Source: Hydrogenivirga caldilitoris (lineage in GTDB: Bacteria; Aquificota; Aquificia; Aquificales; Aquificaceae). Taken from it: a stretch of 64,000 bases of DNA. How positions within the stretch are numbered: the stretch's first letter is position 1; each line of letters begins with the position of its first letter. Below the pieces are notes generated by a model. That model did no database searches. It was not told the DNA's origin and was given only the letters and a program-made list of their open reading frames with translations. The stretch spans positions 496,001 through 560,000 of the forward strand of contig NZ_RCCJ01000001.1 of assembly GCF_003664005.1 (NCBI RefSeq), given 5' to 3'. The position numbers were made by a program, and so were the translations under genes. Below, piece after piece: positions 1 through 64,000 of the stretch.

Positions 1-10
1 AGTAAGAGTT

Positions 11-1318
11 TCATCTTGAGCCTCCCTTGGGGAGCATGAGAACTTCTACATAGTCTCCCTTGCTAAGGTATTTCTCGTAAACCTTCATCACGTCAACCTT
101 CCTTACCCTACCTACATTTTTCTCAAAGAAACGATAGAAGTCAATATCTCTGATAACCGTATAAGAGTAGCCTATGTCATAAGCTTCACCCTCAACCTTC
201 TCCTCCTCAAATATTCTGGAGCTTATAATTTTTTGCTTTGCACTTTCCACCTGCTTCTCTGTAAGGCTTTTATAAACTTCCTCAAGGAGTTTGAGCACTT
301 TTTCCTTCACCTCTTCGTACTTATCCGGGTCAAAGGTAGCGCTTATGACGTACATATTGTCCCTCGGTCTCCCTAAGTCTCCTGCGAAGTAGGAATAGAC
401 GAGACCTTTTTCCCTGAGCTCTCTGTACAATACAGACGTTCTTCCACTTCCCAGAATTTCATCAAGAACTACGAGTCCATAGTAATCAGTTTTTCCGATA
501 GGAGGAACTCTCCAACCGATTATCCAGTAAGCTTTTTCAACCCTTGGGTCTTCAAGCTTCTCAAACCTTGCCCCAATCTGTTCGGGTTCGTTGGGTATCT
601 GAACCTTTGGTACTGGTCTGCCCTCCTCTCTTCCAAAGGTTCTAGTAACCTCCCTCTCAACCTCCTCTGGATTTACGTTACCTACCACGATAACTGCCAT
701 GTTCCGTGGCTGATAAAAATCCCTGTAAAACCTGAGGAGCATATCCCTGGTAAAGTTCCTTATCGTGTTTTCAAAACCTATAACAGGAAATCTATAGGGT
801 GAAACTTTGTATGCTGTCTTCTCAAAAGTTTCCCAGAGAACAGTAGAAGGGTTGTCCTTACCCCTACGAAGTTCCTCTATAACTATCTCCTTCTCTTTCT
901 CAATCATCTTTTCGTCTAATAAAGCCTTTAGGGTTATCTGGTAAAGAACCTCAAGGGCTTCCCTCCAGTAAGGTGCCGCTATCTCTATGTGGTAATAGGT
1001 GAAGTCCTTTGATGTTCCAGCGTTTATATTCCCTCCAAGGCTTTCAATTATCTTGTCCACCTCGCCGTACGGGTACTTTTCTGAACCGTTGAAAAGCATG
1101 TGTTCAAGGAAGTGAGCCATCCCCTTTTCATCGTATTTCTCGTATATGGAGCCTACCCTGAACCAGACGTGCAGGGCAACAGCGGAGGTATCATCCCTCG
1201 GCTTGACTATGAGTTTCCCTCCGTTGGGGAGGTCTCTTATATACAGCTCCTGAGCCAGTGCTAATCCCATGGTAACCACCTCCAGGGTTAAAAAGGCAAG
1301 CAGCAGTATAGCCCTCAT
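11..1318 (-). CDS. M16 family zinc peptidase (insulinase-like), exported
   Basis: A 435-residue single-unit M16 metallopeptidase, about half the length of pitrilysin and typical of bacterial processing-peptidase-like proteins that act as dimers. The inverted zinc motif HFLEH (H69, E72, H73) is intact and a downstream Glu in EKEIVIEEL (near 149) can supply the third metal ligand. The C-terminal half carries the usual GSGRTSVLYRELREKGLVYS segment of the inactive M16_C domain. A hydrophobic N-terminus ending LALAQ near residue 23 looks like a signal peptide, so a periplasmic location is inferred. ATG overlaps the stop of the upstream thioesterase gene as ATGA, so the two are translationally coupled. 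The physiological substrate is unknown. Confidence 0.9.
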   Translation of the reverse strand: MRAILLLAFLTLEVVTMGLALAQELYIRDLPNGGKLIVKPRDDTSAVALHVWFRVGSIYEKYDEKGMAHFLEHMLFNGSEKYPYGEVDKIIESLGGNINAGTSKDFTYYHIEIAAPYWREALEVLYQITLKALLDEKMIEKEKEIVIEELRRGKDNPSTVLWETFEKTAYKVSPYRFPVIGFENTIRNFTRDMLLRFYRDFYQPRNMAVIVVGNVNPEEVEREVTRTFGREEGRPVPKVQIPNEPEQIGARFEKLEDPRVEKAYWIIGWRVPPIGKTDYYGLVVLDEILGSGRTSVLYRELREKGLVYSYFAGDLGRPRDNMYVISATFDPDKYEEVKEKVLKLLEEVYKSLTEKQVESAKQKIISSRIFEEEKVEGEAYDIGYSYTVIRDIDFYRFFEKNVGRVRKVDVMKVYEKYLSKGDYVEVLMLPKGGSR

Positions 1319-1707
1319 GCCTTTATCTCGGTAAGTAATTTATCCTTTATTTCCTGCGGAACGGAAACTATTTTCCCTCCCTTTACCATGCAGTGTTTCG
1401 TTCTTCCCTCTGCCCTTAACTCTCCCCCAACAGACACCAAATATACGAAACTGAAGGTAAACCTATCAAGCTCCTCAAGAGACAGCTCTATCTCAACAAG
1501 CTCATCGTAAAGTAGAGGTTTCTTGAAATTACAGCAAGCTTCTAAAAGAACAACCTCGTATCCCTTCTCTCTTACTGTTTTATAAGGCAAACCCAGACTT
1601 CTGAGAAACTCTCCCCTTGCTTCCTCAAAGTAGCGGAAGTAGTTGGAGTGGTGCACTATACCCTGTGCGTCTGTATCGTAAAACTGGACGCGCCTTTTAT
1701 AGAGCAT
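1315..1707 (-). CDS. YbgC/4-hydroxybenzoyl-CoA thioesterase family protein
   Basis: A 130-residue hotdog-fold acyl-CoA thioesterase. The N-terminal signature YDTDAQGIVHHSNYFRYFE holds the catalytic Asp (D13) and the HxxYF segment of the YbgC family. Family members hydrolyse short- or medium-chain acyl-CoA or acyl-ACP in the cytoplasm and often associate with phospholipid enzymes. That fits the acyl-ACP synthetase/acyltransferase gene two genes upstream. It lies 4 bases after fur and overlaps the M16 peptidase gene by 4 bases, so fur-ybgC-M16 is probably one transcript. The exact substrate cannot be read from the sequence. Confidence 0.88.
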   Translation of the reverse strand: MLYKRRVQFYDTDAQGIVHHSNYFRYFEEARGEFLRSLGLPYKTVREKGYEVVLLEACCNFKKPLLYDELVEIELSLEELDRFTFSFVYLVSVGGELRAEGRTKHCMVKGGKIVSVPQEIKDKLLTEIKA

Positions 1708-1711
1708 GTAT

Positions 1712-2167
1712 CTATGTTACTCCACTTTTGCTACATTCAGAACATACACCGAATATTTCCAGTCTGTGATGCATGGGCTGGAAGTTGTAATCCTCACAAA
1801 CCTCGTCCTGGAGCTTTTCTATATCCTCGTTAACGAACTCTATTATCTTTCCGCACTCAACACATACCAGGTGGTCATGGTGAGCCTTTCCCGCAACGAA
1901 CTCGTATATGGTACGGTTGTTTAGCTTTATGACCTCTTTTATGACTCCAAACTCCTGAAGGAGCTTTATAGTTCTGTATATGGTAGAGCGGGATACGCTC
2001 CTATCGGACTTACTTGCTATCCAGTTTACCAGCTCTTCCACTTCAAAGTGTTTGCCGTAACCCGCTATGAGGTCAATAAGGTTTAACCTGCTCTGGGTCA
2101 CCTTCATATTGTTACGTTTCAAGAACTTGGTGAACTCCCTCTTTATCTCTCTGAGATTGACACTCAT
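1712..2167 (-). CDS. fur: Fur family metal-dependent transcriptional regulator
   Basis: A 151-residue Fur-family repressor: an N-terminal winged helix (about 1-85, recognition segment SRSTIYRTIKLL) and a dimerisation/metal domain. The structural zinc site has both CxxC pairs (C102/C105 and C142/C145), and the HHDH cluster (96-99) supplies regulatory metal ligands. Whether it senses iron, manganese or peroxide (Fur, Mur or PerR) cannot be decided from sequence. The family and the nearby feo operon make iron plausible. It has a well-formed promoter directly in front and no Shine-Dalgarno, so its mRNA is probably nearly leaderless. First gene of the set fur-thioesterase-M16 peptidase. Confidence 0.9.
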   Translation of the reverse strand: MSVNLREIKREFTKFLKRNNMKVTQSRLNLIDLIAGYGKHFEVEELVNWIASKSDRSVSRSTIYRTIKLLQEFGVIKEVIKLNNRTIYEFVAGKAHHDHLVCVECGKIIEFVNEDIEKLQDEVCEDYNFQPMHHRLEIFGVCSECSKSGVT

Positions 2168-2175
2168 TGCAAAAT

Positions 2176-2204
2176 AATATAGTTAGTCTCATTTTCACCT
2201 GCAA
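2176..2204 (-). promoter_or_regulatory. fur promoter, predicted leaderless
   Basis: On the minus strand TTGCAG (2204-2199), a 17-bp spacer and TATATT (2181-2176) match a sigma-70-type promoter. The ATG of fur begins 8 nt after the -10, and no Shine-Dalgarno lies between, so transcription would begin within about 2 nt of the start codon. No clear Fur box is visible here. Confidence 0.6.
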
Positions 2205-2211
2205 CTGCCTT

Positions 2212-4665
2212 TCACTCCCTTAAGAGCTTCCCTACCTCTTCTCTAAGTTCCTCTGTGAGTTCTTCATAGCTTTTTTCATCAGGATATAGGGGTTTTCCTA
2301 CCCTAACCTTTATCTTTTTAGGCTTAGGGAGCTTATCGTATATAGACCAGGCATCGTACGTGCCTTGAAGCCCCACGGGTACTATGGGTATGTTGAGCTC
2401 CCTGCTCAGTATGGCTACCCCCTTCTTGAACTCCATAAGCTCTCCCGTGCGTGTGCGGGCTCCCTCTGGGAATATAACCACAACCTTACCCTCTTTAAGG
2501 GCGTAAGCGACCTTTCTAAGGGAATTCTTCAGGTCTCTGTTTATGTTGACAGTTATGACGTGGGCAAGATTGCCGAAGAGCCTAGCAACCGGATTTCTGA
2601 AGTAGACCTCCTCGCCAAGGAAGTAGGTGTTTTCGGCGACTCCACCGGGAAGGACCGAGGCGAGGACAAAGGCGTCTAAGTAACTGGCGTGATTGGGAGC
2701 GAGGATGAAAGGTGGTTTCGGCAAGTTTTCCAGTCCCTCTACCTCAATCCTGTTGTAGAGCTTGAAGAATAAATTCAGTATGGCTCTTCCCAGTCTGAAT
2801 ATAAAGGGATAGTCTTTCAGTTCGTAACCTGGCGTTTCCTGTAGTATTTCCTTCCAACTCACCTCTCTTATCTCAACGTGCTCCTTCCTGTCTTTAACGA
2901 GGTTTATAAGCTCTTTTACCGTGCTGTGTTTTGAAAGCTCCTCCTCGCTTATGCTCACACCGAAGGACCTCTCCAGGAAACTAAGAAGCTCAACCTTTCC
3001 CAGGGAATCAAGACCGAGGTCAAGCTCTATATGGTGCGACGGCAACACCGTTTTTCCTGTTTCCTTCTCCAGGTACCTCTTTATCAACTCACCTTCGGGA
3101 CTTGTAAATACACTCATGTCCTCCTGGGTCTTCGGTTTTTCAAGAGCTTTCTCGTAGAGTTCTGGTAACATAAACCTCCTTAGCTTCCCTAACCTTGTCT
3201 TGGGTAGTTCTGTCGGGGACAGTCTGAACCCTACTATCCTCTTCCAATCCGGGAGTTGTCGGTTAATAGGGTCAATCACTTCCCACTTTATGGTTTCTTC
3301 AAGGTTTACAATCCCCTTAGCCTTGACCTTCTCCAGGTCTGGGTATATGAGGGCATGTAGTTTCCCTTCCCTATCAAGGATGCCCACTTCCTTTATAAGG
3401 TCTGAGCTTCTAAGTATCAGATTCTCAAGCTCCTCGGGTTGAATGTTCTTTCCTGTTCCAAGCACTATCAGCTCCTTCTTCCTACCCTTTATGTAGAGGT
3501 AACCCTCTTCATCCATCTCCCCCAGGTCGCCGGTGTATAACCAGCCGTTCTTTATAACCTCCTCAGTTTCCCTGGGCTTGTTCCAATAGCCCTTCATAAC
3601 GTTGGGTCCTTTTACGAGAACCTCTCCATCTTCTGCGAGTCTGATTTGAACGCCTTTTATGGGTAAACCCACGGAACCAAGTTTTAGCCTGTCCGGGGGG
3701 TTAAAGGTAACTATCGGTGAGGTCTCGGTAAGCCCGTAGCCTTCTATAACGGTGAAACCAAGGGTTGTGAAGTCCTCTGCTACCTGAAGGTCTAATTTAG
3801 CCCCTCCGCTTACCATATACTTAACCTTCCCTCCGAATACCTGGTGAACCTTGGAGAATACTCTCCTGCGAACAGGCTGGAGTTTTACTCTTTCCATCGC
3901 CTTGAAGAGAAGCTTCACAAAGAGGTTCTCTTCCAGTTTCTCCTTAATCCTCTTGTGAAATAGGACATAAAGTCTTGGAACTCCAACTAATATAGTTATA
4001 CCGTATCTCTGGAGTTTTTCCAGGATATCTTCTGGCGTAAGCTTATCAAGGAAAACCACCGTAGCTCCTATGTGAAGTGGCACTAAAAGGGTTACCATAA
4101 GGGGGTAAGAATGATGAAAGGGTAGAATGGCGAGCGTTGAATCTTCCTTTGTAGCTATTCCTGTTTCCGCAACACCCTCTATGTTGGAGAAAAGGTTTCT
4201 GAAGGTGAGCATAACTCCCTTCGGAGCTCCCGTCGTTCCGGAAGTATAGAGAAGTAGAGCTATATCCTCAATATCCCTATGGAAGAATCTTTCATATGGT
4301 TTGGGTAACGCAACCTCATCGTAATTTATAACCGTAAGCTTAGCCTGTGCAAGCGCAATTGCATCTTCAAGAACTTCCTTTGTCTGGTTTGAACACAGGG
4401 CGATCTTGGGTTTTGCATCGGTTATTATGTAGGAGACTTCTTCCGGCGTTGACATGAAATCAACCGGGACCGCTATTGAACCCCTCCTCCAAATGGCGTA
4501 GAGGGAGTAGACCCACTCAGGTCTGTTTTCCGATATTATAAGAACCCTTTCATCCGGTAAAGAGTCTATTAGATTTGCAAAAGAGCCTATGTGTTCTATA
4601 AGTTCTGCATAACTTATCTCCTTCCCCCCGTAAATTAAAGCAGTCTTTCCGTGATCTCTGACCAT
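2212..4665 (-). CDS. Acyl-ACP synthetase - ACP - acyltransferase fusion (Aas-like)
   Basis: A three-domain lipid enzyme of about 817 residues. The first 500 or so residues are an AMP-forming acyl ligase with the P-loop LLLYTSGTTGAPKGVMLT and the YGLTETSP motif. Next is an acyl-carrier-protein domain with the phosphopantetheine serine in LGLDSLGKVEL. The last 200 residues are a PlsC-type acyltransferase with NHASYLD (HX4D) and FPEGARTRTG. It would activate free fatty acids, hold them on its own carrier domain and transfer them to a lysophospholipid. Domain order is the reverse of E. coli Aas, which has acyltransferase first. The frame can be opened by TTG at 4704, ATG at 4683 or ATG at 4665; 4665 is chosen because it starts close to the ligase core and avoids overlapping the divergent gene. 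Confidence 0.88.
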   Translation of the reverse strand: MVRDHGKTALIYGGKEISYAELIEHIGSFANLIDSLPDERVLIISENRPEWVYSLYAIWRRGSIAVPVDFMSTPEEVSYIITDAKPKIALCSNQTKEVLEDAIALAQAKLTVINYDEVALPKPYERFFHRDIEDIALLLYTSGTTGAPKGVMLTFRNLFSNIEGVAETGIATKEDSTLAILPFHHSYPLMVTLLVPLHIGATVVFLDKLTPEDILEKLQRYGITILVGVPRLYVLFHKRIKEKLEENLFVKLLFKAMERVKLQPVRRRVFSKVHQVFGGKVKYMVSGGAKLDLQVAEDFTTLGFTVIEGYGLTETSPIVTFNPPDRLKLGSVGLPIKGVQIRLAEDGEVLVKGPNVMKGYWNKPRETEEVIKNGWLYTGDLGEMDEEGYLYIKGRKKELIVLGTGKNIQPEELENLILRSSDLIKEVGILDREGKLHALIYPDLEKVKAKGIVNLEETIKWEVIDPINRQLPDWKRIVGFRLSPTELPKTRLGKLRRFMLPELYEKALEKPKTQEDMSVFTSPEGELIKRYLEKETGKTVLPSHHIELDLGLDSLGKVELLSFLERSFGVSISEEELSKHSTVKELINLVKDRKEHVEIREVSWKEILQETPGYELKDYPFIFRLGRAILNLFFKLYNRIEVEGLENLPKPPFILAPNHASYLDAFVLASVLPGGVAENTYFLGEEVYFRNPVARLFGNLAHVITVNINRDLKNSLRKVAYALKEGKVVVIFPEGARTRTGELMEFKKGVAILSRELNIPIVPVGLQGTYDAWSIYDKLPKPKKIKVRVGKPLYPDEKSYEELTEELREEVGKLLRE

Positions 4666-4681
4666 TATCTTAAAAAATAGC

Positions 4682-5137
4682 ATGAAGTTTCTTTTAGAGA
4701 GCAACCTTGCAAAGCTGGCTAAATGGTTAAGGTTTCTCGGTCATGATGTAAGGGTGATTGAGGGTCCCATAAGGAAGGAGGAGCTTGCAAAAAACCAGGA
4801 CAGAGTTTTCATAACCACCTCCAAGAGGTGGGAAAAAACCTTAAAGAGAGCCAATATCAGGTATCTCACCGTTCCCCGTTATGACTGGGAGTTACAGCTC
4901 TGTATGGTGGTAAAGCACTTTGGTCTTGAACCCAAGTTGAAGCTTGACATATGCGCTTACTGTGGAGCCAAGCTTGTGCCCGTTAAGAAAGAGGAGGTTA
5001 AAGAGCGAATCCCTCCAAAAGCTTACGATACAGCTTACGATTTCACCCTGTGCCCCAAATGTGGAGCTCTCTTCTGGAAGGGAACCCACTACGAGGGGAT
5101 GGTCAGGATGCTTGAGAGAGCCTTAAAGAGGTGTTAG
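4682..5137 (+). CDS. Mut7-C RNase domain protein with zinc ribbon
   Basis: A 151-residue Mut7-C (PIN-like) protein. The N-terminal block KFLLESNLAKLAKWLRFLG matches the family start, although the acidic residue usually written Asp is Glu here (E6). The C-terminal half holds a zinc ribbon formed by CAYCGAKL and CPKCGALF. Family members are predicted RNases; no substrate is established for the stand-alone form. The start is fixed by the family alignment. No Shine-Dalgarno is visible and the ATG shares a CATG with a possible start of the divergent gene. The next gene, trpF, follows after 10 bases. Confidence 0.82.
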   Translation: MKFLLESNLAKLAKWLRFLGHDVRVIEGPIRKEELAKNQDRVFITTSKRWEKTLKRANIRYLTVPRYDWELQLCMVVKHFGLEPKLKLDICAYCGAKLVPVKKEEVKERIPPKAYDTAYDFTLCPKCGALFWKGTHYEGMVRMLERALKRC

Positions 5138-5147
5138 ATTACTCCCG

Positions 5148-5759
5148 ATGGTAAAGGTAAAGATATGCGGTATAACCAGACCAGAGGATGCGGAGTTTGC
5201 GGTTAGAATGGGTGCTGACTACGTGGGGGTTATACTCTATCCCAAAAGTCCACGTTTCGTCCTACCTGAAGATAGAAAGGAGATACTACGAGCTTCGGAG
5301 GGGGCTGTAAAGGTCGCCGTCTTTGTAAACCCAACCCTTGAAGAGGTTTTTTCTGCCTTTGAAGAAGGGTTTGACCTGGTTCAACTCCATGGGGAGGAAG
5401 AACCCGGATTCGCTTATAAGTGTGGAATAGAAAGGGTTATAAAGGCTTTCAGGGTGGGAAAAAAACCGCCAGATATAGAAGAAGTTTGGAAAGAGGCACA
5501 CGGTGTTCTCCTGGATACCTATTCCGAGAAGGCTTATGGAGGGACAGGGAAGGTTTTTAACTGGGAGTTGGCTAAGGCAGTTGCCAGAAAAGGTTTCAGA
5601 CTCTTCCTGTCTGGGGGATTAAAGACGGAAAATGTAAAGGAAGCTGTTCTTAAGGTTAGACCCTATGCCGTTGATGTTTCATCGGGCGTTGAGCTTGAGC
5701 TGGGAGTTAAGGATAAAATTAAGGTTGAGAGTTTTATAAAGGAGGCTAAGAGCTTATGA
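5148..5759 (+). CDS. trpF: Phosphoribosylanthranilate isomerase
   Basis: A 203-residue TrpF of normal length, catalysing the Amadori rearrangement of phosphoribosylanthranilate in tryptophan biosynthesis. The N-terminal KICGITRPEDA contains the catalytic Cys, and LDTYSEKAYGGTGKVFNW with FLSGGLKTENV are the conserved catalytic Asp and phosphate-binding loops of the TIM barrel. It stands apart from other trp genes, as is common in Aquificota. Its stop overlaps the era start as ATGA. Confidence 0.95.
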   Translation: MVKVKICGITRPEDAEFAVRMGADYVGVILYPKSPRFVLPEDRKEILRASEGAVKVAVFVNPTLEEVFSAFEEGFDLVQLHGEEEPGFAYKCGIERVIKAFRVGKKPPDIEEVWKEAHGVLLDTYSEKAYGGTGKVFNWELAKAVARKGFRLFLSGGLKTENVKEAVLKVRPYAVDVSSGVELELGVKDKIKVESFIKEAKSL

Positions 5760-6670
5760 AAGTCGGTTACGTTGCGATAGTGGGTAAGCCCAACGTTGGA
5801 AAGTCCACCCTGCTGAACAACCTGCTGGGTAGAAAGGTCTCAATAGTTACACCCAAACCCGGGACTACCAGAATAAGAGTTCTTGGGGTGAAGAACATCC
5901 CGGAGACAGCCCAGATAGTCTTTCTTGACACGCCAGGTGTTTACCATTCAAAAGATTCCGACGTTCTCATAAAGGCTATGAACCAGCTTGCCCGCCAGAG
6001 CCTTGAAGATGCGGACGTTATCCTCTTCATGATAGATGCCGAGGAGGGGTGGAGGAAGCGGGACGAGGAGGTCTTTCAGAATTACGTAAAGCCCCTCGCC
6101 GAAGAGAAACCCATTATCCTCGTGATAAACAAGGTAGACAGGGTAGGTCCAGCCAAAAACGTCCTGCCCCTTATAGAGGAACTCCACAAGAAACATCCTG
6201 AGTTTAAAGAGATAGTTCCCATCAGCGCTCTCAAAGGGGCGAACTTGGACGAACTTGAAAAGACCGTACTCAAATACCTCCCCGAAGGGGAACCTCTCTT
6301 CCCAGAGGACATGATAACCGACCTTCCATTAAGACTCTTAGCCGCCGAGATAGTCAGGGAGAAGGTCATGCTCCTCACTAGGGAGGAGGTTCCCACGGCT
6401 GTTGCGGTCGTGATAACGGAGATAAAGCCGGGAGATGCAGACCCCAACGTCCTTGTAATAAAGGGAGAGATAATCGTGGACAGGGAGAATCTCAAGCCGA
6501 TAATAATCGGGAAGAAAGGGCAGAGACTAAAGCAGATAGGGAAGCTCGCAAGGGAAGAGCTTGAGCTCATAACCAACAGGAAGGTATATTTAGAACTCTG
6601 GGTGAAGGTGAAGCCCGACTGGAGGAAGAGACCGGAGCTCGTGAGAACCTTTGGCTACATGATGGAGTGA
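5756..6670 (+). CDS. era: GTPase Era
   Basis: A 304-residue Era, the essential GTPase that binds the 3' end of 16S rRNA during 30S maturation. The GTPase domain shows G1 (GKPNVGKST), G2 region (KPGTTR), G3 (DTPG), G4 (NKVD) and G5 (SAL). The C-terminal KH domain includes the GxxG-type loop IIIGKKGQRLKQIGKLAR. It overlaps trpF by 4 bases and has a Shine-Dalgarno (AAAGGAGG) inside the trpF 3' end. Length is normal for the family. Confidence 0.96.
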   Translation: MKVGYVAIVGKPNVGKSTLLNNLLGRKVSIVTPKPGTTRIRVLGVKNIPETAQIVFLDTPGVYHSKDSDVLIKAMNQLARQSLEDADVILFMIDAEEGWRKRDEEVFQNYVKPLAEEKPIILVINKVDRVGPAKNVLPLIEELHKKHPEFKEIVPISALKGANLDELEKTVLKYLPEGEPLFPEDMITDLPLRLLAAEIVREKVMLLTREEVPTAVAVVITEIKPGDADPNVLVIKGEIIVDRENLKPIIIGKKGQRLKQIGKLAREELELITNRKVYLELWVKVKPDWRKRPELVRTFGYMME

Positions 6671-6681
6671 TTCTTTCCTCC

Positions 6682-6710
6682 TTGACAGGGCGATTTTGAG
6701 ATTGTATCTT
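6682..6710 (+). promoter_or_regulatory. feo operon promoter
   Basis: TTGACA (6682-6687), a 17-bp spacer and TATCTT (6705-6710) form a near-consensus sigma-70 promoter starting 12 bases after era. Initiation would fall near 6717, giving a leader of about 20 nt that contains AAAGGAGGT. The -10 is buried in a 17-bp imperfect dyad (see the operator entry), so repression by a metal regulator is plausible. Confidence 0.65.
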
Positions 6711-6712
6711 AA
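6696..6712. promoter_or_regulatory. Candidate iron-responsive operator, copy 1 (feoA promoter)
   Basis: TTGAGATTGTATCTTAA is a 7-3-7 inverted repeat with one mismatched pair and overlaps the feoA -10 element. A second, perfect copy lies 294 bp downstream near the start of the next gene. No regulator is proven; Fur or a DtxR-like protein is an inference from the feo context. Confidence 0.45.
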
Positions 6713-6737
6713 TATCAGCAAAAGGAGGTCGGGAAGA

Positions 6738-6953
6738 ATGGACATGGAGACGGTCCAGCTAGGTCAGGAGTTCACGATAAAATCCATAAGGGACAGGGAA
6801 AACCCGATAGTGAGAAAACTCTACGCTATGGGACTCAAAGAGGGAAAGAGAGCAAGGCTCCTACTCAAGAATGGCAGGGTTTATCTCCTCCGCCTTAACA
6901 ACTCAAGGCTCATAATAGACAGAGATTTAGCCCGGTTCATAGAAGTGGCTTGA
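6738..6953 (+). CDS. feoA: Ferrous iron transport protein A
   Basis: A 71-residue SH3-like FeoA, a small cytoplasmic partner of FeoB. The frame is open further upstream to a TTG at 6696, but the ATG at 6738 has an ideal AAAGGAGGT eight bases before it and gives normal FeoA length, so this start was chosen. The sequence contains the family's RKLYAMGLKEG segment. It begins the feoA-barrel-feoB operon and is separated from the next ATG by 6 bases. Confidence 0.9.
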   Translation: MDMETVQLGQEFTIKSIRDRENPIVRKLYAMGLKEGKRARLLLKNGRVYLLRLNNSRLIIDRDLARFIEVA

Positions 6954-6959
6954 AAGGTA

Positions 6960-7712
6960 ATGCCTCACACTCTATCCCGACTGAAAATTTTGAGATTTTA
7001 TCTCAATCCTGTATTACTTTTACTTATCCCAACCCTTTCCCTCGCTTACTTTCCCTTCACGACTGAGGATGCAGGGACTATCGGAAGAACCTTCGGTTTT
7101 GAACTTGAAAACAACTTCACCTACTTCAGATACTACGACGGAACTTATCACCAGGACTACATATTCCAGATAGCGATGGGTCTGGCTCCTAACCTTGACC
7201 TTGCGGTGTTTGTGCCTTACAGCAAATTTTATGACGGAGAAAAGACAGAGGGGCTGAATGACGTGGGATTTTACATAAAGCATATTCCCTATCAGAAAAG
7301 GCTAAGGCTTGGTTATCTCCTTCAGGTGAACTTTGATACCGGGAAAGAGGGTATAGGCTACGGCAGAACAACCGGGAACGTAAACCTGATTGCGGAGACC
7401 ACTCACATGGGAACGACCTACGGCATTAACCTGGTCTATATAAAGTCGGGTCATGTGGAGGAGCTCAGGGACTCTTACGGAGCTACATTAGGGGTCTTCA
7501 GGGAGTACGGAAATATACTGTCTTACGGATTGGAGCTGAAGGTTCTTACTCCGGAGGACAGGGAAGTGAATACCCTTGACACCCACGCCCTTTTGGGAAT
7601 GGTATATCACTGGAAGAACAGGGATATAGCCTTAGGTTTTCACAAAACGCTAACGAGACACAGTTCCTTTGTGGACTATGGTCTCCTTGCCGGTATTAAG
7701 CTCTCCTTTTGA
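6960..7712 (+). CDS. Predicted outer-membrane beta-barrel protein between feoA and feoB
   Basis: A 250-residue exported protein. A positively charged, hydrophobic N-terminus (to about residue 30, ending LSLAYFP) is a signal peptide. The rest alternates polar and aromatic residues in short strands, such as FGFELENNFTYFRYYDG, and the protein ends LLAGIKLSF, with a terminal Phe as in outer-membrane barrels. It resembles small MetA-pathway/transporter-like barrels, but that assignment is tentative. Sitting 6 bases after feoA and 9 before feoB, it is surely co-transcribed with them. A role as an outer-membrane Fe(II) channel or sensor is inferred from context only. A perfect 17-bp dyad lies inside its first 16 codons. 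Confidence 0.75.
   Translation: MPHTLSRLKILRFYLNPVLLLLIPTLSLAYFPFTTEDAGTIGRTFGFELENNFTYFRYYDGTYHQDYIFQIAMGLAPNLDLAVFVPYSKFYDGEKTEGLNDVGFYIKHIPYQKRLRLGYLLQVNFDTGKEGIGYGRTTGNVNLIAETTHMGTTYGINLVYIKSGHVEELRDSYGATLGVFREYGNILSYGLELKVLTPEDREVNTLDTHALLGMVYHWKNRDIALGFHKTLTRHSSFVDYGLLAGIKLSF
6990..7006. promoter_or_regulatory. Candidate iron-responsive operator, copy 2 (inside barrel gene)
   Basis: TTGAGATTTTATCTCAA is a perfect inverted repeat with 7-bp arms and a 3-bp centre, 31 bases into the barrel gene. It differs from the copy on the feoA promoter at only 2 of 17 positions. In RNA it could also fold as a short hairpin. Confidence 0.4.
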
Positions 7713-7721
7713 GGTCAGGAT

Positions 7722-9806
7722 ATGAAGAGGATAAAGGTTGCCATAGCTGGAAACCCCAACGTGGGGAAAACGACGATTCTGAACCAGATAGCCGGGACTT
7801 CCTTAAAGGTGGGGAACTGGCCCGGAGTTACGGTTGAGAAGAAAGAGGCTGTCGTGAAGTTTGGGGACTACGAAATTTACCTGGTTGACCTCCCAGGGAT
7901 ATACACCCTTGAACCCATCTCGGAAGATGAGAGGATAGCAGTTCGTTTCCTTGAAGAAGAAAAGCCCGATGTGATACTTAACATACTGGAAACCCCAAAC
8001 ATTGAGAGAAACCTTCTCCTAACCACGGAACTTCTGGAATTTGGAATCCCAACGGTTGTGGTTCTGAACATGATAGATGAAGCTAACAAGCTCGGCATTG
8101 AAGTTGATGAAAAAAGGATTGAGGAGCTTTTGAATGTAAAGGCTATAAAAACCATAGGAAGAACCGGTTTAGGTACTAAGGATATACTCCCAGCCATAGT
8201 TGAGACCTATGAGAAAAAGCTCAGTCCAAAACCTGTGACCTACACTCCTGAGCTTGAAGAAGCGCTTAAGAGGGTATATGACTCCTTAGAAAATAAGGAG
8301 GTAAACAAATACGAGCTTATAAAGCTCCTCTTGAACGGGGAAAAGTTTTCCGAACTGAGGAGGGAGCTTGAGAATAGGACAGGAAAGAAGGTTTACGACC
8401 TGGTCAACGATGAAAGGTACGCCTTTGCCCACGGTCTCTTTGCGGAGGTCGTTAAGAAAAGAGGAGTTTCGGCTAAGGATATAACCGACAGCATAGACAG
8501 AGTGGTTCTTCATCCCTATCTGGGGTTTTTAGTGTTTGTGGCAGTTATCTACATAACCTTCAAACTTGCCTTTGACTTCTCGTCCCCTTTTGTAGACTGG
8601 ATAGACGGTTTCATAAACAACTTCTTAGCGCCTCTTACTTTTTCCATTATGAAGACTCTCCATCTACCGGAGTGGTTCCTCCGCTTTTTCTCAGAAGCGG
8701 TGGTTGGTGGCGTCGGCTTCGTCTTAACCTTTGTCCCTCTTATAGCCGTCCTCTACTTATTTATAACCTTCCTTGAGATGTCGGGCTACATTCCGAGGGT
8801 AGCCTTCCTCATGGACAGGTTTATGCACAGGATAGGACTTCACGGGAAGAGCGTAATTCCCCTGATACTCGGCTTTGGGTGTAACGTCCCGGCGATAATA
8901 GCCACGAGAACTATGGAATCAACGAGGGATAAGCTCCTTGTAATAATGATGATTCCCTTTATGAGCTGCCCAGCAAGGCTTGTTGTCTTTGCCTTCTTTG
9001 CCTCTATATTCTTTAAAGACCACCCAGCCCTCGTTATAACCTTTCTGTACATGCTCGGTATATTTGTTGCCCTTTTGACCGGTTTTCTCCTGAGAAAGAC
9101 CGTTTATAGAGAGACTCTTTCCCACTTCGTTATGGAACTTCCACCCTACAGACTTCCCTCCCTGAGGTCCGTTTTAACTATAGTGTTAGTTCACGTGAAA
9201 GACTTTCTTTACAGGGCGGGGACCTTAATATTCGGTGCCTCTATAGTGATATGGCTACTCCTTAACTTACCGCCGGGTGTAAAGAACCCTTCAGAAAGCA
9301 TCGCAGGGTCAGTAGGCAGGGCAATAGTTCCTGTTTTTGAACCCATAGGTATAAGCGACTGGAAGGCGACTACCTCTCTTATCCCCGCATTTCTTGCGAG
9401 GGAGATAGTTTTAAGTTCCATGGGCACAATATACACAGCTTCAGAAGGCGGTGAGAAGAAGGAGAAAACCTTTGACCTCTGGGAAGCTCTGAAAAGTCAA
9501 GTCACAGGTTTGGGAACAGCTCTGAAGGATGCGGTGAGCTCTGTTCTCACCTTTAGCATCACCTCCCTTCAGGTTGATGAGGAAGAAAGCGATACCCTCA
9601 GAGAGCTTATAAGGAAGGACTTCACACCAGCTTCAGCCATGTCTTTTATGGTATTTATCCTTATATACACCTCGTGCCTGGGAACCTATGCTGTTATGGT
9701 TCGTGAGATAGGTAAGCTAAGAGCCACCCTGTTCCTCGGATACAGCTTCATCGCCGCTTGGGTTACAGCCTTCGTCATTTATAAGGTATTTAACATACTG
9801 GGATAA
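7722..9806 (+). CDS. feoB: Ferrous iron transporter FeoB
   Basis: A 694-residue Fe(II) importer of the cytoplasmic membrane. The N-terminal G domain has G1 (GNPNVGKTT), the GNWPGVTVEKKE switch, DLPG (G3) and LNMIDE in the G4 position. A cytosolic helical segment follows to about 260, then the membrane domain with two Gate repeats, including GFGCNVPAI and the SCPAR segment. It has no C-terminal FeoC-like extension, and feoA is a separate gene. The 3' end overlaps the convergent lipoate-ligase fusion by 28 bp. Ferrous uptake suits an anaerobic or microaerobic habitat. Confidence 0.96.
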   Translation: MKRIKVAIAGNPNVGKTTILNQIAGTSLKVGNWPGVTVEKKEAVVKFGDYEIYLVDLPGIYTLEPISEDERIAVRFLEEEKPDVILNILETPNIERNLLLTTELLEFGIPTVVVLNMIDEANKLGIEVDEKRIEELLNVKAIKTIGRTGLGTKDILPAIVETYEKKLSPKPVTYTPELEEALKRVYDSLENKEVNKYELIKLLLNGEKFSELRRELENRTGKKVYDLVNDERYAFAHGLFAEVVKKRGVSAKDITDSIDRVVLHPYLGFLVFVAVIYITFKLAFDFSSPFVDWIDGFINNFLAPLTFSIMKTLHLPEWFLRFFSEAVVGGVGFVLTFVPLIAVLYLFITFLEMSGYIPRVAFLMDRFMHRIGLHGKSVIPLILGFGCNVPAIIATRTMESTRDKLLVIMMIPFMSCPARLVVFAFFASIFFKDHPALVITFLYMLGIFVALLTGFLLRKTVYRETLSHFVMELPPYRLPSLRSVLTIVLVHVKDFLYRAGTLIFGASIVIWLLLNLPPGVKNPSESIAGSVGRAIVPVFEPIGISDWKATTSLIPAFLAREIVLSSMGTIYTASEGGEKKEKTFDLWEALKSQVTGLGTALKDAVSSVLTFSITSLQVDEEESDTLRELIRKDFTPASAMSFMVFILIYTSCLGTYAVMVREIGKLRATLFLGYSFIAAWVTAFVIYKVFNILG

Positions 9807-11977
9807 TTAACGAATTCTTCCAACTTCTCTGCGTTTATGCCGCTCAGGGAAACGTCCGCATCGGGATGCCCATAAAGGTTACATAGGGTAACTATCTTGG
9901 TGTCGGTATGCTTTTTTAAGAGTCTTATCACGAAGTCCGTCCTGTAACAGTGAACTCCGATCATCAGGGTGAGGTCGTGATTTCCATGCAGGATTGAGAT
10001 ATGAGGATTTGGAGGGTCTATTTCCCTTGACGGGTCAAAGTTCTTATTCTTGGGTCTGTAGTCGGGAAGGACGTGAACGTTGAGGTTGGGAAACAACTCC
10101 TTTAGCTTCTTTACGAGTTCTGCCTTTCTCTCGGTTTCCTCACTCCATCTCCAAAGAACCAACGGTCCAACTATTATCGTGGGTCTCTCAGCTTTCATTA
10201 GGAGCTTCACAGCCTCCCTAAAGGCTTCCTCATACCTAACCTTCTCCCCGTTTATGAAGCCAACGTTCTTATCCTTTTCCTTAACTATCGGAAGTCTTGT
10301 CCTGTCCTCCTCAGGTCCGGAAACAGCTTTTGGGATTTTGTAGTACTCGGGTATGAAATCTCTCAGGGGCTCAGCCGGTTGAGGTCTTTCCCTCTTCTGT
10401 CTCTCATCATGCTCTTCAACTTTCTCTTTCAGGGACAGAATCTTCTGGGAATCTTCCACGAAGAGGTCAAGCTCAACCTGAAACTCTCCGTGGTAAGCCT
10501 TTTCCTCCTCCTCAACACCAAGGTCGTAACAGGTTGTTCCTATTATGTCTATAAGTACTCCGTTGGCTCCCCAGTCTTTAGCCTTCCTGAATATTTCATA
10601 TCTCTTCTCGTAGAACTCATAGCAACAGTGCCCTATATAGGTGTATCCGTTTTCGGCACACCACTGAAGGGTATCCCGAAGCATTTCAAAGCTTGTTATG
10701 GTTATAGGTATCATGCCCCTCTCGTAAGCCATGCGGTACAGGTCTCCAACTGTACACCCACCACACTCACCACAATCATCTGTGTGCCTGTAGTCACACC
10801 ATGCAGGCTTTGCGCAGTATGGGAGAAGCATAACCTTCGCCTTCTTAATGTTGTCCTTCAGACCACCCCCTATACTACCTATCACCTTGTTCAGACTTTT
10901 TTTTTCAATACCGAGGTCTTGGGCTTCCAACTTCCTCAAAGGGAACATAACGGCTTCAACAAAGTCATCAACCGTAAGGTTTACACTCTCAAACCTGTTT
11001 TTCTCAAAGAATTCCCTTATCCTCTTTTCTACGTCCTGGACGGGTGTATGTTTCAAATAGGCTTCCAAGTCGTATATGAGCCTTTTAGGGTTTATGAAGA
11101 GGTCCCCGTTAATAACCACCTGCTGGAGCAACTTCCTATCGCTGTCCACCTTTGCCGAAACCCTGAAGGTCCCTCCTGGACACCTGTATATACCGAAAAG
11201 GACTTCTGAGCTTTCGGGTGCACGCTTTACGTGATATATCCATTCATCGCTCTTGAAGTAGTCCTTCTTCTCCTCTAAAAGCCTTTTCTCTTCTTCCGTG
11301 AGTTCCCCCCATTGGGCTTCTATCCCAAATTCTTCCTTAAAGGCTTGAAGGAAAGCCTGGAAGACCTCCTCCTTTTCTGGTATCCTTCCAAGCTCTCTTT
11401 TAAGCCACGTTACCCTGTCCTCTGCTGCCTTAATGCCCTTTGAAGTAAGCTTTTCAACTGGTATCTGTAGAGATTTGAGCATTCTCTCCACATTGAAGTC
11501 AACCAGAACCGTTCCCTGATAGAGGAAGGCATTGCCCTCAAAGACACCACCCGTTCCCGAAATCTTTTTACCTTCAACCTCTATATCGTTCCTTGGTCTG
11601 AATTCTGCTTTGACACCGAGCTTGTTGAGAGCTTTTGCGGCAGCCTTGCATATCTTCTCCGTAATATGCTCGTAACTGAGTTCCCCAAAGTCTCTCCTAT
11701 CAGCTATTATTTCCCAGCCTATCTGGGTCTCGTCAAAGTATATGGCTCCTCCTCCCGTTATCCTCCTACCTACCTCTATACCCTCCCTTTTCGTGTACTC
11801 CTCCCTCACCTCCTGCTCTATGGCTTGATGGTATCCTATGAGAACACACTCGGGCTTGAACTGGAGGAATCTTATGGTGTTTGGTATTTTACCTTCTGCT
11901 TTTAGCTCAAGCATAACCTGGTCAAGAGCTATGTTCTCATTCTGGGGTCGCTGCCCTGTATATATAACTCTCCACAT
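9779..11977 (-). CDS. Lipoate-protein ligase A / DUF116 / CODH epsilon-like fusion
   Basis: A 732-residue protein with at least three parts. Residues 1 to about 260 are a lipoate-protein ligase A catalytic domain (RRITGGGAIYFDE, and NDIEVEGKKISGTGG with the conserved Lys), followed to about 355 by the accessory domain (GIYRCPGGTFRVSAKV). Residues about 365-530 are a DUF116 domain rich in cysteine (LLPYC, PAWCDYR, DDCGECGGCTVGDL, GHCCYEF). Residues about 550-732 resemble the epsilon/CdhB subunit of CO dehydrogenase/acetyl-CoA synthase (PTIIVGPLV, LTLMIGVHCYRTDFVIRLLKK). The start has a GGAGGG Shine-Dalgarno. Lipoate attachment to a GcvH or a lipoate-binding sulfur-oxidation protein is the likely role of the first part; what the others add is unknown. 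Confidence 0.82.
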   Translation of the reverse strand: MWRVIYTGQRPQNENIALDQVMLELKAEGKIPNTIRFLQFKPECVLIGYHQAIEQEVREEYTKREGIEVGRRITGGGAIYFDETQIGWEIIADRRDFGELSYEHITEKICKAAAKALNKLGVKAEFRPRNDIEVEGKKISGTGGVFEGNAFLYQGTVLVDFNVERMLKSLQIPVEKLTSKGIKAAEDRVTWLKRELGRIPEKEEVFQAFLQAFKEEFGIEAQWGELTEEEKRLLEEKKDYFKSDEWIYHVKRAPESSEVLFGIYRCPGGTFRVSAKVDSDRKLLQQVVINGDLFINPKRLIYDLEAYLKHTPVQDVEKRIREFFEKNRFESVNLTVDDFVEAVMFPLRKLEAQDLGIEKKSLNKVIGSIGGGLKDNIKKAKVMLLPYCAKPAWCDYRHTDDCGECGGCTVGDLYRMAYERGMIPITITSFEMLRDTLQWCAENGYTYIGHCCYEFYEKRYEIFRKAKDWGANGVLIDIIGTTCYDLGVEEEEKAYHGEFQVELDLFVEDSQKILSLKEKVEEHDERQKRERPQPAEPLRDFIPEYYKIPKAVSGPEEDRTRLPIVKEKDKNVGFINGEKVRYEEAFREAVKLLMKAERPTIIVGPLVLWRWSEETERKAELVKKLKELFPNLNVHVLPDYRPKNKNFDPSREIDPPNPHISILHGNHDLTLMIGVHCYRTDFVIRLLKKHTDTKIVTLCNLYGHPDADVSLSGINAEKLEEFVNYPSMLNTL

Positions 11978-12034
11978 ATCTTTCCCTCCGTTAAGGGCAA
12001 TTATACAAGAGTGTAGAACATATATTTAAAGAGT

Positions 12035-12508
12035 ATGCTGATTAAGGTCATCTTGGCGCTCTCCCTCCTCGTACTCTTCTCTTGCTCTGTGCTTGTTGAG
12101 GAGAGAAGGGCTGACTCCTGCCTGATTGTTGATGACCCTACAGGTAATCGGGGTACGCTGAAGGTGAACTGCCCTGAACTTTCCTTTCTTCTCTTTTACG
12201 ACAACTCCCCCGATGGGAGAGACCCTCTGATCCTTGAAGTTAAAGGGATTAAAGCCCGGCGCCTGGAAGGGAAAAGGATAGAACCTTACCACATACAGAC
12301 AGGCAGCTATGAAACTCTCTCGGGGTGGGCTTATGAGGAGGAATGGAAACTTGGAAATTACTCCCTCAAGGGTTTTGAGTATTATGTGAACGGAGGTACA
12401 GCGTGCTACGAAGAGGAGGAGAGAGCAACCGTTGAACTGGTTCGTAATGGAAGAAGGGTTAAGCTGCTAAATCGCTACTGGCATGAAACTGACTGCGGGG
12501 GAAATTAA
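12035..12508 (+). CDS. Hypothetical lipoprotein
   Basis: A 157-residue protein I do not recognise. The N-terminus has a short hydrophobic stretch with a lipobox-like LFSC around residues 14-17, so it is probably an inner- or outer-membrane-anchored lipoprotein. The mature part is acidic and has three further Cys (positions about 29, 48 and 129) and a C-terminal WHETDCGGN. TATATT lies 8 nt before the ATG with no Shine-Dalgarno, suggesting a nearly leaderless mRNA. Its 3' end overlaps the convergent RND gene by 4 bases (TTAA). Confidence 0.6.
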   Translation: MLIKVILALSLLVLFSCSVLVEERRADSCLIVDDPTGNRGTLKVNCPELSFLLFYDNSPDGRDPLILEVKGIKARRLEGKRIEPYHIQTGSYETLSGWAYEEEWKLGNYSLKGFEYYVNGGTACYEEEERATVELVRNGRRVKLLNRYWHETDCGGN

Positions 12509-15500
12509 GTCCTTCTAAACCTAAACCTTATACCTTCAAAGAATTCATACACAACCGGTATCACGAAAAGGCTCAGCGGTAGGGCTGTTGTGAGACCCCC
12601 TATCACAGCAACCGCAAGGGGCTGCCTCAACTCTGCACCTTCTGTTATTCCAAGGGCTACCGGGAGTAAAGCAAACATTATCGTCAGTGTTGTCATAAGT
12701 ATAGGACGAAGTCTCTCTTTTCTTGCCTTCATTATCGCATCTCTGACAGTTTCTCCCTCCTTACGGAGCTGAACTATCCTTTCTATGAACAGGACTGAAT
12801 CCCTTGCCACCAGACCTATCAATAGGATCACACCGAAGTAAGAGGGCAGATTCAAACTTCCGCCCGTGATGTATATGAGACCGAAGACCCCCGATATGGC
12901 TAAGGGTAAGGTGAGCATAACCGTGAAGGGGTGGACAAGGCTCTCAAACAGAGATGCAAGTATCATATAAACTCCTGCAACCGCTATTATGAGGGCGAGG
13001 GCAAGACCTGCAAAGGCTCTCTGGAACTCCTTTGTCTGTCCGGTAGGTTCAAAGGTGTATCCGGGAGGGAGCCTGTCCCTTAAAAAACCCTCTATCTCTG
13101 AAACCGCCTCTCCGAGGGATTTGTCCCTGAGGTTTGCAAAGAGTATAAAGGAATACTGTCTGTTATACCTGTTTATGACCGTATATCCTGGACCGAGCTC
13201 GTACTCTATAACGGAAGTTATAGGAATAAGATCTCCCTTTTTTCCTCTTACGAAAACCTTTTTAAGGTTCTCATAGGTCTTCAGGAAGCTTTCTTCGGCT
13301 TTAACGTAAGTATCATAGCTCTCTGAACCTAGTTCGTAAGTTCCCACCCAAAACTTTCCAAAAAGAGCTGTTAAGGTGTTTCCTATATCCTCAACGTTAA
13401 GTCCCAAATCTCTCAATTTGTCCCTGTCTATCCTTATCTTTATCTCTGGCTGGTTTATCCTTATGTCTGTGTCTATGTCCGCGTAGCCTCCCTTTTCCCT
13501 GAGGAAGGAAGTGAGGTTATCCGCTATCCTTCCGAGCTCTTCAAGGGATTCACCCCTTACCACATACTGTATGTCCGTCTGCCTTCCTCCCCTCGCCCCC
13601 ACTACCGATGGAACCTCAACGGAGGCTCTAACATCCTTTATCTTCCTCAATTCGTCCCTCAGCATGTTCATAACTACCTTCTGGTGAGGTCTAACACTCC
13701 TGTCCTTGAGGGTAACGAAGAACATACCCCCGTTCACTGTAGGGCTCACGAGTCCCTCACCCACAGCCATTCCGTACCTGAGAACGTAAGGGTTTGACAT
13801 AAGAACCTTCTCTATCTCCCGTGCTTTCCGGTTTGTGAATTCAAAAGAAGAGCCCAGAGGGGTTTCAAACCTTATTATGAACCTCCCCTCGTCAACCACC
13901 GGGAAGAACTCCTTCTTGGTAATTTTTGCGAGCTGGAGACCTCCCGCAACGGTGGCGAAGGAGAGAACAAGGACTATCAGCTTGTGGTTGAGCGACCACC
14001 TGAGGGCAACGTCAAAGATTCTCTCAAACCTATCGTAAGCCCTCATGAATACGTTCTTCTTACCAACGCTGACAAGTCTTGCGGAGAGCATGGGAGTGAA
14101 TGAGACCGATACCAGAAAGGAGATAGCTATGGAGGTTATCAGGGTGAAGCTGAAAACTCCGAAGAAGACACCTACCGGACCTTTAAGGAAGAGTATGGGG
14201 AGGAATATAACTATAAGGGAGGCGGTAGAAGAGAGGAGGGCAAAGACCACTATCCTCGTCCCCACGGTTGCAGCCTCTTTTCCCTTAAGACCCTCCTCGT
14301 TCCTTCTGTATATGCTCTCAAGAACAACTATAGCATCGTCAATGACTATTCCAACCGCGACGGCGAGGGCGAGAAGGGAGAGTGTGTTCAGAGAGTTACC
14401 CGTGAGATAGAGGACGAATATAGCTCCTAAGATTGATATAGGTATGGCGGAAACAGGTATAAGGGTGAACCTTACGCTCCCCAAGAAGAGGAAAACCACA
14501 AGGGCGGTGAGGAGACTACCTATAACTATCTCGTGGGTTGCGTCCGCAACGCTCCTCTTTATGAAAACTGAGGCGTCGTAGTTTATATCTATGTTTACAC
14601 CCGCCGGAGCTACCTTCCTGAGCTCCTCTATCTTCCTTATCACCCCCTCCGCAGCCTGAACGGTGTTGGTCTTGCTCTCCTTGTAAACTATGAGGGCAAC
14701 GGCTGACTTTAGGTTAAACCTAACAGCGTTCCTGAGCTCGTCGTAGGAGAACTCGGCATGCCCAACATCCCTGAGCCTTACCCCGTCCCTTAGAATCAGG
14801 TTGTTTATCTCCTCTGCGTTCTTGAACTTTCCTATTATCCTGAGCACGTACTCTCTATTTTTGCTGTATATACTCCCAGCCGGGGTTTCTACGTTGTTCT
14901 TTCTGAAGACCTCTATAACATCGGTTACGGTTAAATTTCTGGAGTGGAGCCTCTCCGGGTCAATCCTTATCCACATGACCCTGTCCCTGAACCCTCCTAA
15001 GTGAACCTCTGCAACACCCCTGACCCTTTCAAACTCCCTCTTTACGACCTTGTCAGCGAAGTAGGATATTACGCCGTAATCCACGTCTCCATGAACGAGG
15101 ACGGCCATTATGGGAGCCATGGAGGTGTTCAGCTTCCTCACAACCGGTGGGTCAACCCCCTCGGGCATTCTTCTGTAAGCTCTCTGAACCGCATCCCTGA
15201 CTTCCTGAGCGGCTACGTCAATATCTTTCCCCAGGTCAAAAACTACGCTTATGCGGGAAACGCCGGTGTAACTCTGAGCTATTATTGAGTCTACACCGCT
15301 TATGGAGGCAAGCTCCTCCTCTATCTCCCTCGTGACTACCGTGTCCACCACGTATGGGTTAGCTCCCTCGTAGGTTGTGCTTATACTCACCACGGGAAAA
15401 TCAACATCGGGAAACCTATCAACGGGAATGTTTTTGTAAGCGTATATGCCGAGTATTATGAAGGTGAGCATAAACATGAAGGTGGTTACCGGTCTGTTTA

Positions 15501-15516
15501 TAAAAAACTTGTACAT
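12505..15516 (-). CDS. RND efflux transporter, HAE1/AcrB-like inner-membrane pump
   Basis: A 1003-residue proton-driven RND pump of the hydrophobe/amphiphile family. It has the duplicated layout: TM1, a large periplasmic loop, TM2-6, and the same again. The TM4 proton relay is intact (VGIVIDDAIVVLESIYRR with the Asp pair). The N-terminus FFINRPVTTFMFMLTFIILG is typical. The partner adaptor and TolC genes lie on the opposite strand, starting 22 bp away, instead of in one operon, so the pump is expressed from a shared bidirectional promoter region. Substrate range cannot be read from the sequence. No local regulator gene is present. Confidence 0.93.
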   Translation of the reverse strand: MYKFFINRPVTTFMFMLTFIILGIYAYKNIPVDRFPDVDFPVVSISTTYEGANPYVVDTVVTREIEEELASISGVDSIIAQSYTGVSRISVVFDLGKDIDVAAQEVRDAVQRAYRRMPEGVDPPVVRKLNTSMAPIMAVLVHGDVDYGVISYFADKVVKREFERVRGVAEVHLGGFRDRVMWIRIDPERLHSRNLTVTDVIEVFRKNNVETPAGSIYSKNREYVLRIIGKFKNAEEINNLILRDGVRLRDVGHAEFSYDELRNAVRFNLKSAVALIVYKESKTNTVQAAEGVIRKIEELRKVAPAGVNIDINYDASVFIKRSVADATHEIVIGSLLTALVVFLFLGSVRFTLIPVSAIPISILGAIFVLYLTGNSLNTLSLLALAVAVGIVIDDAIVVLESIYRRNEEGLKGKEAATVGTRIVVFALLSSTASLIVIFLPILFLKGPVGVFFGVFSFTLITSIAISFLVSVSFTPMLSARLVSVGKKNVFMRAYDRFERIFDVALRWSLNHKLIVLVLSFATVAGGLQLAKITKKEFFPVVDEGRFIIRFETPLGSSFEFTNRKAREIEKVLMSNPYVLRYGMAVGEGLVSPTVNGGMFFVTLKDRSVRPHQKVVMNMLRDELRKIKDVRASVEVPSVVGARGGRQTDIQYVVRGESLEELGRIADNLTSFLREKGGYADIDTDIRINQPEIKIRIDRDKLRDLGLNVEDIGNTLTALFGKFWVGTYELGSESYDTYVKAEESFLKTYENLKKVFVRGKKGDLIPITSVIEYELGPGYTVINRYNRQYSFILFANLRDKSLGEAVSEIEGFLRDRLPPGYTFEPTGQTKEFQRAFAGLALALIIAVAGVYMILASLFESLVHPFTVMLTLPLAISGVFGLIYITGGSLNLPSYFGVILLIGLVARDSVLFIERIVQLRKEGETVRDAIMKARKERLRPILMTTLTIMFALLPVALGITEGAELRQPLAVAVIGGLTTALPLSLFVIPVVYEFFEGIRFRFRRT

Positions 15517-15522
15517 GAGAAG

Positions 15523-15532
15523 TATTATAATA
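15523..15532. promoter_or_regulatory. Symmetric bidirectional -10 element of the RND pump/adaptor pair
   Basis: TATTATAATA is fully self-complementary and contains TATAAT on the plus strand (15526-15531) and on the minus strand (15529-15524). The minus-strand ATG (15516) and plus-strand ATG (15539) are each 11.5 bp from its centre. Neither gene has a Shine-Dalgarno, so both transcripts should start at or within a base or two of the ATG. Confidence 0.6.
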
Positions 15533-15538
15533 TACCGT

Positions 15539-16594
15539 ATGACTGGTCAGTCATTACTTGTGGTTTTGGTGGCTTTTACCTTTATACTCTCCTGCGGAAG
15601 CCCCAAAGAGTCTAAGAAAGCACCCGCAGAAAGAGTGTTTGAGGTGAAGACCGTAGAGCTCAATCCCGTTGACTACACACTCAGATACGAAACCAATGGA
15701 TACTTAGAGGCTGTTGAAACGACCCAGGTCAAGCCTCTGGTCAGTGGGAAGGTGGTAAGGATACTTGTAGAGGAGGGTAGCTGGGTAAAAAGGGGCGATC
15801 TTATGCTAAAGATAGAGGACAAGGATTACAGAGCCCTTTATGAAGAAGCTCTTTGGAACTTGAGGGAAGCCCAGGAAAACTACCAGAACCAGCTCAAGGT
15901 TTATGAAAGAAGAAAGAGACTATACGAGAAGGAGCTTATAAGTAAAGAGGAGTTTGAAGAATCCCAGACTAACCTTTTAACGCTCAAGGCAAAGATAGAA
16001 AGTCTAAAGGCTTCTCTTGAGAAGAGGAGAATAGACCTCCAGAGAACCGAGTTGAAAGCCCCCTTTGATGGGTACGTTGTGAGAAGGCTTGTAAGCGTTG
16101 GTGACCTTGTAGGACCTTCTTCGGTATGTTATGAGGTGGTGAAGCCAGATCCTCTCAGATTTGTGTTTAAGGTTCCCCAGGAGGTGGCTCCTTCCTTAAA
16201 GCTTGGCTCTCCAGTGCATATCAAGCTTGGCAGTGGGGAATTAGAGGCAGAAGTTGAATACATCTCCCCCTCCGTAGATGAAAACAGACTGTTAACTGTG
16301 AAAGCCAAAGTTAAGAACACTTACGGAAAGCTCAAGCCTGGAATGTACGGGGTGGTGAGTTTTGGATACAAGAAGGTTAAAGCTTTCCTGATACCGGAAC
16401 AGGCTGTTCAGCTCTTCCAGGAACAGACATTCCTTTGGGTGGTGAGGGATTCAAGAGCGGTCCGCCTTCCCGTTAACGTGGTCGGGCATGAAGATGGTAA
16501 GTCAGCGATTCTTGGGCAGATAAAGGAGGGAGAGAAGCTTATAGTTGAAAACCTTATGTTCCTGAAGGAAGGTGTGAGGGTAAAGGAAAAATGA
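15539..16594 (+). CDS. RND efflux periplasmic adaptor lipoprotein
   Basis: A 351-residue HlyD/AcrA-type membrane fusion protein. The frame is open from 15446 but the upstream part is antisense to the pump, so the ATG at 15539 is used. A signal peptide ends in a lipobox (FILSC), so it is a lipoprotein. A barrel-sandwich half (VKPLVSGKVVRILVEEGSWV), a coiled-coil hairpin (about 100-170) and the second half (RTELKAPFDGYVVRRLVSVGD) follow, then the beta-barrel and membrane-proximal domains. It should bridge the divergent RND pump and the TolC encoded directly downstream (4-bp overlap). The first codons contain a TetR-like dyad. Confidence 0.92.
   Translation: MTGQSLLVVLVAFTFILSCGSPKESKKAPAERVFEVKTVELNPVDYTLRYETNGYLEAVETTQVKPLVSGKVVRILVEEGSWVKRGDLMLKIEDKDYRALYEEALWNLREAQENYQNQLKVYERRKRLYEKELISKEEFEESQTNLLTLKAKIESLKASLEKRRIDLQRTELKAPFDGYVVRRLVSVGDLVGPSSVCYEVVKPDPLRFVFKVPQEVAPSLKLGSPVHIKLGSGELEAEVEYISPSVDENRLLTVKAKVKNTYGKLKPGMYGVVSFGYKKVKAFLIPEQAVQLFQEQTFLWVVRDSRAVRLPVNVVGHEDGKSAILGQIKEGEKLIVENLMFLKEGVRVKEK
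15540..15553. promoter_or_regulatory. TetR-like operator overlapping the RND adaptor start
   Basis: TGACTGGTCAGTCA, within the larger dyad ATGACTG-GT-CAGTCAT, covers the start codon and next four codons. It is 13/14 identical to a site in the same position of the second adaptor gene at 18955. Dyads of the TGAC/GTCA type are bound by many TetR-family efflux repressors; binding here is inferred. Confidence 0.45.
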
Positions 16595-17823
16595 GAGTCC
16601 TTCTCCTCCTTTTCCTCTTTACATTCTCTTACTCCATAACCTTAGAAGAAGCCGTTCAGTTAGCCCTGAAGAGAAACATTGAAAGTATAAAATCTGAACT
16701 TGACCTGAAGAAGGTTGAAGAGAGGATAAGGGAGGTCAAAGGAAGCGTACTGCCAACGGTTTCTTTCTCCGCTCGCTATACAAGATGGGACCCAAACTAT
16801 ATATCCTCCTTTGTGCCTGAAAACAAGTATATTCTGACCCTTTCACTGAACCAGCCGATATTTGACAAGAGCGTGTGGGATGCCCTTAGGCTTGCCAAGA
16901 GGAGCAGGGAGCTTCAGGAGGCGGTGATTAAAGACGTAAAGACAAGTTTGAAGGCTGAGGTAGAAAAACTTTACTGGGCGGTTCTCTTAAAGCGGGAGGT
17001 TCTTAAAGAAAAGGAGGAGTCCCTTACTTACTGGGAAAACTACTTTAAACTCGTTGAGGAAAAGTACAAGGAAGGGATAGTACCTAAGTATGAGTTCCTC
17101 AGGGCAAGAGCCCAACTAAGACAGGCAAGGGCTGACCTTATAAGGGCAAAGAGCGACTACACGGTTTCCCTCAACTCCCTGAAGAACCTTATAGGCGTGG
17201 ACGAGGACATCACCGTGGAAGGTACCTTCGGTAAGGGCACCCTTAAAATTGAAGACCCGCGAGAAACCCTGATAAAGAACAACACGAGCTTGCTCGTCCT
17301 TGAGAAGACTTTGAAAGTTCAGAGGGAAAATGTGGAGCTCAAAAAAGCTGATTACTATCCCAAGCTCTCCCTCTTTGCCAACTATAACGTGGAGAACATA
17401 AAGGACTTTAAGAACGGAAGCATACAGGAAGAAGTAAGGAAAGGCTACAACCTCGGTGTGAGCCTTGACTTTACCATATACGATGGTCAGAAGAGGAGTG
17501 CGAGAGTTATGCAGGAGAAATTAGAGGAGATGAAGGTTAGGGAGGAAATTGAATTCAGGAAGAGAGAGCTCCTCAACCAACTGGACTCTCTTCTATCCCA
17601 GCTTAAAGCCCTTGAAGAAGAGCTCCTTGCCCGAGAGGATACGCTCCTTGCCTCCGAAGAGTCTTTGAGAAACGCAACTGAGAGGTACAGGGAAGGTGTA
17701 GGTTCCCAGGTTGAACTCCTTGATGCGAGAAAAGCTTATGAGGAGGCGAGACTTTCTTACCTTGACTCGGTGTACGTATACAACTCAACGATAGCAGACC
17801 TGAAGGCACTTTTAGGGTTTTAG
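16591..17823 (+). CDS. TolC family outer-membrane efflux protein
   Basis: A 410-residue TolC-type channel with a short signal peptide (to about residue 16, TFSYS) and two repeats of the outer-membrane efflux domain. Long heptad-rich helices (about 90-200 and 295-390) form the periplasmic tunnel; strand segments such as LPTVSFSARYTR and YPKLSLFANYNV form the barrel. It overlaps the adaptor by 4 bases (ATGA) and completes the tripartite pump with the divergent RND protein. The stop lies one base from the convergent pheA stop. Confidence 0.92.
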   Translation: MRVLLLLFLFTFSYSITLEEAVQLALKRNIESIKSELDLKKVEERIREVKGSVLPTVSFSARYTRWDPNYISSFVPENKYILTLSLNQPIFDKSVWDALRLAKRSRELQEAVIKDVKTSLKAEVEKLYWAVLLKREVLKEKEESLTYWENYFKLVEEKYKEGIVPKYEFLRARAQLRQARADLIRAKSDYTVSLNSLKNLIGVDEDITVEGTFGKGTLKIEDPRETLIKNNTSLLVLEKTLKVQRENVELKKADYYPKLSLFANYNVENIKDFKNGSIQEEVRKGYNLGVSLDFTIYDGQKRSARVMQEKLEEMKVREEIEFRKRELLNQLDSLLSQLKALEEELLAREDTLLASEESLRNATERYREGVGSQVELLDARKAYEEARLSYLDSVYVYNSTIADLKALLGF

Positions 17824-17824
17824 T

Positions 17825-18913
17825 TTACTCGCTCAGGAGAGCCTTAGGATAAGAGCCAAGGATCTTCACCATCTGAGTCCTGCTCTTTAACTCTCTTAAA
17901 ACTTCCTTTACCTTCTCATCTTCCCTATGTCCTTCAAGGTCAACAAAGAACACGTAATCCCATGCCCTCTTTCTTGAAGGTCTTGATTCTATCTTCGTGA
18001 GATTCACCCCCTTCAGGTAGAAAGCCTCAAGGGCTCTGTAGAGAGCTCCAGGCTCATCTCTGACAGCAAATATGAGGCTCGTCTTGTCCTTTCCCGTGGG
18101 TTTCATCTCTCTTTTAGATACTATTAGGAAGCGGGTGAAGTTATCCATGTTCTCTTGAATATTGCTTGCGAGGATATTCAGGTGGTAAGTGTAGCTTGCG
18201 ACCTCACTTGCTATAGCAGCGGAGCCCTCCTCTTCAAGAACTATCTCGCACGCCTTGGCGGTACTCTCAGTTTCCAAGAGTTGAGCGTTGGGCATATTTT
18301 TCTCAAGCCACCCTCTACACTGACCGAGGGCTACCTTGTGGGAGTAAACCCTCTTCACTTCAGAAAGGTTCTCTACGTTTGAGAGAAGGTGCAGATTTAT
18401 TGGTATAACCACCTCTCCTGAAATCTTCAGGTCGCTCTCCAGGAACATATCAAGGGTGTAGTTCACGACCCCCTCTATCGTGTTTTCAACGGGTACCACC
18501 CCGTAGTCCGCCCTCTCAGACTCTACCTCAACGAAGACGTCCCTTATGGTGGCGCAGGGGACGTACTGGGCGGAGAAGCCGAAGAACTCCAGAGCCGCCT
18601 GATGGGTGAAGGTAGCCTTAGGACCGAGGTAGGCTATCTTGAGAGGCTTCTCCAAAGAGAGGCAGGCGGAGATTATTTCCCTGTATATGTGGACAAGGGC
18701 TTCCGGGGGGAACTCCTCTCCGAACTTCTCCTTATTCAGTTTCAGGACCTTCTCAAATATCGCCCTCTCCCTTTCGGGGACGTGAATCTCCATGTTCTTC
18801 TTCTTCTTTATCTCCCCTATCTCCCTCGCTATCCTCGCCCTCTCGTTCAGAAGGCGGAGTATCTCCTCATCTATCCTGTCTATCTCCTCTCTGAGCTTCT
18901 TTAACTCCTCCAC
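17825..18913 (-). CDS. pheA: Bifunctional chorismate mutase/prephenate dehydratase (P-protein)
   Basis: A 362-residue P-protein for phenylalanine synthesis, of standard length. Residues 1 to about 90 are an AroQ chorismate mutase helix bundle (LREEIDRIDEEILRLLNERA). Residues about 93-270 are prephenate dehydratase (IAYLGPKATFTHQAALEFFG, DNFTRFLIV). The C-terminal ACT domain (TSLIFAVRDEPGALYRALEAF, KIESRPSR) would bind phenylalanine for feedback inhibition. The start is GTG at 18913, seven nt after a TAAAAT (18926-18921) and without a Shine-Dalgarno. It sits between two efflux loci and is not obviously related to either. Confidence 0.94.
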   Translation of the reverse strand: MEELKKLREEIDRIDEEILRLLNERARIAREIGEIKKKKNMEIHVPERERAIFEKVLKLNKEKFGEEFPPEALVHIYREIISACLSLEKPLKIAYLGPKATFTHQAALEFFGFSAQYVPCATIRDVFVEVESERADYGVVPVENTIEGVVNYTLDMFLESDLKISGEVVIPINLHLLSNVENLSEVKRVYSHKVALGQCRGWLEKNMPNAQLLETESTAKACEIVLEEEGSAAIASEVASYTYHLNILASNIQENMDNFTRFLIVSKREMKPTGKDKTSLIFAVRDEPGALYRALEAFYLKGVNLTKIESRPSRKRAWDYVFFVDLEGHREDEKVKEVLRELKSRTQMVKILGSYPKALLSE

Positions 18914-18942
18914 ACTTCTAATTTTAGCCGACCTCCGTGTCT

Positions 18943-18948
18943 TATACT
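18943..18948 (+). promoter_or_regulatory. -10 element of the ABC exporter operon, predicted leaderless
   Basis: TATACT ends 6 nt before the ATG at 18955, with no Shine-Dalgarno between. On the opposite strand TAAAAT (18926-18921) is 7 nt from the pheA GTG, so both genes would have leaderless or near-leaderless mRNAs from a 41-bp intergenic region. No convincing -35 is visible. Confidence 0.4.
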
Positions 18949-18954
18949 ATTCCC

Positions 18955-20040
18955 ATGAGAAAATTGACGGGTCAGTCACTCCTTTTCCTCCTCATCGTCC
19001 TCCTGTTCTCCTGCGGGAAGGAGGAGAAAGCCCTCTACCTGAGCGGAAGGATAGAAGGAGACGAGTATGATATCGGAGCGAAGATAGGCGGGAAGGTGGT
19101 GGAGGTGAGGGTAGAGGAGGGTAAGGAGGTGAGGAAGGGGGAAGTTCTTGCAAAGCTTGATTCTAAGGAGCTTGAGGCTAAACTGAGAAGAGCCGAGGCT
19201 GTGGTGAGGTCCTTAAGAGAAAAACTCCGTGCCCTTGAGGTGAAAAGGGAACTCCTCGTTAAGGAGCTGGATATAAATCTGAAGGCTTCCGTAAAGAGAA
19301 GGGAGGTGGCGAGGGACGAACTTCAGGGGCTTGAGCACACGAAGAGGGAGCTTGAGGTCAGGAAGGAGAAGCTCCTGAAGGACCTGAAGAGGTTCAGGGA
19401 ACTCTTTAGTAAGGGTGTTATCCCCCAGAGCAAGCTTGAAGAGATAGAAACCGAGGTTGGTTCCCTTGAGGAGAGGATAAGAGCTCTCGGAAAGGCTATG
19501 GAGGAATTGAGGAAGAAGGTGGAACTGGCTGAGCTGGAGATAGAGCTGGCGAGGGAGAAGAGGAAGGAGATAGAGGCTCTTGAGAAGGAGATAGCTTCTC
19601 TGAGGGAGAGGGTAAGGGAGGCTGAGGCTGGGGTGGAGGAGGTGCGAGCATTGCTGGAGGACACCATACTTCGGTCTCCAATTGAGGGAACGGTGGTTGA
19701 GAAGTTCGTTGAGGAGGGAGAGGTAGTTCCCCCAGGAAAGGTTCTCTTTACTGTGGTGAACCTTGATGAACTCTACTTCAAGGGCTACCTTCCCGAGACG
19801 AAGCTCGGACTTCTGAGGCTCGGTCAGGAGGCTTACGTAAAGGTAGACTCCTTCCCGGAAAGGAAGTTTCCCGCCGTGGTCTCCTACATAAGCGACAGAG
19901 CGGAGTTTACTCCCAAGGAGGTTCAGACGAAGGAGGCGAGGGTAAAGCAGGTCTTTGCGGTTAAGATGAGGCTGAAGGAGAACCCGGGACACGTCCTGAA
20001 GCCCGGTATGCCCGCCGAGGCTTACGTGGAACTGAGATGA
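18955..20040 (+). CDS. HlyD-family adaptor of an ABC exporter (YbhG-like), lipoprotein
   Basis: A 361-residue membrane fusion protein. ATG at 18955 was chosen over the upstream in-frame ATG at 18937 because it directly precedes the signal peptide and lies 6 nt after a -10 hexamer. The lipobox is VLLFSC. A lipoyl-like half (KIGGKVVEVRVEEGKEV) flanks a very long charged coiled coil (about 75-230, many heptads), and the second half follows (DTILRSPIEGTVVEKFVEEGE). The length of the coil suits a TolC-reaching adaptor. It overlaps the ATPase gene by 4 bases. Confidence 0.92.
   Translation: MRKLTGQSLLFLLIVLLFSCGKEEKALYLSGRIEGDEYDIGAKIGGKVVEVRVEEGKEVRKGEVLAKLDSKELEAKLRRAEAVVRSLREKLRALEVKRELLVKELDINLKASVKRREVARDELQGLEHTKRELEVRKEKLLKDLKRFRELFSKGVIPQSKLEEIETEVGSLEERIRALGKAMEELRKKVELAELEIELAREKRKEIEALEKEIASLRERVREAEAGVEEVRALLEDTILRSPIEGTVVEKFVEEGEVVPPGKVLFTVVNLDELYFKGYLPETKLGLLRLGQEAYVKVDSFPERKFPAVVSYISDRAEFTPKEVQTKEARVKQVFAVKMRLKENPGHVLKPGMPAEAYVELR
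18965..18978. promoter_or_regulatory. TetR-like operator inside the ABC adaptor start region
   Basis: TGACGGGTCAGTCA, four codons into the gene, differs by one base from the dyad at 15540-15553. Both encode part of a TGQSLL peptide with the same third-position bases in GGT CAG TCA, which suggests constraint on the DNA and not only on the protein. Confidence 0.4.
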
Positions 20041-21710
20041 AGGTAATTGAGGTAAGGGACCTCCGGAAGAGATACAAGAAGAAGGAGGCTCTCAGGGGTG
20101 TCTCCTTTGAGGCGGAAAGGGGAGACTTGGGAGTCCTGCTCGGTCCCGATGGTGCAGGGAAATCAACCCTCCTAAAGGTTCTGGCTGGGGTCTTGGAGTT
20201 TGATGAGGGGGAGGTCAGGGTCTTGGGGGCGAACTTTAGGGATTATAGGGAGGTTGAGAGGGTTAGGGGGAGGATAGCCTTCATGCCCGAGGGTCTCGGA
20301 CATAACCTCTACCACACCTTGAGCGTTGAAGAAAATTTAGATTTTTTCGCCGAGATACACGCTCTCCCAAAAGAGGTTGCACGGGAGAGGAAAGAGCTCC
20401 TCCTTAAAGTTACCGGACTTTTGGAGTTCAGAGAAAGAGAAGCGGGGAAGCTCTCGGGAGGCATGATGCAGAAGCTGGGTATAGCCTGCTCCCTGATACA
20501 CCTTCCGGACCTGATAATCCTTGACGAACCAACCACGGGAGTGGACCCCATATCCAGAAGGGAAATATGGAAGCTGCTCCTCATGGTCTCCCAAAAGGAG
20601 AAAAAGACCGTTATTATATCTACCTCTTACACCGACGAGGCTGAGAGGGGCACCTTCTTCTCCCTGCTCCACGAAGGCAAGGTCTTGAAGAGTATGAACC
20701 CGGAAGAGCTTGGGGATAAGAGTGCCGGGGACATATTTGTGGAGATGGTGGGAGAGAGGAAAGAGGAGGTATCTATTCCCTTTGGGATAAGGGGAGAGGC
20801 ACCCGACCCTGCCATAGTGGTAGACAGAGTCTCCAAGTTCTTCGGGAGTTTCAGGGCGCTTGACGGGGTCTCCCTTGAGGTCAGGAGGGGTGAGGTTCTC
20901 GGATTGCTCGGACCCAACGGAGCGGGGAAGACGACCCTGATAAAGATACTCGTAGGTCTCTACGAACCCTCAGAGGGAAAGGTTCTCGTTGCCGGGGAGG
21001 ATGACCCTAGAAGGATAAAGAGAAGGATAGGCTACATGTCCCAGAAGTTCTCCCTTTACTCGGACCTGACGGTTAGGGAAAACCTCCTCCTGTGGGGCTC
21101 TGCCTACGGGATACTGGGCGGGGAGCTTTCCGAGAGAATAGAGGAAGGTTTGAGGATGCTCAGACTTGAGGAGTTCAGAAACATCCTCGTGAAAGACCTT
21201 CCCCTCGGTATTAAACAAAGACTCGGTCTCCTATCCTCCTTCCTCCACGGACCTCCCATACTCTTCCTTGACGAGCCGACCTCTGGAGTTGACCCAGTAG
21301 AGAGAAAATTCTTCTGGAAGCTGATAAAGCACCTGTCTGAGGAGAAGGGGGTAACCGTTCTCGTTGCAACCCATCACATGGAGGAGGCTGAGTTCTGCGA
21401 TAGGGTCTGCCTCCTGAGCAGGGGTAGGGTTATAGCCCTTGACACGCCGGCGGTTTTAAAGCGGGAGCTTGAGCTTGTGGAGGGGAGAGCTTACGAGGTA
21501 AAACCCAGAGACCTTTACTCCTCCTTGGAGGCTCTGGAGAGGAAGGGCTTGACGGTAGTCCCCTACGGGAGGAGACTCAAGTTCTTCACGAAAGGGGAGA
21601 CTGAGGAGGTTCTGAGGGAGATAGATTACGAGTGGCTGAGGGAGGCGGAGGTCAGTATGGAGGACGTTTTCGTCGGCAGGCTGGAGAGGTATGAGGCTTC
21701 ACAGGGTTAA
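20037..21710 (+). CDS. ABC exporter ATPase with two fused nucleotide-binding domains (YbhF-like)
   Basis: A 557-residue protein with two ATPase domains. NBD1 has Walker A GPDGAGKST, signature LSGGMMQKLG and Walker B LIILDEPTTGVDP. NBD2 (from about 258) has Walker A GPNGAGKTT and Walker B ILFLDEPTSGVDP, but its signature reads LPLGIKQRLG in place of LSGGQ, so one composite ATP site may be degenerate. It powers the two ABC-2 permeases encoded downstream, which together with the adaptor make a YbhGFSR-type drug or lipid exporter. It overlaps the adaptor gene by 4 and the permease gene by 20 bases. Confidence 0.93.
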   Translation: MKVIEVRDLRKRYKKKEALRGVSFEAERGDLGVLLGPDGAGKSTLLKVLAGVLEFDEGEVRVLGANFRDYREVERVRGRIAFMPEGLGHNLYHTLSVEENLDFFAEIHALPKEVARERKELLLKVTGLLEFREREAGKLSGGMMQKLGIACSLIHLPDLIILDEPTTGVDPISRREIWKLLLMVSQKEKKTVIISTSYTDEAERGTFFSLLHEGKVLKSMNPEELGDKSAGDIFVEMVGERKEEVSIPFGIRGEAPDPAIVVDRVSKFFGSFRALDGVSLEVRRGEVLGLLGPNGAGKTTLIKILVGLYEPSEGKVLVAGEDDPRRIKRRIGYMSQKFSLYSDLTVRENLLLWGSAYGILGGELSERIEEGLRMLRLEEFRNILVKDLPLGIKQRLGLLSSFLHGPPILFLDEPTSGVDPVERKFFWKLIKHLSEEKGVTVLVATHHMEEAEFCDRVCLLSRGRVIALDTPAVLKRELELVEGRAYEVKPRDLYSSLEALERKGLTVVPYGRRLKFFTKGETEEVLREIDYEWLREAEVSMEDVFVGRLERYEASQG

Positions 21711-22803
21711 GGCGATATACCTTAAAGAGCTCAAGGAGCTCGCGAGGGACAGAATATCCAGGGTCGTCGTCTTAGTTGTTCCCTTGATAATAACCCTGCT
21801 CTTCGGATACGGGATGTCCCTTGACGTGGAGAACGTTCCCTTCGTCGTGTGTGACGAGGACAAAAGCGCTCTCAGCAGGGAATTCGTGAGCAAGCTTAAG
21901 GAAAACAGGGAGTTCTTCAACTTTAAGGGTTACGTTTCCTCCCAGAGGGAGGTGGAGGAACTTCTCCTCAGGGGGAAGGCAAAGTTCGGAGTTGTCATAC
22001 CTGACAGCTTCGGTGAGAGGCTGAAGGAAGGGAAGAGTGCGAACCTTCAGGTTCTTATAGATGGAACGTTCCCCTTCCAGGCGGAAGTGTCCGGAACTTA
22101 CGTGGATGCAGTCGCAAACAGCTTCATCCTTGACCTGATACCCCACCTGAGGGAAATGCCCTTCAGCATAGACACCCGTTACTGGTTCAACGAGGAGCTA
22201 AAGCAGAAGCACATAACCTCTTCGGGAATACTCGCAGTTGTCTTCACTGTATCGCCAGCCATATTCACGGCGATAATATTCTCACGGGAAAGGGAGAGGG
22301 GGACGATTTACAACATCTACACCTCACCTGTGGGGAGGCTTGAGTATCTCCTGGGAAAACAGCTACTGACCCTGAGCGTATACACCGTTAACGTCCTCTT
22401 TCTCTCTTTGGTGGTCGTATTCCTCTTCAAGGTTCCCTTCAGGGGGAACTACCCCTTCTTCTTCTTTGCTACGGAGCTCTTTATACTCACCTCCTCAAGC
22501 ATAGGCATGCTTGTCTCCACATTCCTGAGAACCCAGATAGGGGCGATAGTGGTAACCATGATAATCACGATAATTCCCGCTTTCCTCTACTCTGGATACC
22601 TCATACCCGTTAGCTCCATGGGCAGGGAAGCTTACATAGAGGCTCACCTCTTCCCCACCCTTTACTACATGAACATCGTTAAGGGTAGTTTCCTCAAGGG
22701 AGTCGGACCCCTTTCTCTGCTTAAAGATACGGTGGCGATACTCTTCTTTTACATCCTGTTCCTGAGCCTGAGCTACATAAGGTTTAAGAAGAGGGAGAGA
22801 TGA
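21691..22803 (+). CDS. ABC-2 type permease (YbhS-like)
   Basis: A 370-residue ABC-2 membrane subunit: one N-terminal TM helix (about 20-37), a large extracytoplasmic domain (about 40-180) and five TM helices in the C-terminal half, with the usual ERERGTIYNIYTSPVGRLEYLLGK coupling segment. It pairs with the next gene to form the membrane part of the exporter. The first 20 bases lie inside the ATPase gene. Substrate is unknown; homologous systems export drugs, sodium or lipids. Confidence 0.92.
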   Translation: MRLHRVKAIYLKELKELARDRISRVVVLVVPLIITLLFGYGMSLDVENVPFVVCDEDKSALSREFVSKLKENREFFNFKGYVSSQREVEELLLRGKAKFGVVIPDSFGERLKEGKSANLQVLIDGTFPFQAEVSGTYVDAVANSFILDLIPHLREMPFSIDTRYWFNEELKQKHITSSGILAVVFTVSPAIFTAIIFSRERERGTIYNIYTSPVGRLEYLLGKQLLTLSVYTVNVLFLSLVVVFLFKVPFRGNYPFFFFATELFILTSSSIGMLVSTFLRTQIGAIVVTMIITIIPAFLYSGYLIPVSSMGREAYIEAHLFPTLYYMNIVKGSFLKGVGPLSLLKDTVAILFFYILFLSLSYIRFKKRER

Positions 22804-23894
22804 GAGGTTTTCTTTTCTTTCTTTACAAGGAGGTCGTTCAGTTCCTGAGAAACTGGGGACTCCTTATCTTCGTCACCTACGCCTTCACCCTTGATGTTTA
22901 CATAGCCGCCGTTAGCATGGACGTGAGTCTCAAAAACGCGAGCTTCTACGTTCAGGACTACGATAACTCACCCTTATCAAGGGAGCTCGTGTCTAAGTTC
23001 AGAGAGCCCTTCTTTTCCTTTAAGGGTTACGTCTTAGGAGAAGACGAGATAGATGAGCTACTCCTGGAGGATAGAGCCATAGGTGTTATAAGGATACCTC
23101 CGAAGTTTGAGGAGAGGTTCATGGAGGGGAAGAAGGTCAGGATAGGGATACTGGTGAACGGTTCGGAGGCTTCGGCGAGCAACCTCTTCTCGGGATACTC
23201 CTCAAGGATAATCTCGGACTTTCTCATAAAGGAACTCGGTTTTGAAGAGAAGCCCTTGGAGGTCAGGAGGAGGTTTCTCTTCAATCAGAACGCGGACAGC
23301 ACCTACTTTATGGGGGTCTCCGAGCTCCTCACCGTCCTGACACTGCTCCTCGTTATTCTTCCCGCTTCCGCGGTTATAAGGGAGAAGGAGATGGGCAACA
23401 TTGAGATGGTTCTCATATCTCCCTTCCCTACACGTCTTTTCTTTCTCACCAAGTCCCTTGCGATGACCCTCGTAATCCTTATCTTCACGTTTCTATCCCT
23501 AACGGTCGTTATAAAGGGAATCCTTGGCGCTCCCTTCAGGGGAAGTTACGCCACATTCCTCCTCATCACCTCGGTTTACGCCTTCGCCACCACAGGGCTC
23601 GGTATGTTCATAGCCTCCTTCGCGAGGAACATGCTCCAGGTAATCCAATTGACGATGATGACCCTGATGCCGATGCTCTACCTTTCGGGAACATGGTCCC
23701 CTATAGAGTCCATGCCCAAGTTCTTCCAGTATCTCTCCCTCCTCATGCCCCTCAGGTTTTACATAGAGTCTGCCTTCGGGATAATATTCAAAGGTCTCGG
23801 TCTCTCGGAACTCTACCCCAACGTTATAGCCCTCCTACTGATAGGGGGTCTCCTGTTTGTTGGAGGAAACTTCTTTATATCAAGGAGGCTCTAA
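22800..23894 (+). CDS. ABC-2 type permease (YbhR-like)
   Basis: A 364-residue ABC-2 permease with the same plan as its neighbour: an N-terminal TM helix, an extracytoplasmic domain and five C-terminal TM helices. The REKEMGNIEMVLISPFPTRLFFLTK segment is the ATPase-coupling region. The ATGA overlap with the preceding permease indicates translational coupling and likely heterodimer formation. It is the last gene of the exporter operon and overlaps the convergent small gene by 4 bases (CTAA), leaving no room for a terminator. Confidence 0.92.
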   Translation: MRGFLFFLYKEVVQFLRNWGLLIFVTYAFTLDVYIAAVSMDVSLKNASFYVQDYDNSPLSRELVSKFREPFFSFKGYVLGEDEIDELLLEDRAIGVIRIPPKFEERFMEGKKVRIGILVNGSEASASNLFSGYSSRIISDFLIKELGFEEKPLEVRRRFLFNQNADSTYFMGVSELLTVLTLLLVILPASAVIREKEMGNIEMVLISPFPTRLFFLTKSLAMTLVILIFTFLSLTVVIKGILGAPFRGSYATFLLITSVYAFATTGLGMFIASFARNMLQVIQLTMMTLMPMLYLSGTWSPIESMPKFFQYLSLLMPLRFYIESAFGIIFKGLGLSELYPNVIALLLIGGLLFVGGNFFISRRL

Positions 23895-24118
23895 CCCTCC
23901 ATCTCGTTCACGGTTGCCCCGTCGTAGAGTCCGTGTTCAACGGCGACCCTCACGAGGGCGAGCTCGTCCTCACTCAGCTTTTTACCTTTCAGAACCTGTC
24001 TTATGAACTCCTGAACAACCTCCTCAACCGTCTCATCGGTTATATCCTCTATCTGTATCTCGTCCCTCTCGGCGACGAACTTTCCAAAGCTCACCGCAAG
24101 CTCCTCTAAGTCTGTCAT
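23891..24118 (-). CDS. Small acidic protein of unknown function
   Basis: A 75-residue protein that I do not recognise. It has a good Shine-Dalgarno (TTTGGAGGT) eight bases before the ATG, which supports it as a real gene. It is acidic, predicted helical, without signal peptide, Cys or membrane segment; the middle (ITDETVEEVVQEFIRQVLKG) looks amphipathic. It is monocistronic, convergent with the ABC exporter and divergent from the radical SAM gene. A small regulatory or adaptor protein is possible but unproven. Confidence 0.6.
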   Translation of the reverse strand: MTDLEELAVSFGKFVAERDEIQIEDITDETVEEVVQEFIRQVLKGKKLSEDELALVRVAVEHGLYDGATVNEMEG

Positions 24119-24208
24119 TCTCTACCTCCAAAGGTTTGTTAAAGCATATTCCCTGGGAAGTCCAAGTTGCTGACCTTTGTCAAGTTTCCTATTATCTTAA
24201 TCTTATAC

Positions 24209-25297
24209 ATGGAACCCCAGAGGAAACTTAGGCTTCTTTCAAAACTTGCAAAGTTTGAATGTGAGAAAGAACCTGACCTTGAGGGATGCATATACAAAGC
24301 GTCCACACCGATGGGGAAGAAGCCCATACTGAAAACCATGCTTTCAACTTACTGCGATAAGAACTGTGATTACTGCGTCTTCAGAAGGGACAGGGACAAC
24401 ACACCGAGGCTATTCATAAACCCTGAGGACATGGCTAAGGGTTTCATGGAGCTTTACAGAAAGGGGAGAGTTCGGGGACTCTTCCTGTCCTCTGGAATAT
24501 TCATCCACCCTGAGGTAACCATGGAGAAGCTCATAGATACAGCCAGCATTCTCAGAAAAAGGTACGGGTATAAGGGGTACATACACCTTAAACTCATGCC
24601 CGGTGTGAGTCTACAGACGCTTGAGGAAGCAGTCAAGCTTGCTGATAGGATTTCTATGAATATAGAAGCTCCCAACGAGGACAGGCTTAAACGTATAGCT
24701 AAAGGAAAAAGCCTCAGGAATGAAATAATTCCAAAGATAGCCCAGGTAAGCAGACTCCTTGAGAACTACGAAAGTAAAAGCCACATAACCCAGGTAATGG
24801 TAGGGGTCAGCGGTGAGACCGATGAGGAACTTCTCAGGAGTAGTGAGTACCTTTACAGAAAACTAAGACTCAACCGCGTTTATTACAGCGCCTTCTTCCC
24901 CGTGAAAGATACTCCTCTTGAGAACAGACCTCCCGAATCAAAAAGAAGAGAGCATCGGCTCTATCAGGCAGACTTCCTTATAAGGGATTACGGCTTCTCA
25001 TGGAAAGAGCTGCCTTTTGAGAACGGTAAACTCCCAGAGGATAGGGACCCAAAGGAGGCGTGGGCTGAGAGGAACATCCACCTCTTCCCGGTTGAGTTGA
25101 ACAGGGCGGATTACGAACTTCTAATAAAAGTTCCTGGAATAGGTATAGAAACGGCAAGAGAGATAATAAGAAGGAGACTAAAGGGTGCTCTAAAAACCCC
25201 GGAAGACCTTAAAGGCATAAGGAACCTGAAGAAGATATTGAACTACGTAACACTGATGGGAAGGTACTACGGGGATATTCTTGTTTATAAGGTGTAA
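24209..25297 (+). CDS. Radical SAM protein with C-terminal HhH (putative DNA modification/repair)
   Basis: A 362-residue protein. The radical SAM cluster is [10 protein letters not shown] (CxxxCxxC) near residue 47. The C-terminus has a helix-hairpin-helix ([19 protein letters not shown]) expected to bind DNA non-specifically. This combination matches the rSAM family usually found next to a UDG-like partner and annotated as putative DNA modification/repair; that UDG partner is not in this window. The reaction is unknown. The frame opens at 24167 but ATG at 24209 precedes the conserved part. No Shine-Dalgarno is visible and TAATCT lies 5 nt upstream, so the mRNA may be leaderless. mutS follows after 20 bases. 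Confidence 0.85.
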
Positions 25298-25317
25298 GAT
25301 ATATCTTTAAAAGAAAT

Positions 25318-27873
25318 ATGAAGGACAGAAACCAAGAGCTTACCCCCATGCTTGCCCAATACCACTACTTTAAAAACGAGTATTCGGACTGTCTTCTATT
25401 CTTCAGGCTGGGAGACTTTTACGAACTCTTTTACGAAGATGCGGTGGTCGGCTCAAAGGAGTTAAACCTGGTACTTACCTCAAGACCTGCCGGGAAGGGA
25501 AGGGAGAGGATACCCATGTGCGGTGTTCCTTATCACTCCGCCGATAATTACATAAAGAGGCTTGTTCAGAGGGGTTTCAAGATAGCTATATGTGAGCAGG
25601 TTGAAGATGCCTCTCAGGCTAAGAGTATAGTAAAGAGGGAAGTTGTCCGGGTAATAACCCCCGGCACATACTTTGAGAAAGACACCGCCGGGTTTGCCTG
25701 TATATACAGAAAGGGGAAGTTTTATTACCTTGCATATCTGAACCTGTCAATCGGTGATTTTGTGGGTGCAAGGGTAAAGACTGAAGAACTCCTTGATTTT
25801 CTTTCCAAGTTCAACATAAAGGAGCTTCTGATTAAAGAGGGAGAAGAACCCCCCTCGGCGGTGATAAAAACCCTGAGCGTATTTATAACAAAACTGGATG
25901 ATGAGTTCTTTGAAGAGGGTGTAGAACTTCTAAGGAAGGCGTTTGACATACACAGCGCAAGGGCGTTGGGCTTTGATGAGGAGGAGTTTCTTATTCCCCT
26001 TGGCGCGGCGTACAGGTACGCAAAGCTTACCCAAAAAGGTTTCACGCCCTTTATCAAAAAACCAAAACCCTTTCAAGACGAAGGTTTTGTGCGCATAGAC
26101 CTGAAGGTTAGAAGGGGACTTGAGCTTCTTGAGAGTATAGAGGGGAGGAAAGACCATTCACTCTTTGGGGTTCTTGACATGACCCTTACGGGCATGGGGC
26201 GCAGGAGACTTAAGTTCCATATACTGAACCCTTTTAGAAACGTTGATAGGATAAGTAAAGTACAGGAAGCTGTTGAGGAGCTCGTACAAAATAGGGAGAA
26301 AAGGTGCAGGCTCAGAGAGATACTGTCAGGAATGGCTGACCTTGAAAGACTCGTATCACGTATAAGTGCTAACATGGCGACTCCACGTGATATCCTTCAC
26401 CTAAAGAACACCCTTTACAAGGTGGAGGACCTCAGGGAGGAGATAGGGAGTCTTGGTTCAGGGCTCTTTAAGGATATGGTGGTAAACCTTGAGAGCCTGA
26501 AAAGCATAGCTGATGAGATAGACAGGGTTTTGGTTGATGAGCCACCTATTCATGTGAAAGAAGGGGGACTTATAAAAGCCGGTGTTGATGGGTTCTTAGA
26601 TGAGCTACGTTTCGTTAGGGACAACACAAGGAAGCTCTTAAAGGAGTATGAGAAAAAACTCAGGAAGGAGACAGGCATATCTAGCCTGAAGGTTGGTTAC
26701 AACAAGGTTATGGGTTACTACATAGAGGTGACTAAACCCAACCTCAAGTACGTGCCTGAGCATTTTAGGAGGAGACAAACACTGACCAATGCAGAGCGGT
26801 TCATAACGGAAGAGCTAAGCAGGCTTGAGGAGAAAATACTCTCCGCCCAGAGCAGGATAAACGATATAGAGTACGAACTCTTTGTTCAGCTGAGGGAGAA
26901 GATAAATGGAGAACTTGAGAAGGTCGGCAGGAACGCCCAGATCGTGGGAGAGATAGATTACATACAGGCTCTTGCGGAGGTTGCCGACAAAAAGGGATGG
27001 GTTAAACCGGAGGTCAACGATGAGTTCTGCATAGAGATAGAGGAGGGGAAACATCCTGTTATTGAAGCTTTTACCAGAAGCTACGTGCCAAACGATACCT
27101 TCATAAATGAGGAGAGTTTTATACACCTGATAACGGGACCGAACATGGCTGGTAAGTCCAGCTACATAAGACAGGTGGCTCTGATAGTCTTGCTGGCTCA
27201 TATGGGTAGCTTTGTTCCCGCTAAAAGGGCTAAAATTGGGAGTGTTGACGCCATATATACTCGTATAGGTTCTGGAGATATCCTCGCCCTTGGTGTCTCT
27301 ACCTTTATGAACGAGATGCTAGATGTGGCTAGTATGTTACTGAACGCCACAGACAGAAGTCTCATAATTCTTGACGAGATAGGAAGGGGAACTTCAACCT
27401 ATGACGGGATAGCCATAACCAAAGCGCTAACTGAGTTCATTTCCAGAAGAATCGGAGCTAGGACTTTACTTGCCACCCACTTCCTTGAGCTTACAGAGCT
27501 TGAGGGGAAAGTTAGAGGGGTGAAAAATTACCACATGGCTGTGAGTGAAGAGGGCAGCGGCGTAGTTTTCCTATATACACTGCTACCCGGTAAAGCTGAA
27601 GGGAGCTTCGGTATAGAGGTTGCAAGGATGGCCGGATTGCCTGAGGAGCTTATAAACAGGGCTAAAGAAATCCTGCTCAGTTTTGAGGACAAGAGCCTGC
27701 CCCTCTTGGAGGAGACTTTTAAACGTTCAGAAAAGAGCATAACAGAGGCGGAGTTAGATGCCATTATAGAGGACGTATTATCCATAGATGTGGCAAATAC
27801 AACGCCCTTACAGGCACTGCTGAAGCTGGCAGAATTGAAGGAGAAAATAATCAGGGTAAGAGAAGGTAGATGA
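25318..27873 (+). CDS. mutS: DNA mismatch repair protein MutS
   Basis: An 851-residue MutS1. The N-terminal mismatch-binding domain contains [14 protein letters not shown], the family's FxE-type motif region; the connector and lever domains follow. The C-terminal ATPase has Walker [27 protein letters not shown] (Walker B/signature) and [10 protein letters not shown]. It would recognise base mismatches and recruit MutL, which is not in the window. There is no Shine-Dalgarno. Grouping behind an HhH radical SAM protein suggests a shared genome-maintenance theme but could be chance. Confidence 0.97.
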
Positions 27874-28949
27874 GGGTGGCTTTATTCACAGATAACTTCA
27901 GGGGGGACATGGGAGGAGGCACAAAGATAGTTATTGACCTTGCTAAAGGGCTTAGAGACGAAGGGCACGAAGTCTTAGTTGTAACCGGACAGGAGACGGA
28001 TGAGGCGGCTGAAGGTTTCAGAGTTTTTAACCTTCCAAGCTTGAAGTTTCCCTTTTACGATAAAGCTGAGATGGTCTTTCCAAGTATCGGGCTTATAAGA
28101 ACTATGAAGGAGTTCAATCCAGACATAATCCACTACCACGAACCTTTTACGGCGGGAATATTAGCTCTCCTGGTATCAAAGAATATAGGAAAACCGGTAG
28201 TTGGCTCAATTTACATAGATCCGAGCCACGTTTCCCAATACACGCTGAAAATAGACAGAGGTGGTTTTGCCAAGGCTCTAGTCGGTTTTATGAGCAGGCA
28301 ATCAGACGCGCTCGTATTCATATCTGAGTATCAGAGGAAGACCTATGAGAGGTTTTTGGATAGAAGTAGGATAACGAAGGTCATATATCCCGGTATTCCG
28401 GACTACTTTTTCAGAGGCAAGGCGGAGTTTGGTAAAACTGTGGTAACCGTCTGCAGGCTAGCTCCTGAAAAGAACCTGAGTTTCGGTTTTAGGGTTATAG
28501 CCAAGCTCCAAAGGATGGGTAATTTTGATTATCTCTTGGTGGGTGAAGGACCGGAGAGAAAAAAACTTGAGAAGCTTGCCAAAAAGCTGAATTTGAAGGT
28601 TGAATTCCTTGGAAACTTGAAAAGGGAAAGGCTCCCTGACCTTTACAGCAGGGCTTCCCTGTTTTTCCTTCCGTCAAAAACAGAAACCTTCGGGCTTGTC
28701 CTTGCAGAGGCAATGGCTTCAGGGCTTCCTGTTGTGGCTCTCGGCAGGGGAGCGGCTCCTGAGGTCATCGGTGAAGGAGGAATTATATGTGAGGAGAACG
28801 AAGACAGGGTCGCGGAAGCTATGGCCTCCCTGTTGGAAAACTCCAGACTCTGGAAAGAGAAGTCGGAGAAGGCAAGGGAGAGAGCTAAATTCTTTAAAAT
28901 GGACAGGTTCGTAAGGGAGCACGAGGAGCTTTACGGTAAGCTCCTTTAA
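27870..28949 (+). CDS. GT4 family glycosyltransferase
   Basis: A 359-residue GT-B glycosyltransferase. The N-terminal half binds the acceptor ([33 protein letters not shown]) and the C-terminal half binds the nucleotide sugar ([36 protein letters not shown] with the EX7E motif). Such enzymes make glycolipids such as glucosyl- or mannosyl-diacylglycerols, or polysaccharide. It overlaps mutS by 4 bases, so it is co-transcribed although functionally unrelated. Donor and acceptor are not predictable. Confidence 0.9.
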
Positions 28950-28980
28950 TTCCCTTTCTAATGAAATTAAATTAAACCCT

Positions 28981-30774
28981 ATGGACGAGATTAAGCTTGT
29001 TGATGAATACTTAGAAAAGTTAGACTGGGAGGTAAGAGAGAACAGCAACATGACCTACTCCCTTCAGGGTCTTAACTTCTACGTCACCTCAAAGGTCATA
29101 AGGAACTACTGGCTCAAGAGGATATACCCCGAGAAGATAGCGGAGGCTCATATAAACGGAGACTTCCACATCCACGACCTTCAGGTTCTGAGCGTTTACT
29201 GTATGGGATGGGACCTCCTGGACCTCCTCATGACAGGCTTTAAGGGAGTTCCCGGAAAGATAGAGAGCAGACCTCCCAAACATTTCACCTCAGCCCTTGG
29301 TCAGGCAGTGAACTTCCTTTATACCCTTCAGGGGGAGGCGGCGGGTGCTCAGGCGTTCTCCAACTTTGACACACTCATGGCACCCTTCGTAAGGTACGAC
29401 GGACTGAGCTACAGACAGGTGAAGCAGGCTATACAGGAGTTCGTTTACAACCTCAACGTCCCTACGAGAACGGGATTCCAGACCCCCTTCACGAACCTCA
29501 CCTTTGACCTTAAGGTTCCCGCTTTCCTCGCAGACCAGGCTGTTATCGTCGGTGGAGAGGTTAAGAACGAGACCTACGGAGAGTTCCAGGAAGAGGTGGA
29601 CATGATAAACCAAGCTTTCTTCGAGGTTATGACCGAGGGGGACGCGAGGGGAAGGGTTTTCACCTTTCCCATACCAACCTACAACATCACGCCCGACTTT
29701 GACTGGGACAACCCCAAGCTAAAGGGTCTCTGGGAGATGACCGCCAAGTACGGCATACCCTACTTCGCCAACTTCATAAACTCGGACATGAAGCCTGAGG
29801 ACGTGAGGAGTATGTGTTGCAGGCTCAGGCTTGAAACGAGGGAGCTCCTGAAGAGGGGAGGAGGGTACTTCGGTGCCAACCCTCTGACGGGCTCTATAGG
29901 AGTAGTTACCATAAATATGCCGAGGCTCGGATACCTCTCCGAGAGCGAGGAGGAGTTCTTTGAAAGGCTCGGGAGGCTCATGGACTTAGCTAAGGAGAGC
30001 CTAGAGATAAAGAGGAGAGCGATAGAGGACTTTATGGAGAAGGGTCTCTACCCTTACTCAAAGTTCTATTTGAGGATGGTAAAGGAGAGGTTCGGCGAGT
30101 ACTGGAAGAATCACTTCTCTACTATAGGACTGGTAGGTATGAACGAGGCTTGTCTCAACCTCTTCGGTGTAAGCATAGCAGACCCAAAGGGAAGGGAATT
30201 CGCCATCAGGGTTTTAGACTTCATGAGGGAGAAGCTCCTCCAGTATCAGGAGGAGACAGGGAACCTTTACAACCTTGAGGCTACACCTGCAGAGGGAGCC
30301 TCCTACAGGCTCGCAAAGCTTGATAAGGAGAGGTATCCGGACATAATAGTGGCAAACGAGGAGGAGGTAAAGAGGGGAGCGGAACCCTTCTACACCAACT
30401 CCACCCAGCTGCCCGTAAACTACACCGACGACCCCTTTGAAGTTCTTGAGCATCAGGACAAACTCCAGGTAAGGTACACCGGCGGCACGGTGGTTCATTT
30501 CTTTGTGGGAGAGAGGATAAGGGATTCGGAGAGCGTAAAGAACTTCGTCAGGAAGGTCTGCGAGAATTACAGGCTACCCTACTTCACCATAACCCCCACC
30601 TTCAGCGTCTGTCCCACCCACGGCTACATCTCCGGGGAGCACGAGACCTGTCCCATATGCGGTGAGAGGTGCGAAGTTTACTCAAGGGTTGTGGGATACC
30701 TGAGACCGGTGAGCCAGTGGAATGCGGGCAAACAGGAGGAGTTCAAGCTCAGGAAGACCTACAGGATAACCTAA
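28981..30774 (+). CDS. nrdD: Anaerobic ribonucleoside-triphosphate reductase (class III)
   Basis: A 597-residue oxygen-sensitive glycyl-radical enzyme that makes dNTPs or dNDPs. The active-site region (MCCRLR, GGGYFGANPLTGSIGVV) is present. Near the C-terminus is a four-Cys zinc site (CPTHG, CPICGERC) and the glycyl-radical loop RVVGYLRPVSQWNAGKQ. It lacks the N-terminal ATP-cone present in longer NrdD proteins, so allosteric activity control by ATP/dATP is probably absent. The activase gene follows with zero spacing. TAAATT lies 7 nt before the ATG, with no Shine-Dalgarno. Confidence 0.95.
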   Translation: MDEIKLVDEYLEKLDWEVRENSNMTYSLQGLNFYVTSKVIRNYWLKRIYPEKIAEAHINGDFHIHDLQVLSVYCMGWDLLDLLMTGFKGVPGKIESRPPKHFTSALGQAVNFLYTLQGEAAGAQAFSNFDTLMAPFVRYDGLSYRQVKQAIQEFVYNLNVPTRTGFQTPFTNLTFDLKVPAFLADQAVIVGGEVKNETYGEFQEEVDMINQAFFEVMTEGDARGRVFTFPIPTYNITPDFDWDNPKLKGLWEMTAKYGIPYFANFINSDMKPEDVRSMCCRLRLETRELLKRGGGYFGANPLTGSIGVVTINMPRLGYLSESEEEFFERLGRLMDLAKESLEIKRRAIEDFMEKGLYPYSKFYLRMVKERFGEYWKNHFSTIGLVGMNEACLNLFGVSIADPKGREFAIRVLDFMREKLLQYQEETGNLYNLEATPAEGASYRLAKLDKERYPDIIVANEEEVKRGAEPFYTNSTQLPVNYTDDPFEVLEHQDKLQVRYTGGTVVHFFVGERIRDSESVKNFVRKVCENYRLPYFTITPTFSVCPTHGYISGEHETCPICGERCEVYSRVVGYLRPVSQWNAGKQEEFKLRKTYRIT

Positions 30775-31470
30775 ATGCGAATAGGTGGTATCCAGAGGTT
30801 CACCCTCATAGATTTTCCCGGAAAGGTAGCCTGCATAGTTTTCACCCAGGGGTGCAACTTCAGATGTCCTTACTGCTACAACAGGTCCCTTGTCCTCCCT
30901 GAGTACTTTGAAGAGCCTATCCCCGAGGACGTGTTCTTCAGATTCCTCAGGAGCAGAAGGGGGCTTCTGGACGGAGTGGTAATAACCGGGGGAGAGCCGA
31001 CCGTTCAGGAGGACCTCTTGAATTTCATGGAAAATATAAAGAGCATGGGGTTTCTCGTGAAGCTTGACACCAACGGGAGCCATCCGGAGGTTGTAAAGGA
31101 GGTTATAGAGAGGGAGCTCGTAGATTACATAGCTATGGACGTAAAGGCTCCTCTCAGGAAGTACAAAGAAGTCATAAGGGTGGAGGACTTTGACGTGGGG
31201 AACATCGTGAGGAGCATTCACCTCCTAATGGACTCCGGCGTGGACTATGAGTTCAGAACAACGGTGGTCAGGGAGCAGCTGACTCCGGAGGACATACTTG
31301 AAATAGGAAAGCTCATAAAGGGTGCCAAGCGATACGCCCTCCAGAAATTTGTGGTTACCGACACCCTCCTTAACCCCAGTTTTAAGGAGAAACACACCTA
31401 CACCGAGGAGGAACTTGAAAGGATAGCCGAAGGACTGAGAGAATATATAGAGGAGGTAAAAGTGAGATGA
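30775..31470 (+). CDS. nrdG: Anaerobic ribonucleotide reductase activating protein (radical SAM)
   Basis: A 231-residue radical SAM activase of the NrdG2 type. GGIQRFTLIDFPGKV is the characteristic N-terminus and CNFRCPYCY (CxxxCxxC) binds the 4Fe-4S cluster that cleaves SAM to install the glycyl radical on NrdD. GGEPT is the SAM-binding motif. Its ATG directly follows the nrdD stop. The class III pair indicates growth without oxygen, or at least an anaerobic phase. It overlaps the next gene by 4 bases. Confidence 0.93.
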   Translation: MRIGGIQRFTLIDFPGKVACIVFTQGCNFRCPYCYNRSLVLPEYFEEPIPEDVFFRFLRSRRGLLDGVVITGGEPTVQEDLLNFMENIKSMGFLVKLDTNGSHPEVVKEVIERELVDYIAMDVKAPLRKYKEVIRVEDFDVGNIVRSIHLLMDSGVDYEFRTTVVREQLTPEDILEIGKLIKGAKRYALQKFVVTDTLLNPSFKEKHTYTEEELERIAEGLREYIEEVKVR

Positions 31471-31973
31471 AGGAAGTTCTAATAGGGTTAGCGCTTATAG
31501 GAGCTCTCGCTTTTGGGATAACGGAAGGGGAGTTTAAGAGCGACGTTGATTACGTTCAGAGGGTGGAGAAGAGGCTTGATGTGTTGGATAAAAAAGCGCA
31601 AGAGGAGGGGCTAAGAACCGAAATAATAGATGAACTGAATTCTTACGGTTACCCACTTCAGGTTATAAAGGATAAGTATTTCATGGAAAACGAAGCCAGG
31701 TATAAGAAGTTTTACGAGAAGGTTAAAAGGGTTTACGAAAAGGTCCTGTTCGTAAAGAGAGGGATATTTCCAGAGATATTAAGGAGGGAGATATCAGGAC
31801 TTCACATTCCTTTCTGTGACGTAAAGAGCGAAGGTAAGAGGAGAGAGACCTTGACCCTTGTTATGAAGAACCCGGATAAAGAGGCGGATGTGATTAAGGT
31901 TATGACCCAGACCCAGCTTCAGTATGCTCACCTTCTTGGTATAGAGAGTATAAAGTTTGAGAAGTGCAGGTGA
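31467..31973 (+). CDS. Exported hypothetical protein
   Basis: A 168-residue protein I do not recognise. An N-terminal hydrophobic stretch (about 4-18, ALIGALAFG) suggests export. The rest is charged and mostly helical (coiled-coil-like 25-100), with two Cys at about 118 and 167 that could pair. It has an AGGAGGT Shine-Dalgarno and overlaps nrdG by 4 bases, so it is co-translated with the anaerobic reductase operon. No motif indicates a function. Confidence 0.6.
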   Translation: MKEVLIGLALIGALAFGITEGEFKSDVDYVQRVEKRLDVLDKKAQEEGLRTEIIDELNSYGYPLQVIKDKYFMENEARYKKFYEKVKRVYEKVLFVKRGIFPEILRREISGLHIPFCDVKSEGKRRETLTLVMKNPDKEADVIKVMTQTQLQYAHLLGIESIKFEKCR

Positions 31974-31979
31974 TACAAT
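31971..31979 (+). promoter_or_regulatory. Extended -10 promoter for the 31999 gene
   Basis: TGATACAAT, an extended -10 (TG-n-TACAAT), overlaps the stop of the preceding gene and lies 20 bases before the next ATG with its GGGAGGT. It may give the following gene its own transcript. No clear -35 is seen, as is usual for extended -10 promoters. Confidence 0.4.
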
Positions 31980-31998
31980 ATTTAAAGGGAGGTATAAG

Positions 31999-33177
31999 AT
32001 GGAAATTTACTGTGATGCAGAGAGGATATTTATATCAAGAGACTACAGAGTTGAGGGTATATCCAAAAAAGAGTTTATAGAGACGCACAAAGAGAATGTA
32101 GTCTGGCAGTCTGCGAAACTTTCGGAAACACCCAGAAAGCTCACCAACACCAGATACCACCTTGTAGGTGCTGGTGGAGCAAAGTTGGTTAGGATGGACA
32201 GGAGCAACGGTGAAACCGTGGAAATAGATGCGGGTAATGAGGTAAAAGATATAGCAAGCGACCTCAGAGACGTATTCTTTGTGACCGCGGAAGGGATTTA
32301 CAGGGTTCCTGCGGAGAGGTTCGCTGAGCCGGAGATAGTGAGACTTCCCGTATCCGACATCTTGGACAAGCCTGTAAAGTCGGTTGATGTCCTCGGTAAC
32401 TTCCTCTTTGTGATAGCGGGGAACTTTCTATACAAGCTATCAACGGAAGGAGAGAAGCTATCCGAGAAGGCTCTCGCCGATGGACTTAAAGTTCTCTCCG
32501 ATTACGATGGTCCCGTTGCCATAACCGAGAAGGAGGTAATTTACTTCACCGAAGACATGGAGGTTCTCTCAAATGGTAGCTACGAAGGGGTTTTTATAAA
32601 GGCGGAGCACGGAGCCTACAACACCTTCCTCCTCTCAGATAAAACCTTCAGCGTCTTCGGGAAAACCGGAAAAAGGTACGCCCACGTTGAGGCGGCTCAT
32701 TACTCCTCCTTTACGGAAGGTCTGAACCACATTTACTTCTATGACGAAGAGGAGAAGTCCCTCTCCCTGGCAGGTAAGAAGGACCTCTTGGGGGATAACT
32801 TCCAGGAGATAGACCTTGCAACGCTTGTAGGCATAGTTATGGGGTCCCTTATGCTCGCCGAGAGGGAAGGAGCGGAGGTTCTCGTAAGGGAAGAGAAGGG
32901 TTTTATAGACACCCATATAAATGGAGAGCTTGTACCTGTGGAGAAGATCATACTCAGGCTTTCCAAATACTTCCCGGAAGTCTTCTACCTGTATAAAAAC
33001 CCCGGATACTATGAGCAGATAGATAGTTTTGCCGAGAGGTTTGACCTGTTTAAGGTGGAGGGTAGAGATATAAGGCTTAACACGGATTTGCTTGAGAGAC
33101 TCATTGAGATGCACTCTTCCTTTAAAACCTTTAAGGAGGATATAGCGAAGGGGATCATAGACCTGGCAGTTAAATAA
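31999..33177 (+). CDS. Hypothetical protein, propeller-like repeats
   Basis: A 392-residue cytoplasmic protein I do not recognise. The start is ATG at 31999, set by the AAAGGGAGGT just before it, and not the upstream in-frame ATG at 31957 inside the previous gene. Residues about 50-270 contain repeated short beta-rich units (RLPVSDILDKPVKSVDVLGN, LFVIAGNFLYKLS, VYFTED-like segments), suggestive of a beta-propeller. The C-terminal 120 residues look helical. No signal peptide or catalytic motif is evident. It may be lineage-specific. Its 3' end overlaps convergent purM by 8 bases. Confidence 0.6.
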   Translation: MEIYCDAERIFISRDYRVEGISKKEFIETHKENVVWQSAKLSETPRKLTNTRYHLVGAGGAKLVRMDRSNGETVEIDAGNEVKDIASDLRDVFFVTAEGIYRVPAERFAEPEIVRLPVSDILDKPVKSVDVLGNFLFVIAGNFLYKLSTEGEKLSEKALADGLKVLSDYDGPVAITEKEVIYFTEDMEVLSNGSYEGVFIKAEHGAYNTFLLSDKTFSVFGKTGKRYAHVEAAHYSSFTEGLNHIYFYDEEEKSLSLAGKKDLLGDNFQEIDLATLVGIVMGSLMLAEREGAEVLVREEKGFIDTHINGELVPVEKIILRLSKYFPEVFYLYKNPGYYEQIDSFAERFDLFKVEGRDIRLNTDLLERLIEMHSSFKTFKEDIAKGIIDLAVK

Positions 33178-34177
33178 CTTTTACGCTTCTCTCTCCCTTC
33201 TCTATATAACCGCACAGAAAGGAGTCTTTTCCAAGTATCTCAAGGGCTCTTTCTTTATCTGCCTCGGATACAACAGCTATCATTCCTACTCCCATGTTGA
33301 ATGTTCTGAACATCTCCCTCTCTTCCACACCGCCAAGCTGTTGAATCCAAGGAAAAACTGGGTTCTCCGGTATTCTTTCCTTCTCCACTACAGCTCTGAC
33401 ATCTCTTGGTAGGACTCTTATGAGGTTCTCAGGTATGCCTCCACCCGTTATATGGGCGAGTCCCTTGACCTTTACCTGGGACTTTAATCTCTTTACTTCC
33501 CGTGTGTATATCCTTGTTGGTGTCAGTAGAACCTCACCAACGCTCTTACCAAATTCTTCAATTTTATCCGTAAGTTTTACACCGCTATCCTTGAGGACTT
33601 TCCTTATCAGGGAGAATCCGTTGCTGTGAAAACCTGATGACCTTATACCCACCAGTATGTCGCCAGGTGAAATCTCCTTTCCTGTTATTACATCCCCCTT
33701 TTCACATATACCCACGCAGAAGCCGGCAAGGTCATAAACCCCTTCCGGGTAAAAGCCAGGCATCTCAGCTGTCTCCCCTCCTGCAAGGAAGACCTCTCCC
33801 ATCTTGCATCCTTCAATAATCCCGTTTATAACCTTCTTAAGAGTTTCAAGCTCTATCTTCCCGACCGCTATGTAATCCAGAAAGAATAAGGGGTCAGCTC
33901 CAGTAGTTAAAACGTCATTCACGTTCATGGCAACGAGGTCAATCCCCACTGTGTCATGAACGCCAAGCTCCTGAGCGACCTTCAATTTCGTTCCCACCCC
34001 ATCGGTAGAGGAAAATATCACGGGTTCTCTGTAACCTTTTACTTCTATCCCACTTGCGAAGCCACCAAACTCTGTGACCAATTCCTGAGAAAAGGAACCT
34101 TTTACCTTTTCCTTTATGTACTCAACAAATTCGTTTGCCCTGTCAATATCAACTCCTGCATCTCTGTAAGTTGTCAA
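33170..34177 (-). CDS. purM: Phosphoribosylformylglycinamidine cyclo-ligase
   Basis: A 335-residue PurM (AIR synthetase), the fifth step of purine biosynthesis, of normal length. Conserved blocks include TYRDAGVDIDRANEFV, FSSTDGVGTKLKVA, DLVAMNVNDVL and LAGGETAEMPGFYPEGVYDL. It is the last gene of the minus-strand cluster plsY-GT39-unknown-thpR-purM and overlaps thpR by 4 bases. No other pur genes are nearby. Confidence 0.96.
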   Translation of the reverse strand: MTTYRDAGVDIDRANEFVEYIKEKVKGSFSQELVTEFGGFASGIEVKGYREPVIFSSTDGVGTKLKVAQELGVHDTVGIDLVAMNVNDVLTTGADPLFFLDYIAVGKIELETLKKVINGIIEGCKMGEVFLAGGETAEMPGFYPEGVYDLAGFCVGICEKGDVITGKEISPGDILVGIRSSGFHSNGFSLIRKVLKDSGVKLTDKIEEFGKSVGEVLLTPTRIYTREVKRLKSQVKVKGLAHITGGGIPENLIRVLPRDVRAVVEKERIPENPVFPWIQQLGGVEEREMFRTFNMGVGMIAVVSEADKERALEILGKDSFLCGYIEKGERSVKVI

Positions 34178-34737
34178 GACTCTTCCCTCCTGAAGTAAAA
34201 CTCTTCAACCACCGTGTATATAGGACCTATGCTGCTTAAAGAGCTTGAGATGAGAGCTATCCTGTCAACACTCTCCTCACCGAAGTTAAAGTTCTTATAC
34301 CTGTTCATCAAGCTCCCGAGCTTCCTTTTGTCCGCTTCTTTGATTCTGCACACGGTGACGTGGGGATGGAAGGGCTTTGCGTCAACCCTTATGCCAGCCC
34401 TCTTGTTCAGCTGAGCAACCTCATTGGCTAATCTCTTCAGTTTGTTCTCTCCTCTTGATACACCTATCCACAGTATTCTGGGTCTTTTTCTGTCTGGAAA
34501 CACCCCCAGAGACCTGTACTGCACCTTGAAGGGGGAGTACTTTTCCGCTAAGCTTTGGAGATTTTTAAGTACGCTAACTGCTTGTTCCTGGGAAATATCC
34601 CCCAGAAACTGGAATGTCATATGAAGGTTCTGAGGCTCTACCCATTTACCTTTCACGTATCCTTTAGTTTCCTCTCTCAATTTCTCAACGTGCTCATAGA
34701 TACCCTTGGTTGTGAAAAAGCCAACAAAAGCACGCAT
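34174..34737 (-). CDS. thpR: RNA 2',3'-cyclic phosphodiesterase (ThpR/LigT)
   Basis: A 187-residue 2H phosphoesterase. The two catalytic HxTx motifs are HMTFQFLGD (about 39) and HPHVTVCRI (about 125), correctly spaced. Members hydrolyse 2',3'-cyclic RNA ends to 2'-phosphates and can reversibly make 2'-5' RNA links in vitro; the biological substrate is unsettled. It overlaps purM by 4 bases. Confidence 0.9.
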   Translation of the reverse strand: MRAFVGFFTTKGIYEHVEKLREETKGYVKGKWVEPQNLHMTFQFLGDISQEQAVSVLKNLQSLAEKYSPFKVQYRSLGVFPDRKRPRILWIGVSRGENKLKRLANEVAQLNKRAGIRVDAKPFHPHVTVCRIKEADKRKLGSLMNRYKNFNFGEESVDRIALISSSLSSIGPIYTVVEEFYFRREES

Positions 34738-34763
34738 ACTGGCTCTATTTTATCACTGGAGTT

Positions 34764-35669
34764 TTAATCGGTTAGCTCAATAGGTGAGGCTAGAGCGATG
34801 CTTCTCAGCCCAAGGTAGAAAACGTAAACCTTAGCCTTGTAAGTCAACACATGGGCTGTGTACTTTCCTCTCTCGGAAACGGGCATATTAATCCTATTCT
34901 GTTCATATATACCTTTCAAGTCCCCGTTATGAAAAAGCATTACCAGGGGGTTCTTTACGTTGCTATCAACCACATACCGGAAGCTGTATGTGGTTCTACC
35001 TCCAGGTAGATAAAAGCTCATTTCAGAATAGGCAAAGACCTTTGCATCCGCATCGCCGAAAACCACAAGGGCTCCTTTAAGGAAGTCGTCCACGTAAGCC
35101 TCCCTCAGAAGTATATCCTTTGATGTATACACGTTTCTCCTGTTGCCAAGTATGTAATCGTAGGAGGGAAAGTCAAAGCCGAAGAAAGTGGACAGCAGGA
35201 TTCTATCATCGTGGGCAACAAGATAACAGTTATGGGGTTTTCTGTATATCTTCCGGGTGAGTATGTCTTCCGGGCTTCTTCCGATTAAGAGTTTAGGTAC
35301 ACGCTCAAAGAGCGTGTGAAGCAGCTCTTCAGAGAGAGGTATATCAGAGGTTCTGAGGACAAGACAGTCCTTATTTTGAGGTGTGGGGAAAAGTCTGTTC
35401 TCTAAATTTTCTGGGAAATCTCCAAAGGCTATATCAAACTTCTTTTCTTCAAGAGCTTTAAGTAGGTTCTTTATGCTTCCGGCGTGATTTGAGAAAGCCG
35501 TCTTAACATCGTAAGCGAAGGTGTACCTGTACACAACCGGCCGAGGGTAAAACTCTGCAGGTGCGTAGTTTGTGTAAGGGATTATCTGCATCGGTAGTAG
35601 CTGGTAGGTTATAAAGCCCCATATATAGAAGCTTAAGGTGTATCTAATAACCCTTTGGACTCTCATCAA
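34764..35669 (-). CDS. Membrane-anchored protein of unknown function next to a GT39 transferase
   Basis: A 301-residue protein I do not recognise. One TM helix near the N-terminus (about 10-26) would anchor it, with the rest in the periplasm. The soluble part mixes alpha and beta elements (KKFDIAFGDFP, LVVFGDADAKVFAY) and an RTTYSFRYVV strand region. It starts inside the 3' end of the GT39 gene (26-bp overlap), so the two are probably partners in surface sugar or lipid modification. This is inference from gene order. Confidence 0.6.
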   Translation of the reverse strand: MMRVQRVIRYTLSFYIWGFITYQLLPMQIIPYTNYAPAEFYPRPVVYRYTFAYDVKTAFSNHAGSIKNLLKALEEKKFDIAFGDFPENLENRLFPTPQNKDCLVLRTSDIPLSEELLHTLFERVPKLLIGRSPEDILTRKIYRKPHNCYLVAHDDRILLSTFFGFDFPSYDYILGNRRNVYTSKDILLREAYVDDFLKGALVVFGDADAKVFAYSEMSFYLPGGRTTYSFRYVVDSNVKNPLVMLFHNGDLKGIYEQNRINMPVSERGKYTAHVLTYKAKVYVFYLGLRSIALASPIELTD

Positions 35670-37101
35670 ACCAACCTGTAAAGTTTGTCATCCTGTAGAT
35701 TTTATAACTCTTTACCTTTTCTCCTCTCCAAAATATGTCCACGCTCTTCAAAAATTCGTAGTTTTTAAAGTGTTTTTTAACTCTATCCGGGAGTCCCCAA
35801 TCGGAGATAAATAGGGCATCTCTGCCTTTATAAGTTTTTAGCCTATCCCTCCAGAGGTAATACTGGGTCATCCTTCCAAGATGAAAAACAAAGGTTCTAG
35901 GATTCCCTTCAACATAGAAGGCAAGCTCCGCCGCTATCTGGTAGGAACTTGAAAATACGAGTTCCTTTCCTGTATAGAACTTGCCCACCTCCCTTCCCAA
36001 CTCTTCCCATCCGATCATCACTCTGGCAGGGTCTCTTTTAGGGGGTAATAGTTTCCTGAGACCAACATAGTCAATAAGTGGAGTGAAGTGGAGTAAGATT
36101 ATGAGGGAACCTGAGAGTGTAACCACACCGATAAAAATGGGCTTAGAGCGCTTCAGGAGTTTATCCATAAATAAAGCGGCAAGTACAGCTCCCGTGAAGT
36201 ATCCAAACCCAGCCCAATTTGCATACACCTTCTTCTTTAAAGCCAGGGATGAGAAGAAGATAAAAACAGGGAGGGAGTAAACCGTAAGGAAAACAAGTCT
36301 GCTATCCCTTTCCCTAAAGGTCTTCCACCAGCCATAAACCATAAAGAAGAAAGGAAAAACTGACAGTAAGAGCACCTGACCCCCGATGAACTCAAAGAAC
36401 GTTCCTAAGTTAGGGAAGTGGGCGTTCTTCTCAGCGAGGGCAGATACATGTCTGAAGGATATGAAGTTGTGCTTTATGTTCCATACTAAAACCGGAAGAG
36501 AAAGGGTAAAAGCTGGAATAAGGGAAATATAAGGATTTGTAGAGAGGAGCAACTCTCTATTCACCAGGAACAGATAAAGGAGCGTTAACGGGAAGAGAAA
36601 AACAGCCGGATACTTACTTAGAAAGGCAAGCCCTGCAAACACACCAACCCAGAACCACAGCGCAGCGGTATTTCGTTCAACAGCCATGTATATGAGCATT
36701 ACAGTTACTCCCCAGAAGAAAACCAAGGGAGCATCCGTGGTCATCAGAACCGAGTTTATGGCTGTTCCTACAAATAGATTCGGAATAACCGAGGATAGCA
36801 GCGCAACCCTCTCGTTAAAGAGCTTGTTTACAAAGATATATAGAAGAACGGACATAACAAAAGAAAGAATTACGGGGGTTATTCTGACGCCGAGCTCTGT
36901 GTTTCCAAAGACGGAAGTTGAAAGGAAGTTCAGGTAAGCAACCATAGGGGGTTTTGAGTAATAACTGAGGTCCAGATGCCTTGACCAGTCCCAGTACTGG
37001 GCTTCTTCAGGAGACAGGTCTATAGGATAGAGGATTATATAGGCAAGTCTGAATAGCATAAAAAGGAGGTTTATCAGTACGGCAAGTGTGAACGGGCTCA
37101 T
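35644..37101 (-). CDS. Family 39/83 glycosyltransferase (ArnT/PMT-like), integral membrane
   Basis: A 485-residue polytopic GT-C glycosyltransferase. The first extracytoplasmic loop has the acidic motif PIDLSPEEAQYWDWSRHLDL, typical of transferases that use polyprenyl-phosphate sugars, followed by SKPPMVAYL. About eleven hydrophobic helices follow, then a soluble C-terminal domain. It would glycosylate lipid A, a glycolipid or proteins on the outer face of the inner membrane. It overlaps plsY by 4 bases. Confidence 0.85.
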   Translation of the reverse strand: MSPFTLAVLINLLFMLFRLAYIILYPIDLSPEEAQYWDWSRHLDLSYYSKPPMVAYLNFLSTSVFGNTELGVRITPVILSFVMSVLLYIFVNKLFNERVALLSSVIPNLFVGTAINSVLMTTDAPLVFFWGVTVMLIYMAVERNTAALWFWVGVFAGLAFLSKYPAVFLFPLTLLYLFLVNRELLLSTNPYISLIPAFTLSLPVLVWNIKHNFISFRHVSALAEKNAHFPNLGTFFEFIGGQVLLLSVFPFFFMVYGWWKTFRERDSRLVFLTVYSLPVFIFFSSLALKKKVYANWAGFGYFTGAVLAALFMDKLLKRSKPIFIGVVTLSGSLIILLHFTPLIDYVGLRKLLPPKRDPARVMIGWEELGREVGKFYTGKELVFSSSYQIAAELAFYVEGNPRTFVFHLGRMTQYYLWRDRLKTYKGRDALFISDWGLPDRVKKHFKNYEFLKSVDIFWRGEKVKSYKIYRMTNFTGWFDESPKGY

Positions 37102-37676
37102 ACCTTCAGTTCTTGACCTCTGAGGAGTCTATCTATGTTAGGCTTGTGTTTGTAAACTATGAGGACAGCTATAACGATGCCCATCAGAAATATGTGAGAA
37201 GGGTACCCAGAGATAAGAAAGAGAAGAGGAGCTACAACGGACGCTGTGATTGAAGCTAAGGAGACGTACCTCTTCCACTGCAGTATCACAAACCATACAA
37301 GGAGTGAAAGGAGGGCAAGCTTAAAGGACACAGCCAGGATCACACCGAAGGCTGTCGCTACCCCCTTCCCCCCTCTAAATCTGTCAAAGATAGAAAACAT
37401 GTGTCCGAGAACGCTTGCAATCCCCGCAAACATGACCGCTTTGCTCTCAACCCCGTAAAAGCTTATAGCTAAGTATGTCGGTATGAAGCCCTTTAACATA
37501 TCAAGGAAGAAAACAAGAGCACCGAACTTCTTTCCCAGGACCCTGCTTACATTCGTGGCTCCAACGTTTCCGCTTCCAACCTCCCTCAAATTCACACCCT
37601 TGAGCTTAGCTATTATCTCTCCGGGTAGAACCGACCCTAGGAGGTAGGCAAATAAAACCAGCAGAAACTTTTCCAT
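37098..37676 (-). CDS. plsY: Glycerol-3-phosphate acyltransferase PlsY
   Basis: A 192-residue integral membrane acyltransferase that uses acyl-phosphate to make 1-acyl-glycerol-3-phosphate. All three signature loops are present: GSVLPGEIIAK, GSGNVGATNVSRVLGKK and GHMFSIFDRFRGGKGVAT. It is the first gene of a five-gene minus-strand operon and has a strong promoter ending 8 nt from its ATG. Confidence 0.95.
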   Translation of the reverse strand: MEKFLLVLFAYLLGSVLPGEIIAKLKGVNLREVGSGNVGATNVSRVLGKKFGALVFFLDMLKGFIPTYLAISFYGVESKAVMFAGIASVLGHMFSIFDRFRGGKGVATAFGVILAVSFKLALLSLLVWFVILQWKRYVSLASITASVVAPLLFLISGYPSHIFLMGIVIAVLIVYKHKPNIDRLLRGQELKV

Positions 37677-37684
37677 GCTTAAAA

Positions 37685-37712
37685 ATTATATTGGTTTTTA
37701 CCTTCTGTTCAA
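37685..37712 (-). promoter_or_regulatory. plsY operon promoter, predicted leaderless
   Basis: Minus-strand TTGAAC (37712-37707), a 16-bp spacer and a perfect TATAAT (37690-37685). The ATG follows after 8 nt (TTTTAAGC), with no Shine-Dalgarno, so the leader would be about 2 nt. This is one of the strongest leaderless cases in the window. Confidence 0.7.
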
Positions 37713-37716
37713 ATCT

Positions 37717-37729
37717 TGTTAAATTAAAG
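37717..37729 (+). promoter_or_regulatory. TGTTRAATTAAC element 1 (upstream of cusC)
   Basis: TGTTAAATTAAAG. It matches the element at 37741 (24 bp away) and those before copB. Probable binding site of a metal-responsive regulator, by inference. Confidence 0.4.
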
Positions 37730-37740
37730 GGAATTATAAA

Positions 37741-37753
37741 TGTTGAATTAACA
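37741..37753 (+). promoter_or_regulatory. TGTTRAATTAAC element 2 (overlaps cusC -35)
   Basis: TGTTGAATTAACA, a 13-bp imperfect palindrome (5 of 6 pairs) covering the cusC -35 hexamer. Being on the -35, a bound protein could either repress or recruit polymerase. Confidence 0.45.
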
Positions 37754-37771
37754 TCAACCTCCAAATAAGAT
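37743..37771 (+). promoter_or_regulatory. cusC operon promoter, predicted leaderless
   Basis: TTGAAT (37743-37748), a 17-bp spacer and TAAGAT (37766-37771). The cusC ATG lies 8 nt downstream and no Shine-Dalgarno is present. It drives the copper operon cusC to the 36-residue protein gene. Confidence 0.55.
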
Positions 37772-37779
37772 TAAAACCG

Positions 37780-38964
37780 ATGAAAAAGCTTGCAGCTTTA
37801 ATTTTGCTGTCTTTTATAGGTATTTCCCTTGCAGGGGAGCTGGACGAGCTTATAAAATTTGCTCTTGAAAATAACCCCAGAGTAAAATCCTTTGATAATA
37901 TTAAAAACTCTTTAAGTTACAGGGAAAATTTTCTTAGGAGTCTGCCAAACCCACGGTTGACTTTCGCTTTAAACAATCTTGACACAGAACATTACTTCCC
38001 CACGGAAAAGAACCCTATGAGCAGTTTCGGACTGTACCTAACCCAGAAGTATGTTCTGCCGGTGAAGAGGGAAAGAGAAGCCAAAATAGCGAGCGAGAGA
38101 CAGGTAGAGGTCTTGATTAAAAAGGAAAGATATGAGAAGGAGCTCGTTCGGAACATAAAACTCCTCTACTGGGATTTTTCTTACTCCCATGAGATGGAGA
38201 GGATAATTAGAGGTATAGAGCAAGAGATACATTCCCTTATAGAGATAACTGAGGAGAGGTACAGGTACGGAAAAGCTTTACTCTCTGATTTGCTCCTTCT
38301 TAAGGTTGAGCTCTTAAAGGTAAGGGAGAGGCTTGCCGATGCTGAAAGGTTGAGAAGGACAAGCCTTGAGAGAATCTACGCCCTTGCCGGTGGACGGTTA
38401 GAGCTTAACGGTGGAGAACTTAAGGTTCTTGACTTCCCTGAAAACTTTGACCAGGGTAAGAACGTGGAGGTGAAGCTTGCTAAAAGGGAGCTTGAGGTGA
38501 TAAAGAGGGAAATTGATAGAGCCGGGGTGGAACATTATCCGGACTTGTTTCTCTCCGCAGGTTACGCGATAAGACCCAACATACCCAACCTGATAACCTT
38601 CAGTGTTGGACTGACTTTACCTGTGTGGAAGGGAAAGAGGGAAGACATGCTGGTCTTGGAGAAGAAGGAAATTTACAACTCAAAACTTTTAGAACTTGAG
38701 GATGTAAGACTAAAGGTTTCCGGTGAGTTTGAAGCCTTAAAGGAATCTTACAGGATAACTTCCCAGATACTATCAACGGTGGAAGAAGAGATAGAGGAGA
38801 AGAAAAAGGAAATTGAGGCGCTTCTGATAGCATATGAGTATGAGAAGACAGACATAAGGGAGATTCTCAGAGCCTACAGACTTCTCTGGTCTTTAGAGTT
38901 TGACAGGGCAAAGCTTTTAAAGGAATTGAATCAAATAGTTGCTAAGGTGGAGGCGTTGCAATGA
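37780..38964 (+). CDS. cusC: TolC/CusC-like outer-membrane channel of the copper efflux system
   Basis: A 394-residue outer-membrane efflux protein with a signal peptide (to about 18, GISLA). Two helical-hairpin repeats (about 100-205 and 285-390) and strand segments (NPRLTFALNNLD, HYPDLFLSAGYAIRP) give the TolC fold. There is no lipobox, unlike E. coli CusC. Being first in an operon with a CusB-type adaptor and a run of copper-binding proteins, it should be the exit duct for the CusA pump encoded 7 kb downstream. It overlaps cusB by 4 bases. Confidence 0.88.
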   Translation: MKKLAALILLSFIGISLAGELDELIKFALENNPRVKSFDNIKNSLSYRENFLRSLPNPRLTFALNNLDTEHYFPTEKNPMSSFGLYLTQKYVLPVKREREAKIASERQVEVLIKKERYEKELVRNIKLLYWDFSYSHEMERIIRGIEQEIHSLIEITEERYRYGKALLSDLLLLKVELLKVRERLADAERLRRTSLERIYALAGGRLELNGGELKVLDFPENFDQGKNVEVKLAKRELEVIKREIDRAGVEHYPDLFLSAGYAIRPNIPNLITFSVGLTLPVWKGKREDMLVLEKKEIYNSKLLELEDVRLKVSGEFEALKESYRITSQILSTVEEEIEEKKKEIEALLIAYEYEKTDIREILRAYRLLWSLEFDRAKLLKELNQIVAKVEALQ

Positions 38965-40313
38965 GAAAGGTTTTACCTGGGTTGTTTGTAATTTTAGGTC
39001 TTCTGCTTTCAGCTTGTGGCGGGAACAGCTACAAGGAGGTTGTAACCCTTGAACAGAAAGGGGTCAAGGTGACAATTCTCTCTAGCGATGGAAAGATAAA
39101 GTCAGGGAACAACAAGATAGAGGTGAGGGTTAACCCTCCGAAACCCCTGAAAGAATTCTACTTCTACATGCCACCCATGCCGGGAATGGACGAGATGAGG
39201 GACGCTGCCTCTCTGAAAGAAATAGAGCCAGGAGTTTACAGAGGTCAGCTCAAGGTCAGCATGGACGGACCCTGGCAGATAAGGGTGGTTCTTGAGGATA
39301 CTATGCTGACCAAAGATGTATTCGTTCCACTCTCCAAGACAGCTCTCGCGGGAGGGGGACCGGCAAGCTCCGCCCACGCCGGACACATAATGGTGAAGCC
39401 TGAAAAGCTTCAGCTCTTAGGTGTTGTCACGGAACCTGTTAACAAGAGGGACCTTATAAAGACTTTCTCAGCTGTTGGCTATATAAACTATGACCTTTCA
39501 AAGATATACGACATAACGGTCAGGGCGGATGCCTGGGTAACGGATACCTATAGGAGGTTTGTGGGAGAGTATGTCAAGAAAGGAACACCCCTCATGAGGG
39601 TCCTCAGCCCCGACATACAAATTGCCCTTGATGAACTCAGACTTGCTGAGAAGAAGGGAGACCCTGAGCTGATAAAGAAAGCTAAGGAGAAACTGGAGTA
39701 TCTGAAGGTGAAGGAAGTCGTCAGGGCTCCCGCCAGCGGTGTGATACTTGAGCAAAAGGTCTATGAAGGGGGGTACATCAAGGAGGGTCAGACTGCTTAC
39801 AGAATAGCGGACATCTCTTCCGTCTGGGTAATAGCCGAAATACCTTTTAAGCAGGCGAGATACATAAAGAAAGGGACACTGGCTCTTATAACCCCCGAAG
39901 ATAACCCTGAAAACATGATAGAGGGAGAGGTGGACTACATCTTCCCAGAGGCGGACCACATGGCAAAGACCGTGAAGGTGAGGATAAAGGCTAAGAATAG
40001 GGGAATAGCTCTTAAGCCAAACGCTCTGGTGGATGTTCTCTTTGAAGTTCCCATCGGTGAGGTCCTTGCGGTTCCAGAAACGGCGGTAGTGGACACTGGA
40101 AAGAGAACCCTCGTCTTTGTGGAGATGGAACCGGGCATGTACATGCCTGTTAACGTGAAGCTCGGAAGGAAGGCGGAGGGCTTTTACGAGGTAATGCATG
40201 GTCTGAAGGAGGGACAGAAGGTTGTGGTTAAGGGAACGTTCCTCTTGGACTCGGAGGCACAGATAAGGGGAATATACGGTCAGCAGGGCGGAGGAGGACA
40301 TCACCATCACTGA
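38961..40313 (+). CDS. cusB: CusB-like metal efflux adaptor with N-terminal YtkA/FixH-like domain
   Basis: A 450-residue lipoprotein (lipobox LLSAC). Residues about 25-130 form an immunoglobulin-like YtkA/FixH-type domain with the Met-rich loop FYFYMPPMPGMDEM, likely a copper site. The rest is a CusB adaptor: barrel-sandwich (VRADAWVTDTYRRFVGEYVKKG), a short helical hairpin, and VRAPASGVILEQKVYEGGYIKEG. The C-terminus ends GGGGHHHH, a natural His cluster. It would collect periplasmic metal and join CusA to CusC. Confidence 0.9.
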   Translation: MRKVLPGLFVILGLLLSACGGNSYKEVVTLEQKGVKVTILSSDGKIKSGNNKIEVRVNPPKPLKEFYFYMPPMPGMDEMRDAASLKEIEPGVYRGQLKVSMDGPWQIRVVLEDTMLTKDVFVPLSKTALAGGGPASSAHAGHIMVKPEKLQLLGVVTEPVNKRDLIKTFSAVGYINYDLSKIYDITVRADAWVTDTYRRFVGEYVKKGTPLMRVLSPDIQIALDELRLAEKKGDPELIKKAKEKLEYLKVKEVVRAPASGVILEQKVYEGGYIKEGQTAYRIADISSVWVIAEIPFKQARYIKKGTLALITPEDNPENMIEGEVDYIFPEADHMAKTVKVRIKAKNRGIALKPNALVDVLFEVPIGEVLAVPETAVVDTGKRTLVFVEMEPGMYMPVNVKLGRKAEGFYEVMHGLKEGQKVVVKGTFLLDSEAQIRGIYGQQGGGGHHHH

Positions 40314-40326
40314 AGGAGGTGTAATT

Positions 40327-40701
40327 ATGAAAGGGATTTTGGCTCTCTTAACCTTGGCAATACTTGGATTCTCCTTCGGGAGGGAGATAACTGCTTTTTA
40401 TAACCCCAACTGCGGTTGCTGCCACAAGTACTTCAAGAGGCTTGAGGAGAAGGGTTATGTAATAAACCGCATTGAGGTCAAGCCCGACGAACTCTTCAAG
40501 AAAAAGGATGAACTCGGTGTCCCCGTTGATAAGCGTTCCTGCCACACTATGGTTATAGGAGCCAGGTTTATAGAGGGGCACGTTCCGGTGGAAGGTATAG
40601 AGGCGTTGCTTAAGGAGAAGGACGCCAAGGGTGTTTACTCTCCCCACGGAGTTCTGAGCGGCTGGGGTGCGGAGGAGCAAATTTACGAAATCATTCAATA
40701 A
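40327..40701 (+). CDS. DUF411 copper-binding periplasmic protein
   Basis: A 124-residue exported protein of the DUF411 family, frequently found in copper-resistance loci. After a signal peptide (to about 18) come the thioredoxin-like strand and NPNCGCCHKYFKRLEEKG, then a second site RSCHT near 75. The Cys and His residues are likely Cu ligands. It has an AGGAGGTGT Shine-Dalgarno and lies 13 bases after cusB. Probably a periplasmic copper carrier; the mechanism is not established. Confidence 0.82.
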   Translation: MKGILALLTLAILGFSFGREITAFYNPNCGCCHKYFKRLEEKGYVINRIEVKPDELFKKKDELGVPVDKRSCHTMVIGARFIEGHVPVEGIEALLKEKDAKGVYSPHGVLSGWGAEEQIYEIIQ

Positions 40702-40713
40702 AGGAGGTGGAGC

Positions 40714-41016
40714 ATGAAGAAGCTACTCTTAGCAACAGCAGCAGCGCTTACGCTCTCAGGAGCGGGATTCTCCCAGATGGGAGGCATGCACGATATGATG
40801 GGCGGTCAGGGAGGTATGATGCCCATGATGATGCAGGACCAGGAAATGCGTAAACTCATGATGGAACACATGCAGAAATGCAGGGAACAGATGATGAACG
40901 ACCCGAGGGTTCACGAGAGGATGCTCCACATGCTGACCATGCACCCCGAAGCCTTCAAGGAAGCCATTAAGAAGAATCCCGAACTCAAAAAGAAACTCCA
41001 GGAGCTACTCAAGTGA
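40714..41016 (+). CDS. Methionine-rich periplasmic protein
   Basis: A 100-residue exported protein with a signal peptide (to about 20, SGAGFSQ). The next 45 residues are extraordinarily rich in Met (GGMHDMMGGQGGMMPMMMQ), with interspersed His and one Cys, followed by a helical, Lys-rich tail. Met clusters of this kind bind Cu(I) or Ag(I) in oxidising compartments. It replaces the small CusF chaperone expected in this position, without being homologous to it as far as I can see. Shine-Dalgarno AAAGGAGGT. Confidence 0.78.
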   Translation: MKKLLLATAAALTLSGAGFSQMGGMHDMMGGQGGMMPMMMQDQEMRKLMMEHMQKCREQMMNDPRVHERMLHMLTMHPEAFKEAIKKNPELKKKLQELLK

Positions 41017-41570
41017 AGAGGTTTATAATAATTTTCTGCGCGCCTCTTCTCTTTTCCCTTTTTTCTTTTTCCCACGAGAGGGAGGCTGTTTACGAGGTGT
41101 CAGAACCTTCAGCTGTTCAAGAGAAAATAGTTTATCCAGAGGTGGTAAAACTGCACCCTCCTGTAGTTCACTTTGCTGTGGCTCTTCCTCTCTTCACCCT
41201 CCTCTTGGAGGGTCTTTATCATCTGAGGGGTAGAAAGCCCGACGAGGTTGAGTTCTTTGCTTTGCTTCTGTCCTCGGGAGCGGTTATAGGAGCGGCTGTG
41301 ACGGGCTATATAGCCCACGAGAGTATGGAAAACTTGCCCATAACCCCACAGGCGCTTGAGTTGCTACATACCCACCAAACCTTAGGAATAGCCTTGGCTG
41401 GTCTGTTTTCCCTCGTGTTCCTGCTCAGGCTCGTTTACACCTTTAAACCCGTTCCCATAATTCACCATCTTTACCTTCTTCTCTTACTCACCGGCGTAGC
41501 CGGTCTCTTGTATCAGGGAAACCTCGGGGGAAAGCTCGTTTACAACTTCGGACTGGGGGTGTCAGGATGA
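41013..41570 (+). CDS. DUF2231 membrane protein
   Basis: A 185-residue protein with an N-terminal signal-like helix and about four TM helices. The family signature LHPPVVHFAVALPLF and the C-terminal GGKLVYNFGLGV are both present. Several His residues lie near the membrane surface (HESMEN, LLHTHQTLG, IIHHLY) and could bind haem or copper. DUF2231 proteins accompany metal and cytochrome loci, but the function is unknown. Overlaps neighbours by 4 bases at both ends. Confidence 0.8.
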   Translation: MKRFIIIFCAPLLFSLFSFSHEREAVYEVSEPSAVQEKIVYPEVVKLHPPVVHFAVALPLFTLLLEGLYHLRGRKPDEVEFFALLLSSGAVIGAAVTGYIAHESMENLPITPQALELLHTHQTLGIALAGLFSLVFLLRLVYTFKPVPIIHHLYLLLLLTGVAGLLYQGNLGGKLVYNFGLGVSG

Positions 41571-42004
41571 AAAGAGTTGCCTTACTTTTAGGATTGCTTG
41601 CCGCTTTTGTTTTCTCCTTTGCTCAACCCAAAGACCCTCCCAAGGGAGCAAAGTGTGTGGTCTGCGGTATGGACGTGAACATGATGCCCAAGTTCACCTC
41701 ACAGTTAAAGCTCAAGGATGGGAAGTACGTATACACCGAATCTCCCAAGCACGCGATCCAGTACTACCTCAAGAACAAGGACAGGGTGGCGGAGCTATGG
41801 GTCAGGGACTTCTCAAGTGGGAAGTGGATAGACGGCAGGCATGCTTACTACGTTCCTGTTGACGAAGGTCCTATGGGACCGGATATAGTTGCCTTCAGGA
41901 GCCTGGTAGAGGCAAAGAAGTTTGCCAAAGGAAAGAAGGTCTTTAAATTCAGGGACATAGATGCAGAGTTTCTGAAGCACCTGGACATGGGACACATGCA
42001 CTGA
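41567..42004 (+). CDS. NosL-family copper chaperone
   Basis: A 145-residue periplasmic protein with the NosL signature GAKCVVCGMDVNMMPKF, where the Cys and Met residues bind Cu(I). In NosL proper this chaperone loads nitrous oxide reductase, but no nosZ is nearby. It has a cleavable signal (VFSFAQ) in place of a lipobox and a C-terminal MGHMH tail. In this context it is more likely to shuttle copper within the Cus/Cop efflux path. ATGA overlap with the DUF2231 gene. Confidence 0.85.
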   Translation: MKRVALLLGLLAAFVFSFAQPKDPPKGAKCVVCGMDVNMMPKFTSQLKLKDGKYVYTESPKHAIQYYLKNKDRVAELWVRDFSSGKWIDGRHAYYVPVDEGPMGPDIVAFRSLVEAKKFAKGKKVFKFRDIDAEFLKHLDMGHMH

Positions 42005-42017
42005 AGGAGGTTATGAG

Positions 42018-42128
42018 ATGATGGACTGGGGAATGCACGGATGGGGAGCTGGGCTTTTGTGGGTTCTTGTTGTCCTCTTCCTTATCCTCGGGATTTTAGC
42101 CTTTGCTAAGTATCTTATGAAAGGTTGA
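42018..42128 (+). CDS. 36-residue membrane microprotein at the end of the copper operon
   Basis: A short gene with an AAGGAGG Shine-Dalgarno 7 nt before the ATG and 13 bases after the NosL gene. The product begins MMDWGMHGWGAGL, followed by a single TM helix (LLWVLVVLFLILGILAFA) and a basic end. The Met/His/Trp-rich head faces one side of the membrane and could bind copper. Small one-helix proteins with this kind of head occur beside copper ATPases and SHOCT-type proteins, but I do not assign a family. The ATG at 42013 in another frame stops at once. Confidence 0.6.
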   Translation: MMDWGMHGWGAGLLWVLVVLFLILGILAFAKYLMKG

Positions 42129-42145
42129 AGGGGGCGTTACCCCCT
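42129..42145. terminator. Possible bidirectional terminator hairpin
   Basis: AGGGGG-CGTTA-CCCCCT directly follows the microprotein stop and lies 4 bases beyond the cyc2 stop on the other strand. The stem is G:C-rich but no U tract follows on either side, so termination is uncertain. Confidence 0.4.
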
Positions 42146-42149
42146 CACC

Positions 42150-43421
42150 TTAAAAGGCAAAGTCAAGTATCAGAGAGGTCAAGTGCGTATCTTCAGGAGC
42201 GTTTACCCCGGAAAAGTTTGTTGTCGTGTACTCCGCCCCAAGCCTGACGTTAGGTCTGATCAGATAGGAGACATGAACGGTGGTATCGGCTCTTTTTACT
42301 CCATCTTCGTTATCTGTTGTAAGAGGGTTATCGCTTTTATATTTGTAGTTACCGTAAAGCAGAGACAAGCCGAGTCTGTACTTCCAGTAAAGGGTGGCTG
42401 AGAGGTTGTAGCCGTTGTGTTTGAAATCCGGGTTTGAGGGGAACTTGTCCTTTCCGTTCACGTATATTCCGTTAAGCTCAATGCCAATGTCTCCAATATT
42501 GTAAATCACCCCAGCATCGACCCCGTATCTTCTCGGCTTTACAAGGGTCTGGTCTGTAATAGGGTCTTCATCCTTCCCAATATAGGTGAAGAGTCCTATA
42601 TTGAGGTCCGCGGGAATGCCCTGAGGAGTTACAGCTACCCTTCCGTAGAAGTCAAAGGGATCAGACTTATCCTTGTTCAGAGTGCCGTCATCCCTAACTA
42701 TCCCCGTGTAGGCTCCCACACTGGCATAGACCCAGTTAGAAACGCTCGCGTATAGGGAAGCGCCGTAGTTGTGATTGTCCCACAGGTCGCTCGCGTCTTT
42801 TTTCCTTACTCCTTCCCAGACGGTCGTTCTGAACCTCGTTATCCTTGAATACAGGTTAAGTGAATCAAAGGGATCAGTTCCCGTAGGGGAGGTCTTACCG
42901 CCCACTATACCGACGACCGTGTTATTTCCAAAGTCTTTAACTAAAGCCACCTTTACTATCTCCGGTTCAAAAGGCTCTCCCTCTTCAGATGCGAAGGCTG
43001 CAAAGGTTCCTACGTTCTCGCTTATCCTGCCTGCAAAAGCTATTACAACCTCGTCGGGGAATATGACTTCCCTGTCCTCTCCTTTCTTTTTACTGTAAGG
43101 GTAAGAAAGGACTCGTATGGAAACAGGGTTGTACTTTAGTATACTTTCTCCCTCGCCTGTCAATATATCCTCTATAGCTTTTCCATCCGTGTATCCTCTT
43201 ATCTTGAAGGTTCTTCCGTAGGCATTCAGCCTCGGCGGTATAGTGTGGCAGGTACTGCATGATAGTCCTGTTTGCCTTGCAAAGCTTGGCATAGCTTTAG
43301 CTTCAGAGGGAAGTATGACTTCCTTTGGAAGCTCCGGACACCTGCTGTTGAAGTACTCGTTCACCGCAAAGGGCAGAACCGCTCCCGTCAAGGCTGCAAG
43401 TGTAAGAATTTTCCCTTTCAT
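42150..43421 (-). CDS. cyc2: Cyc2-type fused monohaem cytochrome c / outer-membrane porin (putative Fe(II) oxidase)
   Basis: A 423-residue protein with one haem c site, CSTCH (C55-H59). It carries the complete Cyc2 signature: AMPSFARQTGLSCSTCH followed by PRLNAYGRTFKIRGYT. From about residue 75 it is a beta-barrel: alternating strands, many aromatics, and a C-terminal strand SLILDFAF ending in Phe. Length and architecture match Cyc2, the outer-membrane Fe(II) oxidase of acidophilic and neutrophilic iron oxidisers. Electrons would be passed from external Fe(II) to a periplasmic cytochrome; no such partner is in the window. The gene sits inside a copper island, divergent from copB, with an unusual promoter. 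Fe(II) oxidation is inferred from family, not shown; copper or other metal oxidation is an alternative. Confidence 0.85.
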   Translation of the reverse strand: MKGKILTLAALTGAVLPFAVNEYFNSRCPELPKEVILPSEAKAMPSFARQTGLSCSTCHTIPPRLNAYGRTFKIRGYTDGKAIEDILTGEGESILKYNPVSIRVLSYPYSKKKGEDREVIFPDEVVIAFAGRISENVGTFAAFASEEGEPFEPEIVKVALVKDFGNNTVVGIVGGKTSPTGTDPFDSLNLYSRITRFRTTVWEGVRKKDASDLWDNHNYGASLYASVSNWVYASVGAYTGIVRDDGTLNKDKSDPFDFYGRVAVTPQGIPADLNIGLFTYIGKDEDPITDQTLVKPRRYGVDAGVIYNIGDIGIELNGIYVNGKDKFPSNPDFKHNGYNLSATLYWKYRLGLSLLYGNYKYKSDNPLTTDNEDGVKRADTTVHVSYLIRPNVRLGAEYTTTNFSGVNAPEDTHLTSLILDFAF

Positions 43422-43439
43422 TTTAGCACCCCCTTTTTT

Positions 43440-43453
43440 GTGATTTAAATCAC
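43440..43453. promoter_or_regulatory. Crp/Fnr-like palindrome in the cyc2 leader
   Basis: GTGATTTAAATCAC is a perfect 14-bp palindrome. With its 5' T it matches TGTGA-N6-TCACC, close to the Crp consensus and related to Fnr sites. It lies about 7 to 20 bases downstream of the predicted cyc2 start site, a position for a roadblock or repressor. In RNA it could form a 5-bp hairpin beside the Shine-Dalgarno. Confidence 0.5.
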
Positions 43454-43466
43454 CCTTGAGGTTTAA

Positions 43467-43494
43467 TTTCTATCCCCCCCCCAGATTTTGTCAA
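43467..43494 (-). promoter_or_regulatory. cyc2 promoter with homopolymeric spacer
   Basis: Minus-strand TTGACA (43494-43489), a 16-bp spacer and TAGAAA (43472-43467). Nine of the 16 spacer bases are consecutive G. Initiation would fall near 43460, giving a leader of about 40 nt with GGGGGTG before the ATG. Confidence 0.6.
43474..43482. repeat. C9/G9 homopolymer in the cyc2 promoter spacer
   Basis: Nine consecutive C on the plus strand (G on minus) lie wholly between the cyc2 -35 and -10. Slippage by one base would change the spacer to 15 or 17 bp. I noticed no longer mononucleotide G or C run in the window. Confidence 0.7.
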
Positions 43495-43495
43495 T

Positions 43496-43508
43496 TGTTA
43501 AATTAACG
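43496..43508 (+). promoter_or_regulatory. TGTTRAATTAAC element 3 (between cyc2 and copB)
   Basis: TGTTAAATTAACG, sharing TTGTTAAATTAA (12 bases) with the cusC region. It starts two bases beyond the cyc2 -35 and could act on both genes. Confidence 0.45.
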
Positions 43509-43517
43509 AACTTTTAA

Positions 43518-43530
43518 CGTTAAATAAACA
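43518..43530 (+). promoter_or_regulatory. TGTTRAATTAAC element 4 (copB upstream)
   Basis: CGTTAAATAAACA, a weaker copy (2 mismatches to TGTTAAATTAACA) spaced 22 bp from element 3. It ends just before the copB -35. Confidence 0.35.
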
Positions 43531-43532
43531 TC

Positions 43533-43562
43533 TTGTATTAACACATAGAACACTTTTATTAT
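43533..43562 (+). promoter_or_regulatory. copB promoter
   Basis: TTGTAT (43533-43538), an 18-bp spacer and TATTAT (43557-43562). The leader of about 16 nt holds GGAGGT before the ATG at 43585. Tandem upstream elements suggest activation. Confidence 0.45.
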
Positions 43563-43584
43563 TCCTCAGAATGGAGGTTCAAAA

Positions 43585-45750
43585 ATGGAAAACGAAATAA
43601 TCAGGGAGGTTTATACCTGCCCCCATCACCCTGAAATCAGACAGGATAAACCGGGAAAATGCCCGAAATGCGGTATGGAACTGGTAAAAATGGAGGAAAA
43701 AAAGGAGCATAAACATATGGAACATACCTGTGGTGCCCATATGAAACATGAACATACGGAACATGTACACGAAGAACACAAAGCCCACGCGGGACACGAC
43801 CACGCCATGCATATGGAAGAGATGAAGAGAAAAGCGATAGTTTCAACAGTCCTCACAATTCCCGTTGTTCTCTATTCCAGAAGCATACAGGAACTCCTCG
43901 GTTTCTCCATGCCCGAGTTTCCCGGAAGCGAGTGGATAACTCCCCTCCTTTCCACTGTGGTCTTCCTATACGGTGGTGTTTTCTTCATAAAGGGCATGCT
44001 GGACGAGCTCAGGCTCAAAAAGCCCGGTATGATGACCCTTATCGGCATCGCCATATCGGTAGCCTTTATATACAGCCTCTCAACCCTCGTATTCGGCGGT
44101 AAGGAGTTCTTCTGGGAACTCACAACCTTAATAGTGGTGATGCTCTGGGGTCACTGGATAGAGATGAAGTCGGTCTTAGGAGCTTCCCGCGCTCTGGAGG
44201 AGCTCGTCAAACTTATGCCAACTAAGGCGAACCTCATAAAGAACGGTAAAATAGTTGAGGTTCATGTTTCGGAGCTCAAGCCCGGAGACATAGTTCTCGT
44301 AAAACCGGGGGAAAAGATACCCGCCGACGGGGTGGTCATAGAGGGCTCAACCCACGTGAACGAGGCTATGCTCACGGGAGAGTCCAAGCCCGTTCCAAAG
44401 AAAGCCGGGGACAAGGTCATAGGCGGTGCCATAAACATGGAAGGCTCTGTAAAGGTGAAAGTTGAAAAGACGGGAGAGGAGACCTATTTAAGTCAGGTTC
44501 TGAAGCTCGTTAAAGAGGCTCAGGAGTCAAAAACCAGACTACAGGACATGGCAGATAGGGTCGCCTTCTACCTTACTGTGGTTGCGATAGGGATCGGAGG
44601 TCTCGCCTTTCTTGTCTGGGTATACCTTGAAGGGAACCTTCAGTTCGCCGTTGAGAGGGCAGTGACCGTGATGGTCATAGCCTGCCCCCACGCCCTCGGG
44701 CTTGCCATACCCCTCGTCGTAGCCATATCCACCTCCTACTCCGCGAGGAATGGGATACTGGTGAGGAACAGGTTGGCTTTAGAGACCATAAGGGATGTTG
44801 ATGCGGTGGTCTTTGACAAAACGGGAACTCTGACGGAGGGCAGGTTCGGGGTTTCGGATATAGTGTCAGTCGGGCTCTCTGAGACGGAGCTCCTCAGGCT
44901 GACCGCCGCCGTTGAAAAGCACTCCGAGCACGTCATAGCTCAGGCGATAGTTGAGGATGCGAAGGAAAAGGGCTTGAACCTTCCCGAGGTCAAGAACTTC
45001 AGAGCGGTGCCCGGAAAGGGTGTGGTGGGTGAGGTTGAGGGTAAACAGGTTGCGGTCGGGACGAACCTTCTGATGGAGGAGTTGAAGGTTGAATTAAGTG
45101 CGGAGGTGCTTAACAGGGTCAAAGAGCTGGAATTTCAGGGAAAGACCGTCGTCCTCGTTGCGGTGGACGGGAAGCTAACAGGAGCTATAGCCCTCGCCGA
45201 CAGGATAAGGAAGGAGTCCTACGAGGCGGTTTCAGAGCTGAAGAAGCTCGGTAAGAGGGTAGTTATGATTACAGGGGATTCGGAGGAGGTTGCCCGCTAC
45301 GTGGCGCAGGAGCTCGGGATAGACGAGTTCTTCGCAAGGGTCCTTCCCCACCAGAAGGCTGAGAAGGTGAAGGAGCTTCAGAGCAGAGGCATGAAGGTTG
45401 CGATGGTGGGAGACGGTATAAACGACGCTCCCGCCCTCGTTCAGGCGGACGTTGGGGTTGCCATAGGTTCGGGAACGGACGTTGCCATAGAGAGCGCCGA
45501 CATAATCCTCGTCAAGAACGACCCCCGGGACGTGGTGAAGGTTATGAAGCTTTCGGTGATAACTGTAAAGAAGATGGTTCAGAACCTCTTCTGGGCTGCG
45601 GGCTACAACGTCATAACCATACCCTTAGCTGCGGGAGTTGCGGCACCGTGGGGGATAATCCTGAAGCCCGCCGTGGGAGCCATTTTCATGAGCGCGAGCA
45701 CCGTGATAGTTGCTATAAACGCAATGCTCATGAGGAGACTGCTCAAGTAA
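43585..45750 (+). CDS. copB: CopB-type P1B-3 copper-translocating ATPase
   Basis: A 721-residue heavy-metal P-type ATPase. The N-terminus has a heavy-metal-binding CPHHP...CPKCGME motif (about 10-34) and then a His/Met-rich stretch (about 40-80), not a CxxC ferredoxin-like domain. The membrane metal site is CPH (VIACPHALGLAIPL, about residue 367), which defines the P1B-3 class associated with Cu(II) or Ag(I). TGES, DKTGTLT (phosphorylated Asp) and GDGINDAPAL are intact. The nucleotide-domain motif reads SEHVIA, with Val where SEHP is usual. Exports metal from cytoplasm to periplasm, where the Cus pump can take it over. Confidence 0.93.
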   Translation: MENEIIREVYTCPHHPEIRQDKPGKCPKCGMELVKMEEKKEHKHMEHTCGAHMKHEHTEHVHEEHKAHAGHDHAMHMEEMKRKAIVSTVLTIPVVLYSRSIQELLGFSMPEFPGSEWITPLLSTVVFLYGGVFFIKGMLDELRLKKPGMMTLIGIAISVAFIYSLSTLVFGGKEFFWELTTLIVVMLWGHWIEMKSVLGASRALEELVKLMPTKANLIKNGKIVEVHVSELKPGDIVLVKPGEKIPADGVVIEGSTHVNEAMLTGESKPVPKKAGDKVIGGAINMEGSVKVKVEKTGEETYLSQVLKLVKEAQESKTRLQDMADRVAFYLTVVAIGIGGLAFLVWVYLEGNLQFAVERAVTVMVIACPHALGLAIPLVVAISTSYSARNGILVRNRLALETIRDVDAVVFDKTGTLTEGRFGVSDIVSVGLSETELLRLTAAVEKHSEHVIAQAIVEDAKEKGLNLPEVKNFRAVPGKGVVGEVEGKQVAVGTNLLMEELKVELSAEVLNRVKELEFQGKTVVLVAVDGKLTGAIALADRIRKESYEAVSELKKLGKRVVMITGDSEEVARYVAQELGIDEFFARVLPHQKAEKVKELQSRGMKVAMVGDGINDAPALVQADVGVAIGSGTDVAIESADIILVKNDPRDVVKVMKLSVITVKKMVQNLFWAAGYNVITIPLAAGVAAPWGIILKPAVGAIFMSASTVIVAINAMLMRRLLK

Positions 45751-45769
45751 TTTCTGGAGGGCCCTTGGT

Positions 45770-48700
45770 ATGGTAAAGCTGACCCAGTTCTTCATTCAGA
45801 ACAGAATAGCGATACTCTTTGCCACCTTATTTCTACTCCTTTACGGCTACTACTCCCTCAAGAAGACGCCCATAGACGCTATCCCCGACCTCTCGGACGT
45901 TCAGGTTATCATCTACTCCAAGTGGATAGGTCAGGTTCCTCAGGTCATAGAGGACCAGCTCACCTACCCCCTCGTCACCAACATGATGGGTGTCCCAAAG
46001 GTTAAAACCGTCAGGGGATACTCCGTTCCCAACTACTCCCTCGTCTTCATAATCTTTGAGGACGGAACGGACCTCTACTGGGCGAGGTCAAGGGTCCTTG
46101 AGAAGCTCGCCACCATAAGGGGACAGCTTCCGAGAGAGGCGGACATACAGCTCGGACCTGACGCGACAGGTGTGGGATGGGTATATCAGTACGCTCTAGT
46201 CTCAAAGACGAGGACCTTAGACGAACTCTGGGCTCTCCAGAACTTTTACGTTAAGTACGCTCTCTTAGCCGTTCCGGACGTTGCGGAGGTTGCCTCGGTC
46301 GGAGGATACGAGAAGGAGTACAGGGTTCTAATAAAACCCGAAAAGCTATACCAGTACGGACTCTCCCTCAAAGACCTGTACATGGCTCTCAAGAAGACGA
46401 ACGTTGAGATGGGAGGGAAGTACGTTGAGATAAACGAGAGGGAGTTCCTTGTAAGGGCTGTGGGATACGCCCAGAGCAGGGAGGACCTCGCTAAGACGGT
46501 CGTAGCTTACAGGAACGGCGTTCCCATAAGGATAGAGGACCTCGGAAAGGTTGTAGAGACCCCCGCCTACAGGATGGGAGTGGCGGACTACAACGGGATG
46601 GGGGATACGGTCGGCGGTATAGTGGTGATGCGCTTCGGAGCCGACGCCTACAAGGTCATAAAGAACGTCAAGAAGAAGATAGAGGAGATAAAGAAGGGAC
46701 TTCCTGAAGACGTAGAAATTGTCCCCGTTTACGACCGCTCAACCCTGATAGAGAGGGCTATAGACAACCTCAAGACCAAGCTCATAGAGGAGTCCATAGT
46801 CGTCTTAGCTATAGTCGGCATATTCCTCTTCCACGTCCAGAGCGCGATAGTGATAATCGTCTTCCTGATAGTTTCGCTCCTTGCCACCTTCATAACGATG
46901 AACCACCTCGGGATTACCTCCAACATCATGTCCCTCGGAGGGATAGCGATAGCGATAGGGACCATGGTGGACGCTGCGATAGTCCTCGTGGAGAACGTTC
47001 ACAGGAGGAGGGAGGAAGGGGACGACCTCATGACCGCCATAACCCACTCCGCAAAGGACGTGGGAAAGCCCATATTCCTTGCACTTCTGATAGTTACCGT
47101 CTCCTTCGTTCCCCTCTTCGCCTTGGAGGGTCAGGCGGGGAGGTTATTCAAACCCCTCGTTGCCACAAAGACCCTCTCCATGCTCGTCGCCGCAATTATA
47201 TCGGTGGTGGTAGTTCCCGTTCTCATCTACTACCTCGTCAGGGGAAGGATTCCGCCCGAGGAGAAGAACCCGATAGTTAGATTTTTGATAAGGGTTTACG
47301 ACCCCCTCTTCCATATCTCGGTAAAGCTCAGGTATCTCATGCTCCTACTCTTCGTAGTTATGGGAGCGAGCACCTTCTACTTCTACGAAAAGCTTGGAAG
47401 GGAGTTCATGCCCGCCCTGAACGAGGGAACGATACTCTACATGCCCACCACCGTTCCCAGCGTCTCCCGTCAGGAGATATTCAGGGTCATAAACCTTCAG
47501 GACAGGATAATAAAGCAGTTTCCGGAGGTTGAGAGCGTATTCGGGAAGGCAGGGAGAGCGGAGACAGCCACCGACCCCGCCCCCTTCTCAATGATAGAGA
47601 CCTTCATAACCTTGAAGCCCGAAGAGGAGTGGAGGAAGGTCAAGGAAGAGCGCTTCTACTCCAGCTGGAAAATACCTGAGTTCTTCAAGAATGTTCTGCG
47701 TAAGCTCTTCCCCGAAGAGAGGACGATAACCTACACCGAACTCATAAGGGAGATGGACCAGGCTATATCTATCCCCGGTCTTTCCAACATGTGGACGATG
47801 CCCATCAAGGGAAGGATAGACATGATAACCACGGGGATACAGACCCCCCTCGGGATAAAGATATACGGAGACGACATAAACACCCTCAACGAACTCGCGC
47901 AGCAGATAGAGCAGACGCTCAAGGACGTGGACGGGATAATGAGCATCTTCGGGGAGAGGTCAACCAAAGCTACCTACATAGAGATAAGACCAAAGAGGGA
48001 AGCCCTCCAGAGATACGGACTCACCATCTCGGACATAAACATGGCGATAGCTCAGCTCTTTGCCAACTCCCCCACCTCAACGATGATACTCGGAAGAGAG
48101 CGCTACGGGATAACCCTCGGGGTTCCCTTGGATTACCGATACGACCTTGAGAACCTGATGATACCCCTGAATAACAGGTTAATCCCCCTCTCCGCCGTTG
48201 CGGATATCGTCAGAACCGAAAGCCCCATAAGCATAAAGTCCGAGAACGGACTTCTGACGAGCTACGTCTTCATAACTCCTAACCCTGAGGTGGACATGGG
48301 AACGGTTATAGAGAGAGCCGAGAAGGTCCTTCAGGAGAAGCTCAAGCTACCCAAGGGATACTACTACGAGTGGAGCGGTCAGTTTGAGTACTGGAAGAAG
48401 GCTCTTGAGAACCTGAAGGTCATAATCCCCGTTGTAATACTACTGATAGTTCTTCTCGTGTGGTTCACCTTCAACAAGCTCTTTGAGACAATACTCGTCC
48501 TCCTTACCCTTCCGGTCGCCACCTTCGGCGGTGTGATGTTGATGTATATGCTTGACTACAACATATCCATAGCCTCTATAGCGGGATTCCTAGCCCTATT
48601 GGGTATCGCGGCGGAGATGGGGATAGTGATGGTGGTTTATATCCAGAACTCTCTCCTGCACACGGCTACGAGGTACGGAGGGAAGATACAAGACAGGAAG

Positions 48701-48952
48701 GAAGCCTTTGAGGCTATATACCGCGGAGCGGTCAAGAGGATAAGACCCATATTCATGACCTTCTCCGCCATACTCCTCGGACTCCTCCCCATAATGAGGG
48801 GGCACGGCACAGGTTCTGAGGTGATGTCAAGGATAGCGGCTCCGATGGTAGGCGGAATACTCTCCACCTTCGTGATAGTCCTCCTCTTCGTACCAGCCCT
48901 TTACGCGATATACATGGAGTGGGGCACGAGGAGAAAAGGTGAGAGTTCTTAA
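45770..48952 (+). CDS. cusA: CusA/CzcA-type heavy-metal RND efflux pump
   Basis: A 1060-residue HME-RND transporter with two 6-TM repeats and two large periplasmic loops. The N-terminus (FFIQNRIAILFATLFLLLYG, TPIDAIPDLSDVQVIIYSKW) is diagnostic for heavy-metal RND pumps, and TM4 reads IGTMVDAAIVLVENVHRR with the proton-relay Asp and Glu. The periplasmic region NMWTMPIKGRIDMITTGIQTPLGIKIYG is rich in Met, suiting Cu(I)/Ag(I). The adaptor and channel genes are 5-8 kb upstream, separated by cyc2. It starts 19 bases after copB and ends one base from the convergent tRNA gene. Confidence 0.93.
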   Translation: MVKLTQFFIQNRIAILFATLFLLLYGYYSLKKTPIDAIPDLSDVQVIIYSKWIGQVPQVIEDQLTYPLVTNMMGVPKVKTVRGYSVPNYSLVFIIFEDGTDLYWARSRVLEKLATIRGQLPREADIQLGPDATGVGWVYQYALVSKTRTLDELWALQNFYVKYALLAVPDVAEVASVGGYEKEYRVLIKPEKLYQYGLSLKDLYMALKKTNVEMGGKYVEINEREFLVRAVGYAQSREDLAKTVVAYRNGVPIRIEDLGKVVETPAYRMGVADYNGMGDTVGGIVVMRFGADAYKVIKNVKKKIEEIKKGLPEDVEIVPVYDRSTLIERAIDNLKTKLIEESIVVLAIVGIFLFHVQSAIVIIVFLIVSLLATFITMNHLGITSNIMSLGGIAIAIGTMVDAAIVLVENVHRRREEGDDLMTAITHSAKDVGKPIFLALLIVTVSFVPLFALEGQAGRLFKPLVATKTLSMLVAAIISVVVVPVLIYYLVRGRIPPEEKNPIVRFLIRVYDPLFHISVKLRYLMLLLFVVMGASTFYFYEKLGREFMPALNEGTILYMPTTVPSVSRQEIFRVINLQDRIIKQFPEVESVFGKAGRAETATDPAPFSMIETFITLKPEEEWRKVKEERFYSSWKIPEFFKNVLRKLFPEERTITYTELIREMDQAISIPGLSNMWTMPIKGRIDMITTGIQTPLGIKIYGDDINTLNELAQQIEQTLKDVDGIMSIFGERSTKATYIEIRPKREALQRYGLTISDINMAIAQLFANSPTSTMILGRERYGITLGVPLDYRYDLENLMIPLNNRLIPLSAVADIVRTESPISIKSENGLLTSYVFITPNPEVDMGTVIERAEKVLQEKLKLPKGYYYEWSGQFEYWKKALENLKVIIPVVILLIVLLVWFTFNKLFETILVLLTLPVATFGGVMLMYMLDYNISIASIAGFLALLGIAAEMGIVMVVYIQNSLLHTATRYGGKIQDRKEAFEAIYRGAVKRIRPIFMTFSAILLGLLPIMRGHGTGSEVMSRIAAPMVGGILSTFVIVLLFVPALYAIYMEWGTRRKGESS

Positions 48953-48953
48953 G

Positions 48954-49025
48954 AGCGGGCGACGGGACTTGAACCCGCGACCTCCTGCTTGGGAAGCAGG
49001 CGTTCTACCACTGAACTACGCCCGC
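48954..49025 (-). tRNA. tRNA-Gly (CCC anticodon)
   Basis: A 72-nt cloverleaf on the minus strand. The acceptor stem pairs GCGGGCG with CGCCCGC, the D arm contains AGTTCAGTGGTAGAAC, the anticodon stem-loop is CCTGC-TTCCCAA-GCAGG with anticodon CCC, and the T arm contains GGGTTCAAGTCCC. CCA is not encoded. Its 3' end is one base from the cusA stop, so it is packed directly against a convergent gene. Confidence 0.95.
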
Positions 49026-49044
49026 TGGATATTAATTATATAAC

Positions 49045-49308
49045 CTACAGCTTCCCTGTGAGTATAAGTAACCCGAAGAAGATAAACAGGACACCGGCGC
49101 CTTTCTGGATAAACTCAGCCGGCAGCAAGTGTCCTACCTTATCACCGAGGAAAGCCCCTACAAAATTAACAACAGCTAACGCGATTACAGAACCCAAGAA
49201 AGCTTTTACCCAGCCATATTTGGTAGCAAAGGCGAAGGTAGCGAGCTGAGTCTTGTCCCCGAGTTCTGCAATAAATATGGCAGTGAATATAAGGATCACC
49301 TCTTTCAT
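49045..49308 (-). CDS. UPF0016 (Gdt1/TMEM165/MneA-like) membrane protein, single-repeat form
   Basis: An 87-residue protein with three TM helices and the family motif AELGDKTQLATFA (E-x-G-D-K-[ST]). UPF0016 members are cation (Ca2+/Mn2+) exporters that normally contain two such repeats; this one has only one, so it must pair with itself or with a second copy elsewhere. It lies 19 bases upstream of the tRNA-Gly and may be co-transcribed with it. Manganese export is the best guess. Confidence 0.8.
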   Translation of the reverse strand: MKEVILIFTAIFIAELGDKTQLATFAFATKYGWVKAFLGSVIALAVVNFVGAFLGDKVGHLLPAEFIQKGAGVLFIFFGLLILTGKL

Positions 49309-49353
49309 AGATGTATATCTTAACTAGAAAAATTAGAAAATTTAACCAAACCC

Positions 49354-49394
49354 ACGCCCTAAGTCCCTTCTGTAAGGGAGGGGATACAGGGCGT
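49354..49394. repeat. Structured left end of the TnpB element
   Basis: Nested inverted repeats: ACGCCCT (49354-49360) pairs with AGGGCGT (49388-49394), enclosing TCCCTT-CTGT-AAGGGA (49364-49379). A further short GGGCGTTGCCC follows. Hairpins of this kind are expected at the ends of IS200/IS605-group elements, which are mobilised as single strands. The rest of the 139-base gap before the ORF shows nothing else I can name. Confidence 0.5.
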
Positions 49395-49447
49395 TGCCCG
49401 AATGGGCGTTGATAGGAATCTAAACTTGAAGTAGATTATACGCTGAG

Positions 49448-50436
49448 ATGTCCAGAGCCAGGGAAGAAACTAAATTCTTACTGACCTACAGGTTCAGAGC
49501 CTATCCTTCAGCACTGTTAGAATACAAGATGGAAAACTGGTTTCATATTCTTTGCACACTCTATAACCATGCCCTTGAGGAAAGAAAGAGAGCCTGGAAG
49601 AAGGAAAAGAAAAGCATTACCTACACATATCAGCAGAATGCCCTTCCCAGGCTCAAAGAAAAAGACCCTTCCCTGAACCTTGTCCACTCTCAGGTCCTTC
49701 AGGATTGTCTGAGAAGAGTGGATAACGCATTCCAGAAGTTCTTCAGGAAGGAAGCCAAGTATCCAAAGAAAAAGAAACTTTCCGGATACCGTTCCTTCAC
49801 CTTCCCACAGGTATGGATGAAGCAGAAGGGAAAACTCGTAGAGGTTGTAAAGCTGGAAAGACAAAATAGCAGGTTTGCATATCTGTATCTTCCTAAGCTC
49901 GGAAAACTCAAGATTAGACTTCACAGGGAGATAGACTGGGAAAAGGCAAGAACTGTAACCGTAAAGAGAGAACCCTCTGGAAAGTGGTATGTGTGTATAA
50001 CGGTTGAAGTAGAGCTTGGGCAGATACTGAGGGAAGCAGAGGAGAAAGCTGTAGGGATAGACCTCGGAGTAAAGAACCTTGCTACCACTTCAGAGGGAGA
50101 GTTTATAGAGCATCCCAGATTTTTGCAGAGACTTGAGAAGAGACTCAAGAGGGAACAAAAGAAACTCTCAAGGAAGGAGAAAGGTTTAAACAGCTGGGAG
50201 AAGCAAAGGAGGAAGGTGGCAAAGGTTCACGAAGAGTTCCCAAGACTTTGGCTGAGAGACTCCATGAGTGTCCCGAGTGTGGAGCGGTAATGGATAGGGA
50301 TTACAATGCGAGGGTGAACATACTGAGAAAAGGTCTCGCCCGTCTCAAGGGTGGTAGGGTCGGAGCGACCCGAACTTACGCCTGTGGAGAGGGCACTGGC
50401 GGGACACCTTCAGAAGGAGGTTCACGGTTTACATAG
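49448..50436 (+). pseudogene. TnpB (IS605/IS1341-type OrfB) remnant with internal deletion and frame change
   Basis: Residues 1 to about 265 read as TnpB: the N-terminal RNA-binding part and the RuvC-I site AVGIDLGVKNLATTSEGEF, then KLSRKEKG and RRKVAKVHEE. At about 50235-50250 the frame is lost. The reading resumes one frame over as KTLAERLHECPECGAVMDRDYNARVNI, holding the second zinc knuckle and RuvC-III Asp. Compared with the family, roughly 75 residues are missing, including the RuvC-II Glu and the first CxxC, so the nuclease should be inactive. No TnpA is nearby. The 3' end (TRTYACGEGTGG) is typical and overlaps the thermonuclease gene by 15 bp without disrupting it. Confidence 0.85.
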
Positions 50437-51054
50437 TTTCTCACAGGGTATTCCGTCTCCATCACCATCACCATCAAGCCTCTTTAGACCACATACCCTG
50501 AAGTAGAAAATAGCTTCATCACAGGAATTCATTTGAGAGCAGTACCTTTTATCACCGCATCTCTTTACAGGAAAATTTCTAATCTTAGCCTCAGCCCATA
50601 AACCTTTATTGTTTTCTCTGGCATACTTGAATGCTTCCCTGAATCTGTCGGTGTACTTTACGTTGGGAGGTATGGTCAGTAGGCTGGCGTACCCTTCCCT
50701 GAGTATAAGCTCGTTCAACATCCTGCCATCGGGCAGATAAACGTAAGCCAGAAGCCTGCCATACTTATCTCTCCTTTGTATGTCAAACTCAAGTCTTACC
50801 CTTGTACCTGGGGAAACCACACCCATTACAAAACGCTTTGCTTTTATTCCAAGAGCTATAACTTCCTTGGGTGAACCAAATTCACTCTGTTTGTAAACCC
50901 TTCTGTTCATGGTACTTTCTGGGGTATCAATACCTATCAATCTTACTTTTTCTCCCGAACACAGGAGGGTATCACCGTCAATTACTTTCTCAATAATGCA
51001 CTCTTGGGCAAACAGGAGAAAGGGTATTAGCATTAAAGGGAGCATGAACCTCAC
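50422..51054 (-). CDS. Thermonuclease (SNase) with C-terminal Excalibur domain, secreted
   Basis: A 210-residue exported nuclease. A short signal peptide (to about 16, PFLLFAQ) is followed by the SNase fold with catalytic DGDT (VIDGDTLL), GIDTPES, and the RDKYGRLLAYVYL strand. The C-terminus has the Excalibur Ca-binding motif: CSQMNSCDEA, CGLKRLDGDGDGDGIPCE. The GTG at 51054 keeps a basic residue ahead of the hydrophobic core; ATG at 51045 is the alternative. It would degrade extracellular DNA or RNA in a Ca-dependent way. Confidence 0.9.
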   Translation of the reverse strand: MRFMLPLMLIPFLLFAQECIIEKVIDGDTLLCSGEKVRLIGIDTPESTMNRRVYKQSEFGSPKEVIALGIKAKRFVMGVVSPGTRVRLEFDIQRRDKYGRLLAYVYLPDGRMLNELILREGYASLLTIPPNVKYTDRFREAFKYARENNKGLWAEAKIRNFPVKRCGDKRYCSQMNSCDEAIFYFRVCGLKRLDGDGDGDGIPCEKLCKP

Positions 51055-51080
51055 AAAGAAAATATAAGATAATATTCCCC

Positions 51081-52001
51081 ATGCGGGTTCTTATAACAGG
51101 TGGAGCTGGTTTTATCGGTTCCAATATAGCTTTTGCCCTTCAGGACGAATATCCAGATGCCAAGGTTTATATCCTTGACAACTTCTCCTCTGGACACTTC
51201 AAAAATCTCATAGGTTTCAAAGGAGAAGTGATCACGGGAGATATAAGGGATAAGGCGCTGTGGGACGAGCTCAGGAAAAGGTTATCCTTTGACGTCGTAT
51301 ATCATGAGGCTGCGATAACCGATACCACGGTTACTGACCAGAAGCTTATGATGGAGGTGAACGCTGACAGCTTCCGATACATCCTTGACTCAGCCCTTGA
51401 GTGGAACGCCAAGGTGATATACGCCTCCTCAGCGGGAGTTTACGGAAACACACCCCCACCTATGGTGGAAGATAGGGGACTTGAACCTGAGAACGTGTAC
51501 GGATTTTCCAAGCTGATGATGGACCACATAGCCCAGGATTACATGGAACGCTACCCGGAACTCAGGATTGTGGGCTTTAGATACTTCAACGTTTATGGAC
51601 CCAGAGAGTCCTATAAAGGAAAGACGGCGAGTATGATATACCAGCTTGCTGTTAAAATGATGCATAAGCAGAGACCCAGGATATTCAAGTGGGGAGAGCA
51701 AAAGAGGGACTTCGTCTACATAAAGGATGTGGTCAAAGCCAATCTCCTGGCTCTTGAGAAGGAGCTTTCAGGAATATTTAACATAGCCACGGGCGTAGCC
51801 CGTAGTTTCAATGAAATAATAGATATCCTGAACAGAGAGCTTGGGACAAACCTTGAGACGGAATACTTTGACTGCCCATACGACTTCTATCAGGAACACA
51901 CACAGGCGGATATAAGCAGGGCAAGAAAAGAGCTGGGCTACGAGCCTGACTTTAGCCTTGAAGAGGGGATAAGGGACTACTTGAAGTATATAAAGGCTTA
52001 G
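51081..52001 (+). CDS. hldD: ADP-L-glycero-D-manno-heptose 6-epimerase-like NAD(P)-dependent epimerase
   Basis: A 306-residue short-chain dehydrogenase-type epimerase. The Rossmann motif is GGAGFIGSN and the catalytic residues are S-x(n)-YGFSK. YFNVYGPRESYKGKTASMIYQL and HTQADISRARKELGYEP are the blocks that point to HldD over GalE. It completes ADP-heptose for the lipopolysaccharide inner core. No Shine-Dalgarno is visible and TAATAT lies 5 nt before the ATG, so it is probably leaderless. It overlaps convergent sdhA by 4 bases (TTAG). Confidence 0.88.
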   Translation: MRVLITGGAGFIGSNIAFALQDEYPDAKVYILDNFSSGHFKNLIGFKGEVITGDIRDKALWDELRKRLSFDVVYHEAAITDTTVTDQKLMMEVNADSFRYILDSALEWNAKVIYASSAGVYGNTPPPMVEDRGLEPENVYGFSKLMMDHIAQDYMERYPELRIVGFRYFNVYGPRESYKGKTASMIYQLAVKMMHKQRPRIFKWGEQKRDFVYIKDVVKANLLALEKELSGIFNIATGVARSFNEIIDILNRELGTNLETEYFDCPYDFYQEHTQADISRARKELGYEPDFSLEEGIRDYLKYIKA

Positions 52002-53707
52002 TACTTCCTCTCTGCAGGCTGATACTTGGTTATCCTCACTGGTATGTAGTCTACCTTGAGTTTACCGTCTTCGTAATAGATTAGGGAATGCTTGAGGAAG
52101 TTCTCATCATCCCTTTCCGGATAGTCTTCCCTGCTGTGTCCACCCCTTGACTCCTTCCTGTGAAGTGCTCCGTAAGCTACAGCTCTTGCAAGCTCAAGCA
52201 TATTCCTGAGTTCAAGGAGCTCTATAAGGTTCGTGTTAAAAACTCTGGATTTATCCACTACGGGGATACTCTCCCATCTTTCCATGAGCTCTGAAAGTTC
52301 TTCATAGGCTTCTTTTAGGGACTTCTCATCTCTGAATATCCCCATCTTAGCCCAGGTAACCTCGCCCATATGTGCCCTGACTTGAGCGAGGCTTTCTCTT
52401 CCCTCCCTCTTGAAGAGGCTCTCTATAAACTCTTTAGACTCATTCTGCTCGCTATCTGATATGTCTAAGCTCTCTGTGGACTTAACAAACTCCCTGACCG
52501 CTATACCGCAGAATTTACCGAACACAAGCAACTCAATAAGTGAATTCCCTCCAAGTCTGTTTGCACCATGGACCGATACGCAGGCACACTCGCCTATAGC
52601 GTAAAGTCCCTTCAAGGGTGTTTCAGAGGTTCTGTAATTTGTTATGTGAATACCCCCCATACAGTAGTGGGCTGTTGGTCTTATTGGGACAGGGTCTTTC
52701 ACCGGGTCAACGCCTTCAAAGTCTATTGCAAGCTGTCTAACCTGGGGAAGTCTCTCCTTTATCTTCTCCTCACCAAGATGTCTGAGGTCAAGGTATATGT
52801 AAGCTCTTGCACCTTCCCCTATTCCTCTTCCCTCCATTATTTCATACTCTATAGCCCTTGAAACCATATCCCTGGGGGCAAGCTCCATTTTTTCCGGAGC
52901 ATACTTCTTCATGAACCTCTCGCCGAGTTTGTTTATAAGGTATCCGCCCTCTCCCCTGCACGCCTCTGAGAGGAGTATGCCGGTCTTGGCAAGCCCGGTA
53001 GGGTGAAACTGAATAAACTCTATGTCTTTCAATGGGACACCCTTTCTAAGGGCTACAGCCTGCCCGTCTCCCGTGTTTCCGATAGCGTTCGTACTTCTAA
53101 ACCAGTATATCCTCGCAAAGCCTCCGGTTGCCAGGACTACAGCTTTAGCTTGAAGAATAACCACTTCTCCGTTCTTTATGTCATATACGGAAACGCCTTT
53201 TACCCTGTCGCCATCGTGTATTAAATCCAGGAGGAAGAACTCATTGTAAAAATCTATGTTGTCCTTGGCGAGAGCCTGCTCGTAGAGGGTATGAAGCAGG
53301 ACGTGTCCAGTTTTGTCGGCAGCGTAAACGGTTCTTGGAAAAGAGGCTCCACCGAAAGGCCTTTGAGCTATCCTGCCGTCCTCAAGCCTGGAGAAGGGAA
53401 CGCCCCACCTGTCCAGCTCGTAAACTATTTCCGGGGCGTTCTCGGTCATGAAGAAGACAGCATCCTGGTCTGCAAGAAAGTCCGAGCCCTTTATGGTATC
53501 GTAAGCGTGAGCCTCCGGATTATCGTCAGGTACAACATTTCCGAGCGCTGCGTTCATACCGCCCTGGGCAGCACCTGTGTGAGAGCGGGTTGGATACACC
53601 TTGGATACGAGAGCTACCTTTATCTCAGGGTCTCTTGCTATTTCTATAGCGGCACGGAGTCCAGCTCCGCCTCCACCAACAACGACTGCATCGTACCTTT
53701 TCAGCAT
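51998..53707 (-). CDS. sdhA: Succinate dehydrogenase/fumarate reductase flavoprotein subunit
   Basis: A 569-residue FAD subunit. It has the dinucleotide fold GGGGAGLRAAIE, the covalent-FAD His region SHTGAAQGGMNAAL, and active-site segments FHPTGL, RGEGG and RPTAHYCMGGI. In an autotroph using the reductive TCA cycle the enzyme would run as fumarate reductase (frdA), which the sequence cannot settle. The iron-sulfur and membrane subunits are not adjacent. It starts 14 bp from the divergent gspC-like gene, with the -10 elements overlapping. Confidence 0.93.
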   Translation of the reverse strand: MLKRYDAVVVGGGGAGLRAAIEIARDPEIKVALVSKVYPTRSHTGAAQGGMNAALGNVVPDDNPEAHAYDTIKGSDFLADQDAVFFMTENAPEIVYELDRWGVPFSRLEDGRIAQRPFGGASFPRTVYAADKTGHVLLHTLYEQALAKDNIDFYNEFFLLDLIHDGDRVKGVSVYDIKNGEVVILQAKAVVLATGGFARIYWFRSTNAIGNTGDGQAVALRKGVPLKDIEFIQFHPTGLAKTGILLSEACRGEGGYLINKLGERFMKKYAPEKMELAPRDMVSRAIEYEIMEGRGIGEGARAYIYLDLRHLGEEKIKERLPQVRQLAIDFEGVDPVKDPVPIRPTAHYCMGGIHITNYRTSETPLKGLYAIGECACVSVHGANRLGGNSLIELLVFGKFCGIAVREFVKSTESLDISDSEQNESKEFIESLFKREGRESLAQVRAHMGEVTWAKMGIFRDEKSLKEAYEELSELMERWESIPVVDKSRVFNTNLIELLELRNMLELARAVAYGALHRKESRGGHSREDYPERDDENFLKHSLIYYEDGKLKVDYIPVRITKYQPAERKY

Positions 53708-53721
53708 AAGATAATAATATA
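53708..53721. promoter_or_regulatory. 14-bp bidirectional promoter core between sdhA and the GspC-like gene
   Basis: On the plus strand GATAAT (53710-53715) is 6 nt from the ATG at 53722. On the minus strand TATTAT (53719-53714) is 6 nt from the ATG at 53707. The two -10 elements overlap by 2 bp, and no space exists for a Shine-Dalgarno, so both mRNAs are probably leaderless. Confidence 0.5.
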
Positions 53722-54504
53722 ATGAACTGGATTCTCCTTTCCCTCCCTCTTATCGCCTCCTTCTCAACATTGATAGCTACCGTTGCTCTGTACCTAACCC
53801 TCAGAGAAGCCTTTAAAGAAGTTAAAATACCTGAACCCTACAGAGAGGAGATAGATATAACCCCGATAAGCAGAGCCTTAGGCAAGGTGTTTCCTCAACC
53901 AACTATGAAGGAGGGTAGCATCCTAGCAGAAGAGACACCCCAGTCTGGTGATGTGAAGCTGCTCGGTACGGCTGTAGGCATAAGGGGCTTGGCTCTACTC
54001 AGGGTCGGTGGAAAGACCCTTATACTTGAGGAAGGTGAGGAGAAGGAAGGCGTGAAACTCATTGAGGTTGGTAGGAGCTGGGCTATAGTCTCTGTGGGCG
54101 GTAGGAAAGTAAACTTAAGAGTTGAGAAGGCAAGGGTTCCCTCAGCTACTCAGGAAGACCTTAACGTTGGTACAGATGTAAATTCCCATGACTTGAAGAT
54201 TTCCAGGAGGGAGATAGAGATGGTAACGAAAGACCCCGGTATAATGTTCAGGGAGATAAGGCTTGTACCTTACGTTAAAGGTGGAAAAACGGAGGGTTTC
54301 ATCTTTGAGTGGATAAAACCAGGAAGTCTTTTTTACAGAGCGGGGCTCAGAAAGGGAGACGTTCTCGTCTCCATAAACAACATGGACATAAAGAGCGGGG
54401 AGGACGCCTTCAGGATACTTCAGGTGCTTAGGAATGAACCCAGTTTAAGGGTTGTAGTCCTTAGGAACGGACAGAGAAGAGAAATCAACGTCAGGATTGA
54501 GTAA
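53722..54504 (+). CDS. GspC-like type II secretion protein with PDZ domain
   Basis: A 260-residue inner-membrane protein. One N-terminal TM helix (about 5-25) is followed by the GspC homology region (KLLGTAVGIRGLALLRVGG, SWAIVSVGGRKVNLRV) and a C-terminal PDZ domain (about 170-258: FIFEWIKPGSLFYRAGLRKG, DVLVSINN). GspC links the inner-membrane assembly platform to the GspD secretin. No other gsp genes are in the window. The 3' end overlaps the RNase HIII gene by 14 bp. Confidence 0.82.
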   Translation: MNWILLSLPLIASFSTLIATVALYLTLREAFKEVKIPEPYREEIDITPISRALGKVFPQPTMKEGSILAEETPQSGDVKLLGTAVGIRGLALLRVGGKTLILEEGEEKEGVKLIEVGRSWAIVSVGGRKVNLRVEKARVPSATQEDLNVGTDVNSHDLKISRREIEMVTKDPGIMFREIRLVPYVKGGKTEGFIFEWIKPGSLFYRAGLRKGDVLVSINNMDIKSGEDAFRILQVLRNEPSLRVVVLRNGQRREINVRIE

Positions 54505-55300
54505 CGTCTTCATATATTTTTATTAACCTTTGAGCGAGGGTAGGGTTCTTTCTCTTTAGCTGATTGGCAAATTCTCTTACATGGGAACCTGCTCCCTTAG
54601 GTATCTCTATGTTATTGTCTTTTTCAAGCTCCTTTAACTTCGTCAAGTACTTTTCCCTTGCTAACATGCTGGCAACGCTTACTGCAATGTCCCTCTCTCC
54701 CTTTTCTATAAATTCAACCCTTGAATAACTCTGAAAAGGGTTCCTTGAAGAGTACCTGTCCACCACTATCCTGCCAGGGTTGAATTCTCTGGAGACTTCA
54801 TCTATTAACTTTTTGTAGGCATCGTCCATGAGCCTATTTATATTTCTGTATTTCTTGTACAGCTCGTTGAACCTCTCAGGCATAAGAGTGATACACTTCA
54901 CCTTAACAAGCTTGCGAAGTTCTTGAGCTTTCTTCATAATATCCTCATCCTTGAGGAGCTTGGAGTCCTTTGGGTTAAGGAGAAGAACCTTCTTAAAATT
55001 TTCGGGAGGGATAACTGCACAGCAGAGGACTAAGGGACCAAAGATGTCTCCTTTCCCTACCTCATCACAACCCGCAAGTGGGAACCTTGGGTATTCTATT
55101 ACCCCAAGAACTTTACTTGCCCAACCCTCTGCATCCTTTCCCTGAATCAGCAACGTCCCCGACGGATACATATTGAAGTAAATACCTTTCCCCTCGTAGC
55201 TCCATAAGGTGTTCTTAACTTTACGGGGTTTTAACCCTGACTCCTTAAGGGAGGTCTCAACCTTCTCTATCTCTTCCTGAGGCAGTCTCAGAGCCACCAT
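54491..55300 (-). CDS. rnhC: Ribonuclease HIII
   Basis: A 269-residue RNase HIII that cleaves RNA in RNA/DNA hybrids. The N-terminal 85 residues are the TBP-like substrate-binding domain specific to this type. The catalytic domain begins GCDEVGKGDIFGPL, which has the DE and GKGD pattern of HIII, with further Asp residues in VDRYSSRNPF and the C-terminal part. Its presence is typical of Aquifex relatives. TACAAT and TAAATT elements on the two strands fill the 18-bp gap to the divergent gene. Confidence 0.94.
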   Translation of the reverse strand: MVALRLPQEEIEKVETSLKESGLKPRKVKNTLWSYEGKGIYFNMYPSGTLLIQGKDAEGWASKVLGVIEYPRFPLAGCDEVGKGDIFGPLVLCCAVIPPENFKKVLLLNPKDSKLLKDEDIMKKAQELRKLVKVKCITLMPERFNELYKKYRNINRLMDDAYKKLIDEVSREFNPGRIVVDRYSSRNPFQSYSRVEFIEKGERDIAVSVASMLAREKYLTKLKELEKDNNIEIPKGAGSHVREFANQLKRKNPTLAQRLIKIYEDVTQS

Positions 55301-55306
55301 AAGATT

Positions 55307-55312
55307 TACAAT
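55307..55312 (+). promoter_or_regulatory. -10 element of the GDPD gene, predicted leaderless
   Basis: TACAAT ends 6 nt before the ATG at 55319 in an 18-bp divergent gap. No Shine-Dalgarno is present. Confidence 0.4.
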
Positions 55313-55318
55313 TTAATC

Positions 55319-56011
55319 ATGCTTGTCCTTGAAAAACTCTCTAAAAGGGCTGCGGTTGGACACAGGGGCATACCGGCACTTGAGCTGGAAAACACCCTCC
55401 CTTCAATACGGAAAGCTGTAGATCTGGGTGCTGACATAGTGGAGGTGGACGTCCAGAGGACAAAAGATGATGTGCTCATTTTAAGCCACGATGAGAACTT
55501 GAAGAGAACCTATGGAGTGGACATAAATGTGAGGGAAGCCCTCTGGGAGGAGCTAAAGGGTATTAAGAAGGGAGACTACGGTATTGCGAGGCTTGAGGAT
55601 GCCTTTGATGTTGTTGCCGGAAGGGCTGGCATGTTTGTTGAGATAAAACATCCTGAGGATACACACCATGTTTTTGAGCTCATAGAGAGGAAAGGGGTAA
55701 AAGACTGGGTGGCGGTTATAAGCTTCCACCTTGAGGTTATGGAGGAGCTGAAGGGAAAACTGATTACGGGACTGGTTTATTCTAAACCGCCGGGTATGAT
55801 ACCTCAGGCAAAGAAAGCAGGATGCAGCATCGTCCTTCCCAAGTATATGCTCGCAACCCAGAAAGCTGTGGATTTTGCCCACAGACTCAAGCTTTTTGTG
55901 GTTGCCTGGACCGTGAACGACCTCGCTAAGGCAAGGGAGCTCTGGGACAGGGGAGTTGACGGGATAGCCACCGATGATATCCGTATCTTGAAGGAAACCT
56001 TGAAGGCTTAA
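55319..56011 (+). CDS. Glycerophosphodiester phosphodiesterase
   Basis: A 230-residue cytoplasmic GDPD-family TIM barrel without signal peptide. The catalytic residues are in GHRGIPALELENT (His and metal-binding Glu), EVDVQRTKDD and LSHDENLKR. FVEIKHPED carries the next metal ligand. It hydrolyses deacylated phospholipids to glycerol-3-phosphate and an alcohol. It lies 26 bases before mnmG and may be co-transcribed with it. Confidence 0.92.
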   Translation: MLVLEKLSKRAAVGHRGIPALELENTLPSIRKAVDLGADIVEVDVQRTKDDVLILSHDENLKRTYGVDINVREALWEELKGIKKGDYGIARLEDAFDVVAGRAGMFVEIKHPEDTHHVFELIERKGVKDWVAVISFHLEVMEELKGKLITGLVYSKPPGMIPQAKKAGCSIVLPKYMLATQKAVDFAHRLKLFVVAWTVNDLAKARELWDRGVDGIATDDIRILKETLKA

Positions 56012-56037
56012 CCTATCAGGTCTATCTTATATCTCCA

Positions 56038-57888
56038 ATGCTTGTGGATGAGTTTGATGTAGCTGTTATAGGCGGTGGTCATGCGGGGATAGAGGCAGCT
56101 CTTGCCTCAGCAAGGATGGGGGCAAAGACCGTTCTCTTTACATTAAATGCCGACAACATAGGACAGATGTCCTGTAACCCCGCCATAGGTGGGATAGCAA
56201 AGGGGATAGTCGTGAGGGAGATAGACGCCCTTGGCGGGGAGATGGGAAAGGCGATAGACAACACAGGAATCCAGTTCAAGATGCTCAACACCCGTAAGGG
56301 TAAGGCTGTCCAATCTCCAAGAGCTCAGGCGGATAAAAAGAGGTACAGAGAGTATATGAAAAAGGTATGTGAGGGACAGGAGAACCTCTACATAAAACAG
56401 GATGAAGTGATTGATATAGTCCTCGGCTCGGATAATGAGGTTGTTGCGGTAAAAACTAAACTGGGTATAGAGTACAAGGTTAAAGCTGTGGTCGTGACTA
56501 CAGGCACGTTCCTGAATGGACTCATATATATAGGGGACAAAACCTTTCCTGCTGGAAGAGCGTGGGAGCCTCGCTCTGAAGGGCTGGCTGAGTTCTACAG
56601 AAGACACGGATTTCCGTTGTTGAGATTTAAGACAGGAACACCAGCAAGGCTGGACAGCAGGACTATAGACTACTCGGTGCTTGAAAGGGCACCCGGAGAT
56701 GACCCACCCCCTAAGTTCTCCTTCTGGACTGAACCTTTGGGTTCGTACTGGTTTGAACCGGGAAAGGAACAGGTGGACTGTTGGATAACCTACACCACTC
56801 CAAAGACCCATGAAATAATAAGCAAAAACCTCCATAGAACAGCCCTTTACGGGGGGTTAATAAAAGGTGTGGGTCCAAGATATTGCCCTTCAATAGAGGA
56901 TAAAGTGGTGAAATTCCCAGATAAGGCGAGGCATACAGTATTCCTTGAACCGGAAGGACTTGACACTATAGAAGTGTATCCAAACGGGCTCTCAACCTCC
57001 TTGCCAGAGGAAATCCAATGGGAGCTTTATCGTTCAATACCCGGTCTTGAAAGGGTTGAGCTTATACGTCCAGCTTACGCGATAGAGTATGATGTTGTTC
57101 CTCCGACAGAGCTTTATCCGACCCTGGAAACTAAGAAGATAAGGGGACTTTTCCATGCGGGAAACTTCAACGGGACAACCGGTTATGAGGAGGCTGCAGG
57201 GCAGGGTATCGTTGCAGGTATAAATGCGGCATTGAGGGCTTTAGGCAGAGAGCCTATATACCTTAGAAGGGATGAAAGTTACATAGGTGTGATGATAGAT
57301 GACCTCACCACAAAAGGTGTACTTGAGCCTTACAGGTTGTTCACCTCAAGGTCGGAATTCAGGCTTTATCTCAGGCAGGATAACGCCATACTCAGGCTTG
57401 CCAAGCTTGGGCATGGGTTGGGTCTGCTTAACGATGAGCAGTTTAACCTTGTAAAGGAGATAGAGGGTGAGATAGAAAGGTGGAAGGAGTTCTACAAGAG
57501 AGAGAAGGTCTCCGTTGCAGTTGGTGAAGGCATTAGGAGCTATACGGTAGCGACCCTTTTTACTGCGGACTATACTATAGAAGACCTTAAGGAAAAGTTT
57601 GGTTATAGCGTACCCGAACATCCTTATGTCAAGGAAGAGCTTGAGATAGAACTAAAGTATGAACCTTACATAGAAAGGGAGAGGAAGTTAAACGAGAAAC
57701 TCAAAAGACTTGAAGATATAAGGATACCTGAAGATATGGATTACAGCAAAGTTCATGGACTTACCAACGAAGCCAGGGAGAAGTTGAGCAAGATGAAACC
57801 CCTGACTGTAGGTCAGGCTGCCAGAATAGACGGTATAACCCCGGCTGCAGTAACAGCGCTCCTCATTTACCTGGGTAAACTTGAATGA
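56038..57888 (+). CDS. mnmG: tRNA uridine-5-carboxymethylaminomethyl modification enzyme MnmG
   Basis: A 616-residue FAD protein that, with MnmE, modifies U34 of several tRNAs. It shows the FAD fold GGGHAGIEAALASARMG, the SCNPAIGGIAKG motif with its Cys, the RGPRYCPSIEDK-like GVGPRYCPSIEDK block and the GQGIVAGINAALRA helix. Length is normal. No MnmE in the window. Overlaps the phosphoesterase gene by 4 bases (ATGA). Confidence 0.97.
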   Translation: MLVDEFDVAVIGGGHAGIEAALASARMGAKTVLFTLNADNIGQMSCNPAIGGIAKGIVVREIDALGGEMGKAIDNTGIQFKMLNTRKGKAVQSPRAQADKKRYREYMKKVCEGQENLYIKQDEVIDIVLGSDNEVVAVKTKLGIEYKVKAVVVTTGTFLNGLIYIGDKTFPAGRAWEPRSEGLAEFYRRHGFPLLRFKTGTPARLDSRTIDYSVLERAPGDDPPPKFSFWTEPLGSYWFEPGKEQVDCWITYTTPKTHEIISKNLHRTALYGGLIKGVGPRYCPSIEDKVVKFPDKARHTVFLEPEGLDTIEVYPNGLSTSLPEEIQWELYRSIPGLERVELIRPAYAIEYDVVPPTELYPTLETKKIRGLFHAGNFNGTTGYEEAAGQGIVAGINAALRALGREPIYLRRDESYIGVMIDDLTTKGVLEPYRLFTSRSEFRLYLRQDNAILRLAKLGHGLGLLNDEQFNLVKEIEGEIERWKEFYKREKVSVAVGEGIRSYTVATLFTADYTIEDLKEKFGYSVPEHPYVKEELEIELKYEPYIERERKLNEKLKRLEDIRIPEDMDYSKVHGLTNEAREKLSKMKPLTVGQAARIDGITPAAVTALLIYLGKLE

Positions 57889-58466
57889 TTTACTTTATCT
57901 CTGACACGCACTTTTACCATTTCAACATTCTAAAGCTCAATCCCCAAGCCCGGAAGTTTGGTTTTGAACGTATAACCGTTGAAGCTCTGGAGAAAACCCT
58001 CAAGGAAGGTGATACCCTGTACCACCTCGGAGACTTTACCTGGCAACTTTACGATGAGTTTGGTGTTCTTGAAAGATGGAAGGAACTACCTGCAAGAAAG
58101 GTACTTATCATGGGAAACCACGATGAGAGATTCGGAAGCTCTGTGCTCAGGGAGTTCTTTGATGAGGTCTATGAATTTTCGTTATTGTTGGAAGAGTCGG
58201 GCAGGAAATTTCTCCTTTCCCACTACCCAGCCCTTGACCTTAAAACGAACAGATTTCCCGATAGACAGGAAAGGGTTGAAAAGGAGTTTTTTCAAAGCGG
58301 ATGTGATTTTCTCGTACATGGACATGTCCATTACAACAACGGCGGACCGATGTGCGGGTGTGGCTCAAAGGGAATTCCCTGTTTTAATGTAAATGTTGAG
58401 CTTCATAACTTTAGACCTGTAAGTTTAGAGGAATTACTCTTTGCAGGTTGTGAAGGAAAACTGTGA
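57885..58466 (+). CDS. Calcineurin-like metallophosphoesterase
   Basis: A 193-residue dimetal phosphoesterase of the small YfcE/phage-like type. Motifs in order: SDTHFYHFN (DxH), GDFTW (GD), GNHDER (GNHD), LSHYP and GHVHY (GHxH). The substrate is unknown. It overlaps mnmG by 4 bases and, on the other strand, the LipM-like gene by 56 bp, the longest tail-to-tail overlap in the window. Confidence 0.88.
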   Translation: MIYFISDTHFYHFNILKLNPQARKFGFERITVEALEKTLKEGDTLYHLGDFTWQLYDEFGVLERWKELPARKVLIMGNHDERFGSSVLREFFDEVYEFSLLLEESGRKFLLSHYPALDLKTNRFPDRQERVEKEFFQSGCDFLVHGHVHYNNGGPMCGCGSKGIPCFNVNVELHNFRPVSLEELLFAGCEGKL

Positions 58467-59067
58467 TAAATTCCTCCTCTTCTATTCCCAGTTCCCTTAA
58501 AGAGACTATCCTTTCAGAGAGAAGCTCAGCAGGTACACCTATCAGCTCCTGCACCCTTTCGTAATCAAAATCAAGGTAAACGCTCCCGTGCACCAGAAAA
58601 CTCCTTTTGAGAGTTCTCATAGCCATTGATACCAGTTTCCTTTTCCTGTAAGTGAGCTCTCCCAGCGTGGGAACCCAGAAGCAGAAAAAGTTGTCAATAT
58701 ATCTTCCCCTGAAACGCTCAAGGGTTACCTCAATTCCAAGATTGGAGAAGGAGTTTATAAAAACCTCAGCCACTTTTCTGTATATTCTTGAGGGTGTTAA
58801 ACCCCACCTCTCTCTGAGGTCAACTATTGAGAAGGATACATCCCAGCCGTGGAGTAGAGCTCCGCCGCCCGTAGGTCTACGAACCGTGGGAACCGTTAAA
58901 AACGGTTTTTCCTTTTGGAAGTAACCAAGGCTCAGGCATATTCTGTCCCACTTATACAGACGTACCGAGGGTTCTCTAAAGGGTGTATGTTCAAAGGAGA
59001 GGAGGGCTTCTTCGTCCCTCCTCATATTTTCCTCCGGAGAAAGGGTTTCTACCTTAATCTCCCACAC
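58411..59067 (-). CDS. LipM/LplA-like octanoyltransferase or lipoate ligase
   Basis: A 218-residue cofactor transferase. RRPTGGGALLHGWDVSFS is the lipoyl-binding loop. The Cys in FCFWVPTLGELTYRKRKLVS matches the position of the LipM catalytic Cys, and the Lys in RKRKLVSMAMRTLKRSF matches the lipoyl-AMP Lys; the usual GSAQR is changed to SMAMR. LVHGSVYLDFD completes the fold. It could transfer octanoyl groups from ACP to GcvH or E2 proteins. The window also encodes a large LplA fusion at 9779-11977. Confidence 0.82.
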   Translation of the reverse strand: MWEIKVETLSPEENMRRDEEALLSFEHTPFREPSVRLYKWDRICLSLGYFQKEKPFLTVPTVRRPTGGGALLHGWDVSFSIVDLRERWGLTPSRIYRKVAEVFINSFSNLGIEVTLERFRGRYIDNFFCFWVPTLGELTYRKRKLVSMAMRTLKRSFLVHGSVYLDFDYERVQELIGVPAELLSERIVSLRELGIEEEEFITVFLHNLQRVIPLNLQV

Positions 59068-59073
59068 CTTGCT

Positions 59074-60159
59074 TTAGGCTGTTTGCTCTTTGTGCTTTTC
59101 TATTCTCCAGAGGTTCCTCTTCTCGGAGGGGGATACAAGGCTTATAGCCGTACCTTCCCTTCCAAACCTTCCGGTCCTTCCTATTCTGTGGGTGTAAACC
59201 CTTGGGTCTTCAGGTAGGTGGAAGTTAATTATTATGCTCACACCCTCAATATCCAGACCTCTTGATGCCACATCAGTAGCTACAAGCACTTTTACATTTC
59301 CGTTCCTGAAGAGCCTCATAACGGTTTCCCTTCTCTTCTGGGTCATGTCTCCGTGAAGGGCTTCTACGTTGTAGCCCTTCCTTCTGAGCTGATAAGCCAG
59401 CTCTTTGGCGTTCTTCTTCATCTTAACGAAGACTATTACCTTTTCGTCCTTGTTTTCCCTAAGAATCCTCTCCAGCTCTTCTGTCTTATGAATTTCCGAG
59501 CGTGTTCTGACAACTATCTCGTTTATTCTTGGCTTTAGCTCTTCTGACTCAATGCTCACATGTTCAAAGCCCGGCTTCATGAACTTTCTTGCTATTTCCT
59601 TTATCTCTCTGGGAACCGTTGCGGACACGAAAAAGGTCTGTCTCTCTTCAGGGAGTTTAGAGACTATCCATTCAATATCCTCTCTAAAACCCATATCCAG
59701 CATTATGTCCACTTCATCTAAAACCAGATATCTGAATGTATCAAGCTTTAAGGCACCCCTCTCTATCAGGTCCTTAACTCTTCCGGGTGTTCCCACCACA
59801 ATATCCGGAATCCTCTTCTCCAGCAACGACAGGTCTCTGCCTACAGATGTCCCTCCGTAGAAAGCAAACACGCTTACCCTTGAGAACCTTGTAAGTTCCC
59901 TTAGGTGGTCTTTAATCTGGATCGCCAGTTCCCTTGTCGGTGCAAGAATAAGAGCCCTTTCTCCCCTCTGAAGTTTCTCAATTATAGGTATACCGAAGGC
60001 TCCCGTCTTACCTGTTCCCGTCCTTGCCTGAATCAAAATGTCCTTACCCTCAAGAGCTACGGGAATAGCTGACTCTTGAATGGGTGTTGGTTTCACAAAT
60101 TCAATTTCCTCAAGGGCATTTTGAATCCTCTGACTGAGTTGTCTGAATGTGAACTGCAT
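59074..60159 (-). CDS. DEAD-box RNA helicase
   Basis: A 361-residue two-domain RNA helicase with minimal tails. Motifs: Q (KPTPIQESAIP), I (ARTGTGKTGAFG), Ia (PTRELAIQ), GG, Ib (TPGR), II, III (SAT), IV-VI (IVFVKMK, ARGLDIEGV-like SRGLDIEGV, HRIGRTGRFG). Motif II reads DEVD, not DEAD. It unwinds RNA duplexes in ribosome assembly or mRNA turnover. It has an AGGAGGAAC Shine-Dalgarno. Lack of a C-terminal extension leaves its substrate open. Confidence 0.93.
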   Translation of the reverse strand: MQFTFRQLSQRIQNALEEIEFVKPTPIQESAIPVALEGKDILIQARTGTGKTGAFGIPIIEKLQRGERALILAPTRELAIQIKDHLRELTRFSRVSVFAFYGGTSVGRDLSLLEKRIPDIVVGTPGRVKDLIERGALKLDTFRYLVLDEVDIMLDMGFREDIEWIVSKLPEERQTFFVSATVPREIKEIARKFMKPGFEHVSIESEELKPRINEIVVRTRSEIHKTEELERILRENKDEKVIVFVKMKKNAKELAYQLRRKGYNVEALHGDMTQKRRETVMRLFRNGNVKVLVATDVASRGLDIEGVSIIINFHLPEDPRVYTHRIGRTGRFGREGTAISLVSPSEKRNLWRIEKHKEQTA

Positions 60160-60190
60160 ATGTTCCTCCTTTAGTTTTTATGGTGTCTTG

Positions 60191-60218
60191 AATTTAATTG
60201 CTTTTTTCCCTTTTGCAA
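60191..60218 (-). promoter_or_regulatory. Possible helicase gene promoter
   Basis: Minus-strand TTGCAA (60218-60213), a 16-bp spacer and TAAATT (60196-60191), giving a leader of about 25 nt that contains AGGAGGAAC. The hexamers are moderate matches. The 95-bp divergent gap also serves the DUF996 gene, which has its own AGGAGGTGAG. Confidence 0.35.
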
Positions 60219-60254
60219 GTTAGATTTTAGAATAACGTAAATAGGAGGTGAGGG

Positions 60255-60803
60255 ATGAGTAAGCAGACTAAACAACTTGGAGGCTGGGGATTGGTTGGAG
60301 CCTTGGTTGCCTCAATACTAAGTGCAGCCATTCCCTTTATAGGGATACTCGCCCTTGTAGGTTGGATACTGGCGGTTATCGCTTATATCAAGGCTTCGGA
60401 AGAGCTTGGGGAACCTGAGATAAAGGCTAACGTCATAAAAGCGATAGTTGCAGGTGTAGTTGCTCTCGTTGTCTTCATACTTGGTGGGGGGACTATGGCT
60501 GCGGGAATGCTCTCCCAGATGCGTGAAGGTGGTGGCATGCACATGGGAGGTACAGGGTTACTGATCATGGTCGTCGCTTGGGTTATAGGTCTTGTGGCAG
60601 CATGGTTTTGGTACAAAGCCAACTCCTACATGACCGAGAAAACTCAAGTGGGTTTATTTAAAACCGGTGGACTGCTTATGTTTGTGGGTGCAGTCCTGGC
60701 AATAATCCTGATCGGAGGACTCATATCGCTGATTGGCGAGATACTGCTTATAGTCGCCTGGTTTAGTGTGCAGGAGAAGGTGGAAGAACCTCAAACCGTC
60801 TAA
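60255..60803 (+). CDS. DUF996 integral membrane protein
   Basis: A 182-residue protein with about four to five TM helices and the DUF996 pattern (KQLGGWGLVGALV at the N-terminus, IKASEELGEPEIK, WYKANSYMTEKTQV). The loop between helices 2 and 3 has a Met/Gly/His cluster (MLSQMREGGGMHMGGTG). Function unknown. Good Shine-Dalgarno (AGGAGGTGAG). It overlaps convergent mqnE by 4 bases (CTAA). Confidence 0.8.
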   Translation: MSKQTKQLGGWGLVGALVASILSAAIPFIGILALVGWILAVIAYIKASEELGEPEIKANVIKAIVAGVVALVVFILGGGTMAAGMLSQMREGGGMHMGGTGLLIMVVAWVIGLVAAWFWYKANSYMTEKTQVGLFKTGGLLMFVGAVLAIILIGGLISLIGEILLIVAWFSVQEKVEEPQTV

Positions 60804-61915
60804 TTGTAAACCTTAACCACCCTGTAAAAGGTGTCCCTCTCAACGGGCACCTTCCCTGCCTTTTTTATAAGAGAAACGAGCCTGTCTATGGAGTGACCGT
60901 AAGCTGCCATCGTACCTGCAGAGTGGACTATCTTCTCCTCCTCTATGGTACCATCAAGGTCATCAGCTCCAAAGTTTAAAGCTATTTGGGCCACCTTTTC
61001 TCCAAGGGTCACCCAGTAAGCCTTTATATGGGGAAAGTTATCCAAAAATATCCTTGATATAGCTATCGTCTTAAGGTCATCCACAGAGGAGGTTCTCCTT
61101 CCTCCGAGTCTGGTTCCTTCAGGCCAGTATGCTAGAGGTATGAAAACCTGAAAGCCTCCTGTCTCGTCCTGAATCTCCCTCAACCTTGCAAGGTGTTCAA
61201 CTCTTTCCTCAATGGTTTCTACATGTCCGTAAAGCATCGTAGCATTGGTAGGTATTCCGAGCCTATGAGCAGTTCTGTGGACCTCCAGGTACTCCTCAGC
61301 GTTTGCCTTGTTTGGTGCTATTATACGTCTTGCCCTGTCTGAAAATATCTCAGCACCTCCCCCAGGAAGGGCTTCAAGACCAGCCTCCTTGAGCTCTCCG
61401 AGCACCTCTTCGTAGCTCTTCTTTGAAATCTTGGACATGTGATGTATCTCTATGGCAGTCCAGGCTTTCACGACCACGTCCGGAAAACTTTCCTTTATAG
61501 CTCTGATAAGCTGTATGTACCTTTCGTAGCCCCAATGGGGAGGTATACCTCCTACCATATGAACCTCTCTTCCCCCTGCCTTATAGGTTTCTTCTACCTT
61601 CCTGAGGATATCTTCAAGGCTGAGCTCGTAGGCTTTCGGGTCTGACTTCTTTACACCAAAGGCGCAGAAATCACACTGGTAAACACATACGTTCGTCGGG
61701 TTTATCTGCCTGTTTACGATAAAGTAAGCGTTCATACCGTTTTTTCTGCGGTTTACCAACTCCGCAAGGTGCCCTATTGCTGAAAGCTCGTTGCTCTCAA
61801 AGAGGTATAAGGCGTCTTCCTCGCTTATCCTCTCTTCATTGACTACCTTCTGGGCTATGTCTGATAGCCTACTGTCAGATATGGTTTTGAAAAGGTCATC
61901 TATGGTTAGTTCCAT
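60800..61915 (-). CDS. mqnE: Aminodeoxyfutalosine synthase MqnE
   Basis: A 371-residue radical SAM enzyme of the futalosine route to menaquinone, joining SAM to 3-[(1-carboxyvinyl)oxy]benzoate. The cluster motif is CVYQCDFCAF. GLEALPGGGAEIFSDRARR, HRTAHRLGIPTNATMLYGH and VETIEERVEHLARLREIQDE are diagnostic of MqnE. The start at 61915 has a GGAGGAAAG Shine-Dalgarno and follows a TATAAT (61959-61954) by about 40 nt; an in-frame ATG at 61939 would lie on the promoter. It indicates a naphthoquinone-based respiratory chain. Other mqn genes are not here. Confidence 0.94.
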   Translation of the reverse strand: MELTIDDLFKTISDSRLSDIAQKVVNEERISEEDALYLFESNELSAIGHLAELVNRRKNGMNAYFIVNRQINPTNVCVYQCDFCAFGVKKSDPKAYELSLEDILRKVEETYKAGGREVHMVGGIPPHWGYERYIQLIRAIKESFPDVVVKAWTAIEIHHMSKISKKSYEEVLGELKEAGLEALPGGGAEIFSDRARRIIAPNKANAEEYLEVHRTAHRLGIPTNATMLYGHVETIEERVEHLARLREIQDETGGFQVFIPLAYWPEGTRLGGRRTSSVDDLKTIAISRIFLDNFPHIKAYWVTLGEKVAQIALNFGADDLDGTIEEEKIVHSAGTMAAYGHSIDRLVSLIKKAGKVPVERDTFYRVVKVYN

Positions 61916-61962
61916 TGCTTTCCTCCTCGCAAAGGACATTATATTAGGTTTAAATTATAAAT

Positions 61963-62943
61963 ATGATAAAAAACAAATTTAAAGGAGCCATACTTGGTGC
62001 AGCTCTCGGGGACGCTATAGGTAAATGTGTTGAAGACATAGTTGAAGAAGAAGTGTATGAATTTTACGGAGGCAGGGTGGAAGGGTTTGTCCCCCCTCAT
62101 CCCTCAAGTCCGGCTCACGGTCAGCTTCCGGAAGAGACTTCGGACGAAACCACTATTATGGCTCTCCTACTTGAAAGTGTTGTTGCTAAGAAGGAGATAG
62201 ACGTAAGAGACTTTCTCAACAGATTGATTCTCTGGTATGAGGATGAAGCTAAGCACAGGTATCCTGACCCATCCTTGCTAACAGCCATAGACCTTCTATC
62301 TCAGGGTATCAACCCGTCAACCCATGGACTATCCTCAAGCTCCATAGAAGGTATCCTTAGAAGCATAGTGGTTGGTCTTTATCACTACAACAACCCTGAC
62401 CTGGCTGCGGAAGGCTCTAAGCTTGTATCTCTTCTTACCCACAGGAGCGATGCCGTATCAAATGCTGCTGCTGTCTTGGGTGCTGCCATATCCTACTTAG
62501 TTCTTGAAGAGTTTGACCTTAGAGATTTCAACGAGAGGATACGTTTTATAAACTCCCTCAAGCGTTTCTTGACTGACAAGAAATACGAAAAGCCTCTTGA
62601 CCTTGTACAGGAACTACTTTATGAACAGGCAGACCTTAGTATGGCTATAAGAAACATAGGGAACGGCTCTTACGTGTTTGAGGCGCTACCCCTTGCTCTG
62701 TTTATATTCCTGTCAAACATTGAGACCCCTATGGAGGGTTTTTGGTGGGCAGTGAATTCCTATGGAGATTACGGCGGAGATACAGATGCCATAGCCTTCC
62801 TCGTGGGTGCTTTTGTGGGTGCTTACTTTGGAGACTCGGTTTTTCCACCGCACTTGCTTGAAGAGCTTGAAGGTTCAAGAAAGTATGAGGGATTGGCAGA
62901 AAAACTGTATGATATTACAGAAAAAATGATAACGAGGAGGTAA
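61963..62943 (+). CDS. ADP-ribosylglycohydrolase family protein
   Basis: A 326-residue all-helical ARH/DraG-family protein. The two Mg-binding segments are [14 protein letters not shown] plus [12 protein letters not shown] (usual form DDT, here DET) and [20 protein letters not shown]. These enzymes remove ADP-ribose from proteins or nucleic acids; in diazotrophs DraG acts on nitrogenase reductase, for which there is no evidence here. The Shine-Dalgarno of hfq is embedded in its last codons and hfq starts 5 bases after its stop. No Shine-Dalgarno of its own; TAAATT is 6 nt upstream. Confidence 0.88.
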
Positions 62944-62948
62944 AAATA

Positions 62949-63191
62949 ATGCCTTACAAATTGCAGGAGAGCTTTTTAAATACGGCGAGGAAGAGGAAAG
63001 TAAAGGTTTCCATTTACCTTGTAAACGGAGTAAGGCTTCAGGGAAAGGTCAGGTCTTTTGATATGTTTACAATACTTTTGGAAGATGGCAAGCAGCAGAC
63101 TTTAGTTTACAAGCACGCTATAACCACAATAATACCCCACGAGAGGCTTGATATAGAGTTTGAAGAGGAAGGTATACCGGGGCAAGCTTAG
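62949..63191 (+). CDS. hfq: RNA chaperone Hfq
   Basis: An 80-residue Hfq, a hexameric Sm-like ring. Sm1 includes [20 protein letters not shown] and [19 protein letters not shown]; Sm2 includes [14 protein letters not shown], with the YKH motif of the proximal RNA site. The C-terminal tail is short and acidic. It would bind sRNAs and mRNA A/U tracts. AGGAGGT precedes the ATG and an intrinsic terminator overlaps the stop codon. Confidence 0.96.
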
Positions 63192-63203
63192 CCCCGTTTT
63201 TTT
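63178..63203 (+). terminator. Intrinsic terminator of the hfq transcript
   Basis: CGGGGC-AAGCTTA-GCCCCG followed by seven T. The stem includes the end of the hfq coding region and its stop. It is the only textbook intrinsic terminator I found in the window. Confidence 0.85.
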
Positions 63204-63534
63204 AAAGCATCCCAGGAGGTTTACCTTTAGATATTACGAGCCTGTCTACAGGTTTACCTCCTTTAAGGTGTTCGTTTATTATCTCTTCCACATCCTCTAC
63301 CTTAACATTGCCGTACCACACACCCTCCGGGTAAACGACTATGGTTGGACCCATCATGCACGGTCCCAGGCAACCTGTAGGTGTAACAGCAGTCGTCATA
63401 AAGAGTTCCGGATCCATCTGAAGCTTTTCCATGAAAGCTTGATAGACCTCTCTTGAGCCCTTCTCTGCACAGGAACCTTGAGGATGTCCGGGTGGTCTCT
63501 GGTTTACGCATATAAACACGTGCTTGAATTCCAT
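63202..63534 (-). CDS. Thioredoxin-like [2Fe-2S] ferredoxin
   Basis: A 110-residue ferredoxin of the Aquifex Fd4/Clostridium 2FeCp type, with a thioredoxin fold. Cluster ligands are the Cys in FICVNQRPPG, GSCAEKG and GCLGPCMMGP, and the PEGVWYGNVKVEDV block is typical. It serves as a low-molecular-weight electron carrier; its partner is unknown. The ATG at 63534 is chosen because GGAGGT lies 7 nt before it; an in-frame GTG lies at 63543. Confidence 0.92.
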   Translation of the reverse strand: MEFKHVFICVNQRPPGHPQGSCAEKGSREVYQAFMEKLQMDPELFMTTAVTPTGCLGPCMMGPTIVVYPEGVWYGNVKVEDVEEIINEHLKGGKPVDRLVISKGKPPGML

Positions 63535-63604
63535 TCTTTGCACCTCCGCTCTTTTTTCGTAATTTTAACAGCCTTCCGTGATATAACCCTATGAGTTTTA
63601 TCAA

Positions 63605-64000
63605 CTACTTCAGAACCTTCTTAGTCTTTATGTAAAAGATGTAAAGGTCAAGCTCTGCCTGCGTTATACCGAGTTCTCTGCAGACATCGTGGAGCACCTC
63701 CTCAGCCTCCAGATACCTTTTGGGGGTCAGTGTCTTTACCTCCGGAAAGAGTCCGTTCTCAGTAAGGAACCTGTAAACGTGTCTGTCTATTATCGCTATA
63801 TCCTCCGCACCTATATTTCTGAGGAAATGGGACGCCTCTTTGTATCCAAAGCCTTTTATCTTGTGTTCAGATCTTGGGTCTGCCAGAAGCTCACGCACCT
63901 TTTTTCTGTCTTCTTCCTCTCTTATCAAATTGTTAATAAGGTCCCACCTCTCCCTTACCTCAACGATCCTCTCAGCCCTTTGCTCTGGAAATCTGTGCCC
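63605..64000 (-). CDS. ogg: N-glycosylase/DNA lyase, archaeal Ogg type (5' part beyond window)
   Basis: The C-terminal 131 residues of an 8-oxoguanine DNA glycosylase/AP lyase; the frame stays open to the window edge, so the start is missing. KIKGFGYKEASHFLRNIG is the helix-hairpin-helix with the catalytic Lys, and IAIIDRHVYRFL contains the catalytic Asp. LYIFYIKTKKVLK is the end. It removes oxidised guanine from DNA. This family is common in archaea and hyperthermophilic bacteria. The 61-base gap before the ferredoxin gene holds nothing definite beyond the latter's Shine-Dalgarno. Confidence 0.88.
   Translation of the reverse strand, partial: GHRFPEQRAERIVEVRERWDLINNLIREEEDRKKVRELLADPRSEHKIKGFGYKEASHFLRNIGAEDIAIIDRHVYRFLTENGLFPEVKTLTPKRYLEAEEVLHDVCRELGITQAELDLYIFYIKTKKVLK

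Follow-up and report, generated by a model that had tools for sequence, protein, structure and literature searches.

Slippage on a run of nine adenines (A9) probably makes two products, a short lipoate-protein ligase and a long form, from one gene of Hydrogenivirga caldilitoris in which the ligase is joined to DUF116 and to a PF02552 domain. The gene lies in a window of 64 kb (the whole stretch of DNA that was analysed), and the run sits at the border between ligase and DUF116. We regard as fairly probable the explanation as a whole, namely two products made by slippage, a ligase that would serve LipS1, LipS2 and LipT, a sulfur or cluster role of DUF116, and docking by the last, delta-like domain. 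The features of the gene were as follows.

9779..11977, minus strand: lplA-DUF116-CO_dh fusion gene, one open reading frame of 732 aa, with its ATG at 11977
11336..11941, minus strand: LplA catalytic domain, residues 13-214, with the motifs RRITGGG, RPRNDIEV and GKKISG and matches to lipoate ligase structures in the PDB
10946..11194, minus strand: LplB-like accessory domain, residues 262-344 (NF053749, 45 bits, cut-off 65)
10897..10905, minus strand: A9 run at the LplA/DUF116 border, predicted slippage site, codons GAA AAA AAA AGT
10891..10893, minus strand: TGA that closes the ligase-only product upon a +1 frame shift (f1 stop, 3 bases past the run)
10875..10877, minus strand: TAG that closes the ligase-only product upon a -1 frame shift (f2 stop, 19 bases past the run)
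10412..10894, minus strand: DUF116 domain, residues 362-522, with eight conserved Cys and a Rossmann-like model
9812..10267, minus strand: PF02552 domain, residues 571-722, a paralogue of OFOR delta subunits

The first-pass annotation had described three domains joined in one chain, and the fusion proved real, as a single minus-strand reading frame in which every domain was matched and in which the quoted DUF116 motifs PAWCDYR and DCGECGGC were found. Pfam searches placed LplA-B_cat (PF21948) at residues 13-214 with 165 bits (cut-off 27), DUF116 (PF01976) at residues 378-431 with 25.6 bits, and 28.6 in a second search (cut-off 25), and CO_dh (PF02552) at residues 571-722 with 171.5 bits. The LplB-like NCBIfam match at residues 262-344, a part that the first-pass annotation had not named and that lies under its cut-off, is the reason for assigning the ligase provisionally to the LplA+LplB kind. 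The RRxTGGG, NDI and catalytic Lys motifs, which we take to be the signature of the lipoate-protein ligase LplA, are kept in the fusion and gone in genus g10 (Hydrogenobaculum). The AlphaFold2 model of the whole 732 aa protein had a mean pLDDT of 86.5 and resembled PDB lipoate ligases in a structure search. Two more ligases are encoded in the same genome: a second, small LplA/B-type protein of 218 aa within the window (58411-59067, minus strand; PF21948, 60.5 bits), which is without the LplB part, and a third elsewhere (L034:9291-10340).

The A9 run, on which the first-pass annotation had not remarked, falls at about residues 358-361, past the LplB-like domain and ahead of DUF116, and this position at a domain border means that the short product would be a whole enzyme. 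The border was counted at 52 loci, three of which were unmatched by the search motif (G064, G077 and G012); the borders of G064 and G077 were read later and carry A9, in frame, and the sequence of G012 begins within the gene. Among the other 49 genomes, the run was A9 in 43, A10 in one (G013) and A8 in one (G083), and it was missing in four, all of them Hydrogenobaculum. A border run of eight to ten adenines was thus present in 47/51 Aquificaceae genomes with a readable border; these run counts and the frame counts given below come from genomes of one family, which are not independent.

Runs of this length are scarce elsewhere in the same DNA. The border A9 is the sole A9 of the 64-kb window, in which shuffles expect 2, and the whole 1.75-Mb genome (G000) has three A9 sites, the border included. 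The gene names of the other two were assigned from their translations: one A9 lies near the 3' end of dnaX (L180:3323-4687; run at C1:168355-168363, minus strand) and one in the first codons of an ftsQ-like gene (L181:3188-3907; run at C1:564202-564210, plus strand). In G033 the border holds the only A9 genome-wide, and in 9/9 complete or near-complete genomes checked outside Hydrogenobaculum the border was among 1-10 distinct A9 runs. Beyond the border, the same 45 genes contained no run of at least nine adenines across 97,401 bases, and their Lys codons were AAA 868 times versus AAG 1610 times. When the codons of the border peptide were shuffled in the 37 in-frame genes (the 8 split genes and the 4 from Hydrogenobaculum were excluded), A9 arose with a mean p of 0.053, and the product of the per-genus maxima over 7 genera, which are not independent, was 1e-8.

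The reading frame around the run was far less constant than the run itself. Eight of the 49 genomes have a split gene, in which the ligase frame stops right past the run and DUF116 follows in the -1 frame, and across genomes the run begins at each of the three codon positions. On the tree we counted 7 frame changes, 6 of them forced by starred branches, against one change of the run, and a tree of the DUF116-CO_dh part (two short rows omitted; root set by hand between the halves of the family) again gave 7 and 1. As read from the alignments, the frame-shifting indels flank the run closely on one side or the other; G083, with its A8, is the exception. Draft assemblies make up most of the split genomes, and some splits, such as that of G083, could be mimicked by homopolymer errors. 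In 45/45 genes, each of the two off-frames meets a stop no more than 27 bases past the run, whereas among control codon positions stops in both off-frames within a matching span were found at 3809/14326 (27%). In its effect on the frame, one extra A in the mRNA is the same as a -1 shift; a gain of one base would therefore restore all of the split genes.

We infer slippage itself, like the specificity of the ligase, from the sequence. RNA polymerase would slip at A9, and a fraction of the mRNAs would carry extra or missing A's. In one frame, translation would stop a few codons past the run and release a complete LplA-LplB ligase of ~360 residues; in the other, it would continue to give the ligase-DUF116-delta-like long form. 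The DNA frame may drift while the run is kept because either DNA frame would yield both products, and a kept run with a drifting frame would make a clean evolutionary signature of slippage. In Hydrogenobaculum, the border run is absent, the pseudo-ligase domain is without its motifs, and a separate intact ligase gene is present (G025, G032); that separate ligase may have made the run dispensable and so account for its loss, which fits slippage. To our knowledge, cellular genes with family-wide conserved slippage coding are rare in bacteria. The border run shows the same features as dnaX of Thermus thermophilus, a case of transcriptional slippage, as far as the portion of its description consulted here goes (PMC5009743), but unlike it belongs to a cofactor-attachment gene and switches its DNA frame between species.

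Overall, the features of the border run appear to fit slippage by the polymerase better than frameshifting by the ribosome, because the run begins at all three codon positions and no consistent stable hairpin followed it in the five sequences folded. Programmed -1 frameshifting by the ribosome, at A AAA AAA/G inside the run and in the manner of E. coli dnaX, would explain why all 8 split genomes require a -1 shift, and the heptamer is present in A9 whatever the register. However, nine and not seven A's have been kept (9 or 10 in 46/47), the start of the run is spread over all three codon positions, and five folded downstream sequences showed no consistent stable hairpin (z 0.76 to -0.89 versus shuffles), so that we hold this mechanism to be improbable. 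A protein started internally, as a separate DUF116-CO_dh product, was considered and rejected: the closest candidate Met (KVMLLPYC) is not shared by G022, and such a start would leave the A run unexplained.

Two further readings were weighed. If the gene were an ordinary fixed fusion, with the A run a Lys-rich linker or a product of chance and the splits assembly errors or decay, the in-frame majority of genomes would be expected and the several splits that come from draft MAGs would be accounted for; what makes this very improbable is the codon-shuffle result, the zero A9 elsewhere in these genes with three A9 per genome, and the form of the eight splits, all of them -1, with long open frames on either side and indels outside the run. 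The locus might also be phase-variable, with replication slippage in the run toggling fused and split genes between cells, and a homopolymer at a domain border, together with the A8 of G083 and the A10 of G013, would suit it. Yet the run hardly varies in length, and the frame was changed by indels that lie outside it; we hold this reading, too, to be very improbable.

We then related the fusion to lipoyl assembly genes. DUF116 was found in 51/136 Aquificota genomes, every one in family f1. A whole-protein search found the fusion across most of f1 and not in genus g3 (three genomes, 99% completeness); in G022, the ligase and a short DUF116 are separate genes, without PF02552. Among 48 good relatives in the order (completeness of 90% or more, contamination of 5% or less; LipS2 called at E < 1e-50), LipS2 and DUF116 were both present in 22 and both absent in 26, although few evolutionary events underlie these co-occurrence counts and those given next. 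In the wider set of 61, which includes drafts, LipS2 occurred without a DUF116 match in G006, G008 and G020, and DUF116 without LipS2 in G009; in G012, LipS2 is present, the DUF116 profile is silent and only the fusion search matches. LipS1 was present in 7/7 genomes with DUF116 and absent in 5/5 without it (12 genomes searched), and LipT homologues above 220 bits were found in 5/5 searched genomes with DUF116 and 0/2 without. LipA occurs almost everywhere in the relatives and gave no match over the cut-off in Hydrogenobaculum (G025, G032), where lipoate synthesis seems to rest on LipS1/LipS2 alone.

In the window's genome, LipS1 scored 243 bits, over its cut-off, LipS2 fell short of its own (204 bits against 270), and LipT was recognised by 42% identity to a homologue taken as LipT. 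The LipT homologue (G000 C1:152952-153983) has one TAG inside the aligned stretch, which may lie beyond the true end. The fusion, lipS1, lipS2 and lipT stand at separate sites, and LbpA adjoins lipS1. The sHdr cluster (L177:6424-17558) reads sHdrC1-B1-A-hyp-C2-B2, DsrE-like genes, LbpA and LipS1, and is without ligase, LipT and LipS2. The ligase is probably of the same LplA+LplB kind as that of the sLpl(AB)-LipS1/LipS2-LipT system, and is likewise tied to lipS1, lipS2 and lipT, on the account given in the parts consulted of the papers on that system (PMC10332631, PMC6067878). Those parts do not mention DUF116, which the present ligase carries, and, unlike in that system, the ligase, lipS2 and lipT of the window's genome lie outside the sHdr operon. 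The ligase would load octanoate or lipoate onto LbpA/H-type carriers for the LipS1/LipS2/LipT pathway.

Across 84,980 species, a scan picked out 80 loci, 43 of them outside Aquificota; the loci were found by the patterns LLPYCAKP and GHCCYEF, which favour the DUF116 subfamily of the fusion. DUF116 was joined to LplA in 42/43 of the non-Aquificota loci, and the remaining one is cut by a contig end. Within these 43, lipS1/lipS2/lipT adjoin in 11, a U32 pair in 18, both in none and neither in 14; the lack of lipS/lipT at 32/43 loci was judged within the stretch fetched around each locus. LipS1 and LipS2 neighbours were called by NCBIfam; in L156 and L160 their scores fell short of the cut-offs. 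As LipT we took a FAD protein of the geranylgeranyl-reductase type beside the loci. No A run longer than five was present at the border in 38/43 non-Aquificota loci examined, and no PF02552 was found in the 43 compared. On this sample, both the run and the delta-like domain appear to have been added in Aquificaceae to an LplA-DUF116 protein that is older.

These results support the assignment of this DUF116 subfamily to lipoyl assembly, as the first-pass annotation had suggested: the LplA fusion (42/43), the lipS1/lipS2/lipT neighbours (11/43) and the co-occurrence with LipS2 (22/22 versus 0/26) all point there. Its second suggestion, a special tie to sHdr and LbpA, found no support, as genus g3 is without LipS1, LipS2 and DUF116 although G018, of that genus, carries sHdr genes in the examined stretch and two LbpA; an sHdr-specific role was rejected for this reason. 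PF01976 also matches in Methanocaldococcus jannaschii, where LipS1 and LipA give no match, and other DUF116 proteins may thus act differently. Published LipS1/S2 systems (Thioalkalivibrio, Hyphomicrobium) reportedly have a ligase without DUF116, which would make DUF116 inessential to LipS1/S2 chemistry.

Modelled alone, residues 362-522 gave a mean pLDDT of 92 with AlphaFold2, which indicates that the DUF116 domain is longer than its Pfam match. Eight Cys are invariant across 57 sequences (alignment A2, sampled fusions); they are compatible with the metal cluster that had been proposed for the domain, although sequence is no proof of one. Foldseek and structure comparison found no confident structural relative: the best Foldseek E was 0.035, and the best Z, 7.7, belonged to a designed Rossmann protein, with ~7 for type II dehydroquinases, none of which informs on function. 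A PDB sequence search with the short DUF116 gave no credible match, and a plasmid search gave no match. Our literature search, whose scope excluded most subscription journals and bioRxiv, found no paper joining DUF116 with lipoate or lipoate-protein ligase, and among the titles listed for DUF116 generally none concerned lipoate.

As a hypothesis, DUF116 in the long form would act at the loaded carrier as a helper of LipS1/LipS2; its most likely task would be to handle sulfur or an Fe-S cluster, e.g. to rebuild the auxiliary cluster sacrificed by LipS1/S2. With a ferredoxin system, LipS1/S2 halt at 1 to 1.5 turnovers, according to the part consulted of PMC9585515; a helper that renews the cluster would therefore be wanted, and DUF116 is a candidate. 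The gene gives DUF116 a pathway, LipS1/S2 lipoate assembly; if the hypothesis is true, DUF116 would also be a partner of LipS1/LipS2 that is new and handles sulfur or Fe-S clusters. DUF116 might instead act on the finished lipoyl group (e.g. as a dithiol/disulfide partner of LbpA) or merely place the ligase, with the delta-like domain serving carbon metabolism; in Hydrogenobaculum, DUF116-CO_dh has been retained with a degenerate ligase domain, and no lipS lies close to many of the LplA-DUF116 genes, which such a role would accommodate, but DUF116 is missing in g3, where sHdr and LbpA exist without LipS1/S2, and we think it unlikely, if still worth some weight.

The last domain had been likened to CdhB of CO dehydrogenase. 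It shares the family PF02552 with CdhB/ACS epsilon, and to that extent the likeness stood, but it scored 25.9 bits against the TIGR00315 (CdhB) cut-off of 101.2 in NCBIfam and is nearer to OFOR delta subunits. Two other PF02552 proteins of the window's genome, 38-39% identical to it, are both encoded within five-subunit 2-oxoacid:ferredoxin oxidoreductase operons, and the layout is identical in G042. The Aquifex PF02552 subunits go by the names PORdelta and FORdelta in the part consulted of PMC10052474, which calls it intriguing that they are present; the domain resembles these Aquificales PFOR/OGOR delta subunits in PF02552, in identity and in the motifs GPLVLW, DYRPK and GVHC. Unlike them, it is fused to a ligase and lies outside any PFOR/OGOR operon, and in a tree the domains from the fusions group into a single, well supported clade, separate from the OFOR delta subunits. 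The proposed role of this delta-like domain, apparently added in Aquificaceae, would be docking, either to ferredoxin-linked oxidoreductases or to their ferredoxin. Replacement of LipT by the domain was rejected, as LipT homologues were found in G000, G017, G025, G026 and G031. The puzzling Aquificales 2-oxoacid oxidoreductase delta subunits now have one more relative, the third, which occurs in another setting, and, if the docking is true, a borrowed delta subunit would couple lipoyl synthesis to the reductive TCA cycle through the low-potential ferredoxin enzymes of that cycle. The full combination, in which slippage would set the ratio of ligase to long form family-wide, DUF116 would be a new LipS1/S2 partner and the delta-like domain would link lipoyl synthesis with ferredoxin enzymes, is put forward tentatively, with the odds somewhat against it.

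Proteobacterial LplA-DUF116 genes in the species scan adjoin a U32 (UbiU/UbiV-like) pair, often with UbiD (L116, L120-L121, L125-L127, L133-L134, L137-L142, L144, L147, L151 and L153), which gives DUF116 a second genomic context. Some genomes have two LplA-DUF116 copies (L130/L139, L131/L144 and L137/L146). L118, titled Acidobacteria bacterium J001, carries an Aquificaceae-type three-domain gene and is probably mislabelled or misbinned.

Follow-up and report, generated by a model that had tools for sequence, protein, structure and literature searches.

Genes and features of the locus

The stretch of DNA analysed here (64,000 nucleotides from Hydrogenivirga caldilitoris, hereafter 'the window') carries a copper-resistance island in which all of the neighbouring genes lie on the + strand, and in which a single gene, cyc2, breaks the run on the - strand. 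The genes and features are as follows.

37780-38964, + strand: outer-membrane efflux protein OEP, CusC-like (PF02321)
38961-40313, + strand: CusB-like periplasmic adaptor (PF16576, PF13115)
40327-40701, + strand: DUF411 protein (PF04214)
40714-41016, + strand: small Met-rich secreted protein (sequence; homologues in sister islands)
41013-41570, + strand: DUF2231 membrane protein (PF09990)
41567-42004, + strand: NosL-family protein (PF05573)
42018-42128, + strand: 36-residue membrane microprotein MMDWGMHGWG... (MMDWGMHGWGAGLLWVLVVLFLILGILAFAKYLMKG), with homologues in the islands of genomes G020, G018, G009 and G028, and near cyc2 in G062
42150-43421, - strand: cyc2, a Cyc2-type fused monohaem cytochrome-porin of 423 residues (open reading frame, motif, 17-protein alignment, fold search to OprP/OprO)
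42156-43121, - strand: predicted 16-strand outer-membrane barrel, residues 101-422, then the C-terminal Phe (AlphaFold2 model; Foldseek)
43227-43235, - strand: PRL, the PXL motif after CXXCH (sequence, alignment; PMC8406198)
43245-43259, - strand: CSTCH haem c attachment site (sequence, alignment)
43269-43295, - strand: AMPSFARQT, the Cyc2 signature AXPXFAR[Q/K][T/Y] (sequence, alignment; signature from PMC8406198)
43293-43364, - strand: residues 20-43, clade-specific insert with invariant Cys28 (NEYFNSRCPELPKE...; alignment)
43365-43421, - strand: residues 1-19, putative basic and hydrophobic segment of a signal peptide (sequence; helix in the model)
43441-43452, no strand assigned: Crp/Fnr-like palindrome TGATTTAAATCA, 31 bp before the cyc2 start codon (kept in all 7 island copies whose upstream DNA is readable)
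43512-43543, + strand: conserved block TTTTAACGTTAAATAAACATCTTGTATTAACA upstream of copB, a candidate copB operator or promoter (kept in 6/7 aligned intergenic regions)
43585-45750, + strand: CopB-like P1B ATPase with a heavy-metal binding domain, divergent from cyc2 (PF19335, TIGR01511)
45770-48952, + strand: CusA-like RND pump (TIGR00914)

An earlier, sequence-only reading had placed cyc2 within this island, and the gene does lie between the OEP/CusB side and CopB/CusA; however, it shares neither the strand nor the promoter of the copper operon, being encoded on the opposite strand behind its own conserved upstream palindrome, and so stands outside the cus/cop operon at this locus. The 36-residue microprotein is kept after NosL in several Aquificaceae copper islands, and a truncated IS605 OrfB/TnpB-type gene (49448-50290, + strand) lies just 3' of the island, as a possible trace of mobility.

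A Cyc2-family protein and its predicted fold

The cyc2 open reading frame is real, and the haem pattern and terminal Phe originally ascribed to it are exact: its 423-residue product contains Cys28, AMPSFARQTGLSCSTCH and PRLNAYGRTFKIRGYT, and ends in Phe. The published Cyc2 signature comprises AXPXFAR[Q/K][T/Y] a little ahead of CXXCH, and a PXL located four residues beyond it (PMC8406198). Each of these parts is present in the window protein, in the form AMPSFARQT-GLS-CSTCH-TIP-PRL, and its length and single CXXCH place it within the Cyc2 size range (at least 365 residues, with one haem site). In an alignment of 17 Aquificota Cyc2-like proteins, extending down to 24% identity, residues P45, F47, R49, Q50, C55, C58, H59, P63, L65, G69 and K73 are invariant; a chance origin of the haem motif is ruled out by this conservation. 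Searches with the window protein found no Pfam or NCBIfam family above cut-off and no matching chain among PDB sequences, which is expected because the barrel of the Cyc2 family is poorly conserved.

AlphaFold2 modelling with 17 homologues (model m0e26a2d01be6) predicts, with low confidence (pLDDT 59, pTM 0.62), that 16 strands follow residue 100, and a second run without the signal region was no more confident (pLDDT 56). The N-terminal haem domain falls mostly below pLDDT 50 in both models, and the haem region is unreliable in both. The top PDB chain in a Foldseek search was OprP (2o4v, E 9.7e-11), with OprO (4rjw) ranking third; these are the two templates named for the Cyc2 of Mariprofundus (PMC8406198). 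The 16-strand barrel, for which modelling had been proposed as a check, is therefore recovered in an OprP/OprO-like form, from a low-confidence model. Membership of the Cyc2 family, at first proposed from the haem pattern, is now supported by the motif, the barrel of approximately 16 strands and the OprP/OprO-like fold, and the window protein is a genuine member of that family, in a copper-linked variant.

A copper-linked clade in the Aquificota

Among 136 Aquificota genomes searched, Cyc2-like matches were found in 25, and the corresponding proteins form several families: a copper clade, a sister clade in genus g10, and the more distant families B, C, D and E. The copper clade comprises 11 genomes (including G000, the window's own), and in 10 of them cyc2 is kept within copper-resistance gene clusters, adjoined by copper genes in three different arrangements. 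Seven genomes of genus g1 (G000, G010, G011, G015, G018, G020 and G021) display the first, with cyc2 divergent from copB; G016, in which a C-terminal cyc2 fragment is found after DUF2231 at the end of a contig, is counted with it. The second arrangement is that of G062 (genus g11), where cyc2 lies downstream of a COX2-COX1-SCO1 set and ahead of the microprotein gene, a gene for hemerythrin and a further CopB-like gene. The third, in a genome of another family (G068), consists of genes on one strand for the Met-rich protein and, after 14 bp, Cyc2, followed by a glycosyltransferase, CopB and the start of a CopA-type multicopper oxidase, a set that is likely to represent one operon. Only in G068 is cyc2 co-directional with the copper genes, and there its reading frame is broken by one base close to the start, possibly through an assembly error. 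The sole member of the clade with cyc2 located away from copper genes is G017. Two MAG copies of cyc2 bear a stop or a frameshift.

The island also occurs without cyc2, in G017, G009, G023 and G028 and, in a reduced form, in G060; the simplest reading is therefore that cyc2 was inserted (or repeatedly lost). In the island of G015, cyc2, CopB, CusA, CusB and OEP are kept, and genes for DUF411, DUF2231 and NosL were not found.

The long N-terminus with an extra cysteine, to which attention had been drawn on the basis of the window alone, proves to be real and corresponds to an insert at residues 20-43 (NEYFNSxCPELPKE) that is present in 8/8 readable copper-clade proteins, the G017 copy included, and was not found in the g10 sister clade or in the other aligned Aquificota Cyc2-like families. 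Cys28 is invariant in the readable proteins of the clade, and the one further His, Met or Cys whose conservation is specific to the clade is His335. No Met- or His-rich copper site was found in the window protein, which has one Met (M44) besides Met1 and few His. The suggestion that this might be a Cyc2 homologue adapted to copper or another metal, offered initially as one of two alternatives, gains support from the 10/11 copper linkage and from the Cys-bearing insert peculiar to the clade.

Allele exchange at one locus

The CopB tree unites G000, G015, G010 and G020 (support 93/97 for the group of five rows and 100/99 for the group of seven rows that contain them). The cyc2 genes, in contrast, fall into two types, one that joins G000 and G015 with G017, and another that joins G020 and G010 with the G062/G011/G018 type. 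When G000, G015 and G020 are constrained to one group in the cyc2 tree, 160 log-likelihood units are lost (AU p 3e-70, an optimistic value because the group was picked after the identities had been seen), yet the effect is so large that, as judged from these trees, there can be little doubt of an exchange of two divergent cyc2 alleles at this single locus. Nucleotide identity between G000 and G020 falls within cyc2 and recovers in copB.

Upstream palindrome and possible regulation

Wherever the DNA upstream of an island cyc2 could be read (7/7 copies), a palindrome of the form TGAYN4RTCA starts about 30 bp ahead of the start codon, against a background of intergenic sequence much of which has diverged. 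The 64 kb window contains a single TGATN4ATCA, and the genome has TGATTTNNATCA at two sites. No such box precedes the cyc2 of G017; in that genome the motif appears at two other positions, one before a gene for a PF00034 cytochrome c and one before the gene of a CXXCH lipoprotein. Crp/Fnr proteins are encoded in the window's genome, for example near G000:C1:946816 (L073), and one of the set has an FNR-like VETxxR recognition helix. Taken together, the palindrome and these proteins suggest respiratory or redox control of cyc2. A Crp/Fnr-like palindrome is also found between tatA-like and kamA-like genes (G000:C1:682496), and in G009 (L063) such a palindrome precedes a kamA-like gene.

Comparison with other Cyc2 and copper systems

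By comparison with its published description, the Cyc2 protein of Mariprofundus ferrooxydans PV-1 (Cluster 1, PMC8406198) resembles the window protein in its signature (AXPXFAR[Q/K][T/Y]-CXXCH-PXL), its one haem, its barrel of about 16 strands and its OprP/OprO-like fold. The window protein differs in carrying 24 additional residues, Cys28 among them, as an insert ahead of the motif, and its gene differs in sitting among copper genes with no adjacent gene for a partner cytochrome.

Seven plasmid Cyc2-like loci were inspected, from Caballeronia, Paraburkholderia, Methylocystis, Ideonella, Polymorphobacter, Acidithiobacillus and Acidiphilium. Their products share the haem motif and length of the window protein and (for the better matches) tblastn homology, but even the best is about 23% identical across 86% of the length, and they are well separated from it in a tree whose rows were the Aquificota and six proteobacterial plasmid sequences. 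A c-type cytochrome gene lies beside or close by in 7/7 of these loci (with the addition of HiPIP in Caballeronia), whereas no periplasmic cytochrome gene adjoins cyc2 in the copper-clade neighbourhoods that were inspected. Elsewhere in the window's genome there are nine PF13442 cytochrome matches (E < 0.001), and an electron acceptor in trans could therefore exist. The g10 sister clade (Aquificaceae, L038-L041) shows 36-38% identity over most of its length and an identical CSTCHTIPPRLN core, and differs in having no insert, no Cys28 and no His335, and in its solo position away from copper genes.

The multicopper oxidases CopA/PcoA and CueO would occupy the same functional slot (periplasmic oxidation of Cu(I), within a copper operon), but have an unrelated fold and rely upon copper centres rather than haem, and several carriers of cyc2 have both. 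No PF07732 protein was found when G000 was searched for a multicopper oxidase; one is present along with island cyc2 in G010, G011, G015, G018 and G020, five genomes that rule out Cyc2 as a general stand-in for a missing multicopper oxidase.

Which metal, and in which direction

The explanation tentatively favoured here, with rather less than even confidence, is that Cyc2 proteins of the copper set oxidize a metal, which in this clade would most likely be Cu(I), yielding Cu(II). In the outer membrane, a short N-terminal domain with a single haem c would be joined to a porin barrel that has about 16 strands; a small reduced metal ion would enter the barrel and most likely be relieved of its electrons one at a time, and these would pass to soluble periplasmic c-type cytochromes and then to an oxidase. 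As part of the copper-resistance set, the clade protein would most likely receive Cu(I) that CusCBA/CopB and the Met-rich protein bring to the periplasm or outer surface, and turn it into Cu(II), the less toxic form. In favour of copper are the family signature and fold, the 10/11 linkage, the clade-specific Cys28 and His335, a g10 sister clade that has neither the insert nor copper neighbours, and the contrast with the plasmid loci in adjoining cytochrome genes. Against it, the window protein differs from typical Cu(I) handlers in its scarcity of Met and His, and this speaks against a Cu(I) site of the classic kind; cyc2 is read from the opposite strand with its own Crp/Fnr-like box; there are islands without cyc2, and the G017 copy lies away from its island; carriers with a multicopper oxidase imply that cyc2 is no simple replacement; and those Cyc2 proteins for which the literature consulted describes biochemical tests oxidize Fe(II) (PMC8406198). 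A bolder version, in which the clade has shifted from iron respiration to copper detoxification as a haem-based outer-membrane Cu(I) oxidase, sending the electrons of Cu(I) to the respiratory chain and contacting copper through Cys28 close to the haem, appears doubtful.

That the protein is instead an ordinary Cyc2, which oxidizes Fe(II) at the outer membrane for energy and passes the electrons via periplasmic cytochromes to an oxidase, is a possibility with a substantial claim of its own; its copper neighbours would then reflect the need for copper resistance where copper-iron sulfides dissolve. The signature is common to the tested Fe(II) oxidases, the motif copies of G017 before the cytochrome c and CXXCH lipoprotein genes suggest a respiratory regulon, cyc2 lies downstream of the COX2-COX1-SCO1 set in G062, and the PF13442 matches would offer cytochromes; on the other hand, no cyc1, HiPIP, rusticyanin or other partner cytochrome gene adjoins cyc2, unlike in the plasmid loci, and a literature search yielded no record of iron oxidation by these organisms. 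Oxidation linked to Cu(I) is placed slightly ahead of Fe(II) oxidation because the copper linkage has outlived three arrangements. It is improbable that the protein is primarily a fast-diversifying surface porin, with a secondary haem domain, that rides in the island while its exposed barrel is swapped between alleles under phage or environmental selection: G020 and G010 do share CopB with G000 and G015 and yet differ in cyc2 allele (by the AU test described above), two MAG copies are broken and some islands dispense with the gene, but in either allele, and over great distances, conservation is highest in the haem motif and Cys insert, and allele exchange is compatible with a redox role. Less probable still is an outward flow of electrons, by which the protein would reduce external Fe(III) or Cu(II) at low oxygen under a Crp/Fnr regulator. 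The palindrome before cyc2 and the encoded protein with an FNR-like helix would suit such a role, but reduction of Cu(II) would increase copper toxicity beside an efflux island, and the known Cyc2 proteins are oxidases (PMC8406198).

The authors of the Cyc2 study considered additional functions possible, and left open whether the family takes other metals (PMC8406198); the copper-linked clade would provide a direct test case for that question. The literature search found nothing tying Cyc2 to copper resistance, and what is new here is the 11-genome copper-linked clade, the Cys28 insert, the Crp/Fnr-like palindrome and the exchange of alleles at one locus. The gene cyc2 is in use as a marker of iron oxidation in environmental genomics, and that marker can mislead if a Cyc2 clade is indeed kept beside copper-resistance genes in thermophilic Aquificota.

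Other Cyc2-like families in the Aquificota

Genes for cyc2 assigned to Aquificae are mentioned in one vent-chimney metagenome (PMC11333457). Genus g4 carries a different Cyc2-like family (IPSFARQTGLACDVCHTVFPHLTPFGREFKLHGY), found at L046 (9372-10829), L048 (8074-9552) and L026; at L046 and L048 a small cytochrome c gene (PF00034 in L046) lies within about 600 bp, as in canonical cyc2 loci. Three more Cyc2-like haem-porin families are present in the Aquificota (L042, L043, L044, L047, L049, L050, L052 and L053), with the cores CHKCHSHHNHP, CNACHTPHGFP/CNTCHSPHSFP and CNTCHAAFPRL.
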